Positions 1-64,000 of a DNA stretch of 64,000 bases are shown in pieces. This DNA comes from Conexibacter woesei Iso977N (GTDB lineage: Bacteria > Actinomycetota > Thermoleophilia > Solirubrobacterales > Solirubrobacteraceae). The notes beneath the pieces were generated by a model. That model searched no databases, was not told the origin of the DNA, and was given only the letters and a program-made list of their open reading frames with translations. Position 1 is the stretch's first letter, and each line of letters begins with the position of its first letter. A program made the position numbers and the translations under genes. Where the stretch lies: NCBI RefSeq assembly GCF_000424625.1, contig NZ_AUKG01000002.1, positions 1,550,001 through 1,614,000 on the forward strand, written 5' to 3'.

Positions 1-255
1 CTGTCGTTCGACAAGAAGACGCTCAGCGCCAAGGCCGGCAGGGTCACGATCACGATGGCCAACCCCTCCGGCGACAACCAGCCCCACGGCGTCGCGATCA
101 CCGGCGCCGGCGGGGTCGCCAAGTCCGGCCAGGTCGTTCAGCCGGGCGGCACCTCGACCGTCTCGCTGGACCTCAGGCCGGGCAGGTACACCTTCTACTG
201 CCCGGTCCCCGGCCATCGCCAGGCCGGCATGGAGGGGACGCTCACCGTCCAATGA
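1..255 (+). CDS. Cupredoxin-domain protein (plastocyanin/azurin-like), 5' end missing
   Basis: The frame is open from the first base, so the N-terminus lies outside the window; 84 residues remain. The tail carries a type 1 copper site: the motif CPVPGHRQAGM gives the Cys, His and Met ligands with spacing C-x4-H-x4-M, and an upstream His (in NQPHG) would be the fourth ligand. Cupredoxins of this kind are usually exported electron-transfer or copper-sensing proteins. The export signal cannot be seen here. The stop overlaps the ATG of the next gene (ATGA at 252-255), so this gene and the ECF sigma factor are probably translationally coupled. Confidence 0.85.
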   Translation: MSFDKKTLSAKAGRVTITMANPSGDNQPHGVAITGAGGVAKSGQVVQPGGTSTVSLDLRPGRYTFYCPVPGHRQAGMEGTLTVQ

Positions 256-818
256 CCCCGCAAGCCGCGCTCGCGACAGCTACCGTCTCCCCGATGCCCG
301 GGGCCGGCCTGCGCCCACTCGACCCGCAGCGACTCGGCGACCACGTCGACCGCCTCTACCGCGCGGCGCTCGCGCTCTGCGGCAACCGCCATGACGCGGA
401 GGACCTCGTGCAGGAGACCTACGCACGCGTGCTCGCCCGGCCGCGCTTCCTCCGCCACGACGACGACCTCGGCTACCTGCTCCGCGTGCTGCGCAACACG
501 TTCCTCAACCGCCTCCGGACCCAGAAGCGCAGGCCCACGCCGCTGGAGCTCGACGACGAGCGCGACGCGATCGGCCGCCCCGGCGACCCGCGCCACCCCG
601 AGGCCGCGCTGGAGGTCTCCGAGCTGCTGCAGGCGATCGCCGCGCTGCCCGACGACCAGCGCGACGCGGTCGTGGCGATCGACATCGTCGGCCTGAGCTA
701 CCGCGAGGCCGGCCGCGCGCTCGGCGCCAAGGAGGCGACGATCACCACCCGCCTGCACCGCGGGCGCACGCGCCTCGCCAAGCTCTTGCAGACCACCAAC
801 CCCACCACCCTGCGATGA
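252..818 (+). CDS. ECF-type RNA polymerase sigma factor
   Basis: A 188-residue sigma-70 family protein with only regions 2 and 4, as in ECF sigmas. Region 2 spans about residues 24-95 (HDAEDLVQETYARVL is the characteristic core) and region 4 about 125-180, ending in a helix-turn-helix (LSYREAGRALGAKEATITTR). The ATG start overlaps the cupredoxin stop by 4 nt, and the gene's own stop overlaps the next gene by 4 nt. The three therefore form one translation unit. By family logic it directs RNA polymerase to a stress or metal regulon under control of the following protein. Confidence 0.92.
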   Translation: MTPQAALATATVSPMPGAGLRPLDPQRLGDHVDRLYRAALALCGNRHDAEDLVQETYARVLARPRFLRHDDDLGYLLRVLRNTFLNRLRTQKRRPTPLELDDERDAIGRPGDPRHPEAALEVSELLQAIAALPDDQRDAVVAIDIVGLSYREAGRALGAKEATITTRLHRGRTRLAKLLQTTNPTTLR

Positions 819-1516
819 CCGACCGACGCGACCACGACCACGATCCGCTGCTGAGCGACGCCGAGAGCGAGGCCGTCGGCCGCCGCATCCGCGCGCTGGC
901 CCGGGACGTCGAGGCGCCGCACGCGCTGCGCGCCCGGGTCGCGGAGCTCCAGGACGCCGCGGGCGCCCAGCGGCGGCGCGGCGGTGGCGGACCGGCATGG
1001 CTCCGGCGCCCACGCATCGCGCTGCCCGCGCTCGGAGGCACGCTGACCGCCGCCGCCGTGGCGGTGGCGCTGATCGTCGGCGGCGGCGCGGCCGGCCCGA
1101 CGGTCGACGACGCCGCGGCGCTCGCGCTCGCGCACCCGACCACGGGCGCGCCGAAGGTGGTCGGCGTGACCGACCTCGATGCGCGCGTCGGCGGGATCAC
1201 GTTCCCCAACTACGGCTACGAGTGGCCGAAGTGGAAGGCGACCGGCGCGCGCCACGACACGGTCGGCGGGCGCGCGGCGACGACGGTCACCTACAACGGC
1301 CCGAAGGGCGACGTCGGCTACACGATCGTCGACGGCAGGCCGCTCGCGACCCCTGATCACGCACGGCACGTGACCAAGGCGGGCACGGACTACGCGATCT
1401 ACATGAAGAACGGCGCGACCGTCGTCACCTGGCGACAGGACGGCCACACCTGCGTCCTCGCCGGGCGCGGGCCCGGCGTGGAGTCCCAGCTGCTGAAGTT
1501 CGCCAGCTGGGAGTAG
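815..1516 (+). CDS. Putative membrane anti-sigma factor (sigma-linked membrane protein)
   Basis: 233 residues. A charged cytoplasmic N-terminus (about 1-65) is followed by one hydrophobic segment (about 69-95) and an extracytoplasmic domain of about 135 residues. The layout matches anti-sigma factors, and the gene overlaps the ECF sigma stop by 4 nt (ATGA). No HxxxCxxC zinc motif is visible, so it is not a ZAS-type anti-sigma. The outer domain (around FPNYGYEWPKWKATGARHD) is not a fold I can name. The anti-sigma role is inferred from position and topology. Confidence 0.65.
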   Translation: MTDRRDHDHDPLLSDAESEAVGRRIRALARDVEAPHALRARVAELQDAAGAQRRRGGGGPAWLRRPRIALPALGGTLTAAAVAVALIVGGGAAGPTVDDAAALALAHPTTGAPKVVGVTDLDARVGGITFPNYGYEWPKWKATGARHDTVGGRAATTVTYNGPKGDVGYTIVDGRPLATPDHARHVTKAGTDYAIYMKNGATVVTWRQDGHTCVLAGRGPGVESQLLKFASWE

Positions 1517-1531
1517 ACCCGATCGGGTCTA
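1514..1531. terminator. Perfect 18-bp palindrome holding both convergent stop codons
   Basis: TAGACCCGATCGGGTCTA is perfectly self-complementary. Its first TAG is the stop of the plus-strand gene ending at 1516, and its last CTA is the stop (TAG) of the minus-strand CheY gene. In RNA it would form a stem from either strand. There is no T-run, so it may be a weak bidirectional terminator or RNA end-stabiliser rather than a classical intrinsic terminator. Confidence 0.5.
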
Positions 1532-1888
1532 GGCGACGACCTTCTCGATGGCGGTCAGGACGCGCTGGGCCTGGAACGGCTTGGCGATGAAGTCCTTGGC
1601 GCCGGCCTTGACGGCCTCCAGCACCTTCGACTCCTGCGCGAGCGCGGAGCACATGACGACCCTCGCGCTCGGATCGATCGCGATGAGCTCTTTGAGGGCG
1701 GTCAGGCCGTCCTTCTCGGGCATCGTGATGTCGAGCGTCATGACGTCGGGGCGCAGCTCCTGGTAGCGCTGCACGGCCTCGATGCCGTTCGCGCCTTCGC
1801 CGACGACCTCGTGCCCTCCGTTCTGGAGCACGTCGATCACCATGCGACGCATGAAGGCGGCGTCGTCAACTACGAGAATGCGGGCCAT
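1529..1888 (-). CDS. CheY-like single-domain response regulator
   Basis: 119 residues, a bare receiver domain. The acidic pocket is D8/D9, the phospho-acceptor is D53 (MTLDITMPEKDG), and the conserved Thr/Ser position and K103 (FIAKPF) are present. There is no output domain, so it acts through protein-protein contact, as in chemotaxis switching or a phosphorelay. The sequence is close to CheY of flagellated bacteria. The small gene just upstream on the same strand resembles a motility-associated protein, which supports a chemotaxis role. No cheA or flagellar gene lies within the window. Confidence 0.9.
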   Translation of the reverse strand: MARILVVDDAAFMRRMVIDVLQNGGHEVVGEGANGIEAVQRYQELRPDVMTLDITMPEKDGLTALKELIAIDPSARVVMCSALAQESKVLEAVKAGAKDFIAKPFQAQRVLTAIEKVVA

Positions 1889-1934
1889 GTCCTCCCGGTC
1901 GTCGGCCGAGGGGACAGAAACCTGAAAGGGGGTG

Positions 1935-2153
1935 TCAGGCCACGACGTCGAGCAGGCTCTGGAACGAGTCCTGCTGGGCCTGCATGACGCGGGCCTGGAC
2001 GTCGATCGACACGCCCGCGAGCGTGAGGTTGACCGCCGGCGTGGCGAGGTCCTGCGCGTCGGGCGAGATCGATCCGGCGACGAGCTGCGCGCCGGAGGCA
2101 TCCGCCAGCATGCTCGCGGCGTCGATGCCGCTGATCGTCGGACCGATGTCCAT
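1935..2153 (-). CDS. Small YjfB-type putative motility protein
   Basis: 72 residues with no signal peptide. The N-terminal MDI and a C-terminal amphipathic helix ([17 protein letters not shown]) resemble the short YjfB family found near flagellar genes. The family call rests on short similarity only. It lies 46 nt upstream of cheY on the same strand and probably shares its transcript. Its function is unknown. Confidence 0.5.
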
Positions 2154-2201
2154 GGGACGGAGGATCGGCGCAACGGCCGCCCGCGCGCAAGGGGCGCAGG
2201 C

Positions 2202-2873
2202 TCAAGATCGGCGGATGGTCGAGGCGACCGTCTCGTCGCCGACCTCGGTGAAGTCGTCGTACCAGGCGCCGACGGCCTCGAAGCGGGGAGGCGTGCGCGG
2301 GCAGATCACCGCGTCGGCGTCGCGCGCGACGAGCGCCGCGCCCTCGGCCGAGCCGACCGGCGCCGCGGCGATCACGTGCGCTGGGCCGAGCGCGCGCAGC
2401 GCCGCGAGCGCGACGCGCATCGTCGCCCCGGTCGCCAGCCCGTCGTCGACGACCACGACCGTGCGCCCAGCCACCGCCGGCGGCGGACGGCCGTCGCGGT
2501 AGCGCCGCTCGCGGCGGTCCAGCTCGGCGCGCTCGGCGGCGAGGACCGCGACGACCTGGGATTCCGTCAGATGGGCGGTGAGCACGACGTCGTCGTTGAC
2601 GACCGTCGCGCCGCCGCTGGCCAGCGCGCCGAACGCCAGCTCCTCGTGGCCGGGGACGCCGAGCTTGCGCACGACCAGGACGTCGAGCTCGGCGCCCAGC
2701 GCGGCCGCGATCTCCGCGCCGACCGGGACGCCGCCGCGCGGCAGCGCCAGGACCAGCGGCGTGGTGGCGGCGCCCGCGCCGGCCGCGCGGGCCGCGCCGA
2801 CGGCGCGCGCGACCTCGGGCGCCAGCGCGCGCCCGGCCGCGCCGCGATCCGCGTAGCGCTCCATCGCACCCAT
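2202..2873 (-). CDS. Phosphoribosyltransferase family protein
   Basis: 223 residues with a type I PRTase fold. The PRPP-binding signature is [13 protein letters not shown] (about residues 143-155). An N-terminal block [12 protein letters not shown] followed by [13 protein letters not shown] identifies the predicted-PRTase group also seen in mycobacterial dormancy regions, not a standard purine or uracil PRTase. The base substrate is unknown. It is divergent from psuG, with 57 bp between starts. A start at 2864 (MERYAD) is also possible. Confidence 0.8.
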
Positions 2874-2930
2874 CCCGGTGCCCGCGTCGCCCAGTGGTCA
2901 ACCGCGATCCGCCGCTACCGTCCGGGGCTC

Positions 2931-3845
2931 ATGATCACCGTCGCACCCGAAGTCGCCGAGGCGCTCGCGGCCGGCCAGGCCGTCGTCGCGCTCGAGTCCA
3001 CCATCGTCTCCCACGGGCTGCCGCGCCCGCAGAACATCGAGATCGCCCGCCAGATCGAGCAGGCGGTGCGGGACGGCGGCGCGGTCCCGGCGACGATCGC
3101 GCTGGTCGACGGCGAGGTCCGCATCGGCCTCGACGACGAAGCGCTGGAGGCGATCGCCACGCGCGACGACGTCGTCAAGTGCAGCGCGCGCGACCTGCCG
3201 ATCGCCGCGGCCCGCGGCGCGACCGGCGCGACGACCGTCGCCGCGACCGCGCACCTGGCCGCGGAGGCCGGCATCGGCCTGTTCGCGACCGGCGGGCTCG
3301 GCGGCGTGCACCGCGAGGCGAGCGAGACGTGGGACGAGTCCGCCGACCTCGTCGGCCTGTCGCGCACCGACATCTGCGTGGTCTGCGCGGGCGTGAAGTC
3401 GATCCTCGACATCCCGGCGACGCTCGAGCGGCTCGAGACGCTGGGGATCGGCGTCGCGGGCTACAGGACCGACAAGTTCCCGGCCTTCTACCTGACCGAG
3501 AGCGGCTACGAGCTGCCGTGGCAGCTCGACTCGCCCGAGGAGATCGCGGCGGTGCTCGGCGCGCGCGGCGAGCTGGGCCTTGACGGCAGCGCGCTGGTGA
3601 TCGCCAACCCGCTGCCCGTGGATCAGCAGCTCGACCCGGAGCTGCATGCGCGCGTGCTGAGCGAGTCGCTGGCGGCGGCCGCCGCCGAGGGCGTCCGCGG
3701 CCGCGACGTCACGCCGTTCCTGCTCGCGCGCTTCCACGAGGGCACCGGCGGCGAGTCGCTGCGGGCCAACGTCGCGCTCGTCCTCGCCAACGCCCGGCTG
3801 GCGGGGGAGATCGCGGCGGCGCAGGCGCGGGCGCTCGACGCGTGA
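2931..3845 (+). CDS. psuG: Pseudouridine-5'-phosphate glycosidase
   Basis: 304 residues, full length for PsuG. The enzyme reversibly splits pseudouridine 5'-phosphate into uracil and ribose 5-phosphate. Family blocks are clear: [16 protein letters not shown] near the N-terminus, the central [11 protein letters not shown], and the TDKFPAFY and LVIANPLP segments. The ATG at 2931 is the first that matches the family N-terminus. The stop overlaps the GTG of the kinase gene (GTGA, 3842-3845), as in other psuG/psuK operons. Confidence 0.93.
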
Positions 3846-4726
3846 CGATCGTCGCCGTCGGCGACCTGATGGTCGACGTCGTCGCTGCGGCCGCCGAGCC
3901 GCTGGCGCACGCGTCCGACACCGAGGCGCGCGTGCGCTGGACCGGCGGCGGCGCGGCGGCGAACGTGGCGGCATGGCTGGCGGAGCAAGGTGTAGGCGTT
4001 GCGCTGGTCGCGCGCGCCGGCGACGACGTCGCGGGCCGCGGCGCGGTCTCCGAGCTGCGCGAGGCGGGCGTCGACGTCCATGTCGGCGTTGATCGCGAGC
4101 GCGCGACCGGGACCTGCGTCGTGGTCATCGGCGCCGACGGCGAGCGCACGATGCTGCCCGACCGCGGCGCCAACCTCGCGCTCGCGCCTTCCGATCTGCC
4201 GGCCGGGCTGTTCGCCGCGGGCAACCACCTGCACCTGAGCGGCTACGTGTTGCTCCACGACGGCCCGCGCGCCGCAGGCCTGCGCGCGCTGGAGCTGGCG
4301 CGCGCCGCGGGCATGACGATCTCGGTCGATCCTGCGTCGGCGGCGCCGCTGCAGGCGACCGGCGTCGAGCACGTGCTGCGGTGGATCGCCGGCGCCGACA
4401 CGCTACTCCCCAACCTCGACGAGGCCCGCGTCCTGACCGGCGCGGACGACCCCGAGGCCGCGGCCCGCGCGCTGATCGAGCGAGCGGGCGCGCGCGAGGT
4501 CGTCATCACGCTCGGCCCCGCCGGCGCGCTCTGGACCGACGGCGCCGACACGATCCGCATCGCCGCGCCGAGCAGCGACCCCGTCGTCGACACGACCGGC
4601 GCCGGCGACGCCTTCGCCGCCGGCTGGCTCGCCGCCCGCGCCACCGGAGCCGACCCGCGCGCAGCGCTCAGCGCCGCCTGCGCCCTCGGCACCCGCGCGG
4701 TCGCCCGCGCCGGCGCGCGGCCCTAG
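3842..4726 (+). CDS. PfkB-family sugar/nucleoside kinase, probably pseudouridine kinase
   Basis: 294 residues. The PfkB signatures are the N-terminal [15 protein letters not shown] and the C-terminal [13 protein letters not shown], which carries the catalytic Asp and the anion hole. Coupling to psuG by a GTGA overlap suggests it phosphorylates pseudouridine to feed PsuG. The PfkB fold alone does not fix the substrate, and ribokinase or another nucleoside kinase activity is possible. The stop shares CTAG with the stop of the convergent GroES-like gene. Confidence 0.82.
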
Positions 4727-5091
4727 GCCTCGTCGTCGTCCTCGTACGCGGTCTCCTCGGGGGCCGACGGCGGCGTGTCGCCCGGCTCGCGGGCCTCCTC
4801 GAGGACGCCGAGGATCTCGCCGACGCGGCAGACGAGCAGTCGCTCCTCGTCGACCTCGACCCAGGCGCCGGCCGCGGCGTGGAAGACGACGTGGTCGCCC
4901 GGGGCGATCGGCATCCGGACCCCGACGTGGTCCCACCAGTCCAGGCCCTGCCCGACCGCCAGGACGATCCCGTGCTGCGGCGGCGGCTCGTTGGAGCCGG
5001 CCGGGACGAGCAGGCCGGAGCGGCGGAACCGCTCGGGCTCCAGCTCCTTGATCACCACGCGGTCGAAGAGCGGACGGAGGAAGTGCTTCAT
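4723..5091 (-). CDS. GroES-like co-chaperonin with acidic C-terminal tail
   Basis: 122 residues, longer than the usual 95-100 of GroES. The fold signature is present: LRPLFDRVVIKELEPE at the N-terminus, a mobile-loop region (SGLLVPAG), GIVLAVGQG, and GDHVVFHAAAGAWVEVD. The last 25 residues form an acidic, Pro/Glu-rich extension absent from standard GroES. No groEL is adjacent. It may be a second, specialised co-chaperonin or a GroES paralogue with altered partner use. The stop lies in a CTAG shared with the kinase gene. Confidence 0.8.
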   Translation of the reverse strand: MKHFLRPLFDRVVIKELEPERFRRSGLLVPAGSNEPPPQHGIVLAVGQGLDWWDHVGVRMPIAPGDHVVFHAAAGAWVEVDEERLLVCRVGEILGVLEEAREPGDTPPSAPEETAYEDDDEA

Positions 5092-5136
5092 CGCCGCCCA
5101 GCGTAGTCGCCGCGGCCTCCGTCAAGATGCGCCGCG

Positions 5137-5640
5137 ATGCAGCGCGGACGCCGCCGGGCCCTGGTCCTCGGCAACATCCTGTTCTTCCTCGCCGGCCCCT
5201 GCCTGGAGGCGGGCGTCGGGCCGTACCTGCTGGTGGCCGTCGCCGGACGCGACGACACCGACCCGACGACCGGCCCGCGCGTCTGCGGCGCGCTGCTGAT
5301 CGCCGCGGCGCTCGGCGTCCTGCTCGACGTCTTCGTCCGCTTCGTCCGCGACGGCGCCGGGACGCCGTCGCCCGCCGCGCCGACGACGTTCCTGATCTCC
5401 GGCGGCGTCTACCGCTTCATCCGGAACCCGATGTACGCGGCGACCGCGTCGATCGTCTTCGGCGAGGCGCTGTTCTTCAGCCAGCCGATCCTGTTCCTCG
5501 CCGCGGCCGTCTACGTGGTCACGACCGCGTCGCTGGCGCACTTCGTCGAGGAGCCGCGGCTGGCCCGCCGGTTCGGGTCCTCCTACGAGGACTACCGGCG
5601 GGCCGTGCCCGGCTGGGTCCCGCGCCCCGGCGTCCGCTAG
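5137..5640 (+). CDS. Isoprenylcysteine carboxyl methyltransferase-family membrane protein
   Basis: 167 residues, with about four hydrophobic segments. The conserved SAM-binding signature of the ICMT/phospholipid N-methyltransferase group is visible: GVYRFIRNPMYAA, then EEPRLARRFGSSYEDYRRAVPGWVPR near the C-terminus. Bacterial members methylate small molecules or lipids and their substrates are mostly unknown. It stands alone and ends in a CTAG shared with the convergent SnoaL-like gene. Confidence 0.8.
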   Translation: MQRGRRRALVLGNILFFLAGPCLEAGVGPYLLVAVAGRDDTDPTTGPRVCGALLIAAALGVLLDVFVRFVRDGAGTPSPAAPTTFLISGGVYRFIRNPMYAATASIVFGEALFFSQPILFLAAAVYVVTTASLAHFVEEPRLARRFGSSYEDYRRAVPGWVPRPGVR

Positions 5641-6020
5641 GCCGCGGCGGCGACCGGCGTCTCGAGGAAGCCGACGACCTCGCCGAGGCGCCCGTCGGGA
5701 CGGACCGTCGCGAAGTCGTGGCCGATCGCCACGACGTCGCCGCCGGCCGTGGGCACCAGGTGCCAGACGAACCGGACGTGGTCGCCGACCGTCTCCGGCC
5801 CCGCGGCCAGGACGAACCGGTGGCCGGGGAACTGCTGCTGAGCGGCGCCGATCATCGCGTCGATCTCGTCGCCGCCGGCGCCGGCCATCATGGGGTCCTT
5901 GTAGGTCGCGTCGTCGGCGAAGGCCAGCGCGACCAGCGCCCGGCGGCGCTCCGGCACGCCCTCGTTCCAGGCGTCCAGGTAGTGGTTGATGGTCTCGGTG
6001 ATGGAGGGGGAGTTGGTCAT
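5637..6020 (-). CDS. SnoaL/NTF2-like domain protein
   Basis: 127 residues forming a single SnoaL-like NTF2 fold: an N-terminal helix (ITETINHYLDAWNEG), an ADDATYKDP strand, and a C-terminal sheet (VGDHVRFVWHLVP, DFATVRPDG). Such proteins are small polyketide cyclase, isomerase or ligand-binding units, and no substrate can be given. I chose the ATG at 6020 because AGGA lies 8 nt upstream; the ATG at 6026 leaves only 2 nt. A 17-bp palindrome sits 35 nt upstream of this start and recurs at a regulator gene (53946-53962). Confidence 0.8.
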   Translation of the reverse strand: MTNSPSITETINHYLDAWNEGVPERRRALVALAFADDATYKDPMMAGAGGDEIDAMIGAAQQQFPGHRFVLAAGPETVGDHVRFVWHLVPTAGGDVVAIGHDFATVRPDGRLGEVVGFLETPVAAAA

Positions 6021-6055
6021 GGCCATGATCCTGCCGCCGTCACGGCGCCCTGGCG

Positions 6056-6072
6056 ATGACCTCCGAGGTCAT
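6056..6072. promoter_or_regulatory. 17-bp palindrome upstream of the SnoaL-like gene (candidate operator)
   Basis: ATGACCTC-C-GAGGTCAT has perfect 8-bp arms around one base. It lies 35 nt upstream of the minus-strand start at 6020 and overlaps the hrpA stop codon. A 14/17-identical copy lies at 53946-53962, with the same 35-nt distance to the start of an MmyB-type regulator. The matching sequence, orientation and spacing suggest an operator. Confidence 0.6.
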
Positions 6073-9000
6073 GCTGCCGAGTCCATCACCCTGCGGATCC
6101 GCTTCGCGCTGACCTGCCCGCGGACGCCGAGCGCCTGCGCGAACTGGGCGACGCGCAGCTCCTGGATCAACCACCCTGCCTCGGTCAGCCCAGCCGGGAC
6201 CGGCTTGCCGTCGTTGGTGTAGGCCTTGATCCGCGTGCGCAGCTCGGCCTCCAGCTCGCGGACGGCCGCCATGCGGTCACGGTCGACGGCGATGACGTCG
6301 GGCAGCCGCTCCAGCCGCCGCTCGGCCGCGTGGAGGTAGCGGACGACGTCGCCGAGCCGGTAGGCGCCGGTCGCCGCGACGAAGCCGGGGTAGACGAGGC
6401 CGCCGAGCTGCTCGGCGACGTCCTGGCGCGCGTCGCGGACCTGCGGGGCGACCATCGTCTCCATCCGCCGGTGCAGGTCGGCGCGGGCGCCGAGGATCTC
6501 GACGACGTCGCGCATCACGACCGACGTGCGCGCGCCCAGCGACCCGGCGACGTGGCCGCGCAGCCTCGCGAAGCCCGCCGCGTCCCAGGCGGGACCTCCG
6601 GCCTCGGCCATCAGGACGTCGGCCGCGGCGGCCATCGCGTCGTCGACGACCGCGGCCAGCGAGCCGTGCGGCGCGGCGGCGAGCAGCAGCTGCGCGCGGT
6701 TGTCGAGCCTGCCGATGACCTGGCGCGCGGGGGAGGGGATCGTCAGGAGCAGCAGGCGGCGCGTGCCGAGCGCCATCGTGGCGTCGGCCGCCGCGCGCGA
6801 CTCCATCATCTTGACGTCCACGTGGTCGCCGCGGTCCACCAGCGCCGGGAACGCGCGGCCGGCGTCGCCGACGCCACGCAACGCGATCTCGCGCGGCAGC
6901 TGGTCGAAGCCGTCCCACCCGGTCAGCCCGAGCCGCTCGTAGCCCGCGGTCGCCGCGCTCAGCGCCGCGCGCAGCTGCGGCTTGACCTGCTCGCGCACCG
7001 CCGCCAGGTCGGTGCCCTGGGCGACGACGACGCCATGCTCGTCCTCGATCGAGAACGTCATCTTGAGGTGGTCGGGCAGCGCGGCGGGCGCGAACGCCTC
7101 GGCCGGGACCAGCGTGCCCTTCAGCGCGCTGACCTCGCGCGCGAGCACCTCGGTCAGCGGTCCCGAGCGCGGCTTCATGCGTGCCACGGCGAGCGCCGCG
7201 GTCTCGGGCACCGGCACGAGCGGCCGGCGCAGCTCCTTCGGCAGCCCGCGCAGCAGCGCGGTCACCAGCTCGTCGCGGAAGGCCGGGACCAGCCACTCGA
7301 AGCCGACGGCCCTGACCTGCGGCAGCACGGCCAGCGGGATGTGCACGGTCACGCCGTCGCGCTCGGAGCCCGGCTCGAAGGCGTAGGTCAACGGGAACGT
7401 GCCGTCGCCCTGGCGCCACGCGGTCGGCCGCCCGGCGCCGTCGAGCGCGTCGCGCGCCTCGGGCCGGACGAGCAGCTCCAACGTGTAGGTCAACAGGTCC
7501 GGCTCGCTGCGCCGCGCGTCCTTCCACCAGCGGTCGAAGTGCGCGGCGCTCACCACGCGCTCCGGGATCCGCTGCGCGAAGAAGTCGTAGAGCACCTGGT
7601 CGTCGACCATGATGTCCCGCCGCCGCTCGCGCTGCTCGAGCTTGTCGATCTCTTCGAGCATGCGAGCGTTCTCGGCGAAGAAGCGGTGGCGCGTGTCCCA
7701 GTCGCGCTCGACCAGCGCGCGGCGGATGAACAGGTCGCGTGCCAGCTCCGGGTCGATCGCCGCATAGCCGACCCGGCGCCCGCCGACGATCGGCAACCCG
7801 TACAACGTGACCCGCTCGGTCGCGACGACCGCGCCGCGCCTGCGCTCCCAGCGCGGCTCGGAGTACGTGCGCTTGACGAGGTGCTCGGCCAGCGGCTCGA
7901 CCCACGCCGGCTCGATCTTCGCCGCGGTCCGGCCGAACAGCCGCGCGGTCTCGACCAGCTCGGCGACCATCACCCACGCGGGCTGCTTCCTGGCCAGCGT
8001 CGAGCCCGGGAAGATCGAGAAGCGCGCGCCGCGCGCGCCCACGAACTCGCGCTTCGCGCCGTCCTTCATCCCGACGTGCGAGAGCAACCCGGACAACAAC
8101 GCGACGTGGATCTGCTGCGGCTCGGCCGGCGTCTGGTTGCGGGTGACGCCCAGCTCCTTGCTCGCCTGGCGCAGCTGGCCGACGAGGTCCTGCCACTCGC
8201 GGATGCGCAGGAAGTGCAGGTACTCGGCCTTCATCCGCTTGCGGAACTGCGATCCGCTCAGCTCCTTCTGCTGCTCGCGGACGTAGGACCAGAGGTTCAG
8301 GTACGCGATGAAGTCCGAGTCATCGTCCTTGAAGCGCGCGTGCGACTGGTCGGCCTGCGCCTGGAACTCGCTCGGCCGCTCGCGCGGGTCCTGGATCGAC
8401 AGCGCGGCCGCGATCACGACGACCTCGTCGACGCACGAGAGCTTGTCGGCCTCGATGATCATCCGCGCCATCCGCGGGTCGACCGGCAGCCGCGCGAGCT
8501 TGCGCCCGACCTGCGTCAGCCGCCTGCCCGCGGGCGCGTCCGGGTCCAGCGCGCTCAGCTCCACGAGCAGGTTGACGCCGTCGCGCACCTGGCGCGCGTC
8601 CGGCGGGTCCAGGAACGGGAAGTCGCCGACCGCGCCGAGGTCCAGCGCGGCCATCTGCAGGATCACCGACGCGAGGTTGGTCCGCAGGATCTCCGGATCG
8701 GTGAAGCGCGGGCGCTCGGCGAACTCCTCCTCGTCGTAGAGGCGGATGCAGATGCCGTCCGACGTGCGCCCGCAGCGGCCCTTGCGCTGGTCGGCCGACG
8801 CCTGCGAGATCGGCTCGATCGGCAGCCGCTGGACCTTCAGCCGCGCGCTGTAGCGCGACATCCGCGCGAAGCCCGGGTCGACCACGTACTTGATCCCCGG
8901 CACGGTCAGCGACGTCTCGGCGACGTTGGTGGCCAGCACGACGCGCCGCTTGCGGTGCGGCTGGAAGACCTTCTGCTGCTCCGCGGTCGACAGCCGCGCG

Positions 9001-9938
9001 TACAAGGGAAGCACTTCGAGGTTGTTGTCGTCCTTGTACCGGCCCCGCAGCGCGTCCGCGGTGTCGCGGATCTCTCGCTCGCCGGACAGGAACACCAGGA
9101 CGTCTCCATCGCGCGACGCGCGCAGCAGCTCGTCGCAGGCGTCGCCGATCGCCTCGGGCTGGTCGCGGTCCTCCAGCGCGCGGTAGCGCGTCTCGACCGG
9201 GAAGGTGCGACCGGACACCTCGACGATCGGCGCGTCGCCGAAGTGCGCGGCGAACTGCCCGGGGTCGATCGTCGCCGACGTGATGATGAGCTTCAGGTCG
9301 GGCCGCTTGGGCAGCAGCTGGTGCAGGTAACCGAGCAGGAAATCGATGTTCAACGAGCGCTCGTGGGCCTCGTCGATGACGATGGTGTCGTAGCGGCGCA
9401 GCAGCCGGTCGTGCTGGATCTCGGCCAGCAGCAGGCCGTCGGTCATCAACCGCACCAGCGTGTTCTCCGACGACTTGTCGTTGAACCGGATCGCGTAACC
9501 GACGGCGTCGCCGAGCGGGACGTCGAGCTCGTCGGCGATCCGCTGCGCGACGGTCCGCGCGGCCAGCCGCCGCGGCTGCGTGTGCGCGATCGTCCCGCGG
9601 ATCCCGCGCCCGAGCTCCAGGCACATCTTCGGGATCTGCGTGGTCTTGCCCGACCCGGTCTCGCCGGCGACCACGACGACCTGGTGGTCGCGGATCGCCG
9701 CCATCAGCTCCTCGCGCCGGCCGGAGACCGGGAGCTGCTCCGGGTAGGTGATGTCCTGCGGGACCGCGGCGCGGCGCCTGTCGACCCGCGCCGCTGCGGT
9801 CGCGAAGTCGCGGTCGAGCCTCGCCAGCGCCCTGTCGTCCTCCGGATGGCGGCGCGCGCGGTCCAGCCGCCGCGCGAGGCGGTGCGCGTCGAGCAGCGTC
9901 AGCTCCTCCAGGCGGTCACGAAGCTCGGCGAGCGGCAC
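6069..9938 (-). CDS. hrpA: ATP-dependent RNA helicase HrpA
   Basis: 1289 residues, the full length of bacterial HrpA. The Walker A motif is GETGSGKTT (92-99). DEAH (VIDEAHERSLNIDFLL) follows near residue 187, then SAT (IITSATID) and the helicase C-terminal motifs (ATNVAETSLTVPG, QRKGRCGR). A helicase-associated HA2 domain and the long DUF3418 C-terminal region follow. DExH helicases of this type remodel mRNA and stalled ribosomes. The GTG start at 9938 has GGAG a few nt upstream. The gene is divergent from the secreted NHL protein. Confidence 0.95.
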   Translation of the reverse strand: MPLAELRDRLEELTLLDAHRLARRLDRARRHPEDDRALARLDRDFATAAARVDRRRAAVPQDITYPEQLPVSGRREELMAAIRDHQVVVVAGETGSGKTTQIPKMCLELGRGIRGTIAHTQPRRLAARTVAQRIADELDVPLGDAVGYAIRFNDKSSENTLVRLMTDGLLLAEIQHDRLLRRYDTIVIDEAHERSLNIDFLLGYLHQLLPKRPDLKLIITSATIDPGQFAAHFGDAPIVEVSGRTFPVETRYRALEDRDQPEAIGDACDELLRASRDGDVLVFLSGEREIRDTADALRGRYKDDNNLEVLPLYARLSTAEQQKVFQPHRKRRVVLATNVAETSLTVPGIKYVVDPGFARMSRYSARLKVQRLPIEPISQASADQRKGRCGRTSDGICIRLYDEEEFAERPRFTDPEILRTNLASVILQMAALDLGAVGDFPFLDPPDARQVRDGVNLLVELSALDPDAPAGRRLTQVGRKLARLPVDPRMARMIIEADKLSCVDEVVVIAAALSIQDPRERPSEFQAQADQSHARFKDDDSDFIAYLNLWSYVREQQKELSGSQFRKRMKAEYLHFLRIREWQDLVGQLRQASKELGVTRNQTPAEPQQIHVALLSGLLSHVGMKDGAKREFVGARGARFSIFPGSTLARKQPAWVMVAELVETARLFGRTAAKIEPAWVEPLAEHLVKRTYSEPRWERRRGAVVATERVTLYGLPIVGGRRVGYAAIDPELARDLFIRRALVERDWDTRHRFFAENARMLEEIDKLEQRERRRDIMVDDQVLYDFFAQRIPERVVSAAHFDRWWKDARRSEPDLLTYTLELLVRPEARDALDGAGRPTAWRQGDGTFPLTYAFEPGSERDGVTVHIPLAVLPQVRAVGFEWLVPAFRDELVTALLRGLPKELRRPLVPVPETAALAVARMKPRSGPLTEVLAREVSALKGTLVPAEAFAPAALPDHLKMTFSIEDEHGVVVAQGTDLAAVREQVKPQLRAALSAATAGYERLGLTGWDGFDQLPREIALRGVGDAGRAFPALVDRGDHVDVKMMESRAAADATMALGTRRLLLLTIPSPARQVIGRLDNRAQLLLAAAPHGSLAAVVDDAMAAAADVLMAEAGGPAWDAAGFARLRGHVAGSLGARTSVVMRDVVEILGARADLHRRMETMVAPQVRDARQDVAEQLGGLVYPGFVAATGAYRLGDVVRYLHAAERRLERLPDVIAVDRDRMAAVRELEAELRTRIKAYTNDGKPVPAGLTEAGWLIQELRVAQFAQALGVRGQVSAKRIRRVMDSAA

Positions 9939-10001
9939 GACCCTCCAGGATACGAGGACACCGCCGCGTCACCTGGCCGCATGTGGCAGCGTTGCGGGTG
10001 C

Positions 10002-12605
10002 ATGGGGAGATCGGTGCGGGCGATGGTCATGGCAACGGCGGCGGCGCTGGCGTGCGCGGCGCTGGGCGGAACCGCGTCGGCGGCGTGGACGCCGTCGGTG
10101 GTGGGGGAGGCGCCGCAGGGCAACGGCGTCTTCCGCTTCCCGCAGGCGGTGGGGGTGTCGCCGGGCGGCCAGACGGTCTTCGTCGGCGACCAGAACTCGA
10201 GCGTCGTGCAGGCCTTCGGGCCCGACGGCCAGTTCAAGTTCGCCTTCGGCTACCAGTCGGTGCGCGGCGAGAACGGGCGGCTCGGACCGGTCGGCGGCGT
10301 GGCGACCGACCGCTCCGGCCACGTCTACGTGCTCGACTCCCAGAACGAGCGCGTCCAGGTCTTCGACCAGTCCAGCGGCGCGTACGTCACGACGTTCGGC
10401 GACAGGACCGTCTTCGACCTGCTCGGCGGCAACCCGGACACGTCGATCGGCGGCGGGCGCAGCGCGTCGGGCATCGCCGTGGCCCAAGCGCCCGGCCAGC
10501 CGCCGGTGGTCTACGTCGCCGACCAGGGCAACGAGCGCGTCGCGCGCTTCGTCCTGGACCCGGCGACGCTGAGGCCGAGCGCCGCGCCGTCGTTCTCGCC
10601 CGCGGCCGTGGACCTCTCGGCGCCGCAGGGGATCGCGCTGAACCCCGCGGGCACGCTCGTCTACGTCGCCGACGACGACCACCACCGGATCGTCGTGCTC
10701 GACGCGACGTCGCTGGACCAGGTCGGCGCGGTCGGGACGTTCGGCACCGGGCCGGGCCAGCTGCAGAACCCCTACGACGTGGCGGTCGACTCCCACGACC
10801 CCAACCGCCTGTTCGTCGCCGACAACCTCAACAACCGCGTGGACGTCTTCGACGCCGGGTCGCTGGCCTTCCTCGGGACGATCGGCGCGCAGGGCTACGG
10901 GCCGGGCACCGGCAACATGGCGATCATCCGCTCGGTCGGCGCGCTCACCGACACGCCGGGCGGCGGCGTCGACGTCGCCGACACCGCCAACGACCGCATG
11001 CAGGCGTTCGACGTCAACAACGGGATCCGCTCGATCTGGGGGATCAGCGGGCGTGGCCCGGGCTACTTCACGCGGCCGGAGGGCGTGGCCTTCGCGCCCG
11101 ACGGGACGATCGCGGTCGCCGACAGCTTCGACGAGCGGATCGGGCTGATCGCGGCCGACGGCACCTGGGCCGGGCTGCGCGGCCAGGTCAGCGCCTCCAC
11201 CGGCTTCGCGACCGAGGGCAGCAACCCGGGGCAGTTCGACCTCCCGCACGACGTCGCCTACGACGCGGCCGGGAACCTCTGGGTCGCCGACTACGGCAAC
11301 GACCGCGTGCAGGAGATCGGGCCGGGCGGCAATGTCATTGCCATGGTCGCGGTCGCGCGCCCGCTGGGCGTCGCGGCCGCGCCGGGCGGGGGCGTCTACG
11401 TCGCCGGGTCGAGGGACGGCGTGGTCGTCCGGATCGACGGCGCCGGGAACGCCACGACCGTCCGCTCCGGCCTGTCGCACCCCGCTGCCGTGGCGGTCTC
11501 GCCGGACGGCACCGCGTTCGTCGCCGACGACACCTCGGTGCGCGCGGTCGACGCCGGCACCTCCGTCGCCGCGCCCGGCGGCGGGACGACGTGGGACCAC
11601 CCGTCCGGCCTCGGCTTCGGCCCCGACGGGTCGCTGTACGTCGCCGAGCAGCGGCCGGGCACGGCCGACGGCGCGCGCGTCGTCAGCGCGCCGAGCGCGA
11701 CGAGCAGCTCCTGGACGACGATCGCGACCGAGGGCGCGGGGCCCGGCCAGGTCGTCGATCCCGGCGGCCTGGCGGTCAGCGCCGACGGCGGGACCGTGCT
11801 GGTCGCCGACACCGGCGGCGACCGCGTCGTGCGCCTCGACGCCGACGGCCACGCGCCGCCCGCGCGCAGCGACCTGACCGTGAGCGTCGGCGGCGGCATC
11901 GACCGCGGCACGGTCGTCAGCGACCTGCCGGGCATCGCCTGCGTCAGCGACTGCGAGCAGCACTACGGCACCGGCCGCACGGTCACGCTGACCGCCAGGC
12001 CGCGGGCCGGCTCGGTGATCGCGAGCTGGACCGGCGTCTGCTCGGGCAGCGGGCCGACGTGCCTGGTGAGCATGGGCGGCGACCGCCAGGCCGGCGTGAC
12101 GTTCGCGCCCACGCCGCCGGCGCCGCCGGCCGTCGTGGCGCCCGCGCCGAGGCCCGCCGCACCCGCGCCCAGGCCCAAGCCCGCGCCGGTCGTCCTGCAG
12201 TCGGTCCGCCTCTCGAAGCACACGCTGTACACCGCGCGCAGGGCGAACAGGCGCAGGCACGTCAGGGCCCGCAGGGCGACCCACGCGACCGCGACCGTGC
12301 GGCTCACGCGCCCGGCGACGGTCACCGTGCGCGTGCTCTACGGCCTGCCCGGCCGGCGCGCCGGCTCGTCCTGCGTCGCGCCGACGCGCAGGAACCGCAA
12401 GGGCCGGCCCTGCACGTACTTCATCAGGTCGACCCGGAGCAAGACCTACAAGCCGACGACCAGGACCATCGCCTTCAGGGTCAGCTCGTCGTTCGGCGCG
12501 GGGCTCGCGCTCGGGCGCGGCAGCTACGAGCTGTCGGTCACCGCGGTCGACGCCGAGGGCAACCGCTCCGGGCCGCGCACGGTGAGCTTCAAGGTCCCCG
12601 GGTAG
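10002..12605 (+). CDS. Secreted NHL-repeat beta-propeller protein with InlB-like repeat and basic C-terminal domain
   Basis: 867 residues. A signal peptide (about 1-28, ending TASAA) is followed by many NHL/SMP-30-like repeats with the recurring pattern VYVADxxNxRV (about 40-620). Then come an InlB-B/bacterial-repeat domain with paired Cys (about 625-700), a Pro/Ala/Lys linker, and a C-terminal beta domain of about 130 residues very rich in Arg/Lys (RRANRRRHVRARR). Such propellers bind ligands or act as surface adhesins or enzymes; the role is not known. Starts at 9981 or 10023 are also possible; 10002 gives the best signal peptide. Confidence 0.82.
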   Translation: MGRSVRAMVMATAAALACAALGGTASAAWTPSVVGEAPQGNGVFRFPQAVGVSPGGQTVFVGDQNSSVVQAFGPDGQFKFAFGYQSVRGENGRLGPVGGVATDRSGHVYVLDSQNERVQVFDQSSGAYVTTFGDRTVFDLLGGNPDTSIGGGRSASGIAVAQAPGQPPVVYVADQGNERVARFVLDPATLRPSAAPSFSPAAVDLSAPQGIALNPAGTLVYVADDDHHRIVVLDATSLDQVGAVGTFGTGPGQLQNPYDVAVDSHDPNRLFVADNLNNRVDVFDAGSLAFLGTIGAQGYGPGTGNMAIIRSVGALTDTPGGGVDVADTANDRMQAFDVNNGIRSIWGISGRGPGYFTRPEGVAFAPDGTIAVADSFDERIGLIAADGTWAGLRGQVSASTGFATEGSNPGQFDLPHDVAYDAAGNLWVADYGNDRVQEIGPGGNVIAMVAVARPLGVAAAPGGGVYVAGSRDGVVVRIDGAGNATTVRSGLSHPAAVAVSPDGTAFVADDTSVRAVDAGTSVAAPGGGTTWDHPSGLGFGPDGSLYVAEQRPGTADGARVVSAPSATSSSWTTIATEGAGPGQVVDPGGLAVSADGGTVLVADTGGDRVVRLDADGHAPPARSDLTVSVGGGIDRGTVVSDLPGIACVSDCEQHYGTGRTVTLTARPRAGSVIASWTGVCSGSGPTCLVSMGGDRQAGVTFAPTPPAPPAVVAPAPRPAAPAPRPKPAPVVLQSVRLSKHTLYTARRANRRRHVRARRATHATATVRLTRPATVTVRVLYGLPGRRAGSSCVAPTRRNRKGRPCTYFIRSTRSKTYKPTTRTIAFRVSSSFGAGLALGRGSYELSVTAVDAEGNRSGPRTVSFKVPG

Positions 12606-12619
12606 CGTTCGCGGGGCCG

Positions 12620-13753
12620 ATGGCCGACCTCCCGCCGCTCGACACCCTCGCGCTCAACCGCGCGCTGCTCGCCCGGCAGTGGCTGCTGGCGCCGCGGAGG
12701 GCGAGCGCGCTGGAGGCCGTCGAGCACCTCGTCGGCCTGCAGGCCCAGGACGCCAGGGCGCCGTACCTCCAGCTGCTGCCGCGCCTGCAGGGCTTCGACC
12801 CGCTCGAGCTGTCGGCGCTGCTGGAGTCCCACGCGGCGGTCCGGATCGTCCTGATGCGCGGGACGATCCACCTCGTCTCCGCCCGCGACGCCTACAGGTT
12901 GCGCCCGCTCGTCCAGCCGATGATCGCGCGCGCGACCGACAACAACCACGGGGTCGCCGCCGCGGCCGGCGCCGTCGCCCGCGCCGGCCGCGCGCTCGTC
13001 GAGGACCGGCCGCGCACGTTCGCCCAGCTCGCCGAGCAGCTCGGCCCGCGGTTCCCCGGCGACGACGCCACCCGCCTCGCGCAGCAGGTCCGGGCGCACG
13101 TCCCGCTCGTCCAGGTCCCGCCGCGCGGCCTCTGGCTCCAGGGCGGCGCCGCGGCCCACACGTCGCTGGAGGCGTGGTGCCCGGACGTTTCCGAGCACGA
13201 CCATCAACTCGACATGGAGGACTTGATCCTCCGCTACCTGAACGCGTTCGGCCCGGCCACCGTCCAGGACGCCCAGAAGTGGTCGGGCCTGACCCGCCTC
13301 GCGCCGCACTTCAGGGCGCTGGCCGAGCAGGGCCGTGCGGTCACCGCCACCGACGCGCAGACCGGCAGGCGCACGCTCTACGACCTCCCGGACGCGCCGC
13401 GTCCCGACCCGGGCGACAGCGGCCGCGTCGCGCCGATCCTCACCGGTCCGTTCGACAACCTGATCCTCAGCCACGCCGACGGCACCCGCGTCCTGCCCGC
13501 CGAGCACCGCCCGAAGGTCATGACCCAGAACGGCCTGTTCGCCGGGCTCGTCCTGATCGACGGCTTCGCCGCCGGCAACTGGCGCATCGAGGCCACCAAC
13601 AAGCAGCGCGCGACGCTCACGGTCGCGCGCTTCACCACCAAGGCCTACACCAAGCCCGACGAGCGCGCGATCACGCGCGCCGCCGAGCGACTCCTACAGC
13701 TTGCTCACCCCGACGCGCGCCAGCACGTCGTGGAGCTCACGCCGCCCGGCTGA
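12620..13753 (+). CDS. HTH_42 winged-helix protein, AlkZ-like DNA glycosylase candidate
   Basis: 377 residues of the winged-helix HTH_42 family. Near residue 41 it has GLQAQDA; Q41 and Q43 match the QxQ catalytic motif described for AlkZ-type glycosylases that unhook alkylated or crosslinked DNA. C-terminal family blocks (GPFDNLIL, then HRPKVM and NGLFAGLVLIDG) are present. The start lies 14 nt after the NHL gene. The 3' end overlaps the convergent P450 gene by 17 nt. Glycosylase activity is inferred from the motif. The second family member here (19609-20856) carries QxD. Confidence 0.8.
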   Translation: MADLPPLDTLALNRALLARQWLLAPRRASALEAVEHLVGLQAQDARAPYLQLLPRLQGFDPLELSALLESHAAVRIVLMRGTIHLVSARDAYRLRPLVQPMIARATDNNHGVAAAAGAVARAGRALVEDRPRTFAQLAEQLGPRFPGDDATRLAQQVRAHVPLVQVPPRGLWLQGGAAAHTSLEAWCPDVSEHDHQLDMEDLILRYLNAFGPATVQDAQKWSGLTRLAPHFRALAEQGRAVTATDAQTGRRTLYDLPDAPRPDPGDSGRVAPILTGPFDNLILSHADGTRVLPAEHRPKVMTQNGLFAGLVLIDGFAAGNWRIEATNKQRATLTVARFTTKAYTKPDERAITRAAERLLQLAHPDARQHVVELTPPG

Positions 13754-15161
13754 CGACCTTCACCCGCGCGTTGCGCGACGGGATCATCGTGACGTTGCGG
13801 TGGATCGCGGTCTCGGGCTCCGGCCGGTCGGCGACCAGATCCAGGCGCCGCGCCATCGCCTCCATCACGACGCGCTGCTCGGCCATCGCCAGCGCCGCGC
13901 CGAGGCAGCGGCGCGTGCCGCCGCCGAACGGGATCCACGTGTACGTGCCGGGCTTCTGGCCCTCCCAGCGCTCCGGCCGGAACGCGAACGGGTCCGGGTA
14001 GACGTCCTCGCGGTGGTGGATGAGCAGGATGCTCATCGTCACCGGCGTGTCGGCCGGCACCGCGTAGTCGCCCAGCCGCCACGGCACCTTCACGCGCCGC
14101 CCGATGATCGGGATGACCGGCCGCGAGCGCATTGCTTCGGTGATCGTCTGCTCGACGACCTTCTCAGAGAGCGCGGCGTCGCCGCCGCGGGTCGCGTCGC
14201 GGAGGCGGTCGTAGGCCGCCGGGGTCCGGACCAGCCGCTCCCACGCCCACGCCAGCGAGTTCGCCGTCGTCTCGTGGCCGGCGAGCACGAGCGTCAGCAG
14301 CTCGTCGCGCAGCTCGTGGTCGGTCAGCCCCTCGCCGTCCTCGGTCCGCGCCTGCAGCAGCAGCGACAGGATGTCGCCCCGCTCTTCGACGTCCGCGGCC
14401 CTGCGCCGCTGCGCGATCACCGCGTAGGTCGGGCGGTCCAGGAACTCGAGTCCCGCCTTGGTGATCCCGACCGGCTCGTCGGAGCCGATGTTCATCAACT
14501 CGCCGAGCTGGGCGATCTTCCATGTCGAGACCTCGACCAGGCCGCGGATCGCGCGGCGCAGCGCCGCCTCGGGCGTGCCGCGCTGCGGCTTGCCCTCGAT
14601 GCCGAAGATCCCGGACATGATCACGTCGAGCGTGATCGCCTGCATCCGCGGCGCCAGCTCGATCTCCTTGCCGACCGGCCACCTGTCGATCTCGTGTTCG
14701 GCGGCGTCGCGGATCATGTCCATGTACTTCTCGATCGCCTCGCCGTGGAACGGCGGCAGCAGCAGCTTGCGCTGGCGCAGGTGGCGCGGGCCGTTGGCGG
14801 TCAGCGTCGAGTTCGGGCCGACGATCGGGCGCAGCGGCGACTCGGCCGTCAGCGACGGCGCGAGGTCGGGCTTGGCCTTGAAGAGCGACTGGACGTGGTC
14901 CGGGTGCGAGGTGATCACCGGGCCGCCGGGGATGATCCCGCGCATCCGGAAGACCTCGCCGAGGCGGCGGCGCGCGCCGAAGACGAAGTCGATCTGGCGC
15001 TGGTTGAAGCGCAGCGTCTGGATCGTCTTCGGCAGGTCGACCATCGGCGGCAGCGGCAGCGAGGCCGCCTCCGCGTCGTCGATCGGCCCGGCGGGCGATG
15101 GCGGCGCCGCGCCGATCAGCGGGCGGTCGTCATGGACGGGAGATTCGGGGGCGAGCGTCAT
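13737..15161 (-). CDS. Cytochrome P450
   Basis: 474 residues. The heme-binding loop is FGGGTRRCLGA, with Cys as the axial ligand. The I-helix oxygen-activation motif is LAGHETTANSL, the K-helix ExxR is EAMR, and the PERF-type motif is FRPERW. The sequence resembles soluble bacterial P450s of the CYP110/CYP102-like type. No ferredoxin or reductase gene is adjacent, so the electron donor is elsewhere. I chose ATG 15161 (MTLAPESP); an upstream TTG at 15218 would add 19 residues. Substrate unknown. Confidence 0.93.
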   Translation of the reverse strand: MTLAPESPVHDDRPLIGAAPPSPAGPIDDAEAASLPLPPMVDLPKTIQTLRFNQRQIDFVFGARRRLGEVFRMRGIIPGGPVITSHPDHVQSLFKAKPDLAPSLTAESPLRPIVGPNSTLTANGPRHLRQRKLLLPPFHGEAIEKYMDMIRDAAEHEIDRWPVGKEIELAPRMQAITLDVIMSGIFGIEGKPQRGTPEAALRRAIRGLVEVSTWKIAQLGELMNIGSDEPVGITKAGLEFLDRPTYAVIAQRRRAADVEERGDILSLLLQARTEDGEGLTDHELRDELLTLVLAGHETTANSLAWAWERLVRTPAAYDRLRDATRGGDAALSEKVVEQTITEAMRSRPVIPIIGRRVKVPWRLGDYAVPADTPVTMSILLIHHREDVYPDPFAFRPERWEGQKPGTYTWIPFGGGTRRCLGAALAMAEQRVVMEAMARRLDLVADRPEPETAIHRNVTMIPSRNARVKVVSRAA

Positions 15162-15253
15162 GACATGAAGGAGTGTTCCATCGATCCGTGTAACGGTTGT
15201 GTGCGGTTGGGCACGCAACTGACCGGCGAGTCAGAAGACGTACCCGGGAACGC

Positions 15254-15271
15254 CTCCGGGACATCCCGGAG
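15254..15271. promoter_or_regulatory. 18-bp inverted repeat between P450 and PspC genes
   Basis: CTCCGGGA-CA-TCCCGGAG is a perfect 8-bp inverted repeat in the 166-bp divergent spacer. It is embedded in an imperfect direct repeat (AACGCCTCCGGG / AACGCTCCGGG). It lies 57 nt upstream of the PspC start and 92 nt upstream of the P450 start, a suitable place for an operator. No regulator can be assigned. Confidence 0.4.
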
Positions 15272-15327
15272 AACGCTCCGGGCAAGTCCGACTACCGGCC
15301 GGTGCATCGGCGAGCCACACTGCTGGC

Positions 15328-16428
15328 ATGGAACCGCAGCATCAGCCGCTCGCCCGGGCCACCCGTGGCCGCTGGATCGGAGGCGTGTGCGAGGGCATCG
15401 CCCGCGTCCGCCCGATCCCGGTCGCGACGCTGCGCGCGGGCTTCGTGCTGACCACCGCGTTCGCCGGGCTCGGCGCGCTCGTCTACCTCGCCTGCTGGCT
15501 GATCATCCCCGCCGAGGGCGAGGCCGGCGCGGCCGCGCGCGGCGCCGGCGGCCGTGTCGCCCCGCGCGGGATCACGTCGGTGATCCTCGGCTGCGCGGCG
15601 ATCGCGGGCCTCGGCACGCTCGGACTGCTCGCCGCGGGCGCGACGATCTTCGGCTTCGGCTGGATCGTGGCGATCGTCGCCGGCGCGATGTTCCTCGGCG
15701 CGCTGGCGTCCTGGACGCGCCTCGGCCCGGCCTGGGCGCTGCTGCCGGTCTCCGCGCTGGTCCTGCCGTCGATCGCGATCGCCGCCTCCGGCGTGCACGT
15801 CGCGCCGCAGGCGGGCGACCGGACCTACATGCCGGCACGGTTCTCCGACATCCCTGCCGACGGCTACGAGTCCGGGCTCGGGACGATGGTCGTCGACCTG
15901 CGCCACACCGACCTGCCGTGGGGCGAGGACACGCTGAGGATCCGCGGCGGCCTGCGCCGAACGATCGTCGCGCTGCCGCACGACCGCTGCGTCGCGGTCG
16001 ACATCGACTACCACGTGCGCCCGTTCGCGGCGCGCGCCGCGACCTTCCTGACCGGCGACGCCGATCCCTACCAGGCCGTCACGGTCTTCGGGACGCAGTA
16101 CTTCGGCCACGCGGGGCACGTCAGCTCGCCCGACCACGGCGTGCACGCCAGGACGACGCTGCACGTCAGGTTCGACTCGTCGGGCGGAAGCCTGATCCTG
16201 CGCGACTACGCCGACGCCGTCCAGCCGGACACCAACCCGAGCTGGCCCGGTTTCCCGGGCGGCGTCGAGGTCAAGCCGGACCCGCAGGGCGTCACGAAGA
16301 GGGAGCGGGCGCGGGAGATCGCCGCATGGCGCGTGCGCGCGCGCGAAGAGCGCCGCCAGGTCACGCACGTCAGGCGGCTGATCGGCGGGCCATGCGCCGT
16401 GCCGAAGGCCAAGGAGCAGCAGCGATGA
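15328..16428 (+). CDS. PspC-domain membrane protein
   Basis: 366 residues. An N-terminal PspC domain (about 8-60: GRWIGGVCEGIARV, then a hydrophobic helix ending CWLIIPAEGE) is followed by three further hydrophobic segments (about 80-155). A soluble C-terminal beta-rich domain (about 190-320) and a basic tail complete it. PspC proteins sense or relay envelope stress. The stop overlaps the histidine kinase start (ATGA at 16425-16428). In many actinobacteria PspC is fused to or encoded beside a LiaS/DesK-type kinase, so it is probably the sensor input of that kinase. Confidence 0.88.
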   Translation: MEPQHQPLARATRGRWIGGVCEGIARVRPIPVATLRAGFVLTTAFAGLGALVYLACWLIIPAEGEAGAAARGAGGRVAPRGITSVILGCAAIAGLGTLGLLAAGATIFGFGWIVAIVAGAMFLGALASWTRLGPAWALLPVSALVLPSIAIAASGVHVAPQAGDRTYMPARFSDIPADGYESGLGTMVVDLRHTDLPWGEDTLRIRGGLRRTIVALPHDRCVAVDIDYHVRPFAARAATFLTGDADPYQAVTVFGTQYFGHAGHVSSPDHGVHARTTLHVRFDSSGGSLILRDYADAVQPDTNPSWPGFPGGVEVKPDPQGVTKRERAREIAAWRVRAREERRQVTHVRRLIGGPCAVPKAKEQQR

Positions 16429-17729
16429 GCGACACGACGACCCAGATGCCGCGCGTGCCCGCGTCCGGGATGCCCGCGACGCCGCGGCAACCGCAGCAGC
16501 CCCGGCCGCCCTGGCAGGACGGCGCCTTCGTGGCGACCGCCGCGGGCGGGCTGGCGATGCTCGCGGGGCTCGTCCTGGTCCTCGAGCACGCGGGCTCGGC
16601 TGCTGTCGGGATCACGGTCGCGATCGTCGGCGTCGTCGCCGGCGCGGGCGTCCTGATCCCGCGCGCGCTCGCCGCCGTGCACCGCCAGCCGGCGCTGCTG
16701 ATGGTCGTCCTCATCGGCCTGGCCGGCGCGGCCTGGCTGGCGCTCGCCGCGCTGCAGCGGACCAGCGGCGTCGCGGGCCTGCTCGAGGGCCGGACGGCGT
16801 CGGACTTCGTGCACATGAGGTTCTGGCCGCTGGCGCTGATCGTGCTCGCGGCGACCGGCGGGGTCGTCCTGGTCTCCGACGCGATGCGCGTCCGGATCGG
16901 CCTCGCGCAGCGCTCGTCGGGGTGGCGCCAGATCACCGAGAACGGCGCGCCGGCGCGCACGCCCGGCTTCCCGTGGCGCGCGCTGGCCGGCGTCGCGCTG
17001 ATCGGCTGGGCGGCGTTCGTGGCGATCGGCCTGTTCGGCTTCTCGCTGTCCTCGGACCGCGGGCTGCTCCTCCTCGTCGTGCTACTGGCGATGGCGGCGA
17101 TCGCCGTGATCGCCGGGACGCCGCTGCTGATCGCCGCGCTGGCCCGCGACGACCAGCGCGACGCGGCCGCCGCGCGTGAGGCCGACCGCCGCCGCTTCGC
17201 CGCGCACCTGCACGACAGCGTCTTGCAGACGCTCGCGCTCGTGCAGCGCCAGGCCCACGACCCGCACGCGGTCACGCGGCTGGCGCGCCGCCAGGAGCAC
17301 GCGCTGCGCGCCTGGATGGCGGGGGAGGCCGAGCTGGCCTCCGAGACTCTTGTTGCAGCACTTCACGATGTTGTAGGAGAAGTCGAGGAGGAGCGCGACG
17401 TGGCGATCGAGCTGAGCGCGATCGGCGACCGCCCGCTCGACGCCTCCGGTGAGGCGCTGGCCGCGGCGGCGCGGGAGGCGCTGCGCAACGCCACCCACCA
17501 CGGCGGCGGCGCGCCCGTGTTCGTGTTCGCCGAGGTCACGCCCGACGGCGCCGCGGTCTTCGTCCGCGACGAGGGCCCGGGCTTCGTGCCCGACGCGGTC
17601 CCGACCGAGCGCCGCGGGGTCCGCGACGCGATCGTCGGCCGGATGGCCGCGGCCGGCGGCAGCGCGACGATCGACACGGCGCCCGGCGAGGGCACCGAGG
17701 TCGCCCTGCGGATCGGGGTCACGCGGTGA
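16425..17729 (+). CDS. Sensor histidine kinase (HisKA_3/LiaS-DesK type)
   Basis: 434 residues. There are about five to six transmembrane segments (38-55, 60-80, 90-110, 133-152, 185-205, 215-240), then a DHp helix with H263 in AAHLHDSVLQTLA. The HATPase_c domain has an N-box (AAREALRNATHH) and a G-box (VRDEGPGFVP). No periplasmic sensor domain is obvious; the overlapping PspC protein may supply the signal. The stop overlaps the response regulator start (GTGA). Confidence 0.93.
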   Translation: MSDTTTQMPRVPASGMPATPRQPQQPRPPWQDGAFVATAAGGLAMLAGLVLVLEHAGSAAVGITVAIVGVVAGAGVLIPRALAAVHRQPALLMVVLIGLAGAAWLALAALQRTSGVAGLLEGRTASDFVHMRFWPLALIVLAATGGVVLVSDAMRVRIGLAQRSSGWRQITENGAPARTPGFPWRALAGVALIGWAAFVAIGLFGFSLSSDRGLLLLVVLLAMAAIAVIAGTPLLIAALARDDQRDAAAAREADRRRFAAHLHDSVLQTLALVQRQAHDPHAVTRLARRQEHALRAWMAGEAELASETLVAALHDVVGEVEEERDVAIELSAIGDRPLDASGEALAAAAREALRNATHHGGGAPVFVFAEVTPDGAAVFVRDEGPGFVPDAVPTERRGVRDAIVGRMAAAGGSATIDTAPGEGTEVALRIGVTR

Positions 17730-18391
17730 CGCGGCGCCGGATCGTCGTCGTCGACGACCACCAGCTGTTCCGGGCGGGGGTCCGGGCCGAGCTCGCCGCG
17801 GCGTGCGAGATCGTCGGCGAGGCCGAGACGCCGGCCGAGGCCGTCGCGGTGATCGGCGCGACCGCGCCGGAGGTCGTCCTGCTCGACGTCCACCTGCCCG
17901 ACGGCGGCGGCGTCGCGGTGCTGGAGGCGCTGGCGCGCGGGGGCGAGGCGCCGCCCGCGGTGCTGGCGCTGTCGGTGTCCGACGCGGCCGAGGACGTCGT
18001 CCCGATGATCCGGGCGGGCGCGCTCGGCTACGTGACCAAGACGATCGCGACGACCGACCTGGTCGCGGCGATCGAGCAGGTCGCCCAGGGCGACGCGTAC
18101 TTCAGCCCGCGCCTGGCGGCGTTCGTCCTGCAGGCGTTCAGCCGCCCGGAGGTCGCCGCCGTGCCCGACGACGACCCGCTGGAGCAGCTGACCCCGCGCG
18201 AGCGCGAGGTGCTGCACCACCTCGCGCGCGGCTACGCCTACAAGCGGATCGGCCAGCGGCTCGGGATCGGGCCGCGGACCGTCGAGTCCCACGTCCGCGC
18301 GGTGCTGCGCAAGCTGCAGCTCAGCTCCCGCCACGAGGCCGCGCGGTGGGCGGCCTCGCGCGGGCTGATCGGAGAGGACGACGACGAGTGA
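17726..18391 (+). CDS. NarL/LuxR-family response regulator
   Basis: 221 residues. The receiver domain (about 4-120) has the acidic pair D10/D11 and phospho-acceptor D54 (LLDVHLPDGG). A LuxR-type HTH follows (about 152-215: LTPREREVLHHLARG, then RTVESHVRAVLRKL). GTG start, coupled to the kinase stop and to the next small gene by GTGA overlaps. It is the DNA-binding partner of the upstream kinase. Confidence 0.95.
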   Translation: MTRRRIVVVDDHQLFRAGVRAELAAACEIVGEAETPAEAVAVIGATAPEVVLLDVHLPDGGGVAVLEALARGGEAPPAVLALSVSDAAEDVVPMIRAGALGYVTKTIATTDLVAAIEQVAQGDAYFSPRLAAFVLQAFSRPEVAAVPDDDPLEQLTPREREVLHHLARGYAYKRIGQRLGIGPRTVESHVRAVLRKLQLSSRHEAARWAASRGLIGEDDDE

Positions 18392-18561
18392 GCGACGAGC
18401 CGCAGTACCGCTGCGACCACTGCCAGACGACGTGGGCGTACCGCGCCGTGCGCTACACCGCACGCTGCCGCGACTGCGGCGCGGGCCTCACCCGCGTGAC
18501 GGTCACGACACCATCCTCCGCGGCGCCCTGCCCGCCACCGCTGCGGCGAGCTGCGGCGTGA
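18388..18561 (+). CDS. Small zinc-ribbon protein at the end of the PspC/kinase operon
   Basis: 57 residues starting at a GTG that overlaps the response-regulator stop (GTGA, 18388-18391). Two Cys pairs, CDHC and CRDC, 19 residues apart, form a treble-clef or ribbon-like zinc site. The last 20 residues are low complexity. The 3' end overlaps the convergent siderophore-binding gene by 59 nt, so the C-terminus may not be under strong constraint. Its role with the two-component system is unknown. Confidence 0.6.
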   Translation: MSDEPQYRCDHCQTTWAYRAVRYTARCRDCGAGLTRVTVTTPSSAAPCPPPLRRAAA

Positions 18562-19543
18562 GGTGGTCCAGGACGTAGGGCAGCGACAGCGGCGTCGTGA
18601 AGTACATGGCGCCCGACAGCGTCGCGTCGGTGAAGATCGTGTGGTGGCCCTTGACCGCGTTGAGGCCCCGGAACGTCGGGATCTTCAGCAGGTTGCCGAC
18701 GTCGCCGGGCTTCTCGGTCGCGAAGACCTGGACGTCGGTGTCGATCACGTCGAGGCGCTCGGCCGAGATCGCGGCCTGGATCCCCGGCTTGGCCAACCCC
18801 TGCAACTTGGGGTTGATCGTGAAGCCGAGCATGCTGAGGAACTCGGTCCCCAGGCCCGGCGGGTAGGCGTACAGCCTGCCGTCGTAGAACGCGTTCTGGC
18901 TGAACGTGACGGACCTGCCCTGGAACTCGGGGTGCTCGGCGGCGGCCTTCGCGAACCGCGACTTGATGTCCTTGACCATCTGGATCCCGCGCGCCTTCTG
19001 GCCCAGCGCGGCGGCGACCAGCTCGGTCTGCTGGTCCCAGGGGCAGAAGTAGACCGGCCGGCCCTTGCAGCCGGGAACGGTCGGCGCGATCTGCGAGAGC
19101 TTGTCGTAGTCCTTCTGCTTGATGCCGACGTTGGTCCCGACGATGAGGTCCGGGTGGGCCTTGGCGACGCCCTCGAAGTCGATGCCGTCGGCGGCCTTCA
19201 GGACCGTCGGCCTGGCGTCGCCGAGCGCCTCGCGCGCCCACGGCCAGGTCGCGTAGGGCTGGTTGCCGTACCAGTCGGTGGTGACGATCGGCTTCTGGCC
19301 CAGCGCCAGCACGATGTCCTGCTCGGTGAAGCCGACGATCGCGATCCGCTTGGGCTGGGACCTGATCGTCGTGGCGCCGTAGCGGTGCTGGACGGTGACC
19401 GGGAACGTCCCGGCGTTGTTGGCGGTCTTGGTGGCGGCGGCCCCGCTGCCGGACGAGGCGTCGTCGTCGGACGAGCCGCAGCCGGTGGCGACGGCGAGGG
19501 CGAGGGCGGCGGTCAGGAGCAGCGTGACGGCGGATCGGTTCAT
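18503..19543 (-). CDS. Iron-siderophore ABC transporter substrate-binding lipoprotein
   Basis: 346 residues. A lipoprotein signal peptide with lipobox AVATGC (C22) is followed by a Ser/Asp linker and a periplasmic-binding fold of the FepB/FecB class (about 50-340: PKRIAIVGFTEQDIVLALGQKP, DLIVGTNVGI). It captures a ferric siderophore for a membrane permease, but no permease or ATPase gene is adjacent. A palindromic TTAGGG-type iron box lies only 3 nt upstream of the ATG, so iron repression by an IdeR/DtxR-type protein is likely. Confidence 0.9.
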   Translation of the reverse strand: MNRSAVTLLLTAALALAVATGCGSSDDDASSGSGAAATKTANNAGTFPVTVQHRYGATTIRSQPKRIAIVGFTEQDIVLALGQKPIVTTDWYGNQPYATWPWAREALGDARPTVLKAADGIDFEGVAKAHPDLIVGTNVGIKQKDYDKLSQIAPTVPGCKGRPVYFCPWDQQTELVAAALGQKARGIQMVKDIKSRFAKAAAEHPEFQGRSVTFSQNAFYDGRLYAYPPGLGTEFLSMLGFTINPKLQGLAKPGIQAAISAERLDVIDTDVQVFATEKPGDVGNLLKIPTFRGLNAVKGHHTIFTDATLSGAMYFTTPLSLPYVLDHLTPQLAAAVAGRAPRRMVS

Positions 19544-19546
19544 GTC

Positions 19547-19560
19547 TTAGGGCACCCTAA
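19547..19560. promoter_or_regulatory. IdeR/DtxR-like iron box
   Basis: TTAGGG-CA-CCCTAA is a perfect inverted repeat. It matches the TTAGG half-site seen in operators of iron-dependent repressors in actinobacteria. It lies 3 nt before the start codon of the siderophore-binding lipoprotein. It therefore overlaps the likely transcription start or -10 region, and the transcript is probably leaderless or nearly so. Confidence 0.72.
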
Positions 19561-19608
19561 CTGGATGCGGGTCGTCTGCGTCGTGCGCCACCATGTGCGG
19601 TCTCCCCG

Positions 19609-20856
19609 ATGACCTCCTCAAGCTCCCCGACTGCCCGGCGCCGCCGGACCTCGCTCTCCGCCGCCGAGGCGCGGCGCATCGCGCTTGCCGCGCAGGGCTT
19701 CGCCGAGGCCAGGCCGCTCGATCGCGCGGTCGATGCGCGGGCGCTGCGCTCGCGGGTGGTCGACCGCGTGGGGTTGATCCAGATCGACTCGGTCAACGTG
19801 CTGCAGCGTGCGCACTACCTGCCCGCGTTCGCGCGGCTGGGCGGGTATGACATCGACCTGCTCGACAAGTTGTCGCACTACGCGCCGCGGCGGCTGTTCG
19901 AGTACTGGGGCCACGAGGCGTCGCTGATCCCGGTCGAGCTGCATCCGCACCTGCGCTGGCGGATGCGCCGCGCGCACGACGACGCGTGGGGCGGGATGCG
20001 GCGGATCGCGAAGGACCGGCCGGAGCTGGTCGCCGCGGTGCTGGAGGACCTGCGCGACCGCGGGCCGCTCACGGCCTCTGAGCTCGCGCATCTGGACGAG
20101 CCGCGGGGCAGGAAGGGCCCGTGGTGGGACTGGAGCGACGTCAAGCGCGCGCTGGAGTTCCTGTTCTGGAGCGGCGAGATCACGAGCGCGCGGCGGCGCC
20201 GGTTCGAGCGGCTGTACGACGTCCCGGAGCGCGTGCTCCCGAGGAGCGTGCTCGACACGCCGACGCCGTCCGACGAGGAGGCGCAGCGCGAGCTGCTCCG
20301 CGTCGCCGCGCGGTCGCTGGGCGTGGCGACCGAGAGCGACCTGCGCGACTACTTCCGGCTGCCGGCCGCCGACGCCAGGCCGCGCGTCGCCGAGCTGGTC
20401 GAGGCCGGCGAGCTGCTGCCGGTCGCCGTCGAGGGGTGGGGCGAACGGACCGTCGCCTACCTGACGCCCGGCGCGCGGATCCCACGCGCGGTCGACGCCT
20501 GCGCGCTGGTCGGCCCGTTCGACTCGCTGATCTGGGAGCGCCCGCGCGTCGAGCGCGTCTTCGGGTTCCGCTACCGGATCGAGATCTACGTGCCCAAGCC
20601 GCAGCGCGTGCATGGCTACTACGTGCTGCCGCTCCTGCTCGGGGACCGGTTGGTCGCCCGCGTCGACCTCAAGTCCGACCGCGCTGCGAGCGCGCTGCTC
20701 GTCCAGGCCGCCCACGCCGAGCCCGGCGCGCCGCCGCAGACCGCCGAGGCCCTGGCCGAGCGTCTGCGCGCGATGGCGTCCTGGCTCGGCCTGGAGGACG
20801 TCACCGTTGTCGGCCCCGGCGACCTCGCGCCCGCCGTCAAGGCCGCGCTGCGCTGA
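19609..20856 (+). CDS. YcaQ-type HTH_42 winged-helix DNA glycosylase
   Basis: 415 residues, the length of YcaQ. The HTH_42 family block RVGLIQIDSVNVLQRAHY carries Q58-I59-D60, the QxD catalytic motif reported for the YcaQ subgroup. A second block (LFEYWGHEASLIP) and the C-terminal GPFDSLIWERPRVERVFGFRYRIE segment are also typical. YcaQ proteins excise alkylated bases and unhook interstrand crosslinks. It is divergent from the iron-regulated lipoprotein gene with 65 bp between starts. Confidence 0.88.
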   Translation: MTSSSSPTARRRRTSLSAAEARRIALAAQGFAEARPLDRAVDARALRSRVVDRVGLIQIDSVNVLQRAHYLPAFARLGGYDIDLLDKLSHYAPRRLFEYWGHEASLIPVELHPHLRWRMRRAHDDAWGGMRRIAKDRPELVAAVLEDLRDRGPLTASELAHLDEPRGRKGPWWDWSDVKRALEFLFWSGEITSARRRRFERLYDVPERVLPRSVLDTPTPSDEEAQRELLRVAARSLGVATESDLRDYFRLPAADARPRVAELVEAGELLPVAVEGWGERTVAYLTPGARIPRAVDACALVGPFDSLIWERPRVERVFGFRYRIEIYVPKPQRVHGYYVLPLLLGDRLVARVDLKSDRAASALLVQAAHAEPGAPPQTAEALAERLRAMASWLGLEDVTVVGPGDLAPAVKAALR

Positions 20857-20934
20857 GGTTCGGGCAGCCGCACCCTCGGCGCGGCCAGGGATGTCCCCGA
20901 TGCCGGGCGGGACGGCGGGCGGCACCGTGGTCTC

Positions 20935-21708
20935 ATGCACCGCGCTCGCCTCCCGCTCCTGACCCTCGCCGCCACGCTCGCCGTCGCGTCGCCCGCCGCC
21001 GCAGAGAGGGCGGCGAAGTTCTCCGTGTCCTTCGACGGCACCGCGCACACGACCTGGAACCTGCCCGCCTACCAGCAGGCCCAGGACTGCTACCGGACCT
21101 CGATGGTCGACGGCCACGGGGAGGAGACCTGGCACGTCGCCTCGACCGGCCAGAACAAGGTGCTGGCCTTCTCCAACGGCGTCGCGACCCAGTTCCAGTA
21201 CGGCAGCTGGAAGCTCAACGACCCGCACGACACCGGCGGCCTGAAGGCCAAGGGCCAGGTCACGCGCAGCCGCACGATGAACACCAACTACACCGCCGGT
21301 ACGTGCGGCGTGACGATGAAGCCGATGGGCGCCGACGACCCGCCGCCCATCCCGCCCGACTGCGGGACGCTGCTGGTCGACTACGACGTGCAGCTCGGCT
21401 GGAGCGGCAGCCGCGCGGTCGAGCTGACCCCGGACGTCACGACCGCCGAGCACGGCGTGCGCGAGAAGGTGAGCTTCGCGCAGTGCTCGCTGATCACGCC
21501 GCGTCAGACGACCGAGGGCGCGTGGCCGGTGGCGACCGCGCGTCCCACCGCGCAGCGCAGGCCGATCGCGGGCTGGTTCGGCAGGCAGAGGACGATCGTC
21601 GCGCACGGCAGGAAGCAGTACGACGACCGCCAGACGTTCGGCGCCGGCGGCGTCTACACGACCACGACGACGATCGAGTGGAAGCTGACGTTCACCCGCG
21701 TGCGCTAG
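20935..21708 (+). CDS. Secreted protein of unknown function
   Basis: 257 residues with a signal peptide (1-23, ending SPAAA). The mature part is predicted to be all beta. It has three Cys-containing segments (QDCYRTS; GTCGVT and PDCGTLLVDY; AQCSLITP), consistent with two disulfides, and the C-terminus ends in an alternating Thr-rich strand (VYTTTTTIEWKLTF). I do not recognise the family. It stands alone and ends in a CTAG shared with the convergent LLM oxidoreductase. Confidence 0.72.
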   Translation: MHRARLPLLTLAATLAVASPAAAERAAKFSVSFDGTAHTTWNLPAYQQAQDCYRTSMVDGHGEETWHVASTGQNKVLAFSNGVATQFQYGSWKLNDPHDTGGLKAKGQVTRSRTMNTNYTAGTCGVTMKPMGADDPPPIPPDCGTLLVDYDVQLGWSGSRAVELTPDVTTAEHGVREKVSFAQCSLITPRQTTEGAWPVATARPTAQRRPIAGWFGRQRTIVAHGRKQYDDRQTFGAGGVYTTTTTIEWKLTFTRVR

Positions 21709-22550
21709 GCGCGCAGCGCGGGCACGAGCTCCTCGCCGATCCGGCGGACCGTGGCGAGATCGCGGTGCTCCAGGTGCTGGATGAAGACGCGCGATACCCC
21801 GGCGTTCTCATAGGCCTTGAGATGGTCGACGGTCGGCGCCATGTCCGGGCCGATCTCGACCGGGCCCATCATCGAGAACGGGATCGGCTCGCGGCCCGCC
21901 GCCGCGCACGCGGCGTCGATCCTCGCCTTGCGCTCGGCGGCCTCGTCGAGCGTCGGCATGACCGTGTTGTACTCGTCGGCCCAGCGGGCGGCCAGCCGCG
22001 CCGCGCGCGGGCCGGCGGCGCCGCCCATGATCAGCGGCGGGTGCGGGCGCTGGACCGGCTTGGGGTAGGACGACAACCCGCTCAGCTCGTAGTGCCTGCC
22101 CTTGAACGCGTAGTTGTCGTCCTCGCCCCAGTGGCCGTCGTGGATGATCTCCAGCTGCTCCTCGAGCACGTCCATCCGCTCGGCCATCGAGAGGAACGGG
22201 AAGCCGTACGCGGTGTGCTCGACCTCCGACCAGCCGGTCCCGAGGCCGAGCTCGATCCGGCCGCCGCTGATGTGGTCGGCGGTCGTCGCGAGCTTGCCGA
22301 CGATCGAGGGATGGCGGAACGAGGTCGGCGACACCATCGTGCCGAGCCGCAGCGTGGTCGTCGTCGCGGCCAGCGCGCAGATCGTGCCCCACGCGTCCAG
22401 CGCGCCGCGCTCGTTGTGGCCGGAGACCGACAGGTAGTGATCGGAGCGGAACAGCGCCTCGATCCCGACGGCCTCGCAGGTCTCGGCCAGCGCGACCCAG
22501 TCCTCCCAGGTCACGTCCTCCTGGCCCTCGATCATCAACGCGACGCGCAT
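21705..22550 (-). CDS. LLM-class F420-dependent oxidoreductase
   Basis: 281 residues with the luciferase-like monooxygenase TIM barrel. Typical blocks are ALFRSDHYLSV, LRLGTMVSPTSFRHP, GGRIELGLGTGWSEVEH and PPLIMGGAAGPRAARLAARWADEYN. These match the F420-binding branch, although FMN use cannot be excluded by eye. Substrate unknown. It begins 10 nt after the stop of the exported-protein operon (22561-29944) and may be its last gene. No clear Shine-Dalgarno sequence is seen. Confidence 0.85.
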   Translation of the reverse strand: MRVALMIEGQEDVTWEDWVALAETCEAVGIEALFRSDHYLSVSGHNERGALDAWGTICALAATTTTLRLGTMVSPTSFRHPSIVGKLATTADHISGGRIELGLGTGWSEVEHTAYGFPFLSMAERMDVLEEQLEIIHDGHWGEDDNYAFKGRHYELSGLSSYPKPVQRPHPPLIMGGAAGPRAARLAARWADEYNTVMPTLDEAAERKARIDAACAAAGREPIPFSMMGPVEIGPDMAPTVDHLKAYENAGVSRVFIQHLEHRDLATVRRIGEELVPALRA

Positions 22551-22560
22551 GAACGTGAGG

Positions 22561-23310
22561 CTACTTCAACGTGAAGGCCTTGCTCGCGCGCAGGACCGTC
22601 CTGCCGCCCTGCGTCAGCGCGGCGCGCGCGGTGAAGCGGCCCTTCGGCAGGCCCTTGGCGCTGCCGAGCGGCAGCTCGACGGTCGCGCCCGGCAGGACCT
22701 TGGTCGCCGCGACGCCGACGGTCCGCCCGCCGGAGGCGCCGGTCAGCCGGACGCTGCCGGACACCGGGTCGATCGTGTTGCCGATGTTGGTCACCGGGAG
22801 GACGATCCTGCCGCCGCGCACCCGGACGGCGCCCGCGCGCAGGTGCAGCCGCTTGCTCGCCGGGGTGAGACGCAGCGAGCCGATCAGCCGGTAGCCGGTG
22901 ACGACGCCGCTGCTCGACCGCCTGGTGGCGGCGGTCGGCAGCCCGACGACGTCGACCGCGCCGTACAGCGCGCCGCCGGCCGGCCGGCCCTTCAGCGTGA
23001 GGGTCACGCTCTTCCTCGCGCCGGCGGCGAGCGTGAACGAGCGCGCGGACACGCCGACCTTCCCGAGCAACGACTTCGCCCTGTCGGGCGCCACGGCACC
23101 CGAGCGGGCCTGCTTCCACGGCCGCGGCGTGACCGTGACCTTCAGCGCGACCGCCGACGAGTTGTCCACCGTGATGCTGCCGACCGTGCCGGGCTTGGCC
23201 GCGTGCTCGACGACGGCGGGGGTCAGCGCGAGGCCGCCGGCGCCCAGCGCGGACGGCACGACCGCCAGCGCGGCGACGGCGAGGGACGGGACGAGGATGC
23301 GGTTCAACAT
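22561..23310 (-). CDS. Secreted DUF916/WxL-partner-like protein
   Basis: 249 residues. A signal peptide (1-23, ALGAGG cleavage region) is followed by two Ig-like beta domains. The first has the LTPAVVEHAAKPGTVGSITV start, a conserved Pro-Trp (TPRPW) and a GGALYGAVDVVG block, resembling DUF916 of Firmicutes WxL-locus proteins. The second (about 155-249) resembles the following DUF3324-type domain. Unlike the Firmicutes proteins there is no C-terminal membrane anchor. A GTG at 23334 overlapping the previous stop is an alternative start. The DUF916 link is by eye only. Confidence 0.65.
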   Translation of the reverse strand: MLNRILVPSLAVAALAVVPSALGAGGLALTPAVVEHAAKPGTVGSITVDNSSAVALKVTVTPRPWKQARSGAVAPDRAKSLLGKVGVSARSFTLAAGARKSVTLTLKGRPAGGALYGAVDVVGLPTAATRRSSSGVVTGYRLIGSLRLTPASKRLHLRAGAVRVRGGRIVLPVTNIGNTIDPVSGSVRLTGASGGRTVGVAATKVLPGATVELPLGSAKGLPKGRFTARAALTQGGRTVLRASKAFTLK

Positions 23311-23330
23311 GAGGTGATTGCCTTGGTCGT

Positions 23331-23672
23331 TCACGGCGCGGTGGCCACGGTGATGAGGACGGTGGAAGGGCCGGACGCGTCGAGCACGATCGGCACGGGG
23401 GCGGCGGAGATCGCATCGGTCCAGGCGCGCAGCGGTGCGGTGAAGACCGTCGGCGCACCGGCCGCGCCGTCCCCGACGCTCAACGTCGCGCCCGGATCGG
23501 TCGCGGTGACCCGCGCGGTCAGCGCGAGCGGCCCGGTCTGGTCCAGCTCGAGCCCGAGGTACGACGGCACCGTGCCGCCGACGTCGGTGTCGCTCTGCGC
23601 GCGGGCGGCCGGGGCGGCGGCGGTCGCGAGCGCGACCGCCGCCAGCAGCAGCGCGCGGCGCGTGCGCCACAT
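23331..23672 (-). CDS. Small secreted WxL-like beta-domain protein
   Basis: 113 residues: a signal peptide (1-25, ending ARAQ) and one beta domain. It begins DVGGTVPSYLGLELD and ends with a terminal hydrophobic strand (STVLITVATAP). The opening matches the last domain of the large beta-helix protein two genes upstream (DVTGTVPSTLALNVS). The start overlaps the previous stop (TGATG at 23672-23674) and its own stop overlaps a GTG of the next gene. It is the small partner in the exported operon. Confidence 0.68.
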   Translation of the reverse strand: MWRTRRALLLAAVALATAAAPAARAQSDTDVGGTVPSYLGLELDQTGPLALTARVTATDPGATLSVGDGAAGAPTVFTAPLRAWTDAISAAPVPIVLDASGPSTVLITVATAP

Positions 23673-24988
23673 CAGCGCGCCGCCTTCCTGACGAGCAGCT
23701 TGATCGAGACGCGCGCGGTGGTGCCGTCGGTTCCGCGGTAGCGGAAGGTCAGCATGCGGGACGAGGGGTAGGCGAGGATCACGGAGATGGTCCCTCCTGG
23801 ACCGGTGGCGGTGCCGCCCTTGAGCAGCGAGTGGGTGCCGACCTTGTTGATGATGTCGATCAAGAGCCCTGCCTTGGCCGGCTTGCGCTTCCTGTTGACC
23901 AGGCAGGTCAGGGTCCCGCCGAAGCGGTAGCGGCCGTTGCGGCGCAGGACGGCGGTGCCGCGGCTGACGCGGAGCGGCCTCTGGCGCAGGAACATCGACA
24001 GCTCGGGCCTCGCGCACGCCGCGGCGCCGGCGCCGCCGGTGCCGCTGCCGCTGCCGCCGCCGTCGCCGGTCGACGAGCCGGGGCCGCCTGCGCCCGACAC
24101 CGGGCTGCCGTTGCCGATCGCGAGCGTCGCGGTGTTCGACGTCAGCACCGGCGCGTTGGCGACCACGACGTCCTGGTCGAGGATCGTCGTCGCCTGCCCG
24201 GCGGCGTCGGTGACGACGACCGCCAGCCGGTGCGGGCCGTCCGGGACCGTCGTCGTGTCGACGCTCAGCGCCGCGTCCGGGACCGTCACCGGGCAGGCGG
24301 CGGTCACCGGCAGGTCGACGTGGGCGTCGCCCGGCGAGAGGTCCGCGCACGACGCGCCGCCGAGGTCGGTGCTCGCGACCTCCGCGCCGTCCAGCAGCGC
24401 GGTCGCCCGCGCCAGCCCGAGCCCGGCGTCGGTCGCCCGGACCGACAACGACAACTTGCCCGCCGCCGGCGAGACGACGCCACCGACCGCACCGCGTGGT
24501 GCCGCGTCGTCGACGACGTCGACCTGGACCGACGACACGTCGATCCCGGGCACGGAGCTCGCCGCGCACCGGGCATCCGGCGCCGCTTCGCAGCGCACGC
24601 CGAACGCCGCGCCGCCGTCCTCCAGCGTCGTGCCGCCGAAGTCGCCGAACACGCTGCGCGCCAGCCGCACCCCGCTCACCGCCACGCCCGCCGGCACGTC
24701 CAGGCGCCAGCGCGCGAACGACCCGCCGCTCGGGTCCGGGCGGGTGAAGGTCGCCCGGACGCCGCCGTCGCCGGGACCGGCGCAGCCGGCGCCGACCTGG
24801 CCGATGACGCCGTCGCCGCCGGTCGACGCGACCAGCGGCGGGACGCCGAGCGCCTGCCCGGCCGGGCCGTGGCAGGCCCACAGCGTCACGCTCGCCGCCG
24901 GGGCGGAAGTGGGCGCCGCCGCGGCCCAGGCCAGGGCCGCGGCGGTCGTCAGCGGTAGGGCGGCGGTCCGTCGCCGCGTGACCATCAT
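23672..24988 (-). CDS. Secreted Ig-like domain protein
   Basis: 438 residues. The signal peptide spans 1-32. An N-terminal domain with three Cys pairs (WACHGP, GAGCAGP, VRCEAA) is followed by a bacterial Ig-like domain (about 180-290: LSLSVRATDAGLG, PDGPHRLAVVVTDAAGQ), a Gly/Ser-rich linker (about 305-330) and a C-terminal beta domain (CARPELSMFL to VRKAAR). There are no catalytic motifs. It is third in the minus-strand exported operon, 10 nt after the beta-helix gene. It is probably a structural or adhesive surface protein. Confidence 0.72.
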   Translation of the reverse strand: MMVTRRRTAALPLTTAAALAWAAAAPTSAPAASVTLWACHGPAGQALGVPPLVASTGGDGVIGQVGAGCAGPGDGGVRATFTRPDPSGGSFARWRLDVPAGVAVSGVRLARSVFGDFGGTTLEDGGAAFGVRCEAAPDARCAASSVPGIDVSSVQVDVVDDAAPRGAVGGVVSPAAGKLSLSVRATDAGLGLARATALLDGAEVASTDLGGASCADLSPGDAHVDLPVTAACPVTVPDAALSVDTTTVPDGPHRLAVVVTDAAGQATTILDQDVVVANAPVLTSNTATLAIGNGSPVSGAGGPGSSTGDGGGSGSGTGGAGAAACARPELSMFLRQRPLRVSRGTAVLRRNGRYRFGGTLTCLVNRKRKPAKAGLLIDIINKVGTHSLLKGGTATGPGGTISVILAYPSSRMLTFRYRGTDGTTARVSIKLLVRKAAR

Positions 24989-24998
24989 CCGGTCAGGC

Positions 24999-27356
24999 CT
25001 ACGGAGCGGTCGTCGACAGCGTGAGCACGACCGTCTTGTTGTAGGTGCCGGTGCGCAGGGCCTCCGTGGCCCCGATCGACTGCTTGAACGCGATCCCGAC
25101 CGGCTCGTTGGCCACCGGGCCGCCGTAGGTCGCCAGCGTCAGCGGGCTCGCCGCCGACCCGATCGGCGCGAACGTTCCCGCACCCGCCTTGGCCTGCAGC
25201 GGCGACGCGAGCGAGAACACGCCGTTGACCAGGTGGCCGGTGGCCGTGGCGCTCGGGTCCTGGATCGTCAGCGCCGCGTTGCCGCCGCTGGACGTCACGC
25301 CGACCGTCAGCGCCGTCGTGTAGTCCATCGCCCTGCCCGGGACGAACGTCCCGAGGCTCGGCGCCGGACCGGACACGTTCAGCGCCAGCGTGCTCGGCAC
25401 CGTGCCGGTCACGTCGCTCTGCGCGGTCACGTTGAACACGTGGCCGACGGCGGTGATCGGCACCACGATCGGGCTCGTCGCGCCCGGTGCGATGTAGCCG
25501 ATCGCCAGCGCCGCGGCCTGCGGGCCCTCGGCGGTCGGCGCGTACCTCACCGTGATCGTGCAGGACTCGCCGATCGCCAGCGTCTGGCCGCCGGCACAGG
25601 CGCCGTCACCGGCCAGCCTGCTGAACGTCGTGTCGCCGCTGAGCGCGACGGTCGCGATCCCGACCGGGTTCTGGCCGGTGTTCTTGAAGGTGAACACCTT
25701 GGTCGCGTCCTGGCCGACGAGCACCGTGCCCGCGTTCCAGGCGTCCGGCGTGATCGTCGCCGCGGCGTACCCGGCCGGGACCGGGACCGTCACGTGCAGC
25801 AGCGCCGTCGTGACCTGGCCGGCCGAGTCGGTGATCACCGCGGTCAGCGTATGGGTCGCGCCGAGGTCGGCGTAGCCCGGCGTCCACGAGAACTCGTACG
25901 GCGCCCTGGCGTCCGTGGCAAGGACATTGCCATCGACCTTCAGGGCGACCGACGCGATCCCGAAGTCGTCGTGGGCGACGACGGTCGGCGTGATCGCCTG
26001 GCCGACGGCGACCGACGCGCCCTCGGCCGGGTCGGCGATCGAGCCCGTCGGCGCGGCGTCGGGCGTGACGGCCGGGACCGTCAGCGCCGTGGGCGCGGTC
26101 GTGCGGGCGGCGGCGCCGATCTCGACCGACGGCGCGGCCGCCGCGTCGTTGCCGGAGATGCCGTCGCAGCCGCCCTGCGACGGGGCGCCGAGGACCGGGC
26201 CGGCCGCGCAGCCGTACCAGTTCTCCGCCGCCGCGCTGCTGCCGGTGGCCAGCGCCGGGGCGCCGAGCCGGACCGCGCTGTTGGCGATGTCGGCGTTGAA
26301 CAGCCCGTAGCCGTTGCCGCTGAGCACGTTCCCGGTGGCGCTGAACGCCCGCACCGCCGGGTTCGACGGGTCGGCGCCGGTCGTCGCGTCGGTCAGGAGC
26401 AAGCCCACCGACCTGCGCGGGTCGGGCGAGTACATGTTGTTGACGATCTCGCTGCCGCTGACCGCGCCGCGGGCACCCGCGTGGTACTGCACGCCGGTCT
26501 GCGCGACGAGGTCGCTCGGCCCGCCGCCCGCGATTCGCGAGCCGGTGATCGTCCCGTACTCGACGATCCCGGAGCGCGCCTGCGTGGTCGCGTTGCCGTC
26601 GGTGCCGCGGCTGTCGTCGAACAGCACGCCGCCCTCCTGGTACCCGGTCACCAGCGAGTTGTTGATGGTGACCTCACGGCGGACCGTCGCCTCCGACGCG
26701 CCCTGCAGCGAGTTGGCCATCACGACACCCCAGCCGTGCGGCCGGGCGGCGAGCTCGGTCGCGTCGGCCGCGTGGTAGAGCGGCCCGACGACCGAGTTGG
26801 TGATCCGGCCCGACGTGTTGAAGAACGCGATCCCGGCCTCCGCGTAGACGTCGGGCGACCGGACGGTCACGCCCGAGATGTCCACGAAGTTCTCGGTCAT
26901 GTCCGAGGACCCCAGGGACTGGCGGTTGATCTGGATCACCGCGCCGCCGCCGTCGCGCAGGTACGGCGCGGTGCCCGCCAGCGAGCTGCCGGCCTCGCCC
27001 GCCGCCTCGATGAACACCTTGTCGGCGCCCGCACCCTTGATCGTCAGCGGCTTCGTGATCAGGAACCCGTTCCTGGAACCCGACTGCGCCGGGCTGTTGG
27101 TCGAGGTCGGCGCGTTGGAGACCTCGCGGTAGGTGCCCGGGCAGACGATGATCGTGTCCCACGGCGCGGCCTGGTTGATGGCCGCCTGCAGCGACGTGAA
27201 CCCGGCGCTGGGGCAGTCGGCCTTGTCGTCGTCGACCGTCAGGGTCGACGCCGAGGCGAAGGCCGGGGCCGCGACCGCGAGCAGAACGCTCGCGGTCAGG
27301 GCCAGGAGGATGCGGCGGAGCAGCATGATGTTCTTGTCGTCCTTGGTCGTCGTCAT
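24999..27356 (-). CDS. Secreted right-handed beta-helix protein with Ig, ASPM/Hydin-like and WxL-like domains
   Basis: 785 residues from ATG 27356; GTG 27368 (overlapping the upstream stop) and ATG 27326 are alternatives. A signal peptide ends near residue 36. It is followed by a parallel beta-helix (about 40-400, with pectate-lyase-like repeats such as TNSVVGPLYH and ATGNVLSGNGYGLFN), a bacterial Ig domain (435-525) and an ASPM/SPD-2/Hydin or choice-of-anchor domain (530-640). The tail is a WxL-like beta domain (642-785) ending YNKTVVLTLSTTAP. The helix suggests glycan binding or cleavage, but I see no catalytic residues. Confidence 0.78.
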   Translation of the reverse strand: MTTTKDDKNIMLLRRILLALTASVLLAVAAPAFASASTLTVDDDKADCPSAGFTSLQAAINQAAPWDTIIVCPGTYREVSNAPTSTNSPAQSGSRNGFLITKPLTIKGAGADKVFIEAAGEAGSSLAGTAPYLRDGGGAVIQINRQSLGSSDMTENFVDISGVTVRSPDVYAEAGIAFFNTSGRITNSVVGPLYHAADATELAARPHGWGVVMANSLQGASEATVRREVTINNSLVTGYQEGGVLFDDSRGTDGNATTQARSGIVEYGTITGSRIAGGGPSDLVAQTGVQYHAGARGAVSGSEIVNNMYSPDPRRSVGLLLTDATTGADPSNPAVRAFSATGNVLSGNGYGLFNADIANSAVRLGAPALATGSSAAAENWYGCAAGPVLGAPSQGGCDGISGNDAAAAPSVEIGAAARTTAPTALTVPAVTPDAAPTGSIADPAEGASVAVGQAITPTVVAHDDFGIASVALKVDGNVLATDARAPYEFSWTPGYADLGATHTLTAVITDSAGQVTTALLHVTVPVPAGYAAATITPDAWNAGTVLVGQDATKVFTFKNTGQNPVGIATVALSGDTTFSRLAGDGACAGGQTLAIGESCTITVRYAPTAEGPQAAALAIGYIAPGATSPIVVPITAVGHVFNVTAQSDVTGTVPSTLALNVSGPAPSLGTFVPGRAMDYTTALTVGVTSSGGNAALTIQDPSATATGHLVNGVFSLASPLQAKAGAGTFAPIGSAASPLTLATYGGPVANEPVGIAFKQSIGATEALRTGTYNKTVVLTLSTTAP

Positions 27357-27364
27357 GTCGTCCG

Positions 27365-29944
27365 TCACGCGATCGTGATCGTCTTGGCCTTGCCGAGCAC
27401 GTGGCGCCCGGCCGAGTCGACCACCCGCACGGCGACGCGGTAGTGGCCCTTGGGCATCGCCCGCTTGAGGCGGACCGACCACTTGGCGGTGCCGTGGACG
27501 GCGAGGCCGACCGGGGCCGAGCAGGGCATCGTGCGCCCGAGCGTGCCGTTGGCGCGCAGGAACTTGCACCTGCTGGCGCTCGCCACGTGGCGGACGACCA
27601 GCTCCACCGTCTTGACCTTCGTCGGCGTGCAGGCCGTGGCCGTGCCCGTCAACGTGTAGGTCTTGCCCCTGGTGGCGCCGAGCGAGGCGATCGCCGCGCT
27701 GGGTGTGCAGCCCGCGGCTGGGGTGCTCTTGGCGGTCGCGGTCGTTGTTGTCGTCGTCGCGCCGGCGGCGGTCCCGCCGACCCAGATGACGTCCGGCTCG
27801 CTGCCGGCGGCCAGGCGCGGGCTGTCCGCGATCTCCTGGTCGCCCTTGGCGAACGCGGCCGCGTCGGTCAGCGCGCTCGGGCCGGTCACGGCCTCCTGGA
27901 AGCGCACGTCGCTGAGCTGGATCGAGCCGCTCTGCGGCTTGCCGAGCTCCCCGAACCGCAGCTCGAGCTTGGCGATGTGCCTGAGGTCGACGCCCTGGGC
28001 GGCGAAGTCGCCGAGCGGGACGCGGATGTCGTTGAGCGTCACGTGCACGCGGGCGCCGGTGTTGCCGACGGTCTGGTGCAGCGCCGTGCCGTAGCGCGGC
28101 GACGCGGCCGACACGGTGCCCTCGACGCCGTTGGCGTCCTTGACGGCGATCGTGAAGTCCTGCGTCGTGGCCGCCGGGTTCCAGAGGCCGGTCAGGCCGC
28201 GGGACGGGTTGCGCGGGTCGAAGAAGTTGACCGCCGTGGCCAACACCAGTGCCTTGTAGGAGGACACGTCCGAGGACGCGGCCGGGATCCGGGTGGCGAG
28301 CGTCGCGGGCGTGCCCGTTGCGGCGAGCGGGTTGTCCCACGCCAGCGCGAGCTGGAGGCCGTAGGAGTGGTTGACGGGCGCGTTCTCACGCGTGCCGTTC
28401 TGGCCGCCGATCGCCGTGGCGGGCGGCAGCGGGCAGCCCTTGGTCGCCGTCGGCAGGCCGGTCTCGCCGGCCGTGCTCGTCTGGAACTGCGTCGGCTCCG
28501 GGTTGCACCAGTCGTAGCCGCCGGGCGTCGTCGCCGGGATCGGGTTGATCCCGCCGGGCGAGGTGTAGGGGTTGCTGAAGCCCGAGCCGGTCAGCGCGGT
28601 GCCGACCGCGCTGGTGCCGAGCGGGTCGTCCGGTTCCGGGCGGATCACGTCGCGGCGCTCGGCCGGCGGCGCGAAGTAGCTGGTCTGCAGGCGGTCGAAG
28701 CAGCTGATCTTCGTCGCCGAGACCGTCTGGCTCGGGCAGGCGCTGGCCGGCAGCTGTGGCGTGACGCCGTCCTGGCTGAGCTCGCCCGTCATGTAGGGGT
28801 CGTACGCGGTGTCGCCGCCGACGTAGCGCTTGAAGAAGGACGACATCATCGCGAGGCCGACCTTCTCCTGGTCGCCCATCAGCGTCGGGTCGCCGGAGCC
28901 GTAGGTTCCGGACGCGCCCGAGCGCGTGTAGGTGCCGCCCGAGAGGCGGATGTTGTCCGGGTTGGTGGTCGCGTTGGTCGAGCACGCAGGGTCGCTGACC
29001 GTGGAGTCGTCGCCATCGGCGAACCACGTGGTGTTGAACCAGTTGTGGTTGGCGCCGTGCAGCATGACCTGGATCCGCGGGAACGGGTCTTCGGGCATGA
29101 CGTACTGGCTGCGCTCGTAGAAGCGGCTGCCCTGGAGGTTGGAGACGTCGCCGTCGCAGTAGCCGATCATCGTCATGTAGGCCGTGCCGTACGGCGCCTT
29201 GCGCTCGTAGTCGACGGGCGCCAGCGAGATCACGCCGCGGATGTCGTAGCGGCGGCCGGGCGCGGGGCGCGTGCGGTTGAAGTCCAGGAACGACGCGACC
29301 GCGTCGCCGCCGCGCGAGTGGCCCATCAGGCCGATGCGGTGGAAGTCCAGGCGGCCGACGAGCTGAGACCCGATGTTATGGGTGTCGTCGTCGGCGATCG
29401 CCGACTGGTTGGCGGCGTAGAGCGCGTCGAGACCCGCAGCGATGATCAACCGCCGCTGGTGCATGCCCTTGGCGGTGTTGTCCTGGTAGAACATCAACTG
29501 GTCCTGGTCGATCGAGTAGACCGTGTAGCCCCAGGTCGCGAGGTTCTCGCCGAGGTAGGCGTAGCCGCGGTCGTTGCGCTCGAAGATCGAGCAGTTCGGC
29601 GCCGCGCCGGCGTTACAGGACGCGTGGTTGCCGTGGACGAGGATGATGACCGGCGAGTCCCTGGTCTTCTCGGCCGGGTAGTAGAGCGAGCCGCGCAGCG
29701 GGACGGTCGCGGCGTTGGCCGCGGCGGGCGGCGTGCCGGTGCCGACGGCGCCGCCCGTGGCGCTCGGCTCCTGCAGGTCGACGGTGCCGAGCTTGACCGG
29801 GTCGACGGTCGTCGGCGTGTACGGCCCGCGGGCGAGCGGGTCCGGAAGCGAGGTCGCCGCTTGGGCGGCGGGGATCGCGCCCAGCATCAGGGCAGCGACG
29901 AGCAGCAGGCAGCGGAACGCCCGCAGGGGGAACGCGTGAGGCAC
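27365..29944 (-). CDS. Large secreted alpha/beta hydrolase with C-terminal beta domains
   Basis: 859 residues. The signal peptide spans 1-29. The hydrolase core (about 80-400) has the oxyanion segment LVHGNHASC and the nucleophile elbow GHSRGG (S210). A long Cys-containing insert and a carbohydrate-binding-like beta region (about 540-720) follow. A Thr-rich linker and a basic Ig-like C-terminal domain with two Cys (about 750-859) come last. It resembles secreted esterases or lipases; the substrate is unknown. GTG start with GGAG 4 nt upstream. It is the first gene of the exported operon. Confidence 0.82.
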   Translation of the reverse strand: MPHAFPLRAFRCLLLVAALMLGAIPAAQAATSLPDPLARGPYTPTTVDPVKLGTVDLQEPSATGGAVGTGTPPAAANAATVPLRGSLYYPAEKTRDSPVIILVHGNHASCNAGAAPNCSIFERNDRGYAYLGENLATWGYTVYSIDQDQLMFYQDNTAKGMHQRRLIIAAGLDALYAANQSAIADDDTHNIGSQLVGRLDFHRIGLMGHSRGGDAVASFLDFNRTRPAPGRRYDIRGVISLAPVDYERKAPYGTAYMTMIGYCDGDVSNLQGSRFYERSQYVMPEDPFPRIQVMLHGANHNWFNTTWFADGDDSTVSDPACSTNATTNPDNIRLSGGTYTRSGASGTYGSGDPTLMGDQEKVGLAMMSSFFKRYVGGDTAYDPYMTGELSQDGVTPQLPASACPSQTVSATKISCFDRLQTSYFAPPAERRDVIRPEPDDPLGTSAVGTALTGSGFSNPYTSPGGINPIPATTPGGYDWCNPEPTQFQTSTAGETGLPTATKGCPLPPATAIGGQNGTRENAPVNHSYGLQLALAWDNPLAATGTPATLATRIPAASSDVSSYKALVLATAVNFFDPRNPSRGLTGLWNPAATTQDFTIAVKDANGVEGTVSAASPRYGTALHQTVGNTGARVHVTLNDIRVPLGDFAAQGVDLRHIAKLELRFGELGKPQSGSIQLSDVRFQEAVTGPSALTDAAAFAKGDQEIADSPRLAAGSEPDVIWVGGTAAGATTTTTTATAKSTPAAGCTPSAAIASLGATRGKTYTLTGTATACTPTKVKTVELVVRHVASASRCKFLRANGTLGRTMPCSAPVGLAVHGTAKWSVRLKRAMPKGHYRVAVRVVDSAGRHVLGKAKTITIA

Positions 29945-30124
29945 GGCACTCCAGGGATCGGGGGGTGGGGTGGTGCCTCAGCGCATCGTCCGTGACCGGC
30001 CAGTGATCCCTGAGGCGCGGCCAATGTATGTGTGGACTTCGTTGTCCTTTACGTACCGGCGGTCGGAAGCCGGACTCGAACCGGTTCGACATCCGGTCGG
30101 ACCGCTGAGCGCTGCGGTTCGGGT

Positions 30125-30154
30125 TTGGCGTTGCTGGCGCGTGCGCGCTATCTT
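30125..30154 (+). promoter_or_regulatory. Candidate promoter of the small gene at 30166
   Basis: TTGGCG at 30125-30130 and TATCTT at 30149-30154 are separated by 18 bp. The ATG begins 11 nt after the -10, so the transcript would be nearly leaderless. This is a sequence match only. Confidence 0.35.
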
Positions 30155-30165
30155 CGCGGGCCGTT

Positions 30166-30411
30166 ATGTCACCTTCACAAGCGATCGCTGCACGGACGCA
30201 GCTGGAGCAGGTCCTCGAGCAGGAGGGCCTGGGCTGGCTCGTCGAGCGCGCGGGGGACGACCCCGCGCCGGATGACCACGCGCGCCTCACGGCGCTGATC
30301 GACACGACGCTGGACGCGCTCACCGCCAGCCCGGGCCTGCCGTCCGGGTTCCCGGCGGTCGGCGGGCTCGTCACGGCGCTGGAGGACCTGCGCGAGCTGG
30401 CGCTGAGCTAG
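30166..30411 (+). CDS. Small hypothetical protein
   Basis: 81 residues, acidic, soluble and mostly helical. No signal peptide or membrane segment is present. The C-terminus (GGLVTALEDLRELAL) is amphipathic. I do not recognise a family. A good -10-like element lies just upstream and the next gene follows within about 55 nt on the same strand. Confidence 0.55.
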   Translation: MSPSQAIAARTQLEQVLEQEGLGWLVERAGDDPAPDDHARLTALIDTTLDALTASPGLPSGFPAVGGLVTALEDLRELALS

Positions 30412-30465
30412 CCGCTAGGCGTCTCCCTGATGCCGCGGGCGCGCGGCCGCGGCATGATCGTTCGC

Positions 30466-31338
30466 ATGCTCCGACCCGCCACGCCCGCCGACCGCGCCGC
30501 GCTGATCGCGCTGCTGCGCGCCGAGGACCTCGCCTGGACCGGCGACGACTCGATCTCCGACGAGGAGCTCGGCGACGTGATCGACCGCTTCCCGGAGGCG
30601 CTGGTCCGGGTCGACGGCGATGGCGATGGCGACGCCGCGGGCCGGGTCGTCGGCATGGCGGCGGTCAGCGACGCCGGCGGCACGCTGCTGGTGCTCGACC
30701 CGGGCGCCGACCCGGACGCGGTGCTGCCCGAGCTGGTCGACTGGATCGAGGCGCGCGGCGGCGCGCACGAGCTGCACGGCTACGCGGCCGATACGGCGCG
30801 GCTGGCGTGGTTCGAGGCGCACGGGTTCCCGTACGCGCGCTCGCTCTACGACCTGGTCCGGCCCGCGGGCGCGCCGCCGCTGGATGCGCCGGTCTGGCCC
30901 GTCGGCGTCTCGGTGGCACGTTATGTCCCCAACGACGAAGAGGACCCGGCGGTCCACGGGCTGATCTACCGGGAGGCGGGCTGGGCCGAGGTGCCCGGCC
31001 ACAGCGACCGGACGCTGGAGTCCTGGCGGTCGATCCAGTCTGCCGACCACCGCAGCTTCGTCGCGCGCCGCGACGGCGGGCCGATCGGCTGGGTCTCGGG
31101 CATCGCGTATCCGGACGGCCGCGGCTGGATCAACCAGATCGCCGTGGCGAAGTCCGCGCGCGGCGCCGGCCTCGGCCGCGCGCTGCTGCTGCACGCCGGC
31201 GCAGACCTGCTCGAGCACGGCGCGACCGCGCTGGCGCTGGGCGTCTCGGCGGCCAACACGGCCGCGCTCGGCCTCTACCGCTCGACGGGCTTCCAGGTCG
31301 AGCGTGAGTGGCGCTATCACGGCCCTCGCGTTCCCTAG
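30466..31338 (+). CDS. Tandem GNAT acetyltransferase
   Basis: 290 residues with two GNAT domains, as in mycothiol synthase-like proteins. The N-terminal domain (about 1-135) is degenerate. The C-terminal domain (about 150-290) has the acetyl-CoA loop VAKSARGAGLGRALL and the terminal NTAALGLYRSTGF motif. Two-domain GNATs of this kind acetylate small amines; MshD is one example, but the overall length and sequence do not prove it. I chose ATG 30466 (MLRPATPAD); 30430 and 30454 are in-frame alternatives. Confidence 0.82.
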   Translation: MLRPATPADRAALIALLRAEDLAWTGDDSISDEELGDVIDRFPEALVRVDGDGDGDAAGRVVGMAAVSDAGGTLLVLDPGADPDAVLPELVDWIEARGGAHELHGYAADTARLAWFEAHGFPYARSLYDLVRPAGAPPLDAPVWPVGVSVARYVPNDEEDPAVHGLIYREAGWAEVPGHSDRTLESWRSIQSADHRSFVARRDGGPIGWVSGIAYPDGRGWINQIAVAKSARGAGLGRALLLHAGADLLEHGATALALGVSAANTAALGLYRSTGFQVEREWRYHGPRVP

Positions 31339-31417
31339 TTGTCATAACGCCGATTAGCAGGCATTGATACCGCGCGGGAGGCCTTCTCCTGCCTGGGTTC
31401 CTTACCGTGTCGGGCCG

Positions 31418-32593
31418 ATGCGTTCTCCCGACGTGGTGATCCTGGGTGCTGGTGCCGCCGGGCTGATGTGCGCCCTGACCGCCGCGGCGCGCGGGCGGCG
31501 CGTGCTGGTGGTCGACCGCTCCAACAAGGCCGGCAAGAAGATCCTCATGTCCGGCGGTGGTCGCTGCAACTTCACGAACATGTACGCGGAGCCGGCGAAC
31601 TTCGCGTCGCAGAACCCGCACTTCTGCAAGTCGGCCCTGGCGCGCTACACGCCGTGGGACTTCATCGCGATGGTCGGCGAGCACGGCGTGCCGTACCACG
31701 AGAAGAAGCTCGGGCAGCTGTTCTGCGACAACAAGTCGAAGGACATCCTCAACATGCTGCTGGACGAGTGCGCGCAGGCGGGCGTCGAGCTGCACGTGAA
31801 CACGGAGGTCTCGGAGATCGAGCGGCTGCGGGACGGCGGCGGCTACGCGCTGAGCACCGACACGCTCGGCCCGGTCGAGGCGGCGTCGCTGGTGGTCGCG
31901 ACCGGCGGCCTGTCGATCCCGACGCTCGGCTCGACCGGGTTCGGCTACGAGATCGCGCGACAGTTCGGGCACTCCGTGTTCCCGACCCGTGCCGGGCTGG
32001 TGCCGTTCACGGCGAGCGGTGAGCTCAAGGAGCTGTGCGTCGAGCTGACCGGGACGTCGGTGCCGAGCGTCGTCGCGTGCAACGGCCAGAGCTTCCGGGA
32101 GAACATCCTGTTCACCCATCGCGGGTTGAGCGGCCCGGCGATCCTGCAGATCTCGTCGTTCTGGAACCCCGGCGACGTCGTGGAGATCAACCTGCTGCCC
32201 GATCGCGATGCGCTGGAGTGGCTGCAGGGCCAGCGGTCGGAGCGGCCCGACGCCGAGCTGAAGACCGTCCTGGCCGAGGTGTTCACCAGGAAGATGGCGG
32301 CGCTGCTGTTCCCGTCCAAGCCGATGAAGCAGCACACGCCCGCCGAGCTGACCGCCATCGCCACCCGACTCAACGCCTGGCAGGTCACGCCCGCCGGCAC
32401 CGAGGGCTACCGCACCGCGGAGGTCACCCTCGGCGGGGTCGACACCCGCGACATCTCCTCCCAGACCATGGAATCCCGCCTCAGCCCCGGCCTCTACTTC
32501 ATCGGCGAGGTCCTCGACGTCACGGGCTGGCTGGGCGGCTTCAACTTCCAGTGGGCCTGGGCCTCGGCCCACGCGGCGGCGCAGTACGTGTGA
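31418..32593 (+). CDS. NAD(P)/FAD-dependent oxidoreductase, HI0933/BaiN family
   Basis: 391 residues. The Rossmann FAD motif is VVILGAGAAGLMCA at the N-terminus, followed by the family hallmark KILMSGGGRCNFTN. Further blocks are VVATGGLSIPTLGSTG, THRGLSGPAILQIS and the C-terminal GEVLDVTGWLGGFNFQWAWASA. The family includes the BaiN bile-acid reductase and many flavoproteins of unknown role. The physiological substrate is not predictable here. It stands alone. Confidence 0.9.
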   Translation: MRSPDVVILGAGAAGLMCALTAAARGRRVLVVDRSNKAGKKILMSGGGRCNFTNMYAEPANFASQNPHFCKSALARYTPWDFIAMVGEHGVPYHEKKLGQLFCDNKSKDILNMLLDECAQAGVELHVNTEVSEIERLRDGGGYALSTDTLGPVEAASLVVATGGLSIPTLGSTGFGYEIARQFGHSVFPTRAGLVPFTASGELKELCVELTGTSVPSVVACNGQSFRENILFTHRGLSGPAILQISSFWNPGDVVEINLLPDRDALEWLQGQRSERPDAELKTVLAEVFTRKMAALLFPSKPMKQHTPAELTAIATRLNAWQVTPAGTEGYRTAEVTLGGVDTRDISSQTMESRLSPGLYFIGEVLDVTGWLGGFNFQWAWASAHAAAQYV

Positions 32594-32644
32594 GATTGGC
32601 GTCAGCCGCCACCGAACTCGACGCCCCGCAACCTCGGGCTACCG

Positions 32645-33667
32645 TCAAGGCTCGAGGACACGGAACGGCATGTCCGGTGCGGCCAGGCTCAGCAAGCTTC
32701 CCACCTGGACGCGGCCGGGCAAGAGGTCGCCCTTTGCTGTCCACCTCTGCCACGCTTCGCCGTCGATCTGGGCGACAGACGTGCGGCGTGTTTGCATCAA
32801 CAACACATCGAAGCACTGACCGATCGCGTCGGCGATTGCCCTCTGATCTTCGACCGCCGGAAACGTGATCTCGAGGCTTCCGGGGCCTGACCACAGCACA
32901 TGCATCGCGAGCTTCTGGGCATCACGTCCTGCCTCTCCACGTAGCGACCCGAGTCCCTCCCAGAACTCGACCGGATCGGCTTCACCGCTTCCAACCTGCA
33001 TCCATTGCGCATGCCAGAGCGAACCGGCGTCGCCGAGGTGAGCTTTCGCATCCGGCGCCCAAGGTCGAGCCGAAGCGCGAAGCGTGAAGCGAGTTCCGTA
33101 CTGCCGTGCTGCGTGCTCCATGAGTCGTTCGGCTGTCGGATGGCCTCCCCGACGCCAGCCGGTTGCCACCGCACCTGTATTCCCGAACCTCCGCTCCTGC
33201 GCATATGCCGCATAGAAGACTCGTGCACCGTGATCGAGGTCGCGGAGCGCCTGTTCAACTCGGGCAAGATCATCACGATGTGGGCGTCTCACGTGGGCGA
33301 TCCGATGGCGGATCGCCAGAAGTTCGTGAGCCAGACCAAGCCATCGGACCCGAGGCAGCAGACACGCCTCGAACAGCTCCCAGTTGTCGTCGATCAACTG
33401 GAACAGTAGTCCGACGTCGAGATAGGACAAGAGGTCGCTACGGTCGGCCGAGGCCATGTAGCCGTTGATCTCGTCGCGATCGCTCCGAGACGCTGTCCGC
33501 CGGTCGATCGCTTGCTCCCAACCGCTTCCTTGTCGGGCGCGAAGCTCGGTGTACACGAGTTCGCGCAGCCAACCTTCGAGCTGTGCCCAACGGCCGTACA
33601 AGGCGAGTGTGTCTCGCGGGAAGCTGTCGCCAATCAGCTTGTCAAGAGCGTCGTGCGGCATGCGCAA
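32645..33667 (-). CDS. HEPN-domain protein (Swt1-type), candidate RNase or defence protein
   Basis: 340 residues. The central helical block (about 28-150) reads WLRELVYTELRAR, LLFQLIDDNWELFE and then LLAIRHRIAHVRRP. R120-x4-H125 is the HEPN catalytic signature (Rx4-6H) and the flanking pattern is that of Swt1-type HEPN domains. The C-terminal half (about 165-340) is a separate domain I do not recognise. Local GC is visibly lower than in neighbouring genes. HEPN RNases occur in toxin-antitoxin and phage-defence systems, but no antitoxin gene is adjacent. Confidence 0.68.
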   Translation of the reverse strand: MRMPHDALDKLIGDSFPRDTLALYGRWAQLEGWLRELVYTELRARQGSGWEQAIDRRTASRSDRDEINGYMASADRSDLLSYLDVGLLFQLIDDNWELFEACLLPRVRWLGLAHELLAIRHRIAHVRRPHRDDLARVEQALRDLDHGARVFYAAYAQERRFGNTGAVATGWRRGGHPTAERLMEHAARQYGTRFTLRASARPWAPDAKAHLGDAGSLWHAQWMQVGSGEADPVEFWEGLGSLRGEAGRDAQKLAMHVLWSGPGSLEITFPAVEDQRAIADAIGQCFDVLLMQTRRTSVAQIDGEAWQRWTAKGDLLPGRVQVGSLLSLAAPDMPFRVLEP

Positions 33668-33670
33668 GTT

Positions 33671-34270
33671 CTACAAATCCGGCGGTTCCAGCGCCGCGGC
33701 GAGCATGCGGGCGGTGGTGTCGATGAGGGCGGTGCGGTCCGCTGATGGTGGGCGGTGGAGCGCGATGCGGAGGCAGCCGGAGGCGGTGAAGCCCATCGTG
33801 ACGAAGACGAGGTCGTCGAGTTGGGTGTCGGTGAGGTCGGGGCGGTGGCGGGCGGGGATGACGCGGGCGAGTGGGAAGAGCGTGCGTTCGATCTCGGGTG
33901 CCGTCTCGGTCTCGGAGCCGGCGAAGGCGAGCAGGATCGGGGCGTGGCGCTCGAAGGCGGTCGTCAGCTCCTCGACGATGACGCGGGTCGCATCCAGGAC
34001 GGGCTGGTCCATCGCGCGCCCGACCGACACGGCCAGCTCGTTGGTGATGTCCCGGACCGCCTCGTCGAGCAGGACGTCGAGCAGCTCCTGCTTGTCGTTG
34101 AAGTAGCGGTAGACCGTGCCGATCGAGACGTGCGCGGCGTCGGCCAGCGCCTGCGTGGTCAGAGGCCGCCCCTTCGCCAGCACGCTCAGCGTCGTGTCGA
34201 GCAGCCGGCGGCGCATCTCCTCCGCGCGCCTCTGCTGCGGCCGCGATCGTGGCGTGCGTGTCGAACTCAT
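33671..34270 (-). CDS. TetR/AcrR-family transcriptional regulator
   Basis: 199 residues. The N-terminal HTH is LTTQALADAAHVSIGTVYRYFNDK (split here as LTTQALADAAH and VSIGTVYRYF), followed by an all-helical ligand domain. It is divergent from the Lcp-like oxygenase gene with overlapping or near-adjacent starts (34270 or 34294 against 34280). The shared region holds inverted repeats of ATGAG. It most likely represses its own gene and the oxygenase gene and is released by a hydrophobic ligand. Confidence 0.92.
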   Translation of the reverse strand: MSSTRTPRSRPQQRRAEEMRRRLLDTTLSVLAKGRPLTTQALADAAHVSIGTVYRYFNDKQELLDVLLDEAVRDITNELAVSVGRAMDQPVLDATRVIVEELTTAFERHAPILLAFAGSETETAPEIERTLFPLARVIPARHRPDLTDTQLDDLVFVTMGFTASGCLRIALHRPPSADRTALIDTTARMLAAALEPPDL

Positions 34271-34294
34271 GAGTAGAAGATGAGGCGAGCTCAT
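34265..34294. promoter_or_regulatory. Candidate TetR operator region
   Basis: A perfect 10-bp palindrome ACTCATGAGT (34265-34274) is followed by ATGAG-5 nt-CTCAT (34280-34294). The ATGAG/CTCAT half-site thus occurs four times in 30 bp, between the divergent TetR and oxygenase genes. Both candidate start codons lie in it, so binding would block initiation on both sides. Confidence 0.55.
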
Positions 34295-35461
34295 GTTGTC
34301 ATACAGGACGTGGAGCATCCAACGGCGCTCGTCAACGCGGACCTCGCGGTCGCCCGGCACGGCGCGCTCGGCCGGCGCTGGCTCGATGCGATGTGGGACG
34401 GCGACCCGCTCGCCGACGCCGTCGTCGCCGATGGCGAGACGCGGCGGCTGCGCGCGGTGCTCGCCGGCAGCGAGGTGCTCCAGGACGACGCGCCGGACTC
34501 GCTGCGCGCGCTGCTGGCCGCCGTCGGCACCGACCCGGACTGGCTCGACCGCGACGCCTGCGACCGCGCCGCCGACCACCTCACGCGCCAGACGCGCGAG
34601 TTCGGCCTCGTCCTCGCCGCCGCCTCCCTGCTGGCCGGCGCGACCAACCACGTCGCCGGCAAGCCGCTGGCCTTCACCGGCCGCTACGCCTCCAACGCCG
34701 CCGTCCGCTCTCTCGAAGTCGCCGCCTGGTTGACACCGGTTACGACCCGCGGCGGCCTCCTGCCCTCCGCGCCCGGCTTCGAGCGCACCGTCCGCGTCCG
34801 GATGATCCACGCGCTGATCCGCCACCGCCTCGACCGCGACCCGGAGTGGGACCACGCCGCCTGGGGCCTGCCGATCCCGCAGCCGTTCATGGCCTTCACG
34901 CTCGCCGAGTTCTGCTCGGTCGCGCTCAAGGCCATGCACAAGCTCGGCGTCCGCTTCAGCGACCGCGAGACCGCCGACATCCTGCACCTGTGGCGCTACG
35001 TCGGCCACCTGATCGGCGTCGCTCCGGATCTCACACCGATCACGATGGCCGACTACGACGCGATCGAAGACCTGTACATGCTGACGAGCCCCGGCCCGGA
35101 CGCCGAGGACCGCCGCTTCATCGCCGCGTTGACCGACTTCCAGGCGAGCGAGGCGGCCAGGATCCTCCCGCCCGGCCCCGCCCGCCGCAACGCCAAGAAC
35201 ATCATCAACGGCTACCAGCGCGCGTTCGTCGGCGACGCCGCGGCCGACGCGCTGCAGATCCCCGACACGCGCTTCAAGCACCTACCCCGCGCGACCGCGC
35301 CCTTGCGCATCGCCGCCTTCACCCTCCACGACCGCCTCGTCCCCCACGGCAAGGCCCGCCGCACCGCCCGCGGCTTCCGCCACCGCACCGCCGAGCTGAC
35401 GCGCATGCGCACCGAGCACGACGTGACGCACAACTTGGTCGACGAAGTACCCGTTTCGTAA
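34280..35461 (+). CDS. MpaB/latex-clearing (Lcp)-type oxygenase, DUF2236 family
   Basis: 393 residues. DUF2236 features are visible: the RTVRVRMIHALIRHRL segment with heme-ligand-type His and Arg, the WGLPIPQPFMAFTL block (family WGxPxNQ), and LWRYVGHLIGV. Members include rubber oxygenase Lcp and fungal MpaB. They are b-type heme oxygenases that cleave alkenes or isoprenoids. No signal peptide is present, unlike secreted Lcp. GTG 34310 is an alternative start. The adjacent TetR gene parallels the regulator-plus-oxygenase arrangement known for lcp. Confidence 0.75.
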   Translation: MRRAHVVIQDVEHPTALVNADLAVARHGALGRRWLDAMWDGDPLADAVVADGETRRLRAVLAGSEVLQDDAPDSLRALLAAVGTDPDWLDRDACDRAADHLTRQTREFGLVLAAASLLAGATNHVAGKPLAFTGRYASNAAVRSLEVAAWLTPVTTRGGLLPSAPGFERTVRVRMIHALIRHRLDRDPEWDHAAWGLPIPQPFMAFTLAEFCSVALKAMHKLGVRFSDRETADILHLWRYVGHLIGVAPDLTPITMADYDAIEDLYMLTSPGPDAEDRRFIAALTDFQASEAARILPPGPARRNAKNIINGYQRAFVGDAAADALQIPDTRFKHLPRATAPLRIAAFTLHDRLVPHGKARRTARGFRHRTAELTRMRTEHDVTHNLVDEVPVS

Positions 35462-35495
35462 CACGAATTCCCCGCAGAACGCCGAAAACAGAGGT

Positions 35496-36323
35496 GTGAC
35501 TCGCGCCGATCTGCATCTGCATCTCCTGCCCGGCGTCGATGATGGGGCCAGGGACCTCGAGGCGAGCGTGCTGCATGCGCAGCGGATGGTCGCCGCGGGC
35601 GTCACCGAGGCGACCGTCACGCCGCATGTCGGCAACCCGTTCTTCCCGGGCGTGGACATCCACGAGATCCGGGAGCGGACGTACGTCCTGCAACGCGAGC
35701 TGGAGCGGCGGAGGGTCGGGCTCAAGCTGCATCCGGGTGGCGAGATCCACCCGACGGCGGCCCACGACCTGACCGCGTCGCAGCTCGACCTCATCGCCCA
35801 CGGCCCGGCCGGCGCGCGCTGGGTCCTGGCCGAGGTGCCGTTCACGGGCGTCACGCCGGAGTTCGTCGCGGGCCTGGACGCGATCCGCGGCCGCGGCTTC
35901 GGCGTCGTCATCGGCCACCCGGAACGCGCCGAGGGCCTGCTCGACGGCGGCCTCGCGCTGCTGCGCCCGAGCCTCCGCGCCGGCGCGGTCCTGCAGGTCA
36001 ACGCCTGCTCGCTGATGGGCCGCCAGGGCCCGGAGGCCAGGGACGCGGCGCGCCGCCTGATCCGCTCGCGGTTGGCCTACATCATCGCCTCCGACGGCCA
36101 CCCCGGCCACCGCGACCACACGCTGCGCGACGGCGAGGGCCCGGCGGTCGCCGCCGGCGCCTCGCGCGCGCAAGTCCTACAACTCACGCAGGCCAACCCG
36201 CGCTTCCTGCTGCGCCACGGCCTCCCGAAGGCCGACGCGCCGCTGCCGTTGCGCGCCGGCCCCGGCCGCGACGCCCTGGCCCACGTGCGCGCCGCGGCCC
36301 GCCGCCTCAGCGCGCACGTGTAG
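35496..36323 (+). CDS. PHP-domain phosphatase, CpsB/CapC/YwqE family
   Basis: 275 residues. The PHP fold metal ligands are visible: DLHLHLLPGVDDG at the N-terminus, ATVTPHVGNPFFPG, GGEIHPT, VIGHPERAEG and ASDGHPGHRDH. Characterised members are Mn-dependent protein-tyrosine phosphatases linked to capsule and exopolysaccharide export kinases. No capsule gene is adjacent, so the target is not evident. The GTG start at 35496 has GAGG very close upstream. Confidence 0.87.
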   Translation: MTRADLHLHLLPGVDDGARDLEASVLHAQRMVAAGVTEATVTPHVGNPFFPGVDIHEIRERTYVLQRELERRRVGLKLHPGGEIHPTAAHDLTASQLDLIAHGPAGARWVLAEVPFTGVTPEFVAGLDAIRGRGFGVVIGHPERAEGLLDGGLALLRPSLRAGAVLQVNACSLMGRQGPEARDAARRLIRSRLAYIIASDGHPGHRDHTLRDGEGPAVAAGASRAQVLQLTQANPRFLLRHGLPKADAPLPLRAGPGRDALAHVRAAARRLSAHV

Positions 36324-36325
36324 GT

Positions 36326-36748
36326 CTACTCCGACGGCTCCGGATCCTGCGGGGTGTCGAAGCGGCCGCCGTCGATGAGCTCCACGCGGTAGCCGTCCGG
36401 GTCGGCGACGAAGGCGATCAGCGGCAGCTCCGCGCGCCCGCCCGGGTGGAACGGCGGCTTCTCGGGCTCGACGCCCAGCGCGTCCTTCAACACCGTCAAA
36501 GTCTTGTTGATGTCCTCGACCGTCAAGGCGATGTGGTTGTAGCCGTCGCCGAGGTCGTAGGGCTCCTCGCGGCCGACGTTGACGGTCAGCTCCAGCTGGT
36601 CGCCCGCGCCCGGCAACCCCATGTACACGTTGTACGCGGTCTCGAAGTTCAGCCGGCCGCGCCGCTCGAAGCCGAGCGCCTCGTAGAAGCGCACCGCCGC
36701 GTCGATGTCGCGGACTCGGACGCAGGTGTGGACGAACGTGAGGCTCAT
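36326..36748 (-). CDS. Glyoxalase I-like VOC protein (lactoylglutathione lyase family)
   Basis: 140 residues, a single vicinal-oxygen-chelate domain. The metal ligands expected for glyoxalase I are in place: H7, E53, H72 and E123. It converts the hemithioacetal of methylglyoxal and a thiol cofactor to an S-lactoyl thioester. Actinobacteria usually use mycothiol rather than glutathione. It is divergent from a GlcD-type oxidase, with 23 bp between the genes holding an inverted repeat. Confidence 0.88.
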   Translation of the reverse strand: MSLTFVHTCVRVRDIDAAVRFYEALGFERRGRLNFETAYNVYMGLPGAGDQLELTVNVGREEPYDLGDGYNHIALTVEDINKTLTVLKDALGVEPEKPPFHPGGRAELPLIAFVADPDGYRVELIDGGRFDTPQDPEPSE

Positions 36749-36752
36749 GCGG

Positions 36753-36772
36753 TCAGGGTACGCTCACCCTGA
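36753..36772. promoter_or_regulatory. Inverted repeat between glyoxalase and GlcD genes
   Basis: TCAGGGT-6 nt-ACCCTGA, with 7-bp arms, fills the 23-bp divergent spacer and runs into the GlcD start codon. It is placed to control both genes. No cognate regulator is known. Confidence 0.45.
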
Positions 36773-38202
36773 TGCCGGACGCCGCGCAGCAGACCGCGCT
36801 CACCCGCGAGGCCGCTCTCGCCGGGGTCGGCGAGCTGATCACCGACCCGGACGTCCTGGCCTCCTACCGCCACGACCAGGCGGCGCCCGGGCTGCTGACC
36901 GCCGGGACCCCGGCCGCCCTGGCGCGGCCGACGACGACCGCCGAGGTCCAGGCCGCGGTGATCGCGGCGGGTCGCGCGGGCGTCCCGGTCGTCCCGCGCG
37001 GCGCGGGCTCCGGCCTGTCCGGCGGCGCCAACGCGATCGACGGCTGCCTCGTCGTCTCGCTGGAGCGCCTGACCCGGATCGCCGACCTCGACCCCGACGC
37101 GCTGACCGCCACCGTCGAGGCTGGCGTCGTCAACCACGCGCTGCGCGACGCCGCCGCGGCCGAGGGCCTGCGCTACGCGCCGGACCCGGCGAGCTTCGAG
37201 TTCTCCACGATCGGCGGCAACGTCGCGACCAACGCGGGCGGCCTGTGCTGCGTGAAGTACGGCGTGACGCGCGACGCGCTCCTGGCGCTGGAGGTCGTGA
37301 CCGCGCAAGGAGAAGTCCTGCAACTCGGTCACGCCACCCGCAAGGGTGTCACCGGCTACGACCTCACCGCGCTGGTCTGCGGCTCGGAGGGCACGCTGGC
37401 GATCGTCACGCAGGCGACCGTCCGGCTCCTCCCCACCCCGCCCGCCGCGCACACGCTCGCGGCGTCGTTCTCCCGCCTGGACCAGGCCGGCGACGCGATC
37501 GCCGCGATCGTCCGCCGCCACCGCCCGGCGATGCTCGAGCTGATGGACCGGACGACGATCGCCGCCGTCGAGGCGCTGGCGCCGATGGACCTCGACCTCG
37601 AGGCCGAGGCGATGGTCTTCGCGCGCAGCGACGCCGGGCGCGTCGAGGGCGCCGAGGAGATCGCGGCGATGGCGCGCCTCTGCGAGCAGGCCGGCGCGAA
37701 CCTCGTCCTGACCACCGACGAGGAGGCCGAGGGCCGCATGCTGATGGCCGCGCGGCGCCTGGCCTACAGCGCGCTGGAGCGCCAGGGCACGACGCTGCTC
37801 GACGACGTCTGCGTGCCGATCCCGACCGTCCCGGCGCTGCTGCGCGGCGTCGAGGAGATCGCGCGGCGCGCCGAGCTGACGATCGGGACCTTCGGCCACG
37901 CGGGCGACGGCAACATGCACCCGACGGTCGTCTACGACCACACCGATCCCGACCAGCTCGCCCGCGCGCGTGAGGCGTTCGACGCGATCCTCGAGCTCGC
38001 GCTGGAGCTCGGCGGCACCGTGACCGGCGAGCATGGTGTCGGCCTGCTCAAGCGCGAGGCGGCGGCGCGCGAGCTGGGCGCCTCGCTGCACCTGCACCGC
38101 GCGGTCAAGCAGGCGTTCGACCCCGACGACCTGCTCAACCCCGACAAGGTGCCGTGGCACGTCGCCGCCGCTGCGGCCGCGGCAACGCCTACATCTCGCT
38201 GA
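36772..38202 (+). CDS. FAD-linked oxidase, GlcD/D-lactate dehydrogenase type
   Basis: 476 residues. The FAD-binding PCMH domain (about 45-225) has VPRGAGSGLSGGANAI and FSTIGGNVATNAGG. The C-terminal FAD-oxidase domain (about 230-465) has FGHAGDGNMHPTVVY and GTVTGEHGVGLLKR. The family oxidises glycolate, D-lactate or other 2-hydroxyacids and hands electrons to the respiratory chain. No glcE or glcF follows. Pairing with glyoxalase I suggests D-lactate from methylglyoxal as substrate. Confidence 0.9.
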   Translation: MPDAAQQTALTREAALAGVGELITDPDVLASYRHDQAAPGLLTAGTPAALARPTTTAEVQAAVIAAGRAGVPVVPRGAGSGLSGGANAIDGCLVVSLERLTRIADLDPDALTATVEAGVVNHALRDAAAAEGLRYAPDPASFEFSTIGGNVATNAGGLCCVKYGVTRDALLALEVVTAQGEVLQLGHATRKGVTGYDLTALVCGSEGTLAIVTQATVRLLPTPPAAHTLAASFSRLDQAGDAIAAIVRRHRPAMLELMDRTTIAAVEALAPMDLDLEAEAMVFARSDAGRVEGAEEIAAMARLCEQAGANLVLTTDEEAEGRMLMAARRLAYSALERQGTTLLDDVCVPIPTVPALLRGVEEIARRAELTIGTFGHAGDGNMHPTVVYDHTDPDQLARAREAFDAILELALELGGTVTGEHGVGLLKREAAARELGASLHLHRAVKQAFDPDDLLNPDKVPWHVAAAAAAATPTSR

Positions 38203-38485
38203 GCAGCGCGTCGGCGCGCACGACGTCGTGCGGCAGGTCGCGCAGCGTGAACGGGTCGGCCACGACGCCGCGCGCGGCGAGCGCGCCCGCGATGTCGAGC
38301 CAGTCCGACGGGTCGTAGTCCTCGATCACGTGGCAGCCGTCGGCGACCGGCCCGGCCTGGCCGTCGATCGCGATCCGGCGCCCGTCGGCCAGGACCGCCT
38401 CCAGCCGCGCGACGCGGCGCCGCCGGTCGGTGTCGAGGTCGATGATGGTCTCGAAGCGCTCCACGGTCATGCCGCGGTGCATCAT
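38189..38485 (-). CDS. Hypothetical small protein
   Basis: 98 residues, acidic, with no signal peptide or membrane segment. The pattern (TIIDLDTDRRRRVARLEAVLADGRRIAIDG) looks like a small beta-alpha domain that I do not recognise. I chose ATG 38485 because GGAG lies 8 nt upstream. An upstream ATG at 38518 would overlap the divergent hydratase start. The 3' end overlaps the convergent GlcD gene by 14 nt. Confidence 0.6.
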   Translation of the reverse strand: MMHRGMTVERFETIIDLDTDRRRRVARLEAVLADGRRIAIDGQAGPVADGCHVIEDYDPSDWLDIAGALAARGVVADPFTLRDLPHDVVRADALLSEM

Positions 38486-38516
38486 GGCGCCCGCTCCGGC
38501 GGAGATGATGGGCGTC

Positions 38517-39410
38517 ATGGCCTACGAGACGATCCTGTACGACGCCGACGGCGCGATCGCGACGATCACGCTGAACCGCCCGCAGCGGCTCAACACGATC
38601 ATCCCGCCGCTGCCCGACGAGGTCGAGCACGCTGTCGCCGTCGCCACCCGCGACCCGGAGGTCAAGGTCATCATCTTGCGCGGTGCGGGCCGCGCGTTCT
38701 GCGCCGGCTACGACTTCGGCGGCGGCTTCCAGCACTGGGGCGACGCGATGATGACCGACGGGAGGTGGGATCCCGGCAAGGACTTCGCGATGGCCACCGC
38801 GCCGCAGCTGGCGCCGACCCAGAAGCTGCTGTCGATCTGGCGCACGCCGAAGCCGGTGATCGCCCAGGTGCACGGCTGGTGCGTCGGCGGCGGCAGCGAC
38901 TTCGCGCTCGGCGCCGACCTCGTGATCGCCAGCGAGGACGCGGTCATGGGCACGCCGTACTCGCGGATGTGGGGCGCGTACCTGTCGGGCATGTGGATCC
39001 TGCGCCTCGGCCTGGCGCGCGCCAAGTACCACGCGCTGACCGGGCGGCCGCTGAACGGAAGGCAAGCCGCGGAGATCCAGCTGATCAACGAGGCGGTCCC
39101 GTTCGCGCAGCTGGAGGATCGCGTGCGCTCGCTCGCGCAGGAGCTCTGCGCGATCCCCTCCTCCCAGCTGGCGGCGATGAAGCTGTGCGTCAACCACCAC
39201 TACGAGAACAACGGCCTGCACGCGACGCAGACGCTCGGGCCGATCCTCGACGGGCTGATGCGCAACACGCCCGAGGCGCTGGACTTCATCCAGACCGCCC
39301 AGCAGGACGGCGTCGGCGCGGTCGTCGCCCGCCGCGACGGCCCGTTCGGCGACTACTCCCAGGCGCCGGCCGGCGAGCAGCCCGACCCAGACCACGTGAT
39401 CGTCCCCTGA
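38517..39410 (+). CDS. Enoyl-CoA hydratase/isomerase (crotonase) family protein
   Basis: 297 residues. Crotonase signatures are ILRGAGRAFCAGYDFGGG for the first oxyanion-hole strand and KPVIAQVHGWCVGGGSDFALGADLVIA for the second; the order is shown in two pieces. The usual catalytic Glu pair is not obvious (positions fall in MGTPYSRMWG), so the reaction may not be simple hydration. A paralogue of similar length lies at 41310-42227. The two are separated by a GDPD gene and a lower-GC gene. Confidence 0.85.
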   Translation: MAYETILYDADGAIATITLNRPQRLNTIIPPLPDEVEHAVAVATRDPEVKVIILRGAGRAFCAGYDFGGGFQHWGDAMMTDGRWDPGKDFAMATAPQLAPTQKLLSIWRTPKPVIAQVHGWCVGGGSDFALGADLVIASEDAVMGTPYSRMWGAYLSGMWILRLGLARAKYHALTGRPLNGRQAAEIQLINEAVPFAQLEDRVRSLAQELCAIPSSQLAAMKLCVNHHYENNGLHATQTLGPILDGLMRNTPEALDFIQTAQQDGVGAVVARRDGPFGDYSQAPAGEQPDPDHVIVP

Positions 39411-39453
39411 ACGAGGTACTCAGACACCCGTCCAGGCGGCCGATCACCGTGGT

Positions 39454-40110
39454 ATGCAGCGCGTCGGTCACAAGGGCGCGGGTCAGCTCGCGCCGGGCAA
39501 CACCATCGCCAGCTTCGATGCTGCGCTCGTCCACGGCGTGGACGTCATCGAGTTCGACGTGCTGCGCGTGCGCGGCCGCCTGGTCCTCGCCCACTCGGGC
39601 CTCGACGCGTGGCGGCGGCCGTGCCTGACGCTCGTCGGGGCGCTCGCCGTCCTGTGCGACGCGCGCTTCGCCGGGCTCCTCTTCAACGTGGACTTGAAGC
39701 GTCCCGGCTACGAGGCCGAGACGATGGCCGCGCTGCGCGCCGCCGGCCTGACCGGCCGCGTGCTCGTCAGCTCGCAGTTCGCGCGCTGCCTGGACCGCGT
39801 GCGCCGCGTCGAGCCGACCGCGCGCGTCGGGATCTCGGTCGGCGGCTGGCTGTCGCGCCGTCGCCACCGCTGGAACCGCCGCGTCGTGCAGCGCCTGTTC
39901 GACGCGATCGCGTCGGGGCGCTTCGACTGCCTTATGGCCCACCACCGGCTCGTCGACTCCGACCTCGTCTCGCGCATCACGGCCGCCGGCGGCGAGGTCT
40001 ACGCCTGGACCGTCGACTCCGAGCAGATCATCGAGCGCCTCACGCTGACCGGCGTCGCCGGGATCACGACCAACGACCCGCGCCTGTTCGGGACGCGGAT
40101 CGCCGGCTGA
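39454..40110 (+). CDS. Glycerophosphodiester phosphodiesterase family protein
   Basis: 218 residues, TIM-barrel GDPD. Catalytic blocks are VGHKGAGQLAPGNTIASF (family RG-x-PENT; here the His-Lys and Gly-Asn variant), DVIEFDVLRVRGRLVLAHS and LLFNVDLKRPGYE. The C-terminal EVYAWTVDS and GITTNDP are conserved. The canonical N-terminal HRG is replaced by HKG and PENT by PGNT, losing the usual Glu. Activity on glycerophosphodiesters is therefore likely but not certain. Confidence 0.8.
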   Translation: MQRVGHKGAGQLAPGNTIASFDAALVHGVDVIEFDVLRVRGRLVLAHSGLDAWRRPCLTLVGALAVLCDARFAGLLFNVDLKRPGYEAETMAALRAAGLTGRVLVSSQFARCLDRVRRVEPTARVGISVGGWLSRRRHRWNRRVVQRLFDAIASGRFDCLMAHHRLVDSDLVSRITAAGGEVYAWTVDSEQIIERLTLTGVAGITTNDPRLFGTRIAG

Positions 40111-40180
40111 GCCGCGGCGCACCTGTCGGCGGCCGAACCCAGCACCACAGACCTTCTCGAGTATGCCCTAGCTTTTGGCT

Positions 40181-41203
40181 GTGTCGAGGTACTGGGATGA
40201 CGCGTGGAAGAAGGAAACCGTCGTCATGCGGCATCGCCTCGATCCCGATAACTCAGCGAGCCTGGCCGCTGCAGTAGATGAGGCCGTGAAGCAAGGCTAC
40301 GGAGCTCCCGAAGGGGTCGACTTCGCGATCGGCCACGCATCCGATGGTTTGTTGCGTCTCGCATGTGTCGGGCCGGATTACGACGTGCTAGTCGAGGCGG
40401 CCGAACGCAACCGGGCGGCCAGACTGCAACAGGAAATCGGACGTCTCACCTGGTACTTCATTTGCACTCGCCCCCGGATTCGAGCGACGGCGGCTCAGAA
40501 GTCTGAAAACGGAGAGCTCACGATCGAGTGGACCGTCGCGACGAAGAGGGAGCCGCTCGTTTGGCGACAGCCGTGCCCAGAGTGGCTTGATCACCTAGAG
40601 ATCGATCGTGGCGGTCGGCGTCTCGTTGCGGTTCACCGGTCCGGTCAACGACTGGAGAACAGCGCCGCGCTCATGGCACAGCAGTTCTGCGCTCCGAGAC
40701 CGTACTCCCCGTCTGTCTTCGATCTCAAGGTCGAGTACATCGGGCGGGCCCGTGGTGAAGTCGCACGGACCTGCGCACTCGATCGTCTAGAAACTCACGA
40801 GAAGTACCAGCGTGTCCTCGAAGAGGTATCGGATGACGAGATTCCCCGCGACATCTGGATGGTGTTGGCGAGCGGCACCACGATGCATCTACTTACTGGA
40901 CATAGCAAGTTGAAGGATCCAGAGGAATATCTAAAGCAGGGAGACGATCGAGCGCGCGATCGGCTTACTGAGGCCAATCGCGTTGATCTTGTCGAGGCGT
41001 TGTTGATCAACTACTTCAAGCCACGTCTAAACGTGCAGCATGTGAACAGGCTCGGGCTCAATCACAAGGTGTTGCTCAACTGCCGCCGCGCGCGGATCAC
41101 AGGGGTTGCACTGGCGTATGGCACTCATGGCCTGGGCGTCGCGCTCTACACAGACTCCATTCCGGCGCGCCTGCAACACGGAATGACCGTGAGCCTCGTC
41201 TAA
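40181..41203 (+). CDS. GIY-YIG-like nuclease-fold protein of unknown function, lower GC
   Basis: 340 residues. The C-terminal part (about 178-290) follows the GIY-YIG order: YIG at 186-188 (VEYIGRA), an Arg-His pair R202/H206 (RLETHEKYQRVLEE), catalytic-type Glu E272 in VEALLINYFKPRLN, and a terminal KPxLN. The first GIY half is eroded (VFDLK). The N-terminal 175 residues are unrecognised. GC is close to 55% in places and codons are more mixed than in neighbours, suggesting transfer. The start could be TTG 40175, GTG 40181 or ATG 40226. Confidence 0.62.
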   Translation: MSRYWDDAWKKETVVMRHRLDPDNSASLAAAVDEAVKQGYGAPEGVDFAIGHASDGLLRLACVGPDYDVLVEAAERNRAARLQQEIGRLTWYFICTRPRIRATAAQKSENGELTIEWTVATKREPLVWRQPCPEWLDHLEIDRGGRRLVAVHRSGQRLENSAALMAQQFCAPRPYSPSVFDLKVEYIGRARGEVARTCALDRLETHEKYQRVLEEVSDDEIPRDIWMVLASGTTMHLLTGHSKLKDPEEYLKQGDDRARDRLTEANRVDLVEALLINYFKPRLNVQHVNRLGLNHKVLLNCRRARITGVALAYGTHGLGVALYTDSIPARLQHGMTVSLV

Positions 41204-41218
41204 CAGCTAGGAAGACTG

Positions 41219-41247
41219 GCACTCGCGACGATACTGGGGCCGAGTGC
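41219..41247. terminator. Weak hairpin after the GIY-YIG-like gene
   Basis: GCACTCG and CGAGTGC form 7-bp arms around a 15-nt loop, 15 nt past the stop at 41203. There is no T-run. A possible terminator, low certainty. Confidence 0.25.
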
Positions 41248-41309
41248 GCGTGCGGGAGCGGTGACGACGCCATCAGCGCAGATCCGTGCGCCGATGGGCA
41301 GGTAGTCGC

Positions 41310-42227
41310 CTAGCGGATCACCCCCGACGTCCTGGGGCCCGCGTCGCCGTAGGGCTCGTCGCGCGCCGACACCGCCGCGCGGAAGCCGTCGGCCGCCGCC
41401 TGCCGCTGGAACGCGTAGCCCTCGGGCGTGTGGCGGGCGATGCCGTCGAAGACGGTCCCGATCAGCTGGGTCGCGGGCAACCCCATGGCCTTGATCTGCT
41501 GGTTGACCAAGAGCTTCATCATCTGCAGCTGGTTGAGCGGCGTCCGCGCGATCCGCTCCACCAGCTCCTCGGTCCGCGCGTCCAGCTCGGCGGCGGGCGG
41601 GGCATCGATCGCCAGGCCCCACTCGAGCGCCTCGGCGCCGGACAGCGTGTCGCCGGTGAACAGCAGGCGCTTGGCGCGCTGCGGGCCCAGGCGCGCGGTC
41701 CACAGCGACGTCGTCGGCGAGCCCCAGACGCGCGCGGGCGGGTAGCCGATCTTCGCGGTGTCCTCGATCACGAGCAGGTCGGAGCAGAGCGCGAGGTCGG
41801 TGCCGCCCGCGACGCAGAAGCCGTGGACCTTGCAGACGACCGGCTTCGTGGCCTCGAAGAGCGACATGAAGGCCTTGACGTTGCGCGACATCATCGCGTA
41901 ATCGACCATCGGGTCCCAGGTCCCGCGCGGGTCGTGGTTGGCGGCCATCACGGCGGGGTCGAGCGGCGAGCCCGCTGGTGGTGCGCCGACCGGCGCGTCC
42001 CCCGCGGAGCCGAGCCCCTCCGCGCTGTCGACCAGGTCGTAGCCGCCGCAGAACCCCTTGCCGTTGCCGCTCAGCAGGATCACGTGCACGTCCGGGTCGA
42101 GGTCGGCCTGCTCGACCCGCACCGCCAGCTCGTCGATCAGCGCGCGCGTCAGCCCGTTGCCGCGCTCCGGGCGGTCCAGCGTGATCCGGGCGACGCGTCC
42201 GTCCACCGCGTAGGTCATCGTTCCCAT
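41310..42227 (-). CDS. Enoyl-CoA hydratase/isomerase (crotonase) family protein
   Basis: 305 residues. Crotonase blocks are ITLDRPERGNGL, ILLSGNGKGFCGGYDL and KVHGFCVAGGTDLALCSDL. A 35-residue insert (about 75-110) lies after the first oxyanion-hole strand, shared in position with the paralogue at 38517-39410. Both keep PxxRVWG/YSRMWG near the active site and end in a D-x-P-x-GD motif. The two paralogues probably act on related acyl-CoA substrates. ATG 42218 is an alternative start. Confidence 0.87.
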   Translation of the reverse strand: MGTMTYAVDGRVARITLDRPERGNGLTRALIDELAVRVEQADLDPDVHVILLSGNGKGFCGGYDLVDSAEGLGSAGDAPVGAPPAGSPLDPAVMAANHDPRGTWDPMVDYAMMSRNVKAFMSLFEATKPVVCKVHGFCVAGGTDLALCSDLLVIEDTAKIGYPPARVWGSPTTSLWTARLGPQRAKRLLFTGDTLSGAEALEWGLAIDAPPAAELDARTEELVERIARTPLNQLQMMKLLVNQQIKAMGLPATQLIGTVFDGIARHTPEGYAFQRQAAADGFRAAVSARDEPYGDAGPRTSGVIR

Positions 42228-42300
42228 CCGCGACTTCTACCGCTCCGAGCGGGGTCTTCGCCGGCCTACGTCCGCCCCGTCGCCTAGGCTCGGTCGCCGC

Positions 42301-42993
42301 ATGATGCCCGTGGCCCCGCTGACCGACTCCGGATCCCTGCTCGCGCACCACCCCATCGGCGCGTCCACGGGCTTCCTGGTCGAGGCCCGCGGCGACTGGC
42401 CCACGCTCGCCGAGCAGGCGATCGCGCTGTCGGCCTTCACGGCCGAGCTCGCCGCGCTGTCGGAGGACGAGCTGCCGGGCCTGCTGACGTTCCTGCAGAC
42501 CTCGCCGCAGCTGCCGTTCAACTACCTCTCGGTCCACGGTCCGTCCAAGAACCTCAACATGGCCGAGGCCAAGCTGGTCGACGCGCTCAACCGCCTGCCC
42601 GCCTCGGTCGACGCGATCGTCATGCACCCGGACGTCATCGACGACACCGCGACGCTGCGCCGCCTCGGCTCCCGCCTGGTGCTGGAGAACATGGACACGC
42701 GCAAGGCGACCGGCCGGACCGCGGAGCAGCTGGCGCCGCTGTTCGAGCAGCTCCCGGACGCCGGGCTGTGCCTCGACGTCGCGCACGCGCGCGACGCCGA
42801 CCCGACGATGACGCTGGCGCACGACCTGCTCGATCGCTTCGCGGGCCGCCTGCGCCACCTGCACGTCTCCTCGCTGGACGCCGACGGCCACCACGTCCCC
42901 TTGACGGAAGACGATCTGGAAGCCTTCCGCCCTGTGCTCGATCGCTGCCGGGACGTGCCGTGGATCCTCGAGGCCCCGCTCCCGACGGCCTGA
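42301..42993 (+). CDS. Xylose-isomerase-like TIM-barrel protein
   Basis: 230 residues. Strand ends carry His, Glu, Asp and His in the order seen in sugar phosphate isomerase/epimerase proteins: LSVHGPSKN, IVMHPDV, LVLENMDTR, LCLDVAHARD and LRHLHVSS, with a final WILEAPL Glu. These are plausible metal ligands. The barrel looks shorter than usual (about 260-280). The following nucleotidyltransferase gene starts inside its 3' end (34-nt overlap), so the two products are probably made together. Substrate unknown. Confidence 0.72.
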   Translation: MMPVAPLTDSGSLLAHHPIGASTGFLVEARGDWPTLAEQAIALSAFTAELAALSEDELPGLLTFLQTSPQLPFNYLSVHGPSKNLNMAEAKLVDALNRLPASVDAIVMHPDVIDDTATLRRLGSRLVLENMDTRKATGRTAEQLAPLFEQLPDAGLCLDVAHARDADPTMTLAHDLLDRFAGRLRHLHVSSLDADGHHVPLTEDDLEAFRPVLDRCRDVPWILEAPLPTA

Positions 42994-44006
42994 GCGCGCT
43001 GGAGCGCCTCGGCGCCCACAGCGCCGACGGCTTCCCGCACCTGCTCGCCGCCCGCGCGCGGACCGATGCCGCGGTCGCGGACCTGCGGGCGCAGTTCGAT
43101 GGCGGCGCGCTCGCCGCGGGCGCGACCGCGCGGCTGGACGCCGAGGACACGCGCGCCGACGTCTCGGTCGTGCTGTTCGGCTCCTGGGGCCGGCGCGAGC
43201 TGACCGAGCACTCCGACGACGACTGGCTGCTGCTGGTCGAGCGCGAGGGCGAGGCCGAGGCCGAGCTGGCCGCGGTCCGGGAGGTGCTCGGCGGCAACGA
43301 GCGCGCGCCCGGGACCCAGGGCACGTTCGGCGTCGCATCGTCGGCCGAAGACCTCGTCAGGAACGTCGGCCTGGGCGACGACACCAACACCAACCTGACC
43401 CGGCGCATGTTGTTGTTGTTGGAGTCGGTCCCGGTCCACGGCGACGACATCTACCGGCGCGTGTGGCTGGCGGTGCTCGACGTCTACCTCGCCGAGCTGC
43501 GCCACGACCGCCGCCCGCCGCGGTTCTTCCTCAACGACCTGATCCGCTACTGGCGCACGATCGCCGTCGACTTCGCGGGCAAGCACCGCGACGACGAGAC
43601 CAAGTGGGGCCTGCGCAACGCGAAGCTGCGCACGTCGCGCAAGCTGCTGTTCGCGGGCGGGCTGCTGCCCGCGCTGCGCTGCACGGCGCTGGGGCGCACC
43701 GAGGTCCGCTCGTTCCTGTGCGAGCAGCTCGCGCTGCCGGCGACCGATCGCGTCGCCGACGCGTTCCTGGCCGCGGGCCAGCTCGACGCCGGCGTGCGCT
43801 GCCTCGGCGCCTACGACCGCTGGATCGGCCTGGTCTCCGACACCGAGGCGCGCGCCGAGCTGGCGGGGCTGCGGCGGGTCGACTCGTCGCAGTCGGTCAC
43901 GTTCCGCGAGGTCCGGCGGCTGGGGACCGAGCTGCAGAACGGTTTGAACGCCCTGCTGTTCGAGACCGGGCTCGCGCCGGCCGTGCGCGAGTACGCGATC
44001 TTCTAG
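42960..44006 (+). CDS. Nucleotidyltransferase-domain protein (GlnD/DUF294-like)
   Basis: 348 residues. The nucleotidyltransferase signature is LFGSWGRRELTEHSDDDWLLLV (split: GSWGRREL and SDDDW), giving the GSxGRxE and DxD metal site near residue 65-80. The rest is helical (RFFLNDLIRYWRTIAVDF; GLRNAKLRTSRKLLFAGG). It lacks HD and ACT domains, so it is not GlnD itself. The only plausible start is GTG 42960, inside the previous gene. Target and nucleotide are unknown; an adenylyl- or uridylyltransferase for a protein or small molecule is possible. Confidence 0.75.
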   Translation: MDPRGPAPDGLSALERLGAHSADGFPHLLAARARTDAAVADLRAQFDGGALAAGATARLDAEDTRADVSVVLFGSWGRRELTEHSDDDWLLLVEREGEAEAELAAVREVLGGNERAPGTQGTFGVASSAEDLVRNVGLGDDTNTNLTRRMLLLLESVPVHGDDIYRRVWLAVLDVYLAELRHDRRPPRFFLNDLIRYWRTIAVDFAGKHRDDETKWGLRNAKLRTSRKLLFAGGLLPALRCTALGRTEVRSFLCEQLALPATDRVADAFLAAGQLDAGVRCLGAYDRWIGLVSDTEARAELAGLRRVDSSQSVTFREVRRLGTELQNGLNALLFETGLAPAVREYAIF

Positions 44007-44034
44007 CGCCGGCTCGCGGGCTGACCGACCACCC

Positions 44035-44065
44035 TTGACTTCGAGCGCGCTCGAAGGCGTAGCGT
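44035..44065 (+). promoter_or_regulatory. SDR promoter with an 18-bp palindromic operator
   Basis: TTGACT (-35, 44035-44040) is followed by the perfect palindrome CTTCGAGCGCGCTCGAAG (44039-44056) and a -10-like TAGCGT (44060-44065). The ATG is at 44073. A palindrome between -35 and -10 is the usual place for a TetR- or MarR-type repressor. The spacer of 19 bp is long. No regulator gene is adjacent. Confidence 0.6.
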
Positions 44066-44072
44066 GGATCGC

Positions 44073-45071
44073 ATGACCACGCAGCAGCAACCTCTCCCCT
44101 CCGGCTTCGGCGCCAACACGACCGCGGCCGAAGTCTTGGCCGGCGTCGACCTGACCGGTAAGACGGCGATCGTGACCGGCGGCTACTCGGGCATCGGCAC
44201 CGAGGAGGTGCGCGCGCTGGCGGGCGCGGGCGCGACCGTCGTCGTCCCCGCGCGGCGCCCGGACGCCGCGCGCGAGAACCTCGCCGCCGCCGGTCTCGGC
44301 GACGTCGAGGTCGCGACGCTCGACCTCGCCGACCTCGACTCCGTGCGCGCATTCGCCGAGGAGTTCCTGGCCTCCGGCCGCGCGCTGGACATCCTCATCA
44401 ACAACGCGGGCGTGATGGCGGCGCCCGAGACGCGCGTCGGGCCGGGCTGGGAGTCGCAGTTCGCGACCAACCACCTCGGGCACTTCGCGCTGACCAACCG
44501 CCTCTGGCCGGCGCTGGCCGCCGCGCCGGACGGGGCCCGCGTCGTCGCGCTCTCCTCGCGCGGCCACAAGCGCTCGCCGGTCCGCTTCGACGACCTCGAC
44601 TTCACCCGCGACCCCTATGAGAAGTGGGCGGCCTACGGGCAGGCCAAGACCGCCAACGTGCTCTTCGCCGTGCAGCTCGACCGGCTCGGCCAGGACGCGG
44701 GCGTGCGTGCGTTCGCCGTCCACCCGGGCGGGATCATCACCGAGCTGATCCGCCACCTGGACCAGGCCGACCTCGAGCGCCTCGGCGTCGTCGTCGACGA
44801 GGACGGCACCCCGACCGCGCCCTCGCGGTTCAAGTCGCCCGAGGCCGGCGCGTCGGGCGCCGTCTGGGCCGCGACGTCGCCGCAGCTGGACGGCATGGGC
44901 GGCGTCTACATCGAGGACACCGACATCGCCTCGCGCACCGAGGACCTCCCGGAGGACCAGCAGGAGACCCACGGCGTCAACGCGTACGCGCTCGACCCCG
45001 ACAACGCCGCCAAGCTGTGGGAAGTCAGCGCGGCGCTGACGGGCGTGGACGCGTTCGCGGCCGCGGCCTAG
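44073..45071 (+). CDS. Short-chain dehydrogenase/reductase (retinol-dehydrogenase-like)
   Basis: 332 residues. The NAD(P) motif TGGYSGIG (about 36-43), the NNAG motif (ILINNAGVM) and the active-site YxxxK (YGQAKTAN) are all present, with LSSRG supplying the Ser region. The 15-residue N-terminal extension and the C-terminus (about 60 residues) are typical of the RDH/WWOX-like branch. The gene sits behind a strong palindrome and is likely substrate-inducible. The substrate, an alcohol, aldehyde or xenobiotic, is unknown. Confidence 0.9.
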   Translation: MTTQQQPLPSGFGANTTAAEVLAGVDLTGKTAIVTGGYSGIGTEEVRALAGAGATVVVPARRPDAARENLAAAGLGDVEVATLDLADLDSVRAFAEEFLASGRALDILINNAGVMAAPETRVGPGWESQFATNHLGHFALTNRLWPALAAAPDGARVVALSSRGHKRSPVRFDDLDFTRDPYEKWAAYGQAKTANVLFAVQLDRLGQDAGVRAFAVHPGGIITELIRHLDQADLERLGVVVDEDGTPTAPSRFKSPEAGASGAVWAATSPQLDGMGGVYIEDTDIASRTEDLPEDQQETHGVNAYALDPDNAAKLWEVSAALTGVDAFAAAA

Positions 45072-45101
45072 GCGCAGGCGGACGGTACGATCGGGCGCAC
45101 C

Positions 45102-45656
45102 ATGAGTGCGCCCGATCGCTTGTACTTCACCGAGGACGACGAGGCCAACGCGCTGATCGCCAACGACCCGATGGCGCTGCTCGTCGGGTTCGCGCTCGAC
45201 CAGCAGGTCACGGTCCAGAAGGCGTTCATGGGGCCCTTGGTCATCCAGGAGCGGCTCGGGTCGCTGGACGCCGCGGCGCTCGCCGACGCCGACCTCGACG
45301 CGCTGTTCCGCGTCAGGCCCGCCGTGCACCGCTTCCCGGGCGCGATGGCCCAGCGCGTGCACGACCTCGCGGTCCACATCCGCGACGAGTACGACGGCGA
45401 CGCCGCGCGGGTCTGGACCGACGCGACGACCAGCGCGGAGCTGCGCGCGAACCTGGAGGGCCTGCCGGGCTTCGGCGAGATGAAGGTCAAGTCGATGGGG
45501 TCGGTCTTGTTCCATCACTACAGGCTGGAGATCGCGCGCGAGCTCGTGCCGTGGCACCCGACGCTCGGCTCGGTCGCGTCGCCCGAGGGGCTGGCCGACT
45601 ACCAGGCCAAGAAGAAGATCCACAAGGCCGAGTGGTCGAAGCCGCAGCCCGCCTGA
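45102..45656 (+). CDS. HhH-GPD-type base-excision repair protein
   Basis: 184 residues. The N-terminal part (LLVGFALDQQVTVQKAFMGPLVI) and the helix-hairpin-helix (LEGLPGFGEMKVKSMGSVL, shown as LPGFGEMKVKS) match the HhH-GPD superfamily, but the chain is shorter than AlkA, Nth or MutY. The usual catalytic Asp after the hairpin is not evident (YRLEIARELVPWHP), so glycosylase activity is uncertain. The stop overlaps the MYG1 start (TGATG). Confidence 0.78.
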   Translation: MSAPDRLYFTEDDEANALIANDPMALLVGFALDQQVTVQKAFMGPLVIQERLGSLDAAALADADLDALFRVRPAVHRFPGAMAQRVHDLAVHIRDEYDGDAARVWTDATTSAELRANLEGLPGFGEMKVKSMGSVLFHHYRLEIARELVPWHPTLGSVASPEGLADYQAKKKIHKAEWSKPQPA

Positions 45657-46549
45657 TGCGCGTCGCGACCCACCCCGGGAACTTCCACGCCGACGACGTC
45701 TTCGCGGTCGCCGCGCTGCGCCTCGCGCACGGCGACGACGCGATCGAGGTCGTCCGCACGCGCGACGCCGACGTGCAGGCCGCCGCCGACGTCCGGGTCG
45801 ACGTCGGCGGCGCCGACGACGCCGCGACCGGCGACTTCGACCACCATCAGAAGGGCGGCGCGGGCGAGCGCGCCAACGGCATCCGCTATGCCTCGTTCGG
45901 CCTGGTGTGGCGACATATAGGCGTTGACGTGGCGGGCTCCGAGGAGGCCGCGGCGTCGGTCGACGAGCGCCTCGTCCAGGGCGTGGACGCCAACGACACC
46001 GGCCAGACCATCATGGAGTCCTTGGTCGAGGGCGTGCGGCCGATGACGGTCTCCGGCGTCGTCGCGGCGCGCAACCCGGCGTGGGACGAGGAGATCGGCA
46101 GCGACGAGGAGGACGCGCGCTTCCTGGAGGCCGTCGCGCTCGCGCAGGGCATCCTGGCGCGCGAGGTCGCGGGCGCCGCCGCGTTCCAGCGGGCACGTGA
46201 GCTGGTCCGGGCGGCGATCGGCCGCGCCGAGGACGGGCGCGTGATCGAGCTGGACCGCAACATGCCGTGGCGCGAGACCGTGATCGCGGGCGCGCCGGAC
46301 GCGCTGTACGTCATCTACCCCAAGAGCGACGGCTGGGGCATGCAGGCCGTGCCGGTCGCCGCGGGGTCGTTCGACAACCGCCGCGACCTGCCCGCCGCGT
46401 GGGCGGGCCTGAGCGGCGGCGAGCTGGCGGCGGCGACCGGTGTGGACGACGCGATCTTCGCCCACGCCGGGCGCTTCTACGCCTCGGCGGGCTCGCGCGA
46501 GGGGATCATCGCGCTCGTGCGGCAGGCGCTGGAGTCCCGGCCCGAGTAG
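45656..46549 (+). CDS. MYG1-family DHH-like exonuclease/metal-dependent hydrolase
   Basis: 297 residues. The family N-terminus ATHPGNFHADDVFAVAAL, the DVGG segment and DFDHHQKGG supply His and Asp metal ligands like those of DHH phosphoesterases. The C-terminal DNRRDLPAAWAGLSG block is conserved. Eukaryotic MYG1 is a 3'-5' RNA exonuclease; bacterial activity is inferred. It is coupled to the HhH-GPD gene. Confidence 0.88.
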   Translation: MRVATHPGNFHADDVFAVAALRLAHGDDAIEVVRTRDADVQAAADVRVDVGGADDAATGDFDHHQKGGAGERANGIRYASFGLVWRHIGVDVAGSEEAAASVDERLVQGVDANDTGQTIMESLVEGVRPMTVSGVVAARNPAWDEEIGSDEEDARFLEAVALAQGILAREVAGAAAFQRARELVRAAIGRAEDGRVIELDRNMPWRETVIAGAPDALYVIYPKSDGWGMQAVPVAAGSFDNRRDLPAAWAGLSGGELAAATGVDDAIFAHAGRFYASAGSREGIIALVRQALESRPE

Positions 46550-46694
46550 CTGCCGCGTCGCCGCGCGCGAACCGCCCGGCGCGATGGTCCTCCTGGCCGA
46601 GGACCTCGCCGGGCGCGCGCTCCCGGACCAGCGCGAGCAGCACGATCGCGCAGAAGATCAGCCCGGCGTCGAGGAAGATCGCGGCGTTCGGCAC
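46506..46694 (-). CDS. Possible small membrane protein
   Basis: 62 residues from a GTG at 46694. One convincing transmembrane helix (AAIFLDAGLIFCAIVLLALV) is followed by a polar, Arg-rich tail. The 3' end overlaps the MYG1 gene by 44 nt on the opposite strand, and no Shine-Dalgarno sequence is seen. The hydrophobic segment is the only support. Confidence 0.35.
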   Translation of the reverse strand: MPNAAIFLDAGLIFCAIVLLALVRERAPGEVLGQEDHRAGRFARGDAAATRAGTPAPAARAR

Positions 46695-46706
46695 GGCGGC
46701 GTCGCG

Positions 46707-46728
46707 ATCTGAGCACTTGAAGTCAGAT
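46707..46728. terminator. Inverted repeat at the end of the epimerase gene
   Basis: ATCTGA-10 nt-TCAGAT, with an inner ACTT/AAGT pair, overlaps the minus-strand stop at 46723. It lies between convergent genes, so a weak terminator role is possible. Confidence 0.3.
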
Positions 46729-47673
46729 GCTTTGGAGGATCGCTTGCTCCTTCTCGGGCGCGATCCCGTGCGGCGGGATGTCGGCGCGCTGGGGCGGCGC
46801 GTCGCCGAGCGCGCTGAGCCAGGCCCAGGTGTCGGCGACGGTCTCCTCGGCGGGCCGCGTGGTCAGCCCGGCGGCGTGCGCCTGCTCCACGTTGGCGCCG
46901 TGCAGCGCGGCGTACTCGTGGTCGGGCGGGAGCCAGATCGGGAGCTCGGTCCAGGCTTCCACATCATGTTGGGCCAAGATGGTGGGGTCGATCCAGCGCA
47001 GCGTGGCGCGGGTGCCGGTGACCTCGCGCGCCGCTTCGAGCAGCGACCGCATCGTCGCGTGGCCCCGGCGGCTGACCGAGTTGTAGGTGCCGCTCGACGC
47101 GTCGATGGCGAACGCCGCGAGGTCGCGAGCGTCGATCAGCTGCAGCGGGAGGTCGGCCGGCCCGGGCGCGAGCGTGTCGCCGCCGCGGGCGAGGCGCAGC
47201 AGCCACCACGGCAGCCGGCCGACGTCCTCGTGCGGGCCGAGGATCAGGCCCGGCCGCAGGAGCGTGGCGCGGTCGCCGAAGGCCGCGAGCACCGCGACCT
47301 CTCCCCCGCGCTTGACGTTGGCGTAGTCCTCGCCCTCGGGCGCGACCGTCGGCGTGTGCTCGTCGGCGCCCATCACCGGAGGTGGCGCGTAGACCGAGCA
47401 CGACGAGATGTACACGTACCTGCCCGCGCGCTCGGCAAGCGACGCCGCGGAAGCCTGCACCGCCCGCGGATCCTGCGCCCACGTGTCGACGACCAGATCC
47501 CACTCGCCGGCGAGCTCCGGCCAGTCGAGCCGGTCGCCGTGCAGCGCGGTCGCGTCCGGATGCGCCCAGCCACGCCCGCGGTTGAACGTCGTCACGTCGT
47601 ACCCCCGCGCGACACCCTCCTCCACGACCGCCCGCCCGACGAACGCCGACCCACCCAGCACCAAGAGCCTCAT
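46723..47673 (-). CDS. NAD-dependent epimerase/dehydratase family protein
   Basis: 316 residues, an extended SDR. The N-terminal Rossmann motif is LVLGGSAFVGRAVV. The central RYVYISSCSVYAPP holds the Ser region, and the usual YxxxK is replaced by YANVKRGGE (Y-x3-K is present). A C-terminal substrate domain follows. It resembles reductases annotated as isoflavone-reductase or NDP-sugar-epimerase-like proteins. The substrate cannot be assigned. A hairpin (47694-47711) separates it from the upstream isochorismatase gene. Confidence 0.87.
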   Translation of the reverse strand: MRLLVLGGSAFVGRAVVEEGVARGYDVTTFNRGRGWAHPDATALHGDRLDWPELAGEWDLVVDTWAQDPRAVQASAASLAERAGRYVYISSCSVYAPPPVMGADEHTPTVAPEGEDYANVKRGGEVAVLAAFGDRATLLRPGLILGPHEDVGRLPWWLLRLARGGDTLAPGPADLPLQLIDARDLAAFAIDASSGTYNSVSRRGHATMRSLLEAAREVTGTRATLRWIDPTILAQHDVEAWTELPIWLPPDHEYAALHGANVEQAHAAGLTTRPAEETVADTWAWLSALGDAPPQRADIPPHGIAPEKEQAILQSI

Positions 47674-47693
47674 GCCGCCGAGCCTATCGCAAG

Positions 47694-47711
47694 CGCAACC
47701 CTCTGGTTGCG
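47694..47711 (-). terminator. Hairpin after the isochorismatase-like gene
   Basis: CGCAACC-CTCT-GGTTGCG gives a 7-bp stem with a 4-nt loop, directly after the TAA stop at 47712. It lies 20 nt upstream of the epimerase start. There is no T-run. A likely RNA end structure or attenuator between the two genes. Confidence 0.45.
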
Positions 47712-48251
47712 TTACTGCACGTCGTCGGCGGCGACCAGCTGGGCGTAGTTGCCGTCGAGGGCGGCCATGAAGGACGCGTGGACGGTGGTGCCGTCGACCT
47801 TCGTGCCGTTGAACTCCAGGTTGGGCGCGGCGCAGGCGTCGTGGACGACGGTCACGGTGAAGCCGAGGTCGGCGGCGGCGCGGACGGTCGCATCGACGCA
47901 CATCGACGACATCATGCCGGCGACGACCAGCTCGTCGATCCCGTCGCCGCGCAGGCGCTCCTCGAGCCCCGTGCCGAGGAAGGAGTTCGGCAGCTCCTTC
48001 TGCACGACCGGCTCGCCCTCGGCGGGCGCGACCTTGCCGTGGATCCCGATGCCCGGCGTGCCCGGCTGGAAGAACGCCGCGTCCTCGGCATCCCATACAT
48101 GTTGGACGTGGACGATCGGCTCGTCGCCGGCCCGGAACCTCGCCAGCACGCGCGAGGCCGCCGCGGCGGCGTCCTCGGGCCCGACGAGCGGGAAGCGCCC
48201 GCCGGGGAAGTAGTCGTTCTGGATGTCGATGATCAGCAGCGCGCGGGCCAT
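47712..48251 (-). CDS. Isochorismatase-family cysteine hydrolase
   Basis: 179 residues. The catalytic triad of the family is in place: D9 (LLIIDIQNDYF), K85 (VVQKELPNSF) and C118 (AGMMSSMCVDATVRAA). The GGMMSSMC-type loop resembles nicotinamidase-like and general amidohydrolase members. No NAD-salvage gene is adjacent, so the amide substrate is unknown. It lies 3 nt downstream of a small membrane-protein gene on the same strand. Confidence 0.9.
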   Translation of the reverse strand: MARALLIIDIQNDYFPGGRFPLVGPEDAAAAASRVLARFRAGDEPIVHVQHVWDAEDAAFFQPGTPGIGIHGKVAPAEGEPVVQKELPNSFLGTGLEERLRGDGIDELVVAGMMSSMCVDATVRAAADLGFTVTVVHDACAAPNLEFNGTKVDGTTVHASFMAALDGNYAQLVAADDVQ

Positions 48252-48254
48252 GGG

Positions 48255-48449
48255 CTAGTTGACCGTCCGGCGGAACAGCAGGCCGCACGCCACCGCGATG
48301 ATCAGGGCGATGATGAACAGGCCGTAGCCGATGACGCCCGCGATGCCGAGCACGAGGCCGACGACCGAGACGACCGCGGCGCCGCCGCCGACCTGGACCA
48401 GTCGGAGTGCGCGGGTCTCGCGCTGGCGGCGTGAAGGGAGGTTGCTCAT
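48255..48449 (-). CDS. Small two-helix membrane protein
   Basis: 64 residues. A basic N-terminus (RRQRETRALR) precedes one long or two closely spaced hydrophobic segments (about 22-60: VVSVVGLVLGIAGVIGYG, then FIIALIIAVACGLLF). No known family. It is 3 nt upstream of the isochorismatase-like gene and 4 nt after the ankyrin gene stop, so the three probably share a transcript. Confidence 0.62.
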   Translation of the reverse strand: MSNLPSRRQRETRALRLVQVGGGAAVVSVVGLVLGIAGVIGYGLFIIALIIAVACGLLFRRTVN

Positions 48450-48453
48450 GTGC

Positions 48454-49074
48454 TCAGGATGCCACGCCGCGCGGCGCTTCGAGCAAGGCCACCATCTCGA
48501 CGTGCCCGCGCTCGCGGGCGTGGTCGAGCGCCGTGCGGCCCTCGGGGTCGGCGATCGAGCGATCGGCACCGCCCTTCAGCAGCAGCCGCACGATCTCGAC
48601 GTGGGCGGCGCCGCCGTCGCCGAGCATCACGGCCTCCAACAGCGCGGTCCACCCAAGGTCATTGACATGGTCGACGTCGATCTCGGTCCGGTCGAGCAGC
48701 TCCCTGACCAGCGCGACGTGGCCGCGCTCGGCGGCCGGGATGATCGCGATCCCGCCGTACTTGTTGCGGATCCTGAGGTCCGGGTTGCCGCGCAGGACCG
48801 CCCGCAGCACCTCGACGTCGCCGGTCACGCCGCACGACAGCACCGCGTTGTAGCGCTCGTCGTCCTGGGCGTTGATGTCGGCGCCCGCGGCGATCAGCTC
48901 GGTCACGACCTCGGCGTGGCCCGAGAACGCGGCGATCGTCACCGCGGTGCGGTTGCGGTGGTCGCACACGCCGACGTCGGCGCCCGCCTGGATCAGCGCG
49001 ACGACGCCGTGGACGTCCCCGCGCTCCGCGGCGGCCAGCAGCTGCGCGGCGTGCGTCTCGTTCCCGTCGGACAT
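48454..49074 (-). CDS. Ankyrin-repeat protein
   Basis: 206 residues made of about six ankyrin repeats (for example GHAEVVTELIAAGADINAQD, shown within 20 residues, and EGRTALDHARERGHVEMVALL). No signal peptide or membrane helix. It is a protein-interaction scaffold and partner unknown. The start at 49074 has GGGAG 10 nt upstream; 49083 is an alternative. It is divergent from the TRIC-type channel gene, with only 21 bp between starts, so the two share a promoter region. Confidence 0.88.
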   Translation of the reverse strand: MSDGNETHAAQLLAAAERGDVHGVVALIQAGADVGVCDHRNRTAVTIAAFSGHAEVVTELIAAGADINAQDDERYNAVLSCGVTGDVEVLRAVLRGNPDLRIRNKYGGIAIIPAAERGHVALVRELLDRTEIDVDHVNDLGWTALLEAVMLGDGGAAHVEIVRLLLKGGADRSIADPEGRTALDHARERGHVEMVALLEAPRGVAS

Positions 49075-49095
49075 GTGCGGCATGCTCCCACGTCC

Positions 49096-49761
49096 GTGCA
49101 GCCCGCGATCCCCCACGTCCCGCTCTGGATCGACCTCGCCGCGGTCGCCGTCGGCGGGATGCAGGGCGGCGCGTTCCCGACGACCGCGCGCGACGACCGC
49201 AACGACTTCGACCTGCTCGCGGTGGCGGTCTTCGCGCTCGTCGTCGGCCTCGGCGGCGGCATCGTGCGCGACGTCCTGCTCGGCCAGGTCCCGGCCGCGC
49301 TGCGCGACGACACCTACCTCGGCGTCGCGCTCGCCGCGGGGCTGGTCGGGATGCTCGCCGGCGAGCTGATCCCGCGCCTGGGCTGGGCGTGGGACGCGCT
49401 GGACGCCGCGGTCGTCGGCCTGTTCGTGGTCGTCGGCGCGCTCAAGACCCAGAACACGCACCTCTCCGACGGGGCGACGATCCTGCTCGGCGCGATCACC
49501 GGCGTCGGCGGGTCGGTCATCCGCGACGTCCTCGCCCAGCAACCCGTGCACCTCGTGCAGCGCTCGACGCCCTACGGGCTGGTGGCGATCCTCGGCGCGG
49601 TCGCGTTCGTGCTGCTGGAGCGGGCCGGCGCGGGCGACACGGTGTCCTCGCTGGCGTGCCTGGTGGTGGTCTTCGCCGTCCGGATGATCGCCCTGCACCG
49701 CGGCTGGCAGTCGTCGGCGCCGGTGATCGGGCGCTTCAGGCCGCCGAGCCCAAGAAGGTGA
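49096..49761 (+). CDS. TRIC-type/UPF0126 cation channel family membrane protein
   Basis: 221 residues with seven hydrophobic segments. The internal duplication that defines the family is clear: VGLGGGIVRDVLLGQVP and TGVGGSVIRDVLAQQP each mark one half. Prokaryotic TRIC proteins are trimeric K+-permeable channels; UPF0126 members may move amino acids or other solutes. GTG start. It overlaps the convergent response-regulator gene by 26 nt at the 3' end. The divergent ankyrin gene may encode a cytoplasmic partner. Confidence 0.88.
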   Translation: MQPAIPHVPLWIDLAAVAVGGMQGGAFPTTARDDRNDFDLLAVAVFALVVGLGGGIVRDVLLGQVPAALRDDTYLGVALAAGLVGMLAGELIPRLGWAWDALDAAVVGLFVVVGALKTQNTHLSDGATILLGAITGVGGSVIRDVLAQQPVHLVQRSTPYGLVAILGAVAFVLLERAGAGDTVSSLACLVVVFAVRMIALHRGWQSSAPVIGRFRPPSPRR

Positions 49762-50398
49762 GGACGGCCAGCACGCGGCGGTGGTCGTCGTCGGTCGCGG
49801 CGAGGTCGAGCTTGCCGAAGATGTTGGTGACGTGCTTCTCGACCGCGCCGGGCGTGACGACGAGCTGGCGCGCGATCGCGGCGTTGGTCCGGCCCTCGGC
49901 CATCAGCTCCAGCACCTCGCGCTCGCGCGGCGTCAGCGACCCGAGCGCGTCGCCCGCGCCGACGCCGGTGCGGCGCTTGACCAGCTCGGAGACGACCTCG
50001 CGGTCCAGCGCGGTGCCGCCCGCGGCGACGCGGTTGACCGCGTCCATGAACGTCCTGACCTCGCTGACGCGCTCCTTGAGCAGGTAGCCGATGCCGCCCT
50101 GGCCGCCGGACTCGAGCAGCTCGGCGGTGTAGACCGGCTCGACGTACTGCGAGAGCACGAGGATCCCGAGCTCCGGATGGCGCCTGCGGGCCTCGATCGC
50201 GGCGCGCAGGCCCTCGTCGGTGAACGTCGGGGGAAGGCGGACATCCACGAGCGCGAGGTCGGGCTTGTGGCCGGCGACGATCCGCAGCAGGCCCTCGGCG
50301 TCCTCGGCCTGGGCGACGACCTCGACGTCGTGCTCGCGCAGCAGCGCGACGATGCCCTCGCGCAGCAGCGCGAGGTCCTCGACGATCACCGCCCGCAC
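49736..50398 (-). CDS. NarL/LuxR-family response regulator
   Basis: 220 residues. The receiver domain has E7/D8 in AVIVEDLALL and phospho-acceptor D52 (LALVDVRLPP). The output HTH is LTPREREVLELMAEGRTNAAIA, seen as LTPREREVLELMAEG and TNAAIARQL, with KHVTNIFGKLDL closing the domain. The start is GTG 50398; GTG 50389 would give the classic GTGA overlap with the kinase stop (50386-50388). It forms a two-component system with the upstream kinase. Confidence 0.94.
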   Translation of the reverse strand: MRAVIVEDLALLREGIVALLREHDVEVVAQAEDAEGLLRIVAGHKPDLALVDVRLPPTFTDEGLRAAIEARRRHPELGILVLSQYVEPVYTAELLESGGQGGIGYLLKERVSEVRTFMDAVNRVAAGGTALDREVVSELVKRRTGVGAGDALGSLTPREREVLELMAEGRTNAAIARQLVVTPGAVEKHVTNIFGKLDLAATDDDHRRVLAVLTFLGSAA

Positions 50399-51501
50399 GG
50401 GAACTCCGCGTGGATCGTCGTGCCCGAGCCCTTGACGCTCGTCACGGTCAGCGTGCCGTCGAGCGCCTCGACGCGGTGGCGCAGGCCGGTCAGGCCGCTG
50501 CCGGCCTCGATCGCGCCGCCCGGGCCCTCGTCGGAGACGTCGATCATCAGCCAGCCGTCGAGCTCGGCGAGCTGGACGTGCGCGGCCGCGCCCTCGGCGT
50601 GCTTGGCGACGTTCGTCAGCGACTCGGCGACGACGAAGTAGGCGGCGGTCTCGACGACCGGCAGCGGGCGCTCGGACAGCAGCGCGGCGTCGACGGTCAC
50701 CGGCGTGACCGCGCGGCGCCCGAGCGCCTCGACCGCCGCGGTCAGCCCGCGGTCGGCCAGGACCGGCGGCGCGATCCCGCGCGCGAGGTCGCGCAGCTCG
50801 CCGATCGCGGCGGTCGCCTCCCCGCGGGCGCGGGCGACCAGCTCGGCCTCCTCGGGATGGCCGGCGAGGCGCTCCTCGGCGCGGCCGAGCAGCAGCGACA
50901 GCCCGACCAGGCGCGCCTGCGCGCCGTCGTGGAGGTCGCGCTCGATCCGGCGCAGCTCGGCGGCCTGGACGTCGAGCGCGCCCTGGCGCGTCCGGGTCAG
51001 CTCGCCGACGCGCTCGGCCAGCTGCGCCTCGCGGCGGCTGCCGGGCAGGCGCTCGGCGTAGATCACGAGCGCGTGGACGGCGACGATGACGCCGAGGATC
51101 AGCAGCGGCCACAGCGGCCAGAAGGCGTGGACGTCGTTGGTCGTGAAGCCCCAGACGATCAGCAGCACGCCGCCGACGAGGCTCGTGACCATCATGTGCA
51201 GCGCGAGGCCGTGGCGCGCGGACGCCGGAGCGCTGAGGCCGAAGCGGATGATCGCGTGGACGCCGACGGTGATCCCGACGCCGAGCCACACCCACGCCGG
51301 CCAGTAGTAGCCGCCGCCGGTGATCGCCCAGACGATCGTCGCGACGAGGCCCGCGAGGCCCGACAGCGCGACGTGCAGCGGCAGCGCGCTGGCCTGCGGC
51401 GGGGCCGGTGCGAGCGGCGGCAGGTCGTCGCGGCGCCGGTCGTGGCCCGGCTCGTCGAGCCGCGGCAGGGTGAGGGCGGGTGTTGGGTCGGCCTCGGCCA
51501 C
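50386..51501 (-). CDS. Sensor histidine kinase (HisKA_3 type)
   Basis: 371 residues from GTG 51501. Four hydrophobic segments (about 44-62, 66-86, 100-120, 128-150) are followed by a DHp domain with H191 in IERDLHDGAQARLVGLS. The HATPase has an N-box (AESLTNVAKHAEG) and a G-box (VSDEGPGGA). The short membrane module lacks a periplasmic domain and probably senses the membrane. It is divergent from the FAD oxidoreductase gene. Confidence 0.93.
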   Translation of the reverse strand: MAEADPTPALTLPRLDEPGHDRRRDDLPPLAPAPPQASALPLHVALSGLAGLVATIVWAITGGGYYWPAWVWLGVGITVGVHAIIRFGLSAPASARHGLALHMMVTSLVGGVLLIVWGFTTNDVHAFWPLWPLLILGVIVAVHALVIYAERLPGSRREAQLAERVGELTRTRQGALDVQAAELRRIERDLHDGAQARLVGLSLLLGRAEERLAGHPEEAELVARARGEATAAIGELRDLARGIAPPVLADRGLTAAVEALGRRAVTPVTVDAALLSERPLPVVETAAYFVVAESLTNVAKHAEGAAAHVQLAELDGWLMIDVSDEGPGGAIEAGSGLTGLRHRVEALDGTLTVTSVKGSGTTIHAEFPCGR

Positions 51502-51521
51502 GGTGTGGCATCGATCATCGC

Positions 51522-51634
51522 AGGAGGAGCGGGTGAACGGCGCTGGGGAAACCCCGAGTCCGGCGGGATGGACAACCCGCGCATCGTGCGTTGCGCCGAA
51601 AGCGCTGAGCGCGCCCCGGTACCGTCGGGCGGGC
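51522..51634 (+). other. Leader of the FAD oxidoreductase gene with an in-frame alternative start
   Basis: AGGAGG at 51522-51527 stands 5 nt before a GTG (51533) that is in frame with the downstream gene, while the conserved protein start at ATG 51635 has no good Shine-Dalgarno. The interval also folds into GGGG-AAA-CCCC and GCGGG-8 nt-CCCGC hairpins. It may code for a 34-residue extension or be a structured leader. I cannot decide from sequence. Confidence 0.35.
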
Positions 51635-53062
51635 ATGCCGCGCCCCTGGCCGACGACCGAGCCCACCGCCGCGCACCGCGCGGCCTACGCCGACGCGAAG
51701 GTGGCGTCGTTCTGGCTGGACGACCTCCCGCCGCGCGACCCGCACCCGCCGCTGGCCGGGACCACCGACGCGGATCTCGTGATCGTCGGCGGCGGCTTCA
51801 CCGGGCTGTGGGCGGCGCTGCACGCCAAGCGCGACGCGCCGGAGCGCGACGTCGTCGTCCTGGAGGCCGACGTGGTCGGCGGCGGCGCGTCGGGGCGCAA
51901 CGGCGGGTTCATGGTGGCCTCGCTCACGCACGGGCTCTGGAACGGGCTCGCGCGCTTCGAGGACGAGATGCGGACGCTGGAGCGGCTGGCGTTCGAGAAC
52001 TTCGAGGGGATCCAGCGCGATCTCGAGGCGTACAACATCGACGCCGAGTTCGAGCTGACCGGCGAGCTGGGCGTGATGCTCGAGCCGCACGAGGCCGAGG
52101 GCGCCGAGGAGGAGGCCGCGCTGCTGCGCGACTACGGCCACGATGTTGTGGTCCTCGATCGCGACGCGATGCGCGCCGAGGTCGCCTCCCCCACCTACCT
52201 CGGCGGCGTCTGGGACCGCAACGGCGGCGGGCTGGTGCATCCGGCCAAGCTGGCCGACGGGCTGCGCGCCGCCGCTGTGCGCGCGGGCGTCCGGATCTTC
52301 GAGCACGAGCCGGCGACGGCGCTGAGCGCCGACAGGGGCGCGGTGACGATCTCCACGCCGGGCGGCGCGGTCCGGGCCGCGCGGGTCCTGCTGGCGACGA
52401 GCGCGTACCCGTCGTTGTTGTCGCGGTTGAGCCACTACGTCGTGCCGGTCTACGACTACGTGTTGATGACCGAGCCGCTGAGCGCCGCGCAGAAGGCGGC
52501 GATCGGGTGGAACGGGCGCCAGGGCATCGGCGACGGCGGCAACCAGTTCCACTACTACCGCCTGACCGCCGACGACCGGATCCTGTGGGGCGGCTACGAC
52601 GCCGTCTACCGCAGGGGCGGGCCGGTCGGCGCGCAGTACGACGACCACGACCCGACGTTCGCGGCGTTGTCGCAGCACTTCTTCACGACGTTCCCGCAGC
52701 TGGAGGGCCTGGGGTTCACGCATCGCTGGGGCGGCGCGATCGACACGTGCTCGCGGTTCAGCGTGTTCTTCGGCACCGCGCACGGCGGGCGCGTCGCGTA
52801 CGCGACCGGCTACACCGGGCTCGGCGTGGCGGCGACGCGCTTCGGCGCCCAGGTCGGGCTCGACCTGCTCGACGGGCACGAGACCGAGGCCACCAGGTTG
52901 AAGTACGTGCGCTCCAGGCCGGTGCCGTTCCCGCCCGAGCCGCTGCGCTCCGGCGTGATCGCGCTGACCCAGCGCGAGCTGGCGCGCGCCGATCGCCGCG
53001 AGGGCGCGCGCGGGCCGTGGCTCAGGACGCTGGACCGTCTCGGGCTGGGCTTCGACTCGTAG
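51635..53062 (+). CDS. FAD-dependent amine/amino-acid oxidase-like protein (DadA/PuuB family)
   Basis: 475 residues. The N-terminal FAD motif is DLVIVGGGFTGLWAALHA, then VVGGGASGRNGGFMVASL, a hallmark of the gamma-glutamylputrescine oxidase/glycine oxidase group. YYRLTADDRILWGGYDAVY and the C-terminal ATGYTGLGVAATRFGAQ are conserved. It probably oxidises a primary or secondary amine and yields H2O2. A convergent MmyB-type regulator lies beyond a shared terminator. A GTG at 51533 with a strong SD would extend the N-terminus by 34 residues. Confidence 0.87.
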   Translation: MPRPWPTTEPTAAHRAAYADAKVASFWLDDLPPRDPHPPLAGTTDADLVIVGGGFTGLWAALHAKRDAPERDVVVLEADVVGGGASGRNGGFMVASLTHGLWNGLARFEDEMRTLERLAFENFEGIQRDLEAYNIDAEFELTGELGVMLEPHEAEGAEEEAALLRDYGHDVVVLDRDAMRAEVASPTYLGGVWDRNGGGLVHPAKLADGLRAAAVRAGVRIFEHEPATALSADRGAVTISTPGGAVRAARVLLATSAYPSLLSRLSHYVVPVYDYVLMTEPLSAAQKAAIGWNGRQGIGDGGNQFHYYRLTADDRILWGGYDAVYRRGGPVGAQYDDHDPTFAALSQHFFTTFPQLEGLGFTHRWGGAIDTCSRFSVFFGTAHGGRVAYATGYTGLGVAATRFGAQVGLDLLDGHETEATRLKYVRSRPVPFPPEPLRSGVIALTQRELARADRREGARGPWLRTLDRLGLGFDS

Positions 53063-53068
53063 CAGCTC

Positions 53069-53109
53069 CAAGTCGTCTGGCCCCCAATATGTGGGGGTCA
53101 GACGACTTG
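53069..53109. terminator. Bidirectional terminator hairpin
   Basis: Arms of 17 bp (53069-53085 and 53093-53109: CAAGTCGTCTGGCCCCC with its complement) enclose the loop AATATGT. The single mismatch becomes a G-U pair in one RNA. It lies exactly between convergent genes ending at 53062 and 53113. No T-run follows, but the stem is the longest in the window and should act in both directions. Confidence 0.75.
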
Positions 53110-53112
53110 CAT

Positions 53113-53910
53113 CTAGATCGACTCGCGGAGGACCTGCGCGGTGTGGTCGTCGGCGGGGAAGAACGCCTCGATCGACAGCTCGGAGACCGTGATGTCCAGC
53201 GGCGTCCCGAAGGTCGTGATCGTCGACATGAAGGAGAGCTCGCCGGACGGGTGGTGCAGGCGCAGCGGGACGACGATCGCGCCGGGCGCCGGGATGCCCT
53301 CGTCCTCCTCGCCGCCGGGGTAGGCCTCCAGCTCGGCCAGGAGCGCGCGCAGCTGGGCGTCCTGGGTGGCGTTGACCTCGCGGCGCAGGCGCGCGAGGAG
53401 GTGGCCGCGCCACTCGGCGAGGTTGGCGATCTGCGGCGCCATGCCCTCCGGGTGCAGGGTCAGGCGCAGCGCGTTGATCGGCGGCTCCAGGAGGTGCGCG
53501 GCGCAGCCGGCGGTCATCAGCGGGATGCCGGCGTTGCCGTCGACCAGCTCCCAGCGGCGGTCGACCGCGATCGCCGGGTACGGCTCGTGGGCGGCGAGCA
53601 GGCGTCGGACCGCGTCGCGGACCTGGCCGAGGCCGGCGTCCTCGAACGACGACTCGGCGTACGCGGGCGCGTAGCCGGCGGCGAGCAGCAGCTCGTTGCG
53701 CTCGCGCAGCGGGACGTCGAGGTGCTCGGCCAGCCGGACGACCATCTCCCGGCTCGGCTTGGACCGCCCGGTCTCGACGAAGCTCAGATGCCGCGTCGAG
53801 ACCGCGGCCTCGAGCGCCAGCTCCATCTGGCTGAGTCGGCGCTGGTCACGCCAGCGCCGCAGCAACGGCCCGACACCGGCCGGCGAGTTCAGGACAGCAG
53901 AAGCGCTCAT
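53113..53910 (-). CDS. XRE-family regulator with MmyB-like ligand-binding domain
   Basis: 265 residues. The N-terminal HTH (about 13-68) reads WRDQRRLSQMELALEA and STRHLSFVETGRSKPS. It is followed by the MmyB-like PAS-fold domain (about 100-260: YPAIAVDRRWELVDGNAG, LHPEGMAPQIANLAEW). Regulators of this type often control nearby oxidoreductase or SnoaL-like genes and bind fatty-acid-like ligands. A 17-bp palindrome lies 35 nt upstream of its start, and a near-identical site lies 35 nt upstream of the SnoaL-like gene at 5637-6020. Confidence 0.9.
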   Translation of the reverse strand: MSASAVLNSPAGVGPLLRRWRDQRRLSQMELALEAAVSTRHLSFVETGRSKPSREMVVRLAEHLDVPLRERNELLLAAGYAPAYAESSFEDAGLGQVRDAVRRLLAAHEPYPAIAVDRRWELVDGNAGIPLMTAGCAAHLLEPPINALRLTLHPEGMAPQIANLAEWRGHLLARLRREVNATQDAQLRALLAELEAYPGGEEDEGIPAPGAIVVPLRLHHPSGELSFMSTITTFGTPLDITVSELSIEAFFPADDHTAQVLRESI

Positions 53911-53945
53911 CCCTGGAACCGTACGACGCCCCGCGCCGCGCAGCC

Positions 53946-53962
53946 ATGACCTCAGAGGTAAC
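53946..53962. promoter_or_regulatory. Second copy of the 17-bp palindrome, upstream of the MmyB regulator
   Basis: ATGACCTC-A-GAGGTAAC matches the site at 6056-6072 in 14 of 17 positions, with core arms ACCTC/GAGGT. It lies 35 nt from the minus-strand start at 53910. Autoregulation by the MmyB-type protein is the simplest reading. Confidence 0.6.
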
Positions 53963-53964
53963 GG

Positions 53965-54231
53965 CTAGTGGTTCCGCAGCGCGTCGACCAGCTCGTCCTT
54001 GTTCATGTCCGAGCGACCGTCGATGTCGAGCTCCTTCGCGCGGTCCTGGAGGTCGTCGACCGTCCAGTCCTCGTAGGAGCCGGACTGGCCGCCCTTCTTG
54101 GAGACGTCGGTGCCGGCCGCCTTGGCGTTGGCGATGCGGGCCGCCTTCTCCTTGCTGGCGCCGTCGTCGCGCAGGGCCTCGTAGGTCTTGTCGTCCTTCA
54201 CGGACGGGCCGGGGGTCTTGGATCCGGGCAT
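53965..54231 (-). CDS. Small Rho_N/DUF7218-type protein
   Basis: 88 residues. The N-terminus (KTPGPSVKDDKTYEALRDDG, then ASKEKAARIANAKAA) is a lysine-rich helix. The C-terminus (WTVDDLQDRAKELDIDGRS, then MNKDELVDALRNH) is a SAP/Rho_N-like helical motif that in other proteins contacts nucleic acid. Its role is not known, possibly stress-related or nucleoid-associated. It stands between the MmyB regulator and RNase HI on the same strand. Confidence 0.75.
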   Translation of the reverse strand: MPGSKTPGPSVKDDKTYEALRDDGASKEKAARIANAKAAGTDVSKKGGQSGSYEDWTVDDLQDRAKELDIDGRSDMNKDELVDALRNH

Positions 54232-54261
54232 GTCCGAGGACTTCCCGGAACCGCCCGACCG

Positions 54262-54801
54262 CTATGCGTGCGCTTTGGCGGCCGCAACCGCGAGCCTGTC
54301 GGCGCGGTCGTTGAGGACCTTGTGGGCGTGCTGGGTGCCGGTCTCGTGGCCCTTGACCCAGTGCCAGCGGACCTCGGCGTGGCGGGCGATCTCCTCGTCG
54401 AGGGCGACGACCAGGTCCTGGTTCTTGACCGGCTGGCCGGACGCGGTCTTCCAGCCCTTCTTCTTCCAGCCGTGGATCCACTTGGTCATCGAGTCGAGCA
54501 GCAGCGTCGAGTCGGTGACGATGCACACGGTCGAGCCGGGCTCCAGCGAGCGCATGCCCTCCAGCGCCGCCGTGTACTCCATGCGGTTGTTGGTGGTGTG
54601 GCCCTCGCCGCCGGACAGCTCGACCGGCTCGGCGCCGTCGGGCCCGCAGACGATCGCCGCCCAGCCGCCCGGGCCCGGGTTGCCGCTGCAGGCGCCGTCG
54701 GTCCAGACCAGCGCCTCGCCCGGGCGGGCCTCGACGGGCGTCTCGGGGGCGCGGGGCGCCCTGGGTCGGCGGCGGCGGTACGGCGGTGCTGAGGAAGGCA
54801 T
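54262..54801 (-). CDS. rnhA: Ribonuclease HI
   Basis: 179 residues. The RNase H catalytic carboxylates are D35 (VWTDGACSGNPGPGGWA), E75 (NNRMEY), D97 (VTDSTLLLDS) and D165/D168 (LNDRADRLA). The basic protrusion WIHGWKKKGWKTASG is present, as in the E. coli enzyme. It degrades RNA in RNA-DNA hybrids. An Arg/Pro-rich N-terminal extension of about 28 residues is not part of the fold. Confidence 0.94.
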   Translation of the reverse strand: MPSSAPPYRRRRPRAPRAPETPVEARPGEALVWTDGACSGNPGPGGWAAIVCGPDGAEPVELSGGEGHTTNNRMEYTAALEGMRSLEPGSTVCIVTDSTLLLDSMTKWIHGWKKKGWKTASGQPVKNQDLVVALDEEIARHAEVRWHWVKGHETGTQHAHKVLNDRADRLAVAAAKAHA

Positions 54802-54844
54802 GACGGCGGCGGATGCTAGGTGGGCGGGCGGACGGTTCGTGGGG

Positions 54845-55291
54845 TCAGACCGGGTTGGCCGGCTCGAGCAGCACCCAGGCCACCCAGCCCGCCCCGCAGA
54901 GCACCGCCAGGACGAGCCCGAGGGGCGTCCAGCGGCGCCAGTCCGTGCGCGTCGAGGCGATCAGCGCGGCGAATGCGAAGGCCAGCGAGCCGACGCCCAG
55001 CAGCCACTGCGCCTGCCACTGCCAGGACTCCTGGTAGCCCGTCCACGGGTGGCCGGCCTCGTGCGGCAGGATGCCGTCGCCGTCGTGGCAGTTCAGCCCG
55101 CAGTCATCGCTCTCGTGCCCGACCGCGAGCAACATGATGAAGAACGTGACGAACGTGACGCCCGCCGCCAGGCCGGTCCCCTCGACCAGCCTCCGGCGCC
55201 GCGGGACCTCGTCGTAGAAGTCGCGGTTGCGCCAGCCGCCGGGCCGGGAGAGACGCTCGCGCTCGTGCTCCTGATGCACGCAGGCAAGCAT
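54845..55291 (-). CDS. Membrane protein with three helices and a Cys/His-rich loop
   Basis: 148 residues. The transmembrane segments are about 43-60, 95-115 and 122-143. The loop between helices 1 and 2 (HESDDCGLNCHDGDGILPHE) has two Cys and several His and Asp, and could hold a metal or a disulfide outside the cell. I do not recognise a family. ATG 55291 and GTG 55300 are both possible starts. It is divergent from the cupin gene, with 11 bp between starts. Confidence 0.65.
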   Translation of the reverse strand: MLACVHQEHERERLSRPGGWRNRDFYDEVPRRRRLVEGTGLAAGVTFVTFFIMLLAVGHESDDCGLNCHDGDGILPHEAGHPWTGYQESWQWQAQWLLGVGSLAFAFAALIASTRTDWRRWTPLGLVLAVLCGAGWVAWVLLEPANPV

Positions 55292-55302
55292 AGACTGCAC
55301 CG

Positions 55303-55839
55303 ATGAGCGAGTCAGACCAGCAGCCCCGCCGGGGCACGCCGACCCAGCCGTGGACGGTCGTCAACGCGATCGCGCAGCCGTGGCGTGCCGCGCCCGGCTG
55401 GGGCCGGTTCGTGAAGTTCGAGGATCCCGACGGGCCGCGCTGGTCGCAGTACGGCTTCAACATCCAGGTCCTCGAGCCCGGCGACATCAGCACGATGTAC
55501 CACGGCGAGGGTGCCCAGGAGGACTTCGTGGTCCTGGCCGGATCGTGCCTGGCGATCGTCGAGGGCGAGGAGGTCCGGCTGGAGGCGTGGGACGTCCTGC
55601 ACTGCCCGGAGTGGACGCGCCACGGCTTCAAGAACGACACCGACGGGCCCTGCGCGATCCTGATGATCGGTGGGCGCCAGAACGGGGAGGAGTACGAGGT
55701 CGAGTACCCGTACGACGCGACGGCGGTCAGGCGCGGCGCGGGGGTCGAGGCCTACACGACCGAGGGCGACGTCGCTTACGCGGGAACGCCCGACTACGAG
55801 GTCGAGGCCTACAGGAGCGGGACACTGCCCGGAGCGTGA
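55303..55839 (+). CDS. Cupin-domain protein
   Basis: 178 residues. Cupin motif 1 is degenerate: TMYHGEGAQEDFVVLAGSCLAIVEGEE (seen as YHGEGAQEDFVVLAG). Motif 2 contains DVLHCPEWTRHGF, with the metal-type His residues H67, H112 and H118 approximately. The family is functionally broad, covering dioxygenases, isomerases and storage or sensing proteins. The stop codon lies inside a hairpin (55835-55853). Confidence 0.82.
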   Translation: MSESDQQPRRGTPTQPWTVVNAIAQPWRAAPGWGRFVKFEDPDGPRWSQYGFNIQVLEPGDISTMYHGEGAQEDFVVLAGSCLAIVEGEEVRLEAWDVLHCPEWTRHGFKNDTDGPCAILMIGGRQNGEEYEVEYPYDATAVRRGAGVEAYTTEGDVAYAGTPDYEVEAYRSGTLPGA

Positions 55840-55853
55840 CGCGCTGCGTCACG
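55835..55853. terminator. Hairpin at the cupin stop codon
   Basis: CGTGACGC-GCT-GCGTCACG is an 8-bp stem with a 3-nt loop that includes the TGA stop. It lies between the convergent cupin and cold-shock genes, 31 nt from the latter's stop. A likely terminator without a T-run. Confidence 0.5.
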
Positions 55854-55884
55854 CCCCGGGTGTCCGCAAAACGAGCTGGGGCTC

Positions 55885-56088
55885 TTAGGCCGCCGAGACG
55901 TTGACGGCGTTCGGGCCCTTGGGGCCGGACTCCGCCTCGTACGAGACCTTCGCGCCCTCGGCGAGGGTGCGGAAGCCGTCGGAGTTGATCGCGCTGTGGT
56001 GGACGAAGAGGTCCTTGCCCCCGTCGTCCGGCGTGATGAAGCCGAAGCCCTTCTCGTCGCTGAACCACTTCACGGTTCCAGTAGCCAT
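55885..56088 (-). CDS. Cold-shock protein (CspA family)
   Basis: 67 residues, a single cold-shock OB domain. RNP1 is KGFGFITP and RNP2 is DLFVHHSAI; the aromatic RNA-binding residues W8, F15, F17 and F28 are conserved. It is an RNA chaperone. GGAGG stands 7 nt upstream of the ATG, the best Shine-Dalgarno in the window. A 457-bp gene-free region precedes it, consistent with a long structured leader. Confidence 0.95.
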
Positions 56089-56545
56089 TGCTGTACCTCC
56101 ACTGCTTTGGTGCTCTGATGACGCGCGGTGGATGCTGAGCAACGACTGCGGACACACGGGCACTGCTGATGCCGAAGGTCTCTCCCCCGGCCTGTACAAC
56201 GCGAAGGCTAGCACCATCTGGACGATCGGTCGGAACGTCTGTTCACGGCCATGTGTGTCTGAACCCGACCCCACCCCGGCCGCTAGGCTGTGTCCTCCCG
56301 GCGGGCCGCCCACTCGACCGGGGCCCTTCCCTCGTGGTGGGCCCAACCAGTGGCAACGCGCCGCTCCTCGGAGTGGCGGTCATGTCCACGGTGGTCGGGA
56401 GTGTGACGCCGCCCAGGCAAACACACTCGTCCTGGGATGTATGAAAAAAGTGGTGGCCCTTGACCGGGGCGGAGGCGTCCGGACCCACGTTGGTCCGGGC
56501 GCCGTCATCCGCCCCGCGCCCGCGCCGCCGCCACTGCGCTCGTCG
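56089..56545 (-). other. Gene-free leader region of the cold-shock gene
   Basis: 457 bp with no convincing gene. Base composition is lower in GC than the flanks and includes an A/T patch (ATGTATGAAAAAAGTGG) near 56440-56455. On the minus strand it would supply the cold-shock gene with a long 5' UTR, a known feature of csp genes. A hairpin at 56479-56498 lies between the sigma-factor stop and the T-run. Short open frames here lack start signals and family similarity. Confidence 0.55.
56479..56498 (-). terminator. Hairpin downstream of the sigma-factor gene
   Basis: CCGGACC-6 nt-GGTCCGG is a perfect 7-bp stem. On the minus strand it is followed about 25-30 nt later by TTTTTT. The distance is too great for a classical intrinsic terminator, so the call is tentative. 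Confidence 0.35.
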
Positions 56546-57607
56546 CTAGGCCGCGACGTCCTTCAGCGCCTCGATCTCCCGCACCGTCGACAGGTGCTCC
56601 AGCGCGCGCCGCTCCAGCGTCCGGACCTCGGTCTGGCGCAGCCCCAGCCGGCGCCCGATCTCCTGGACGCCGACCGGCTCGCGCGCGGCGTCCAGCCCGT
56701 AGCGCATGACCACGACGGTCCGCTCGCGCTCGGGCAGCGACGCCAGCGCGTGCTGGACCGCCGCCTCGCGCAGCGAGACGACGACCTCCTCCTCCGGCGC
56801 GGGCGCGTCGGAGGGCAGCAGGTCCCCGAACGCCGCCTCGCCGGACTCGCCGACCGGCCGGTCCAGCGACGTCACGGTCCGCGCCATGTCGCGCAGCTTC
56901 TCGATGTCGGCGAGGTCGATCTCGGCGCGCGCGGCGATCTCGGCGTCGGTCGGCGCGCGCCCCAGCTCGGCCGACAGCTCCCTGGCCGCCCGCGCCGCCT
57001 TGCGCTCGCGCTGCAGCACGTTGGTCGGGATCCGGATCGTGCGCTCCTTGTTCTCCATCCCGCGCTGGATCGCCTGGCGGATCCAGTAGGTCGCGTAGGT
57101 GGAGAACTTGAACCCGCGCCGCCAGTCGAACTTCTCGGCCGCGCGGATCAGGCCGAAGATGCCCTCCTGGATCAGGTCGAGCAGCGTCATCCCGTCGGTC
57201 GGGTAGCGCTTGGCGATCGACACGACGAGCGCGAGGTTGGAGGTGATCATCCGCTCCTTGGCGGCCTCGTCGCCGTTCTCGATCCGCTTGGCCAGCTCGA
57301 TCTCCTCGGCCGCGGTCAGCAGCGGGTGGCGCCGGACCTCGCGCAGGAACAGCGACAGCGCGTCGGTCGTGCTCGTCGCCAGGTCGCCGACGAGGTAGTT
57401 CGTCGGCGCGACCCTGTCGTGGCCGCAGTCGTCGGTGATGTCGAGCCCGCGGAGCCGGGCCTCCTCCTCGATCTGCCCCTGGGCCTCGTCGTCGAGCTCG
57501 AGCCTTGCCACCAGCCCGGCGATGTCGTGCAGGCAGAGCGAGCCCTGCTCTTCGGCAGCGTCGAGCATGGCGCCGACGGCGGAACGTTGCGTCTGGTCCA
57601 GGTCCAC
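56546..57607 (-). CDS. RNA polymerase sigma factor, SigA/RpoD-like group
   Basis: 353 residues from GTG 57607. A region 1.1-like N-terminus (about 1-60), region 1.2 ([10 protein letters not shown]), region 2 ([33 protein letters not shown] as two pieces), region 3 (about 195-270) and region 4 ([34 protein letters not shown]) are all present. The -10-binding residues [11 protein letters not shown] are canonical. It may be the principal sigma or a group 2 paralogue. A -10-like TATTCA stands 6 nt before the GTG, suggesting a leaderless mRNA. Confidence 0.9.
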
Positions 57608-57646
57608 AACGAGTGAATACCCGCAGCGCCTCGTAGGATGCGCTCG

Positions 57647-58633
57647 GTGTCCCGTCCCGCCATCGAGGTCACCGGTCTGGAGCGTGAGTTCGGCGGCGGC
57701 TTCCGCGCCGTCGACGGCATCGACCTGCATGTCGCGCCCGGGGAGGTGTACGGGTTCCTGGGCCCCAACGGCGCCGGGAAGACCACGACGGTCCGAATGC
57801 TGGTGACGCTGCTGAAGCCGACCGGCGGCCGCGCGCTGATCGCCGGCCACGACGTCGCGACCGAGCCCGCCGCGGTCCGGCGCAGGATCGGCGTCGCGCT
57901 GCAGGAGGCCGCGCTGGACCTGCTGATGACCGGCACCGAGATGATGGAGCTGCAGGCGACGCTGCACGGGATCCCGCGCAAGCGCGTCGCCGCGCGCGCC
58001 GCCGACCTGATCGAGCGCGTCGGCCTGACCGCCGCGGCCGAGCGCCGCGTCGGGACCTACTCCGGCGGCATGCGCCGCCGCCTGGACCTCGCGATGGCGC
58101 TGATCCACGCGCCCGAGGTGCTGTTCCTCGACGAGCCGACGACCGGCCTGGACCCGACCTCGCGCGCCACGCTGTGGGACGAGGTCCGGCGCCTGCGCGA
58201 CGAGGGCACCGCGGTCTTCCTGACCACGCAGTACCTCGAGGAGGCCGACCAGCTCGCCGACCGCGTCGGGATCATCGACCACGGCAGGATCGTCGCCGAG
58301 GGCACGCCCGCCTCGCTGAAGGCCGAGATCGGCCTGCCGCACCTGGACATCGTGCTGGTCGGGACGGTCGTGGACGTCGCGCGCGCCGAGCGGGCGATCG
58401 CGCCGTTCGGCACGCTGCGCGCCGCGACGCCGGGCGTCCACGTGTCGCTGTCCGTGCGCGACGGTGCCGCGGCGATCGCGCCGGTCGTCCGGGCGCTGGA
58501 CGAGGCGGGCCTGGCGGTCGAGGGCATCGAGCTCGTCCGCCCCAGCCTCGACGACGTGTTCGCCGAGAAGACCGGGCACCGCCTGGAGGGCGACGCCGCG
58601 GCGGCCGCGGCGGTCCCCGAGGTGGCGGCTTGA
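57647..58633 (+). CDS. ABC transporter ATP-binding protein, DrrA/daunorubicin-resistance type
   Basis: 328 residues. Walker A is [12 protein letters not shown], the signature is [12 protein letters not shown], Walker B is [13 protein letters not shown] and the H-loop is [11 protein letters not shown]-terminal regulatory extension (about 215-328) is typical of DrrA-like exporters. I chose GTG 57647, which has AGGA 8 nt upstream; ATG 57638 is in frame. The next two genes encode the permeases, with 4-nt overlaps. Probable cargo is a lipid or drug-like molecule. Confidence 0.93.
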
Positions 58634-59409
58634 GCCTGAGCGCGGTGGCCGCGCCGTCGCTGGCGCTGGCCCGCCGCTCGCTGCGCAACGCGCTGCGCCG
58701 GCCGCAGTTCCTGGCGCCGCTGGTGCTGATGCCGACGCTGTTCCTGGCGATCAACACCGGCGGGCTGACGCGCTCGACCGACCTCCCGGGCTTCCCCGAC
58801 GTCGGCTTCTTCGACTTCCAGCTGGCCGGCGCGATCACGCAGTCGCTGCTGCTCGGCGGCGTCATGCAGGGGATCGCGACGGCGCTGGAGATCGAGAGCG
58901 GGTTCTTCGACCGGCTCGTCGCCTCGCCGATCCCGCGCGTGGCGATCGTCCTCGGCCGCGTGCTGGCGGGCGCGGTGATCGCCGCGGCGCAGGTCGTGTG
59001 GTTCCTGGTGCTGGGGCTGGTCTTCGGCGCGTCGATCCAGGGCGGCGTGCCCGGCGCGTTGTTGGTGGTCTTGATCGGCGCGCTGACCGGGATGGGCTGC
59101 GCGGGCCTGGGCGTGCTGATCGCCTTCCGGGCCAAGAACGCCTCGACGGTCCAGGGGATCTTCCCGCTGGTGTTCGTCGTCGTCTTCATCAGCAGCGCCT
59201 TCTTCCCGCGCGCGCTGCTGTCGCACCCGGCCGACTGGTTCGCGGACTACAACCCGCTCAGCTACGTCGCCGACGGGATGCGCGACCCGATCATCTCCGG
59301 CATCAGCGCGCGGCCCGTGCTCGAGGGCCTGGCCACCGGCGCGGCGCTGGGCGCGGTCTTCGCGGCGCTGGCCGTGCTGGCGCTGCGCGGGAAGCTGGCG
59401 AAGGGATGA
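58630..59409 (+). CDS. ABC-2 type transporter permease
   Basis: 259 residues with six hydrophobic segments. The ABC-2 permease pattern is visible: [12 protein letters not shown] in the cytoplasmic loop and [13 protein letters not shown] near the C-terminus. The TTG start at 58630 overlaps the ATPase stop (TTGA); GTG 58645 is an alternative. The stop overlaps the second permease by 4 nt. Confidence 0.9.
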
Positions 59410-60170
59410 TCGCGTCGCTCGCGGTCATCCGCGCGCTGGTCAGGCGCGCGCTGAACGAGATCACGCGCGTGCCCGGCGCCGCGGTGCCCGGCGTGCTGGC
59501 GCCGTCGATCTTCCTGGTCGGGCTGAGCGGCGTGTTCGGCGAGGCCGCGCGGCTGCCGGGCTTCGACGCCACGGACTTCCGGACGTTCATCGTTCCTGTA
59601 GGTCTTCTCCAGGGCGCGGCGTTCACGGGCGCGGCGACCGGCGTGAACCTCGCGCGCGACATCGAGCGCGGGTGGTTCGACCGGCTGCTGGTCTGCCCCG
59701 CGCCGCGGGCGACGATCCTGACGGGCGTCGTGGCCAGCGCGGCGCTGCGCGCGCTGCTGCCCGCGACGTTCCTGCTGATCGTGGCGTTCTCGCTCGGCGT
59801 CGGGTTCCCGGGCGTGGGCGCGCTGGCGCTGGACGCGGTGCTCGTGATGGGCCTGGCGACGGCGATCGCGCTCTACTCGGTCCTGGTCGCGCTGAAGTTC
59901 AGGACCCAGCAGGCGGCGCCGCTGATGCAGTCGGTCGGCTTCATCCTCGTGCTGTTCACGACCGCCTACGCGCCGATGGCGCTGCTGGCCGGGTGGATGC
60001 GCGCGATCGCGACGGTCAACCCGGTCACGCAGGTGCTCGAGGGCGTCCGGCAGGGCTTCGTCGCGCACGTCACGTGGGCCGACACGTGGCCGGCGCTGCT
60101 GGCGATCGCCGGGCTCGTGGTCGCCTTCGCGGCGCTCGCGCTGCGGTCGCTCGCGCGCGTGGGCACCTAG
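59406..60170 (+). CDS. ABC-2 type transporter permease (second subunit)
   Basis: 254 residues with six hydrophobic segments. WFDRLLVCPAPRATIL and NPVTQVLEGVRQGFV parallel the first permease, so the pair probably forms a heterodimer with the DrrA-type ATPase. ATG start within the previous stop (ATGA at 59406-59409). No terminator is obvious before the riboswitch region. Confidence 0.9.
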   Translation: MIASLAVIRALVRRALNEITRVPGAAVPGVLAPSIFLVGLSGVFGEAARLPGFDATDFRTFIVPVGLLQGAAFTGAATGVNLARDIERGWFDRLLVCPAPRATILTGVVASAALRALLPATFLLIVAFSLGVGFPGVGALALDAVLVMGLATAIALYSVLVALKFRTQQAAPLMQSVGFILVLFTTAYAPMALLAGWMRAIATVNPVTQVLEGVRQGFVAHVTWADTWPALLAIAGLVVAFAALALRSLARVGT

Positions 60171-60235
60171 TTGCCATATCCCGGTCTGCAACGGATCTTG
60201 CGTTGTGCAGGGATTTTCGTTGGTAGAACGACGAC

Positions 60236-60370
60236 GCGCCGAATCGTTCGTTAGCGAACGGACGGGGGACCCACTGCGACCGAAGCCCGGTCGCCGGGGC
60301 GAATCGCGGTCCGGATGACCGTGTAGCGCCGCTTGTGCGGTGCGAGCCCGACAGCTCACCTCGCAGGCGC
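60236..60370 (+). ncRNA. c-di-AMP riboswitch (ydaO-yuaA class)
   Basis: The 5' part (GCGCCGAATCGTT, then ACGGGGGACCCA) and the middle GGGGCGAATC match the conserved core of this class. The 3' part CCCGACAGCTCACCTCGCAGG corresponds to the invariant block near P1 (shown shortened: CAGCTCACCTCGCAGG). The ends GCGCC (60236-60240) and GGCGC (60366-60370) pair as P1. It ends 8 nt before the start of a cell-wall hydrolase gene, the classic actinobacterial target. High c-di-AMP is expected to turn expression off. Confidence 0.87.
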
Positions 60371-60378
60371 CCTCTGAC

Positions 60379-61287
60379 ATGCCTGTTCCCACATCTCGCA
60401 GATTCCTGGCCGTGCTCGCCGCGACGTCGTTCGTCGTGCCCGCGGTCGCCACCACGCCCGTCGCGGGCGCCAAGCCGCTGAAGAAGGGCAGCCACGGCGT
60501 GCGCGTGAAGGTCCTGCAGCGCGACCTCGGGATCTCCCCCGCCGACGGCATCTTCGGCCACGGCACCTACAAGGCCGTGCGCAAGTTCCAGCGCAACCAC
60601 CACCTGGCGGTCGACGGCATCGTCGGCACGGTCACGTGGCGCCTGGTCCACCACCGCGCGCATGCTTCGAGCGGCGCGACGCACGGCGTCAAGGTGCAGG
60701 GCCGCGGGTCCTCCGTCACGCTGCTGCAGCGGCGCCTGGGCATCGGCGCCGACGGCGTCTTCGGCCCCGGGACCGCGCGGGCCGTCAAGCGCTTCCAGCG
60801 GGCGCACGGCCTGACCGCCGACGGCGTTGTCGGCCCGTCGACCTGGAGCGCGCTCGGGGTTCACGGCAGCCATCCGGTCCTGAAGCGCGCGCACCTGCGC
60901 GGCGGCGGCGCGATCGCCATCCCGCGCCACGTGCTCCTGCTGCGCCGCGCGGTCGCGGCGGCCAACCGGATCCAGTACAAGCCCTACATCTACGGCGGTG
61001 GCCACGGGTCGTTCCAGGCCGCGGGCTACGACTGCTCGGGCAGCGTGTCCTACGTGCTGCACGGCATGGGCCGCCTCGGCGTCCCGATGGACTCCAGCGA
61101 GCTGATGTCCTACGGCAAGGCCGGCCCGGGCCGCTTCGTCACGATCTACGCGAACGCGTCGCACGCCTTCATGGTCATCAACGGCCGCCGCTACGACACC
61201 TCGGTGCGCGCGTCCGACGGCTCGCGCTGGGGCCCGGGCATGCGCTCGACGTCCGGCTACGTGGCGCGCCACCCCTCGGGCCTGTAG
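60379..61287 (+). CDS. Secreted cell-wall hydrolase: two peptidoglycan-binding domains plus NlpC/P60-like domain
   Basis: 302 residues. The signal peptide spans about 1-31. Two PG_binding_1 domains follow (about 36-90, LKKGSHGVRVKVLQRDL; and 102-160, GRGSSVTLLQRRLG). The C-terminal NlpC/P60-like fold (about 185-302) has C219 in YDCSGSVSYVLHG, H262 in NASHAFMVI and a third polar residue around H298. It probably cleaves peptidoglycan stem peptides. ATG 60379 directly follows the riboswitch. Confidence 0.9.
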   Translation: MPVPTSRRFLAVLAATSFVVPAVATTPVAGAKPLKKGSHGVRVKVLQRDLGISPADGIFGHGTYKAVRKFQRNHHLAVDGIVGTVTWRLVHHRAHASSGATHGVKVQGRGSSVTLLQRRLGIGADGVFGPGTARAVKRFQRAHGLTADGVVGPSTWSALGVHGSHPVLKRAHLRGGGAIAIPRHVLLLRRAVAAANRIQYKPYIYGGGHGSFQAAGYDCSGSVSYVLHGMGRLGVPMDSSELMSYGKAGPGRFVTIYANASHAFMVINGRRYDTSVRASDGSRWGPGMRSTSGYVARHPSGL

Positions 61288-61306
61288 CCCCGCGCCGCGG
61301 TGCCGC

Positions 61307-62002
61307 TCACCACGGCACGACGCCGTGGCGGTCGCTGTAGGTGCCGGTCGGGCCGTCGGGGCCGATGGTCGCCAGCGCGACGATCGCGTCGGTGCCCTCG
61401 GTGATCGTCTGGGGGCCGGAGTGGCCGTTGAAGTCGGTGGCGGTGTAGCCGGGGTCGACGGCGTTGACCTTCATGTTGGTCAGACCCTTGGCGTACTGGG
61501 CGGTGAGCATGTTCACCGCGGCCTTGGACGAGCAGTAGTCGAGCGAGTTGACGTTGAACTCGACGCGGTCGGTGTCGCTCGTCACGCCGTGCGAGCCGAG
61601 GCCGCTGGAGACGTTGACGATGACCGGGTTGTCCGAGGCCTCCAACAACGGCAGGAACGCGCGGGTCACGCGGACGATCCCGAACAGGTTCGTGGCGTAC
61701 GTCCCTGCGAGCTCGTCGGCGGTGATCTCGTGCACCGGCTTGCGCGCGCCGATGATCCCGGCGTTGTTGACCAGGACGTCGAGGCCGGTCCCGGAGTTGT
61801 TGATGGTGTCGACGGCGGCGGCGACCGACGCGTCGTCGGTGACGTCGAGCTGCACGAAGCGCCCGCCGAGCGCCTCGGCGGCCTCGGTGCCGGCGGCGGC
61901 GTCGCGCGCCCCGATCCAGACGTCGTGGCCCGCTTCGCTCAGCCGGCGCGCGGCCTCGCGGCCGAGGCCCTTGTTGGCTCCCGTGATCAAGATGGTGCTC
62001 AT
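61307..62002 (-). CDS. Short-chain dehydrogenase/reductase
   Basis: 231 residues. NAD(P) motif TGANKGLG, then NNAG (VLVNNAGIIGARKP), the Ser region (IVNVSSGLGS) and YxxxK (YCSSKAAVN) are all present. VDPGYTATDFNGHSG is typical of carbonyl-reductase-like SDRs. It is divergent from an MmyB-type regulator (102 bp between starts), the usual arrangement for an inducible SDR controlled by that regulator. Confidence 0.92.
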   Translation of the reverse strand: MSTILITGANKGLGREAARRLSEAGHDVWIGARDAAAGTEAAEALGGRFVQLDVTDDASVAAAVDTINNSGTGLDVLVNNAGIIGARKPVHEITADELAGTYATNLFGIVRVTRAFLPLLEASDNPVIVNVSSGLGSHGVTSDTDRVEFNVNSLDYCSSKAAVNMLTAQYAKGLTNMKVNAVDPGYTATDFNGHSGPQTITEGTDAIVALATIGPDGPTGTYSDRHGVVPW

Positions 62003-62048
62003 GGACCACAGGATGCGCCGTGAAGGCGCCGGGCAAAAGAGGACGCTC

Positions 62049-62077
62049 TTGCCTGGGACCGGCAGGGCGAGGATAAG
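62049..62077 (+). promoter_or_regulatory. Promoter of the MmyB-type regulator gene
   Basis: TTGCCT (62049-62054) and GATAAG (62072-62077) are separated by exactly 17 bp, and the ATG is at 62105. A 9-bp inverted repeat (ACAGGATGC at 62008-62016, GCATCCTGT at 62092-62100) flanks the divergent region and could be a looping operator. Confidence 0.5.
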
Positions 62078-62104
62078 CGCGCCCGCCTCGGGCATCCTGT
62101 CGTC

Positions 62105-62932
62105 ATGGACCACGACGAGCTCGCCGTCCTCCTGCGCACCTGGCGCGACCGGCTGACGCCCGAGGCGGCCGGCCTGCCCGCGGGCGGACGGCGGCGCGCG
62201 CCCGGGCTGCGCCGCGAGGAGGTCGCGCAGCTCGCCGGGCTGTCGGTGGACTACCTGGCGCGCCTGGAGCAGGGCCGCGCGACGAGCCCGTCGCCGTCGG
62301 TCCTGACGCCGCTGGCCCGCGCGCTGCGGCTCAGCGACGACGAGCGCGCCCACCTGTTCCGGGTCGCGGGCCAGGCGCCGCCGCTGGCGGGCCACATCGA
62401 CCGCCACATCACGCCCGGCGTGCAGCGGATCCTGGACCGGCTCAGCGACGTCCCGGTGCTCGTCATCGACGCCGCCTACTTCCCGGTCGCCGCCAACGCG
62501 CTCGGGATCGCGCTGGTCGGCGCGCGCGACGCGAACATCGCGTGGCGCCACTTCACCGGCGGCGCGTCGCGTTTCATCCGCGAGCCGGAGGAGCACGACC
62601 GCATGTCGCGCGAAGTGGTCGGGGATCTCCGTGCCGCGTCCGGCCGCTACCCCGACGACGCGCGCCTGCGCAGGCTGATCGACGAGCTGCTCGAGGCGTC
62701 AGGCGAGTTCGCCGCGCTGTGGGAGGAGGCGCCGGTCGGCGTCCGGGCCGCGTCGCGCAAGACGATCGACCATCCGGAGGTCGGGCGGATCACGCTCGAC
62801 TGCGACTCGCTGCACGTCGCGGGCAGCGACCTGCGCCTGATCGTCTACACCGCGCAGCCCGGCTCCGAGGAGGCGGGCAAGCTCGCGCTGCTGGCGACGA
62901 TCGGCACGCAGACGTTCACGCCGACGGACTGA
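62105..62932 (+). CDS. XRE-family regulator with MmyB-like domain
   Basis: 275 residues. The HTH (about 8-80) reads LRTWRDRLTPEAAGLP, APGLRREEVAQLAGLS and VDYLARLEQGRATSPS. The MmyB-like ligand domain follows (about 110-270: VLVIDAAYFPVAANALG, ITLDCDSLHVAGSDLRL). Members with this RREEVA pattern typically repress a divergent SDR gene, and that is the arrangement here. Its operator differs from the palindrome of the other MmyB gene at 53113-53910. Confidence 0.92.
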   Translation: MDHDELAVLLRTWRDRLTPEAAGLPAGGRRRAPGLRREEVAQLAGLSVDYLARLEQGRATSPSPSVLTPLARALRLSDDERAHLFRVAGQAPPLAGHIDRHITPGVQRILDRLSDVPVLVIDAAYFPVAANALGIALVGARDANIAWRHFTGGASRFIREPEEHDRMSREVVGDLRAASGRYPDDARLRRLIDELLEASGEFAALWEEAPVGVRAASRKTIDHPEVGRITLDCDSLHVAGSDLRLIVYTAQPGSEEAGKLALLATIGTQTFTPTD

Positions 62933-62950
62933 CTACCGTGGGTCGCTGAG

Positions 62951-63463
62951 ATGGCGGCCGAGCCGACCCATGTGCAGGAGGTCGAGGCGATCCTCGCCTC
63001 CACCGCCGCCGAGCGGCGCGCGCTGCTCGAGGTGGTCTCCCCCGTCCTGCGTGCGTCGCTGCCGGTCGACGGGACCGGGATCGCGCAGGCGATCGAGCAC
63101 CTCGGCGCCGCCGTCGAGCTGGCCGAGGAGCTGCGCGCCGAGCAGCGCGAGGGCCATCGCGCCAACCCGGCGGTCCTGCACGGCCGCGTCTTCGGGCGCG
63201 CGCCGCTGTCGCCCGACACCGTGCTCGCCGCCTTCGTCGACGGCGCCCGCGTCCGGGCGGCCGCGATCACGTCGCTGGCCGGCGCGATCGGTGGCGACGC
63301 GCTCGTCGCCGAGGTCCGCGGCGAGCTCATGGCGCACCCGCTGCCGAGCGAGGACGCCGCGGTCGCGGGCGCGACCGACGCGCTGGAGGACGCCTACGCC
63401 GCCCAGGAGCGCGTGGTCCTGACGCTGGCGGCGGCGCTGGACGCCGGCCCGGACGGCCCCTAG
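62951..63463 (+). CDS. Hypothetical helical protein
   Basis: 170 residues, highly helical, Ala/Glu-rich, soluble. Leucine-type heptads (AILASTAAERRALLEVVS and LVAEVRGELMAHPL) suggest a coiled or bundled structure. No signal peptide and no recognised family. It lies 18 nt after the MmyB regulator and 9 nt before the DUF2277 gene. Confidence 0.6.
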   Translation: MAAEPTHVQEVEAILASTAAERRALLEVVSPVLRASLPVDGTGIAQAIEHLGAAVELAEELRAEQREGHRANPAVLHGRVFGRAPLSPDTVLAAFVDGARVRAAAITSLAGAIGGDALVAEVRGELMAHPLPSEDAAVAGATDALEDAYAAQERVVLTLAAALDAGPDGP

Positions 63464-63472
63464 CCTGAAGGC

Positions 63473-63751
63473 ATGTGCCGCAACATCCGGACCCTGTACA
63501 ACTTCGCGCCGCCGGCCGCCGGCGACGAGGTCCACGCCGCCTCGTTGCAGTACGTCCGCAAGGTCAGCGGCTTCACGAAGCCGTCGCAGGCCAACCAGGA
63601 GGCGTTCGACCGCGCGGTCGCGCAGGTCGCCGCGACGACCCAGGAGCTGCTCGACTCCCTGGTCACCAACGCGCCGCCGAAGGACCGCGAGGTCGAGGCG
63701 GCCAAGGCCCGCAGGCGCGCCCAGGCGCGCTACACGATCACCGCCGCTTAG
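63473..63751 (+). CDS. DUF2277-family protein
   Basis: 92 residues. The invariant start MCRNIRTLYNFAPPA and the block QYVRKVSGFTKPSQANQEAF identify DUF2277, a small actinobacterial and general bacterial family of unknown function. A conserved Cys at position 2 may bind metal. The TAG stop overlaps the convergent CAP gene stop (TTAG at 63748-63751). Confidence 0.9.
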   Translation: MCRNIRTLYNFAPPAAGDEVHAASLQYVRKVSGFTKPSQANQEAFDRAVAQVAATTQELLDSLVTNAPPKDREVEAAKARRRAQARYTITAA

Positions 63752-64000
63752 CGGCTGACCGCGGAGCAGCGCTTGCCGCGCAGGCGCGCGGCGCGGGCCT
63801 GCGCCTTGGTGGCGCACTTGACCGCCGTGCGCCTGGACGACGCCGCGCTGGCGATCGGCGACGTGAAGTCGTTGACGTAGGTGCCCGCGTCGCCGGAGAT
63901 GCCGGACTGCGGCGCGCCCTCGGCGATGCCGATGCCGATCGCGCCGTAGGCGCCGTTGAGGATGTTGGCGCGGTGCGGCGGCGAGTGCATCCAGGAGTCG
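63748..64000 (-). CDS. CAP-domain protein (SCP/PR1-like), N-terminus outside the window
   Basis: The last 83 residues are present; the frame runs off the right edge. DSWMHSPPHRANIL is the CAP-domain signature (HxxHxx/NILN), followed by the GIGIAEG region. The tail after residue 60 is Ser/Ala/Arg-rich (SRRTAVKCATKAQARAARL) with two Cys. CAP proteins of bacteria are usually secreted. The signal peptide would be beyond 64000. Confidence 0.85.
   Translation of the reverse strand, partial: DSWMHSPPHRANILNGAYGAIGIGIAEGAPQSGISGDAGTYVNDFTSPIASAASSRRTAVKCATKAQARAARLRGKRCSAVSR

What the first reader, a model, noticed from the sequence alone, without database searches (positions are those of the whole stretch)
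22561..29944. Five-gene exported operon that resembles a WxL surface-complex locus in an actinobacterium
In order: a secreted hydrolase, a beta-helix protein with a WxL-like last domain, an Ig-like protein, a mini WxL-like protein and a DUF916-like protein, each with a signal peptide and coupled by overlaps or gaps of 20 nt or less. Firmicutes WxL loci combine small WxL, large WxL and DUF916/DUF3324 proteins on the cell surface. Here the same set appears with a hydrolase and without a membrane anchor. It may be a surface-bound enzymatic complex not described for this phylum.
Basis: partly seen in the sequence, partly recalled or inferred. Interest (0 to 1): 0.65.

Follow-up and report, generated by a model that had tools for sequence, protein, structure and literature searches.

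The report
WxL-like surface display module in actinobacteria
This operon from an actinobacterium in the family of Solirubrobacter carries a diverged relative of the WxL surface-complex partner protein together with proteins that end in an uncatalogued pilin-like domain; in related Solirubrobacter genomes the same end domain sits on more than a hundred secreted enzymes, which points to a general, undescribed way of docking enzymes on the cell surface.

Summary
The five exported genes are real (minus strand, 22561-29944, tightly packed) but are two modules joined. Module 1 is a secreted alpha/beta-hydrolase plus a beta-helix protein: neighbours in 11 of 11 ortholog loci examined, always head-to-head there. 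Module 2 is I (Ig-like), w (mini) and D (DUF916-like). D is a diverged WxL-interacting protein (WxLIP = DUF916+DUF3324): profile-profile 98.1%, E 7e-14, against a branch that matches those Pfam families; its AlphaFold model is closest to E. faecium WxLIP (9i1y, Z 16.4). D lacks the membrane helix. The 'WxL-like' end domain (W) is not Pfam WxL and lacks both W-x-L motifs; its model resembles self-complemented pilin FimA (Z 10.3). W is in neither Pfam nor NCBIfam. It sits at the exact C-terminus of secreted proteins, occurs only in relatives that have D (11 of 11), and is expanded to 108 and about 145 copies in two Solirubrobacter genomes, on peptidases, phosphatases, glycosidases and others. 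Best reading: a WxL-type display system in which D completes or clamps a pilin-like C-terminal docking domain, without W-x-L, membrane helix or usher. Binding is inferred, not shown.

The parts
27365..29944 (-). Secreted alpha/beta-hydrolase (859 aa, GTG start) with C-terminal Ig-like domain; GHSRGG nucleophile motif at residue 208, likely Asp at YCDGD (262) and His at GANHN (297)
   Evidence: PDB 9xg1 'Protein-asparaginase' E 1.3e-31 over residues 36-348; motif positions; Pfam only weak PETase/Abhydrolase; catalytic Asp/His assignment is inference
24999..27368 (-). Large W protein: right-handed beta-helix, Big_7 Ig domain, DUF1573/choice-of-anchor-D-like Ig domain, C-terminal W domain; start at 27326 (ATG) or 27368 (GTG)
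   Evidence: W domain
25002..25481 (-). W domain (160 aa), pilin-like fold, ends exactly at the protein C-terminus (...TLSTTAP), no W-x-L
   Evidence: AlphaFold pLDDT 87; FimA Z 10.3 over 144 residues; no Pfam/NCBIfam family
23672..24988 (-). I protein (438 aa): secreted, Cys-containing N-terminal region, C-terminal Ig-like region; strong full-length relatives only in genomes with window-branch D
23331..23672 (-). Mini W protein (113 aa): shortened small W domain, lacks about 50 residues relative to the 168-aa small W proteins of Solirubrobacter
   Evidence: W profile E 1.2e-9 in an 11-sequence search; E 7.6e-4 genome-wide
22561..23310 (-). D: diverged WxLIP (DUF916 PGBD + DUF3324 HBD), signal peptide, no C-terminal membrane helix
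   Evidence: hhalign 98.1%, E 7.3e-14; model pLDDT 94, best PDB match 9i1y WxLIP Z 16.4; tails; tree

Best explanation
The window holds a WxL-type surface-display module in a Solirubrobacteraceae genome, joined to a hydrolase/beta-helix gene pair. D is a soluble, PapD-like WxLIP homologue. The W domain is an incomplete-Ig, pilin-like C-terminal domain. After export (signal peptides), D most likely binds W domains by beta-strand complementation and so keeps them folded and/or docks W proteins in the wall. The small w protein and I probably form the shared base of the complex. W acts as a swappable C-terminal docking tag: here it displays the beta-helix protein (and perhaps, through it, the hydrolase), and elsewhere in this genome a phosphoesterase and an M1 peptidase. 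In Solirubrobacter it is carried by over 100 proteins, mostly enzymes among those sampled. Shown: homology and predicted fold of D, predicted fold of W, exact C-terminal position, gene clustering, co-occurrence, tag swapping, expansion. Inferred: physical D-W binding, strand donation, wall attachment, roles of I and w.
For: D homology: branch A (18 sequences, window included) aligns over 220 columns with the branch that matches Pfam WxLIP_PGBD (3.8e-11) and WxLIP_HBD (3.6e-6): 98.1%, E 7.3e-14. Profile A1 (both branches) finds EfmWxLIP1 in the PDB, E 4.5e-10, nearly full length, and nothing else below E 0.8. Structure: D to 9i1y/9i25 WxLIP Z 16.4/16.0, then chaperone-usher chaperones Z about 14. 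W to self-complemented FimA Z 10.3 and other pilins; its residues 1-30 are low-confidence, like a pilin N-terminal extension. Clusters: W-I-w-D or a variant in the window, the own-genome paralogue L024, L025, L031, L034, L035, and I-D-w-D in three Solirubrobacter. Co-occurrence: 11 of 11 W genomes have D among 101 (p 1.4e-7; genus level 6e-5); W and true WxL overlap in one genome only. Within genera g1 and g10, members without D lack W too. Tag: 20 of 20 sampled W proteins end exactly at W and about 18 show a clear signal peptide; cargo includes S8, M14, M6 and M1 peptidases, alkaline and purple acid phosphatases, GH43, GSDH/ThuA. 108 and about 145 copies. Swap: beta-helix orthologues carry W only in the window and three Solirubrobacter, another C-terminal domain in the other eight.
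Against: No experiment. By Pfam the window D scores nothing, and the branch-A profile alone does not reach EfmWxLIP1 in HMMER. W versus true WxL is not significant. D has no membrane helix or known wall-binding motif, so the anchor is unknown. Some genomes with D (G006, G034, G049) have a beta-helix orthologue without W. The mini protein looks too short for a complete W domain. Co-occurrence is softened by shared ancestry and by the profiles having been built from these loci.
Confidence: 0.6

Rival explanations
1. Donor-strand pilus: small and large W proteins polymerise by N-terminal strand exchange into a fibre, D being the assembly chaperone, as in chaperone-usher pili but without an usher.
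For: W matches self-complemented FimA, CsuA/B and CfaE pilins and a filament subunit TLP-1a (9ikj, Z 8.1, 17% identity); D matches FimC/CfaA/Caf1M at Z about 14; the N-terminal W segment is low-confidence.
Against: No usher in the 8 genomes tested, control positive; most W domains sit at the end of frames of 500-2700 aa, poor fibre subunits.
Confidence: 0.14
2. D is only a folding chaperone outside the membrane for secreted beta-rich proteins; W proteins are then secreted freely and there is no surface complex.
For: D-A has no membrane helix in any of 18 members; solo D genes exist away from W clusters (L032, L033, L037).
Against: Cluster composition mirrors WxL loci that are surface-bound (PMC10599100, PMC9772566); the own-genome paralogue cluster also encodes a D-like protein with a C-terminal membrane helix.
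Confidence: 0.16
3. Bona fide WxL locus, with W a divergent WxL domain that still binds peptidoglycan as WxL does.
For: C-branch W relatives keep a SWTL motif and match W at 98.6%; colinear last strand 'GTYxKTLTFTLS' with 'GTYTSTWTFSLV'; both end exactly at the C-terminus.
Against: Dual W-x-L absent in W (0 of 33 with two motifs); PF13731 not hit in window W; profile comparison 15-23%.
Confidence: 0.1

Closest known systems
WxL gene clusters of Lactobacillales/Bacillales (small WxL, large WxL, WxLIP; Csc clusters; PMC1534035, PMC9772566, PMC10599100)
   Same: Large and small proteins sharing a C-terminal beta domain plus a DUF916-DUF3324 protein, all exported and clustered; partner fold matches WxLIP
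   Different: No W-x-L motifs, D lacks the TM helix, an extra conserved I protein, end domain placed on over 100 proteins in some genomes, actinobacteria rather than mostly gut Firmicutes
EfmWxLIP1 (PDB 9i1y, 9i25)
   Same: Two-domain fold over the full length, Z 16.4
   Different: About 15% identity; no transmembrane helix in D
Chaperone-usher pili (FimC-FimA, Caf1M-Caf1, CsuC-CsuA/B, CfaA-CfaB)
   Same: D resembles the chaperone, W resembles the pilin
   Different: No usher found, monoderm phylum, W is a C-terminal domain of enzymes
C-terminal sorting tags (type IX secretion CTD, PEP-CTERM, LPXTG), from general knowledge
   Same: One interchangeable C-terminal domain on many secreted proteins of varied function
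   Different: No sortase/exosortase/T9SS link tested; fold is pilin-like and the linked protein is WxLIP-like

Membership tests
WxL cluster | Large protein with C-terminal Pfam WxL (PF13731) domain | tested here: not met
   No hit in window W or any of 17 members; none in own genome
WxL cluster | Two W-x-L motifs | tested here: not met
   0 of 33 W domains have two; 20 of 22 true WxL do with the relaxed motif Wx[LIVF]
WxL cluster | Adjacent WxLIP (DUF916 + DUF3324) protein | tested here: met
   Homology by profile 98.1%, E 7e-14 and best fold match WxLIP Z 16.4; direct Pfam scan of the window protein negative
WxL cluster | C-terminal transmembrane helix on WxLIP | tested here: not met
   0 of 18 branch-A D proteins; present in branches B and C and in D' of L024
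WxL cluster | One small and one large protein sharing the end domain next to WxLIP | tested here: met
   W and w share the W profile and lie with I and D, but the shared domain is W, not WxL
WxL cluster | Peptidoglycan binding | not testable with these tools
   needs purified protein
Chaperone-usher pilus | PapD-like chaperone | tested here: inconclusive
   Fold similar, Z about 14 to CfaA/FimC, but WxLIP is closer
Chaperone-usher pilus | Outer-membrane usher (PF00577) | tested here: not met
   0 of 8 genomes, E. coli control positive
Chaperone-usher pilus | Pilin-type incomplete Ig subunit with strand exchange | tested here: inconclusive
   W model Z 10.3 to self-complemented FimA; strand exchange not testable here

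The most novel reading that the evidence does not exclude
A previously unrecognised general secretion-and-display system of Solirubrobacteraceae: a C-terminal pilin-like tag on up to about 145 exported proteins per genome, recognised by a WxLIP/PapD-type partner through donor-strand complementation, i.e. chaperone-pilin logic reused as a sorting signal in a bacterium without a usher.
Probability: 0.4. Interest if true: 0.85.

Novelty: new variant of a known kind. Interest (0 to 1): 0.66.

Why it matters
If right, it extends WxL-type complexes from gut Firmicutes to soil actinobacteria, names the likely docking domain of more than 100 secreted proteins per Solirubrobacter genome, and ties WxLIP to the chaperone-pilin world by fold. 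It makes the role of DUF916 testable outside pathogens.

Tried and rejected
Direct Pfam/NCBIfam hits for D, W and w: none. Window-branch D profile alone against PDB sequences: nothing significant. W profile against the PDB by sequence: nothing. The WxL chain of 9i25 was not among the listed fold matches of W, which is inconclusive. Promoter/terminator scans found none. No paper on W, TLP-1a or Solirubrobacter WxL was found in the held library.

Full report
OBSERVATION. The five exported ORFs exist as described on the minus strand, with short gaps or overlaps. A sixth same-strand ORF begins 10 nt downstream of D, so the operon boundary is not certain. The window lies in a 5.7 Mb genome whose family also contains Solirubrobacter: contig lengths of G037 and G051 equal those of S. 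deserti CPCC 204708 and S. phytolaccae KCTC 29190, class Thermoleophilia.

D IS A DIVERGED WxLIP. Alone, the window protein hits no Pfam family with significance. A search of 101 relatives found homologues in 13 genomes. Iterated profiles joined them to proteins next to genuine Pfam WxL genes. That second branch matches Pfam WxLIP_PGBD (DUF916, 3.8e-11) and WxLIP_HBD (DUF3324, 3.6e-6). Profile-profile comparison of the window branch with the Pfam-matching branch gives 98.1%, E 7.3e-14 over 220 columns covering both domains, against 1.3% for the WxL profile used as a control. The AlphaFold model (pLDDT 94) has E. faecium WxLIP as its best PDB match (9i1y Z 16.4, 9i25 Z 16.0), followed by chaperone-usher chaperones (CfaA 14.3, FimC 13.8). 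In the tree, branches A, B and C separate. Branch A ends within six residues of the second domain in all 18 members, while branches B and C carry a hydrophobic C-terminal helix. Hassan et al. proposed, from AlphaFold, that a DUF916 strand inserts into WxL (PMC10599100); 9i25 is titled as WxLIP bound to long WxL.

W IS A PILIN-LIKE C-TERMINAL DOMAIN, NOT PFAM WxL. The last 160 residues of the beta-helix protein define a family with 17 members in the first loci, absent from Pfam and NCBIfam. Two-motif W-x-L is absent in all 33 examined, and profile comparison with true WxL reaches only 8-23%. The model (pLDDT 87) matches self-complemented FimA (Z 10.3 over 144 residues) and other donor-strand pilins. 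A related branch (L038, L040, L143, L010) keeps a W-T-L motif, lies beside D proteins that have a membrane helix, and matches W at 98.6%, E 5.5e-16. It is a possible intermediate between W and WxL, which is inference.

CLUSTER CONSERVATION. W, I, w and D occur together in this order or slight variants in the own-genome paralogue (L024), L025, L031, L034 and L035, and as I-D-w-D in three Solirubrobacter (L027, L030, L036). Strong full-length relatives of I occur only in genomes with branch-A D.

THE HYDROLASE. Its orthologues do not lie near D in the relatives compared, yet in 11 of 11 orthologue loci the neighbour is the beta-helix protein, transcribed divergently. Only in the window are they co-directional and followed by I-w-D. 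The beta-helix protein carries W in the window and in three Solirubrobacter, and a different C-terminal domain in the other eight. W is therefore exchangeable. The catalytic part is related to PDB 9xg1 (1.3e-31).

EXPANSION. W is found in 11 of 101 relatives, all of which have D. The hypergeometric p is 1.4e-7 by genome and 6e-5 by genus. This ignores phylogeny beyond genus, and profiles were built from these loci, so it is supporting evidence only. Within genera g1, g8 and g10, some members have both W and branch-A D while others have neither. True WxL and W share one genome only. In a sample of 396 genomes of the phylum, W appears only in this family. G017 has 108 W matches and G051 146, about 145 domains, close to the scoring cap. 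Of 20 sampled G017 proteins, all end exactly with W and about 18 show a clear signal peptide by hydropathy. Cargo domains are subtilase, M14 and M6 peptidases, alkaline and purple acid phosphatases, GH43, GSDH/ThuA, CBM and PKD. The window genome adds a metallophosphoesterase (L024) and an M1 peptidase (L141).

MECHANISM. The economical reading is a WxL-type display system: exported W-tagged proteins are completed or clamped by D, with w and I as module-specific partners. No usher is present, so pilus assembly of the classical kind is unlikely. Steps not shown: D-W binding, strand donation, the wall anchor, and the roles of I and w.

VERDICT. The general W domain is the stronger finding.

Noticed in passing
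window 21705-22550 (-): LLM-type oxidoreductase ORF starts 10 nt after the D stop codon; may be co-transcribed, but not seen directly after D in the relatives mapped.
   Followed up: partly
L024:7033-8016: The own-genome paralogue cluster encodes an extra DUF916-like protein of 327 aa with a C-terminal membrane helix, a possible anchor for soluble D proteins.
   Followed up: partly
L141:7493-10771: M1-family metallopeptidase with Ig-like repeats and a C-terminal W domain in the same genome as the window.
   Followed up: yes
L026, L028, L029, L032, L033, L037: Solirubrobacter genomes carry solo D genes outside W-I-w-D clusters; role unknown.
   Followed up: no
window 25002-25481 (W model) vs PDB 9ikj: W resembles TLP-1a, a cryo-EM filament subunit, at 17% identity (Z 8.1), higher identity than to FimA; not pursued.
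   Followed up: no
L133-L140 beta-helix orthologues: Their C-termini carry a different beta domain in place of W, possibly another sorting tag of this order.
   Followed up: no
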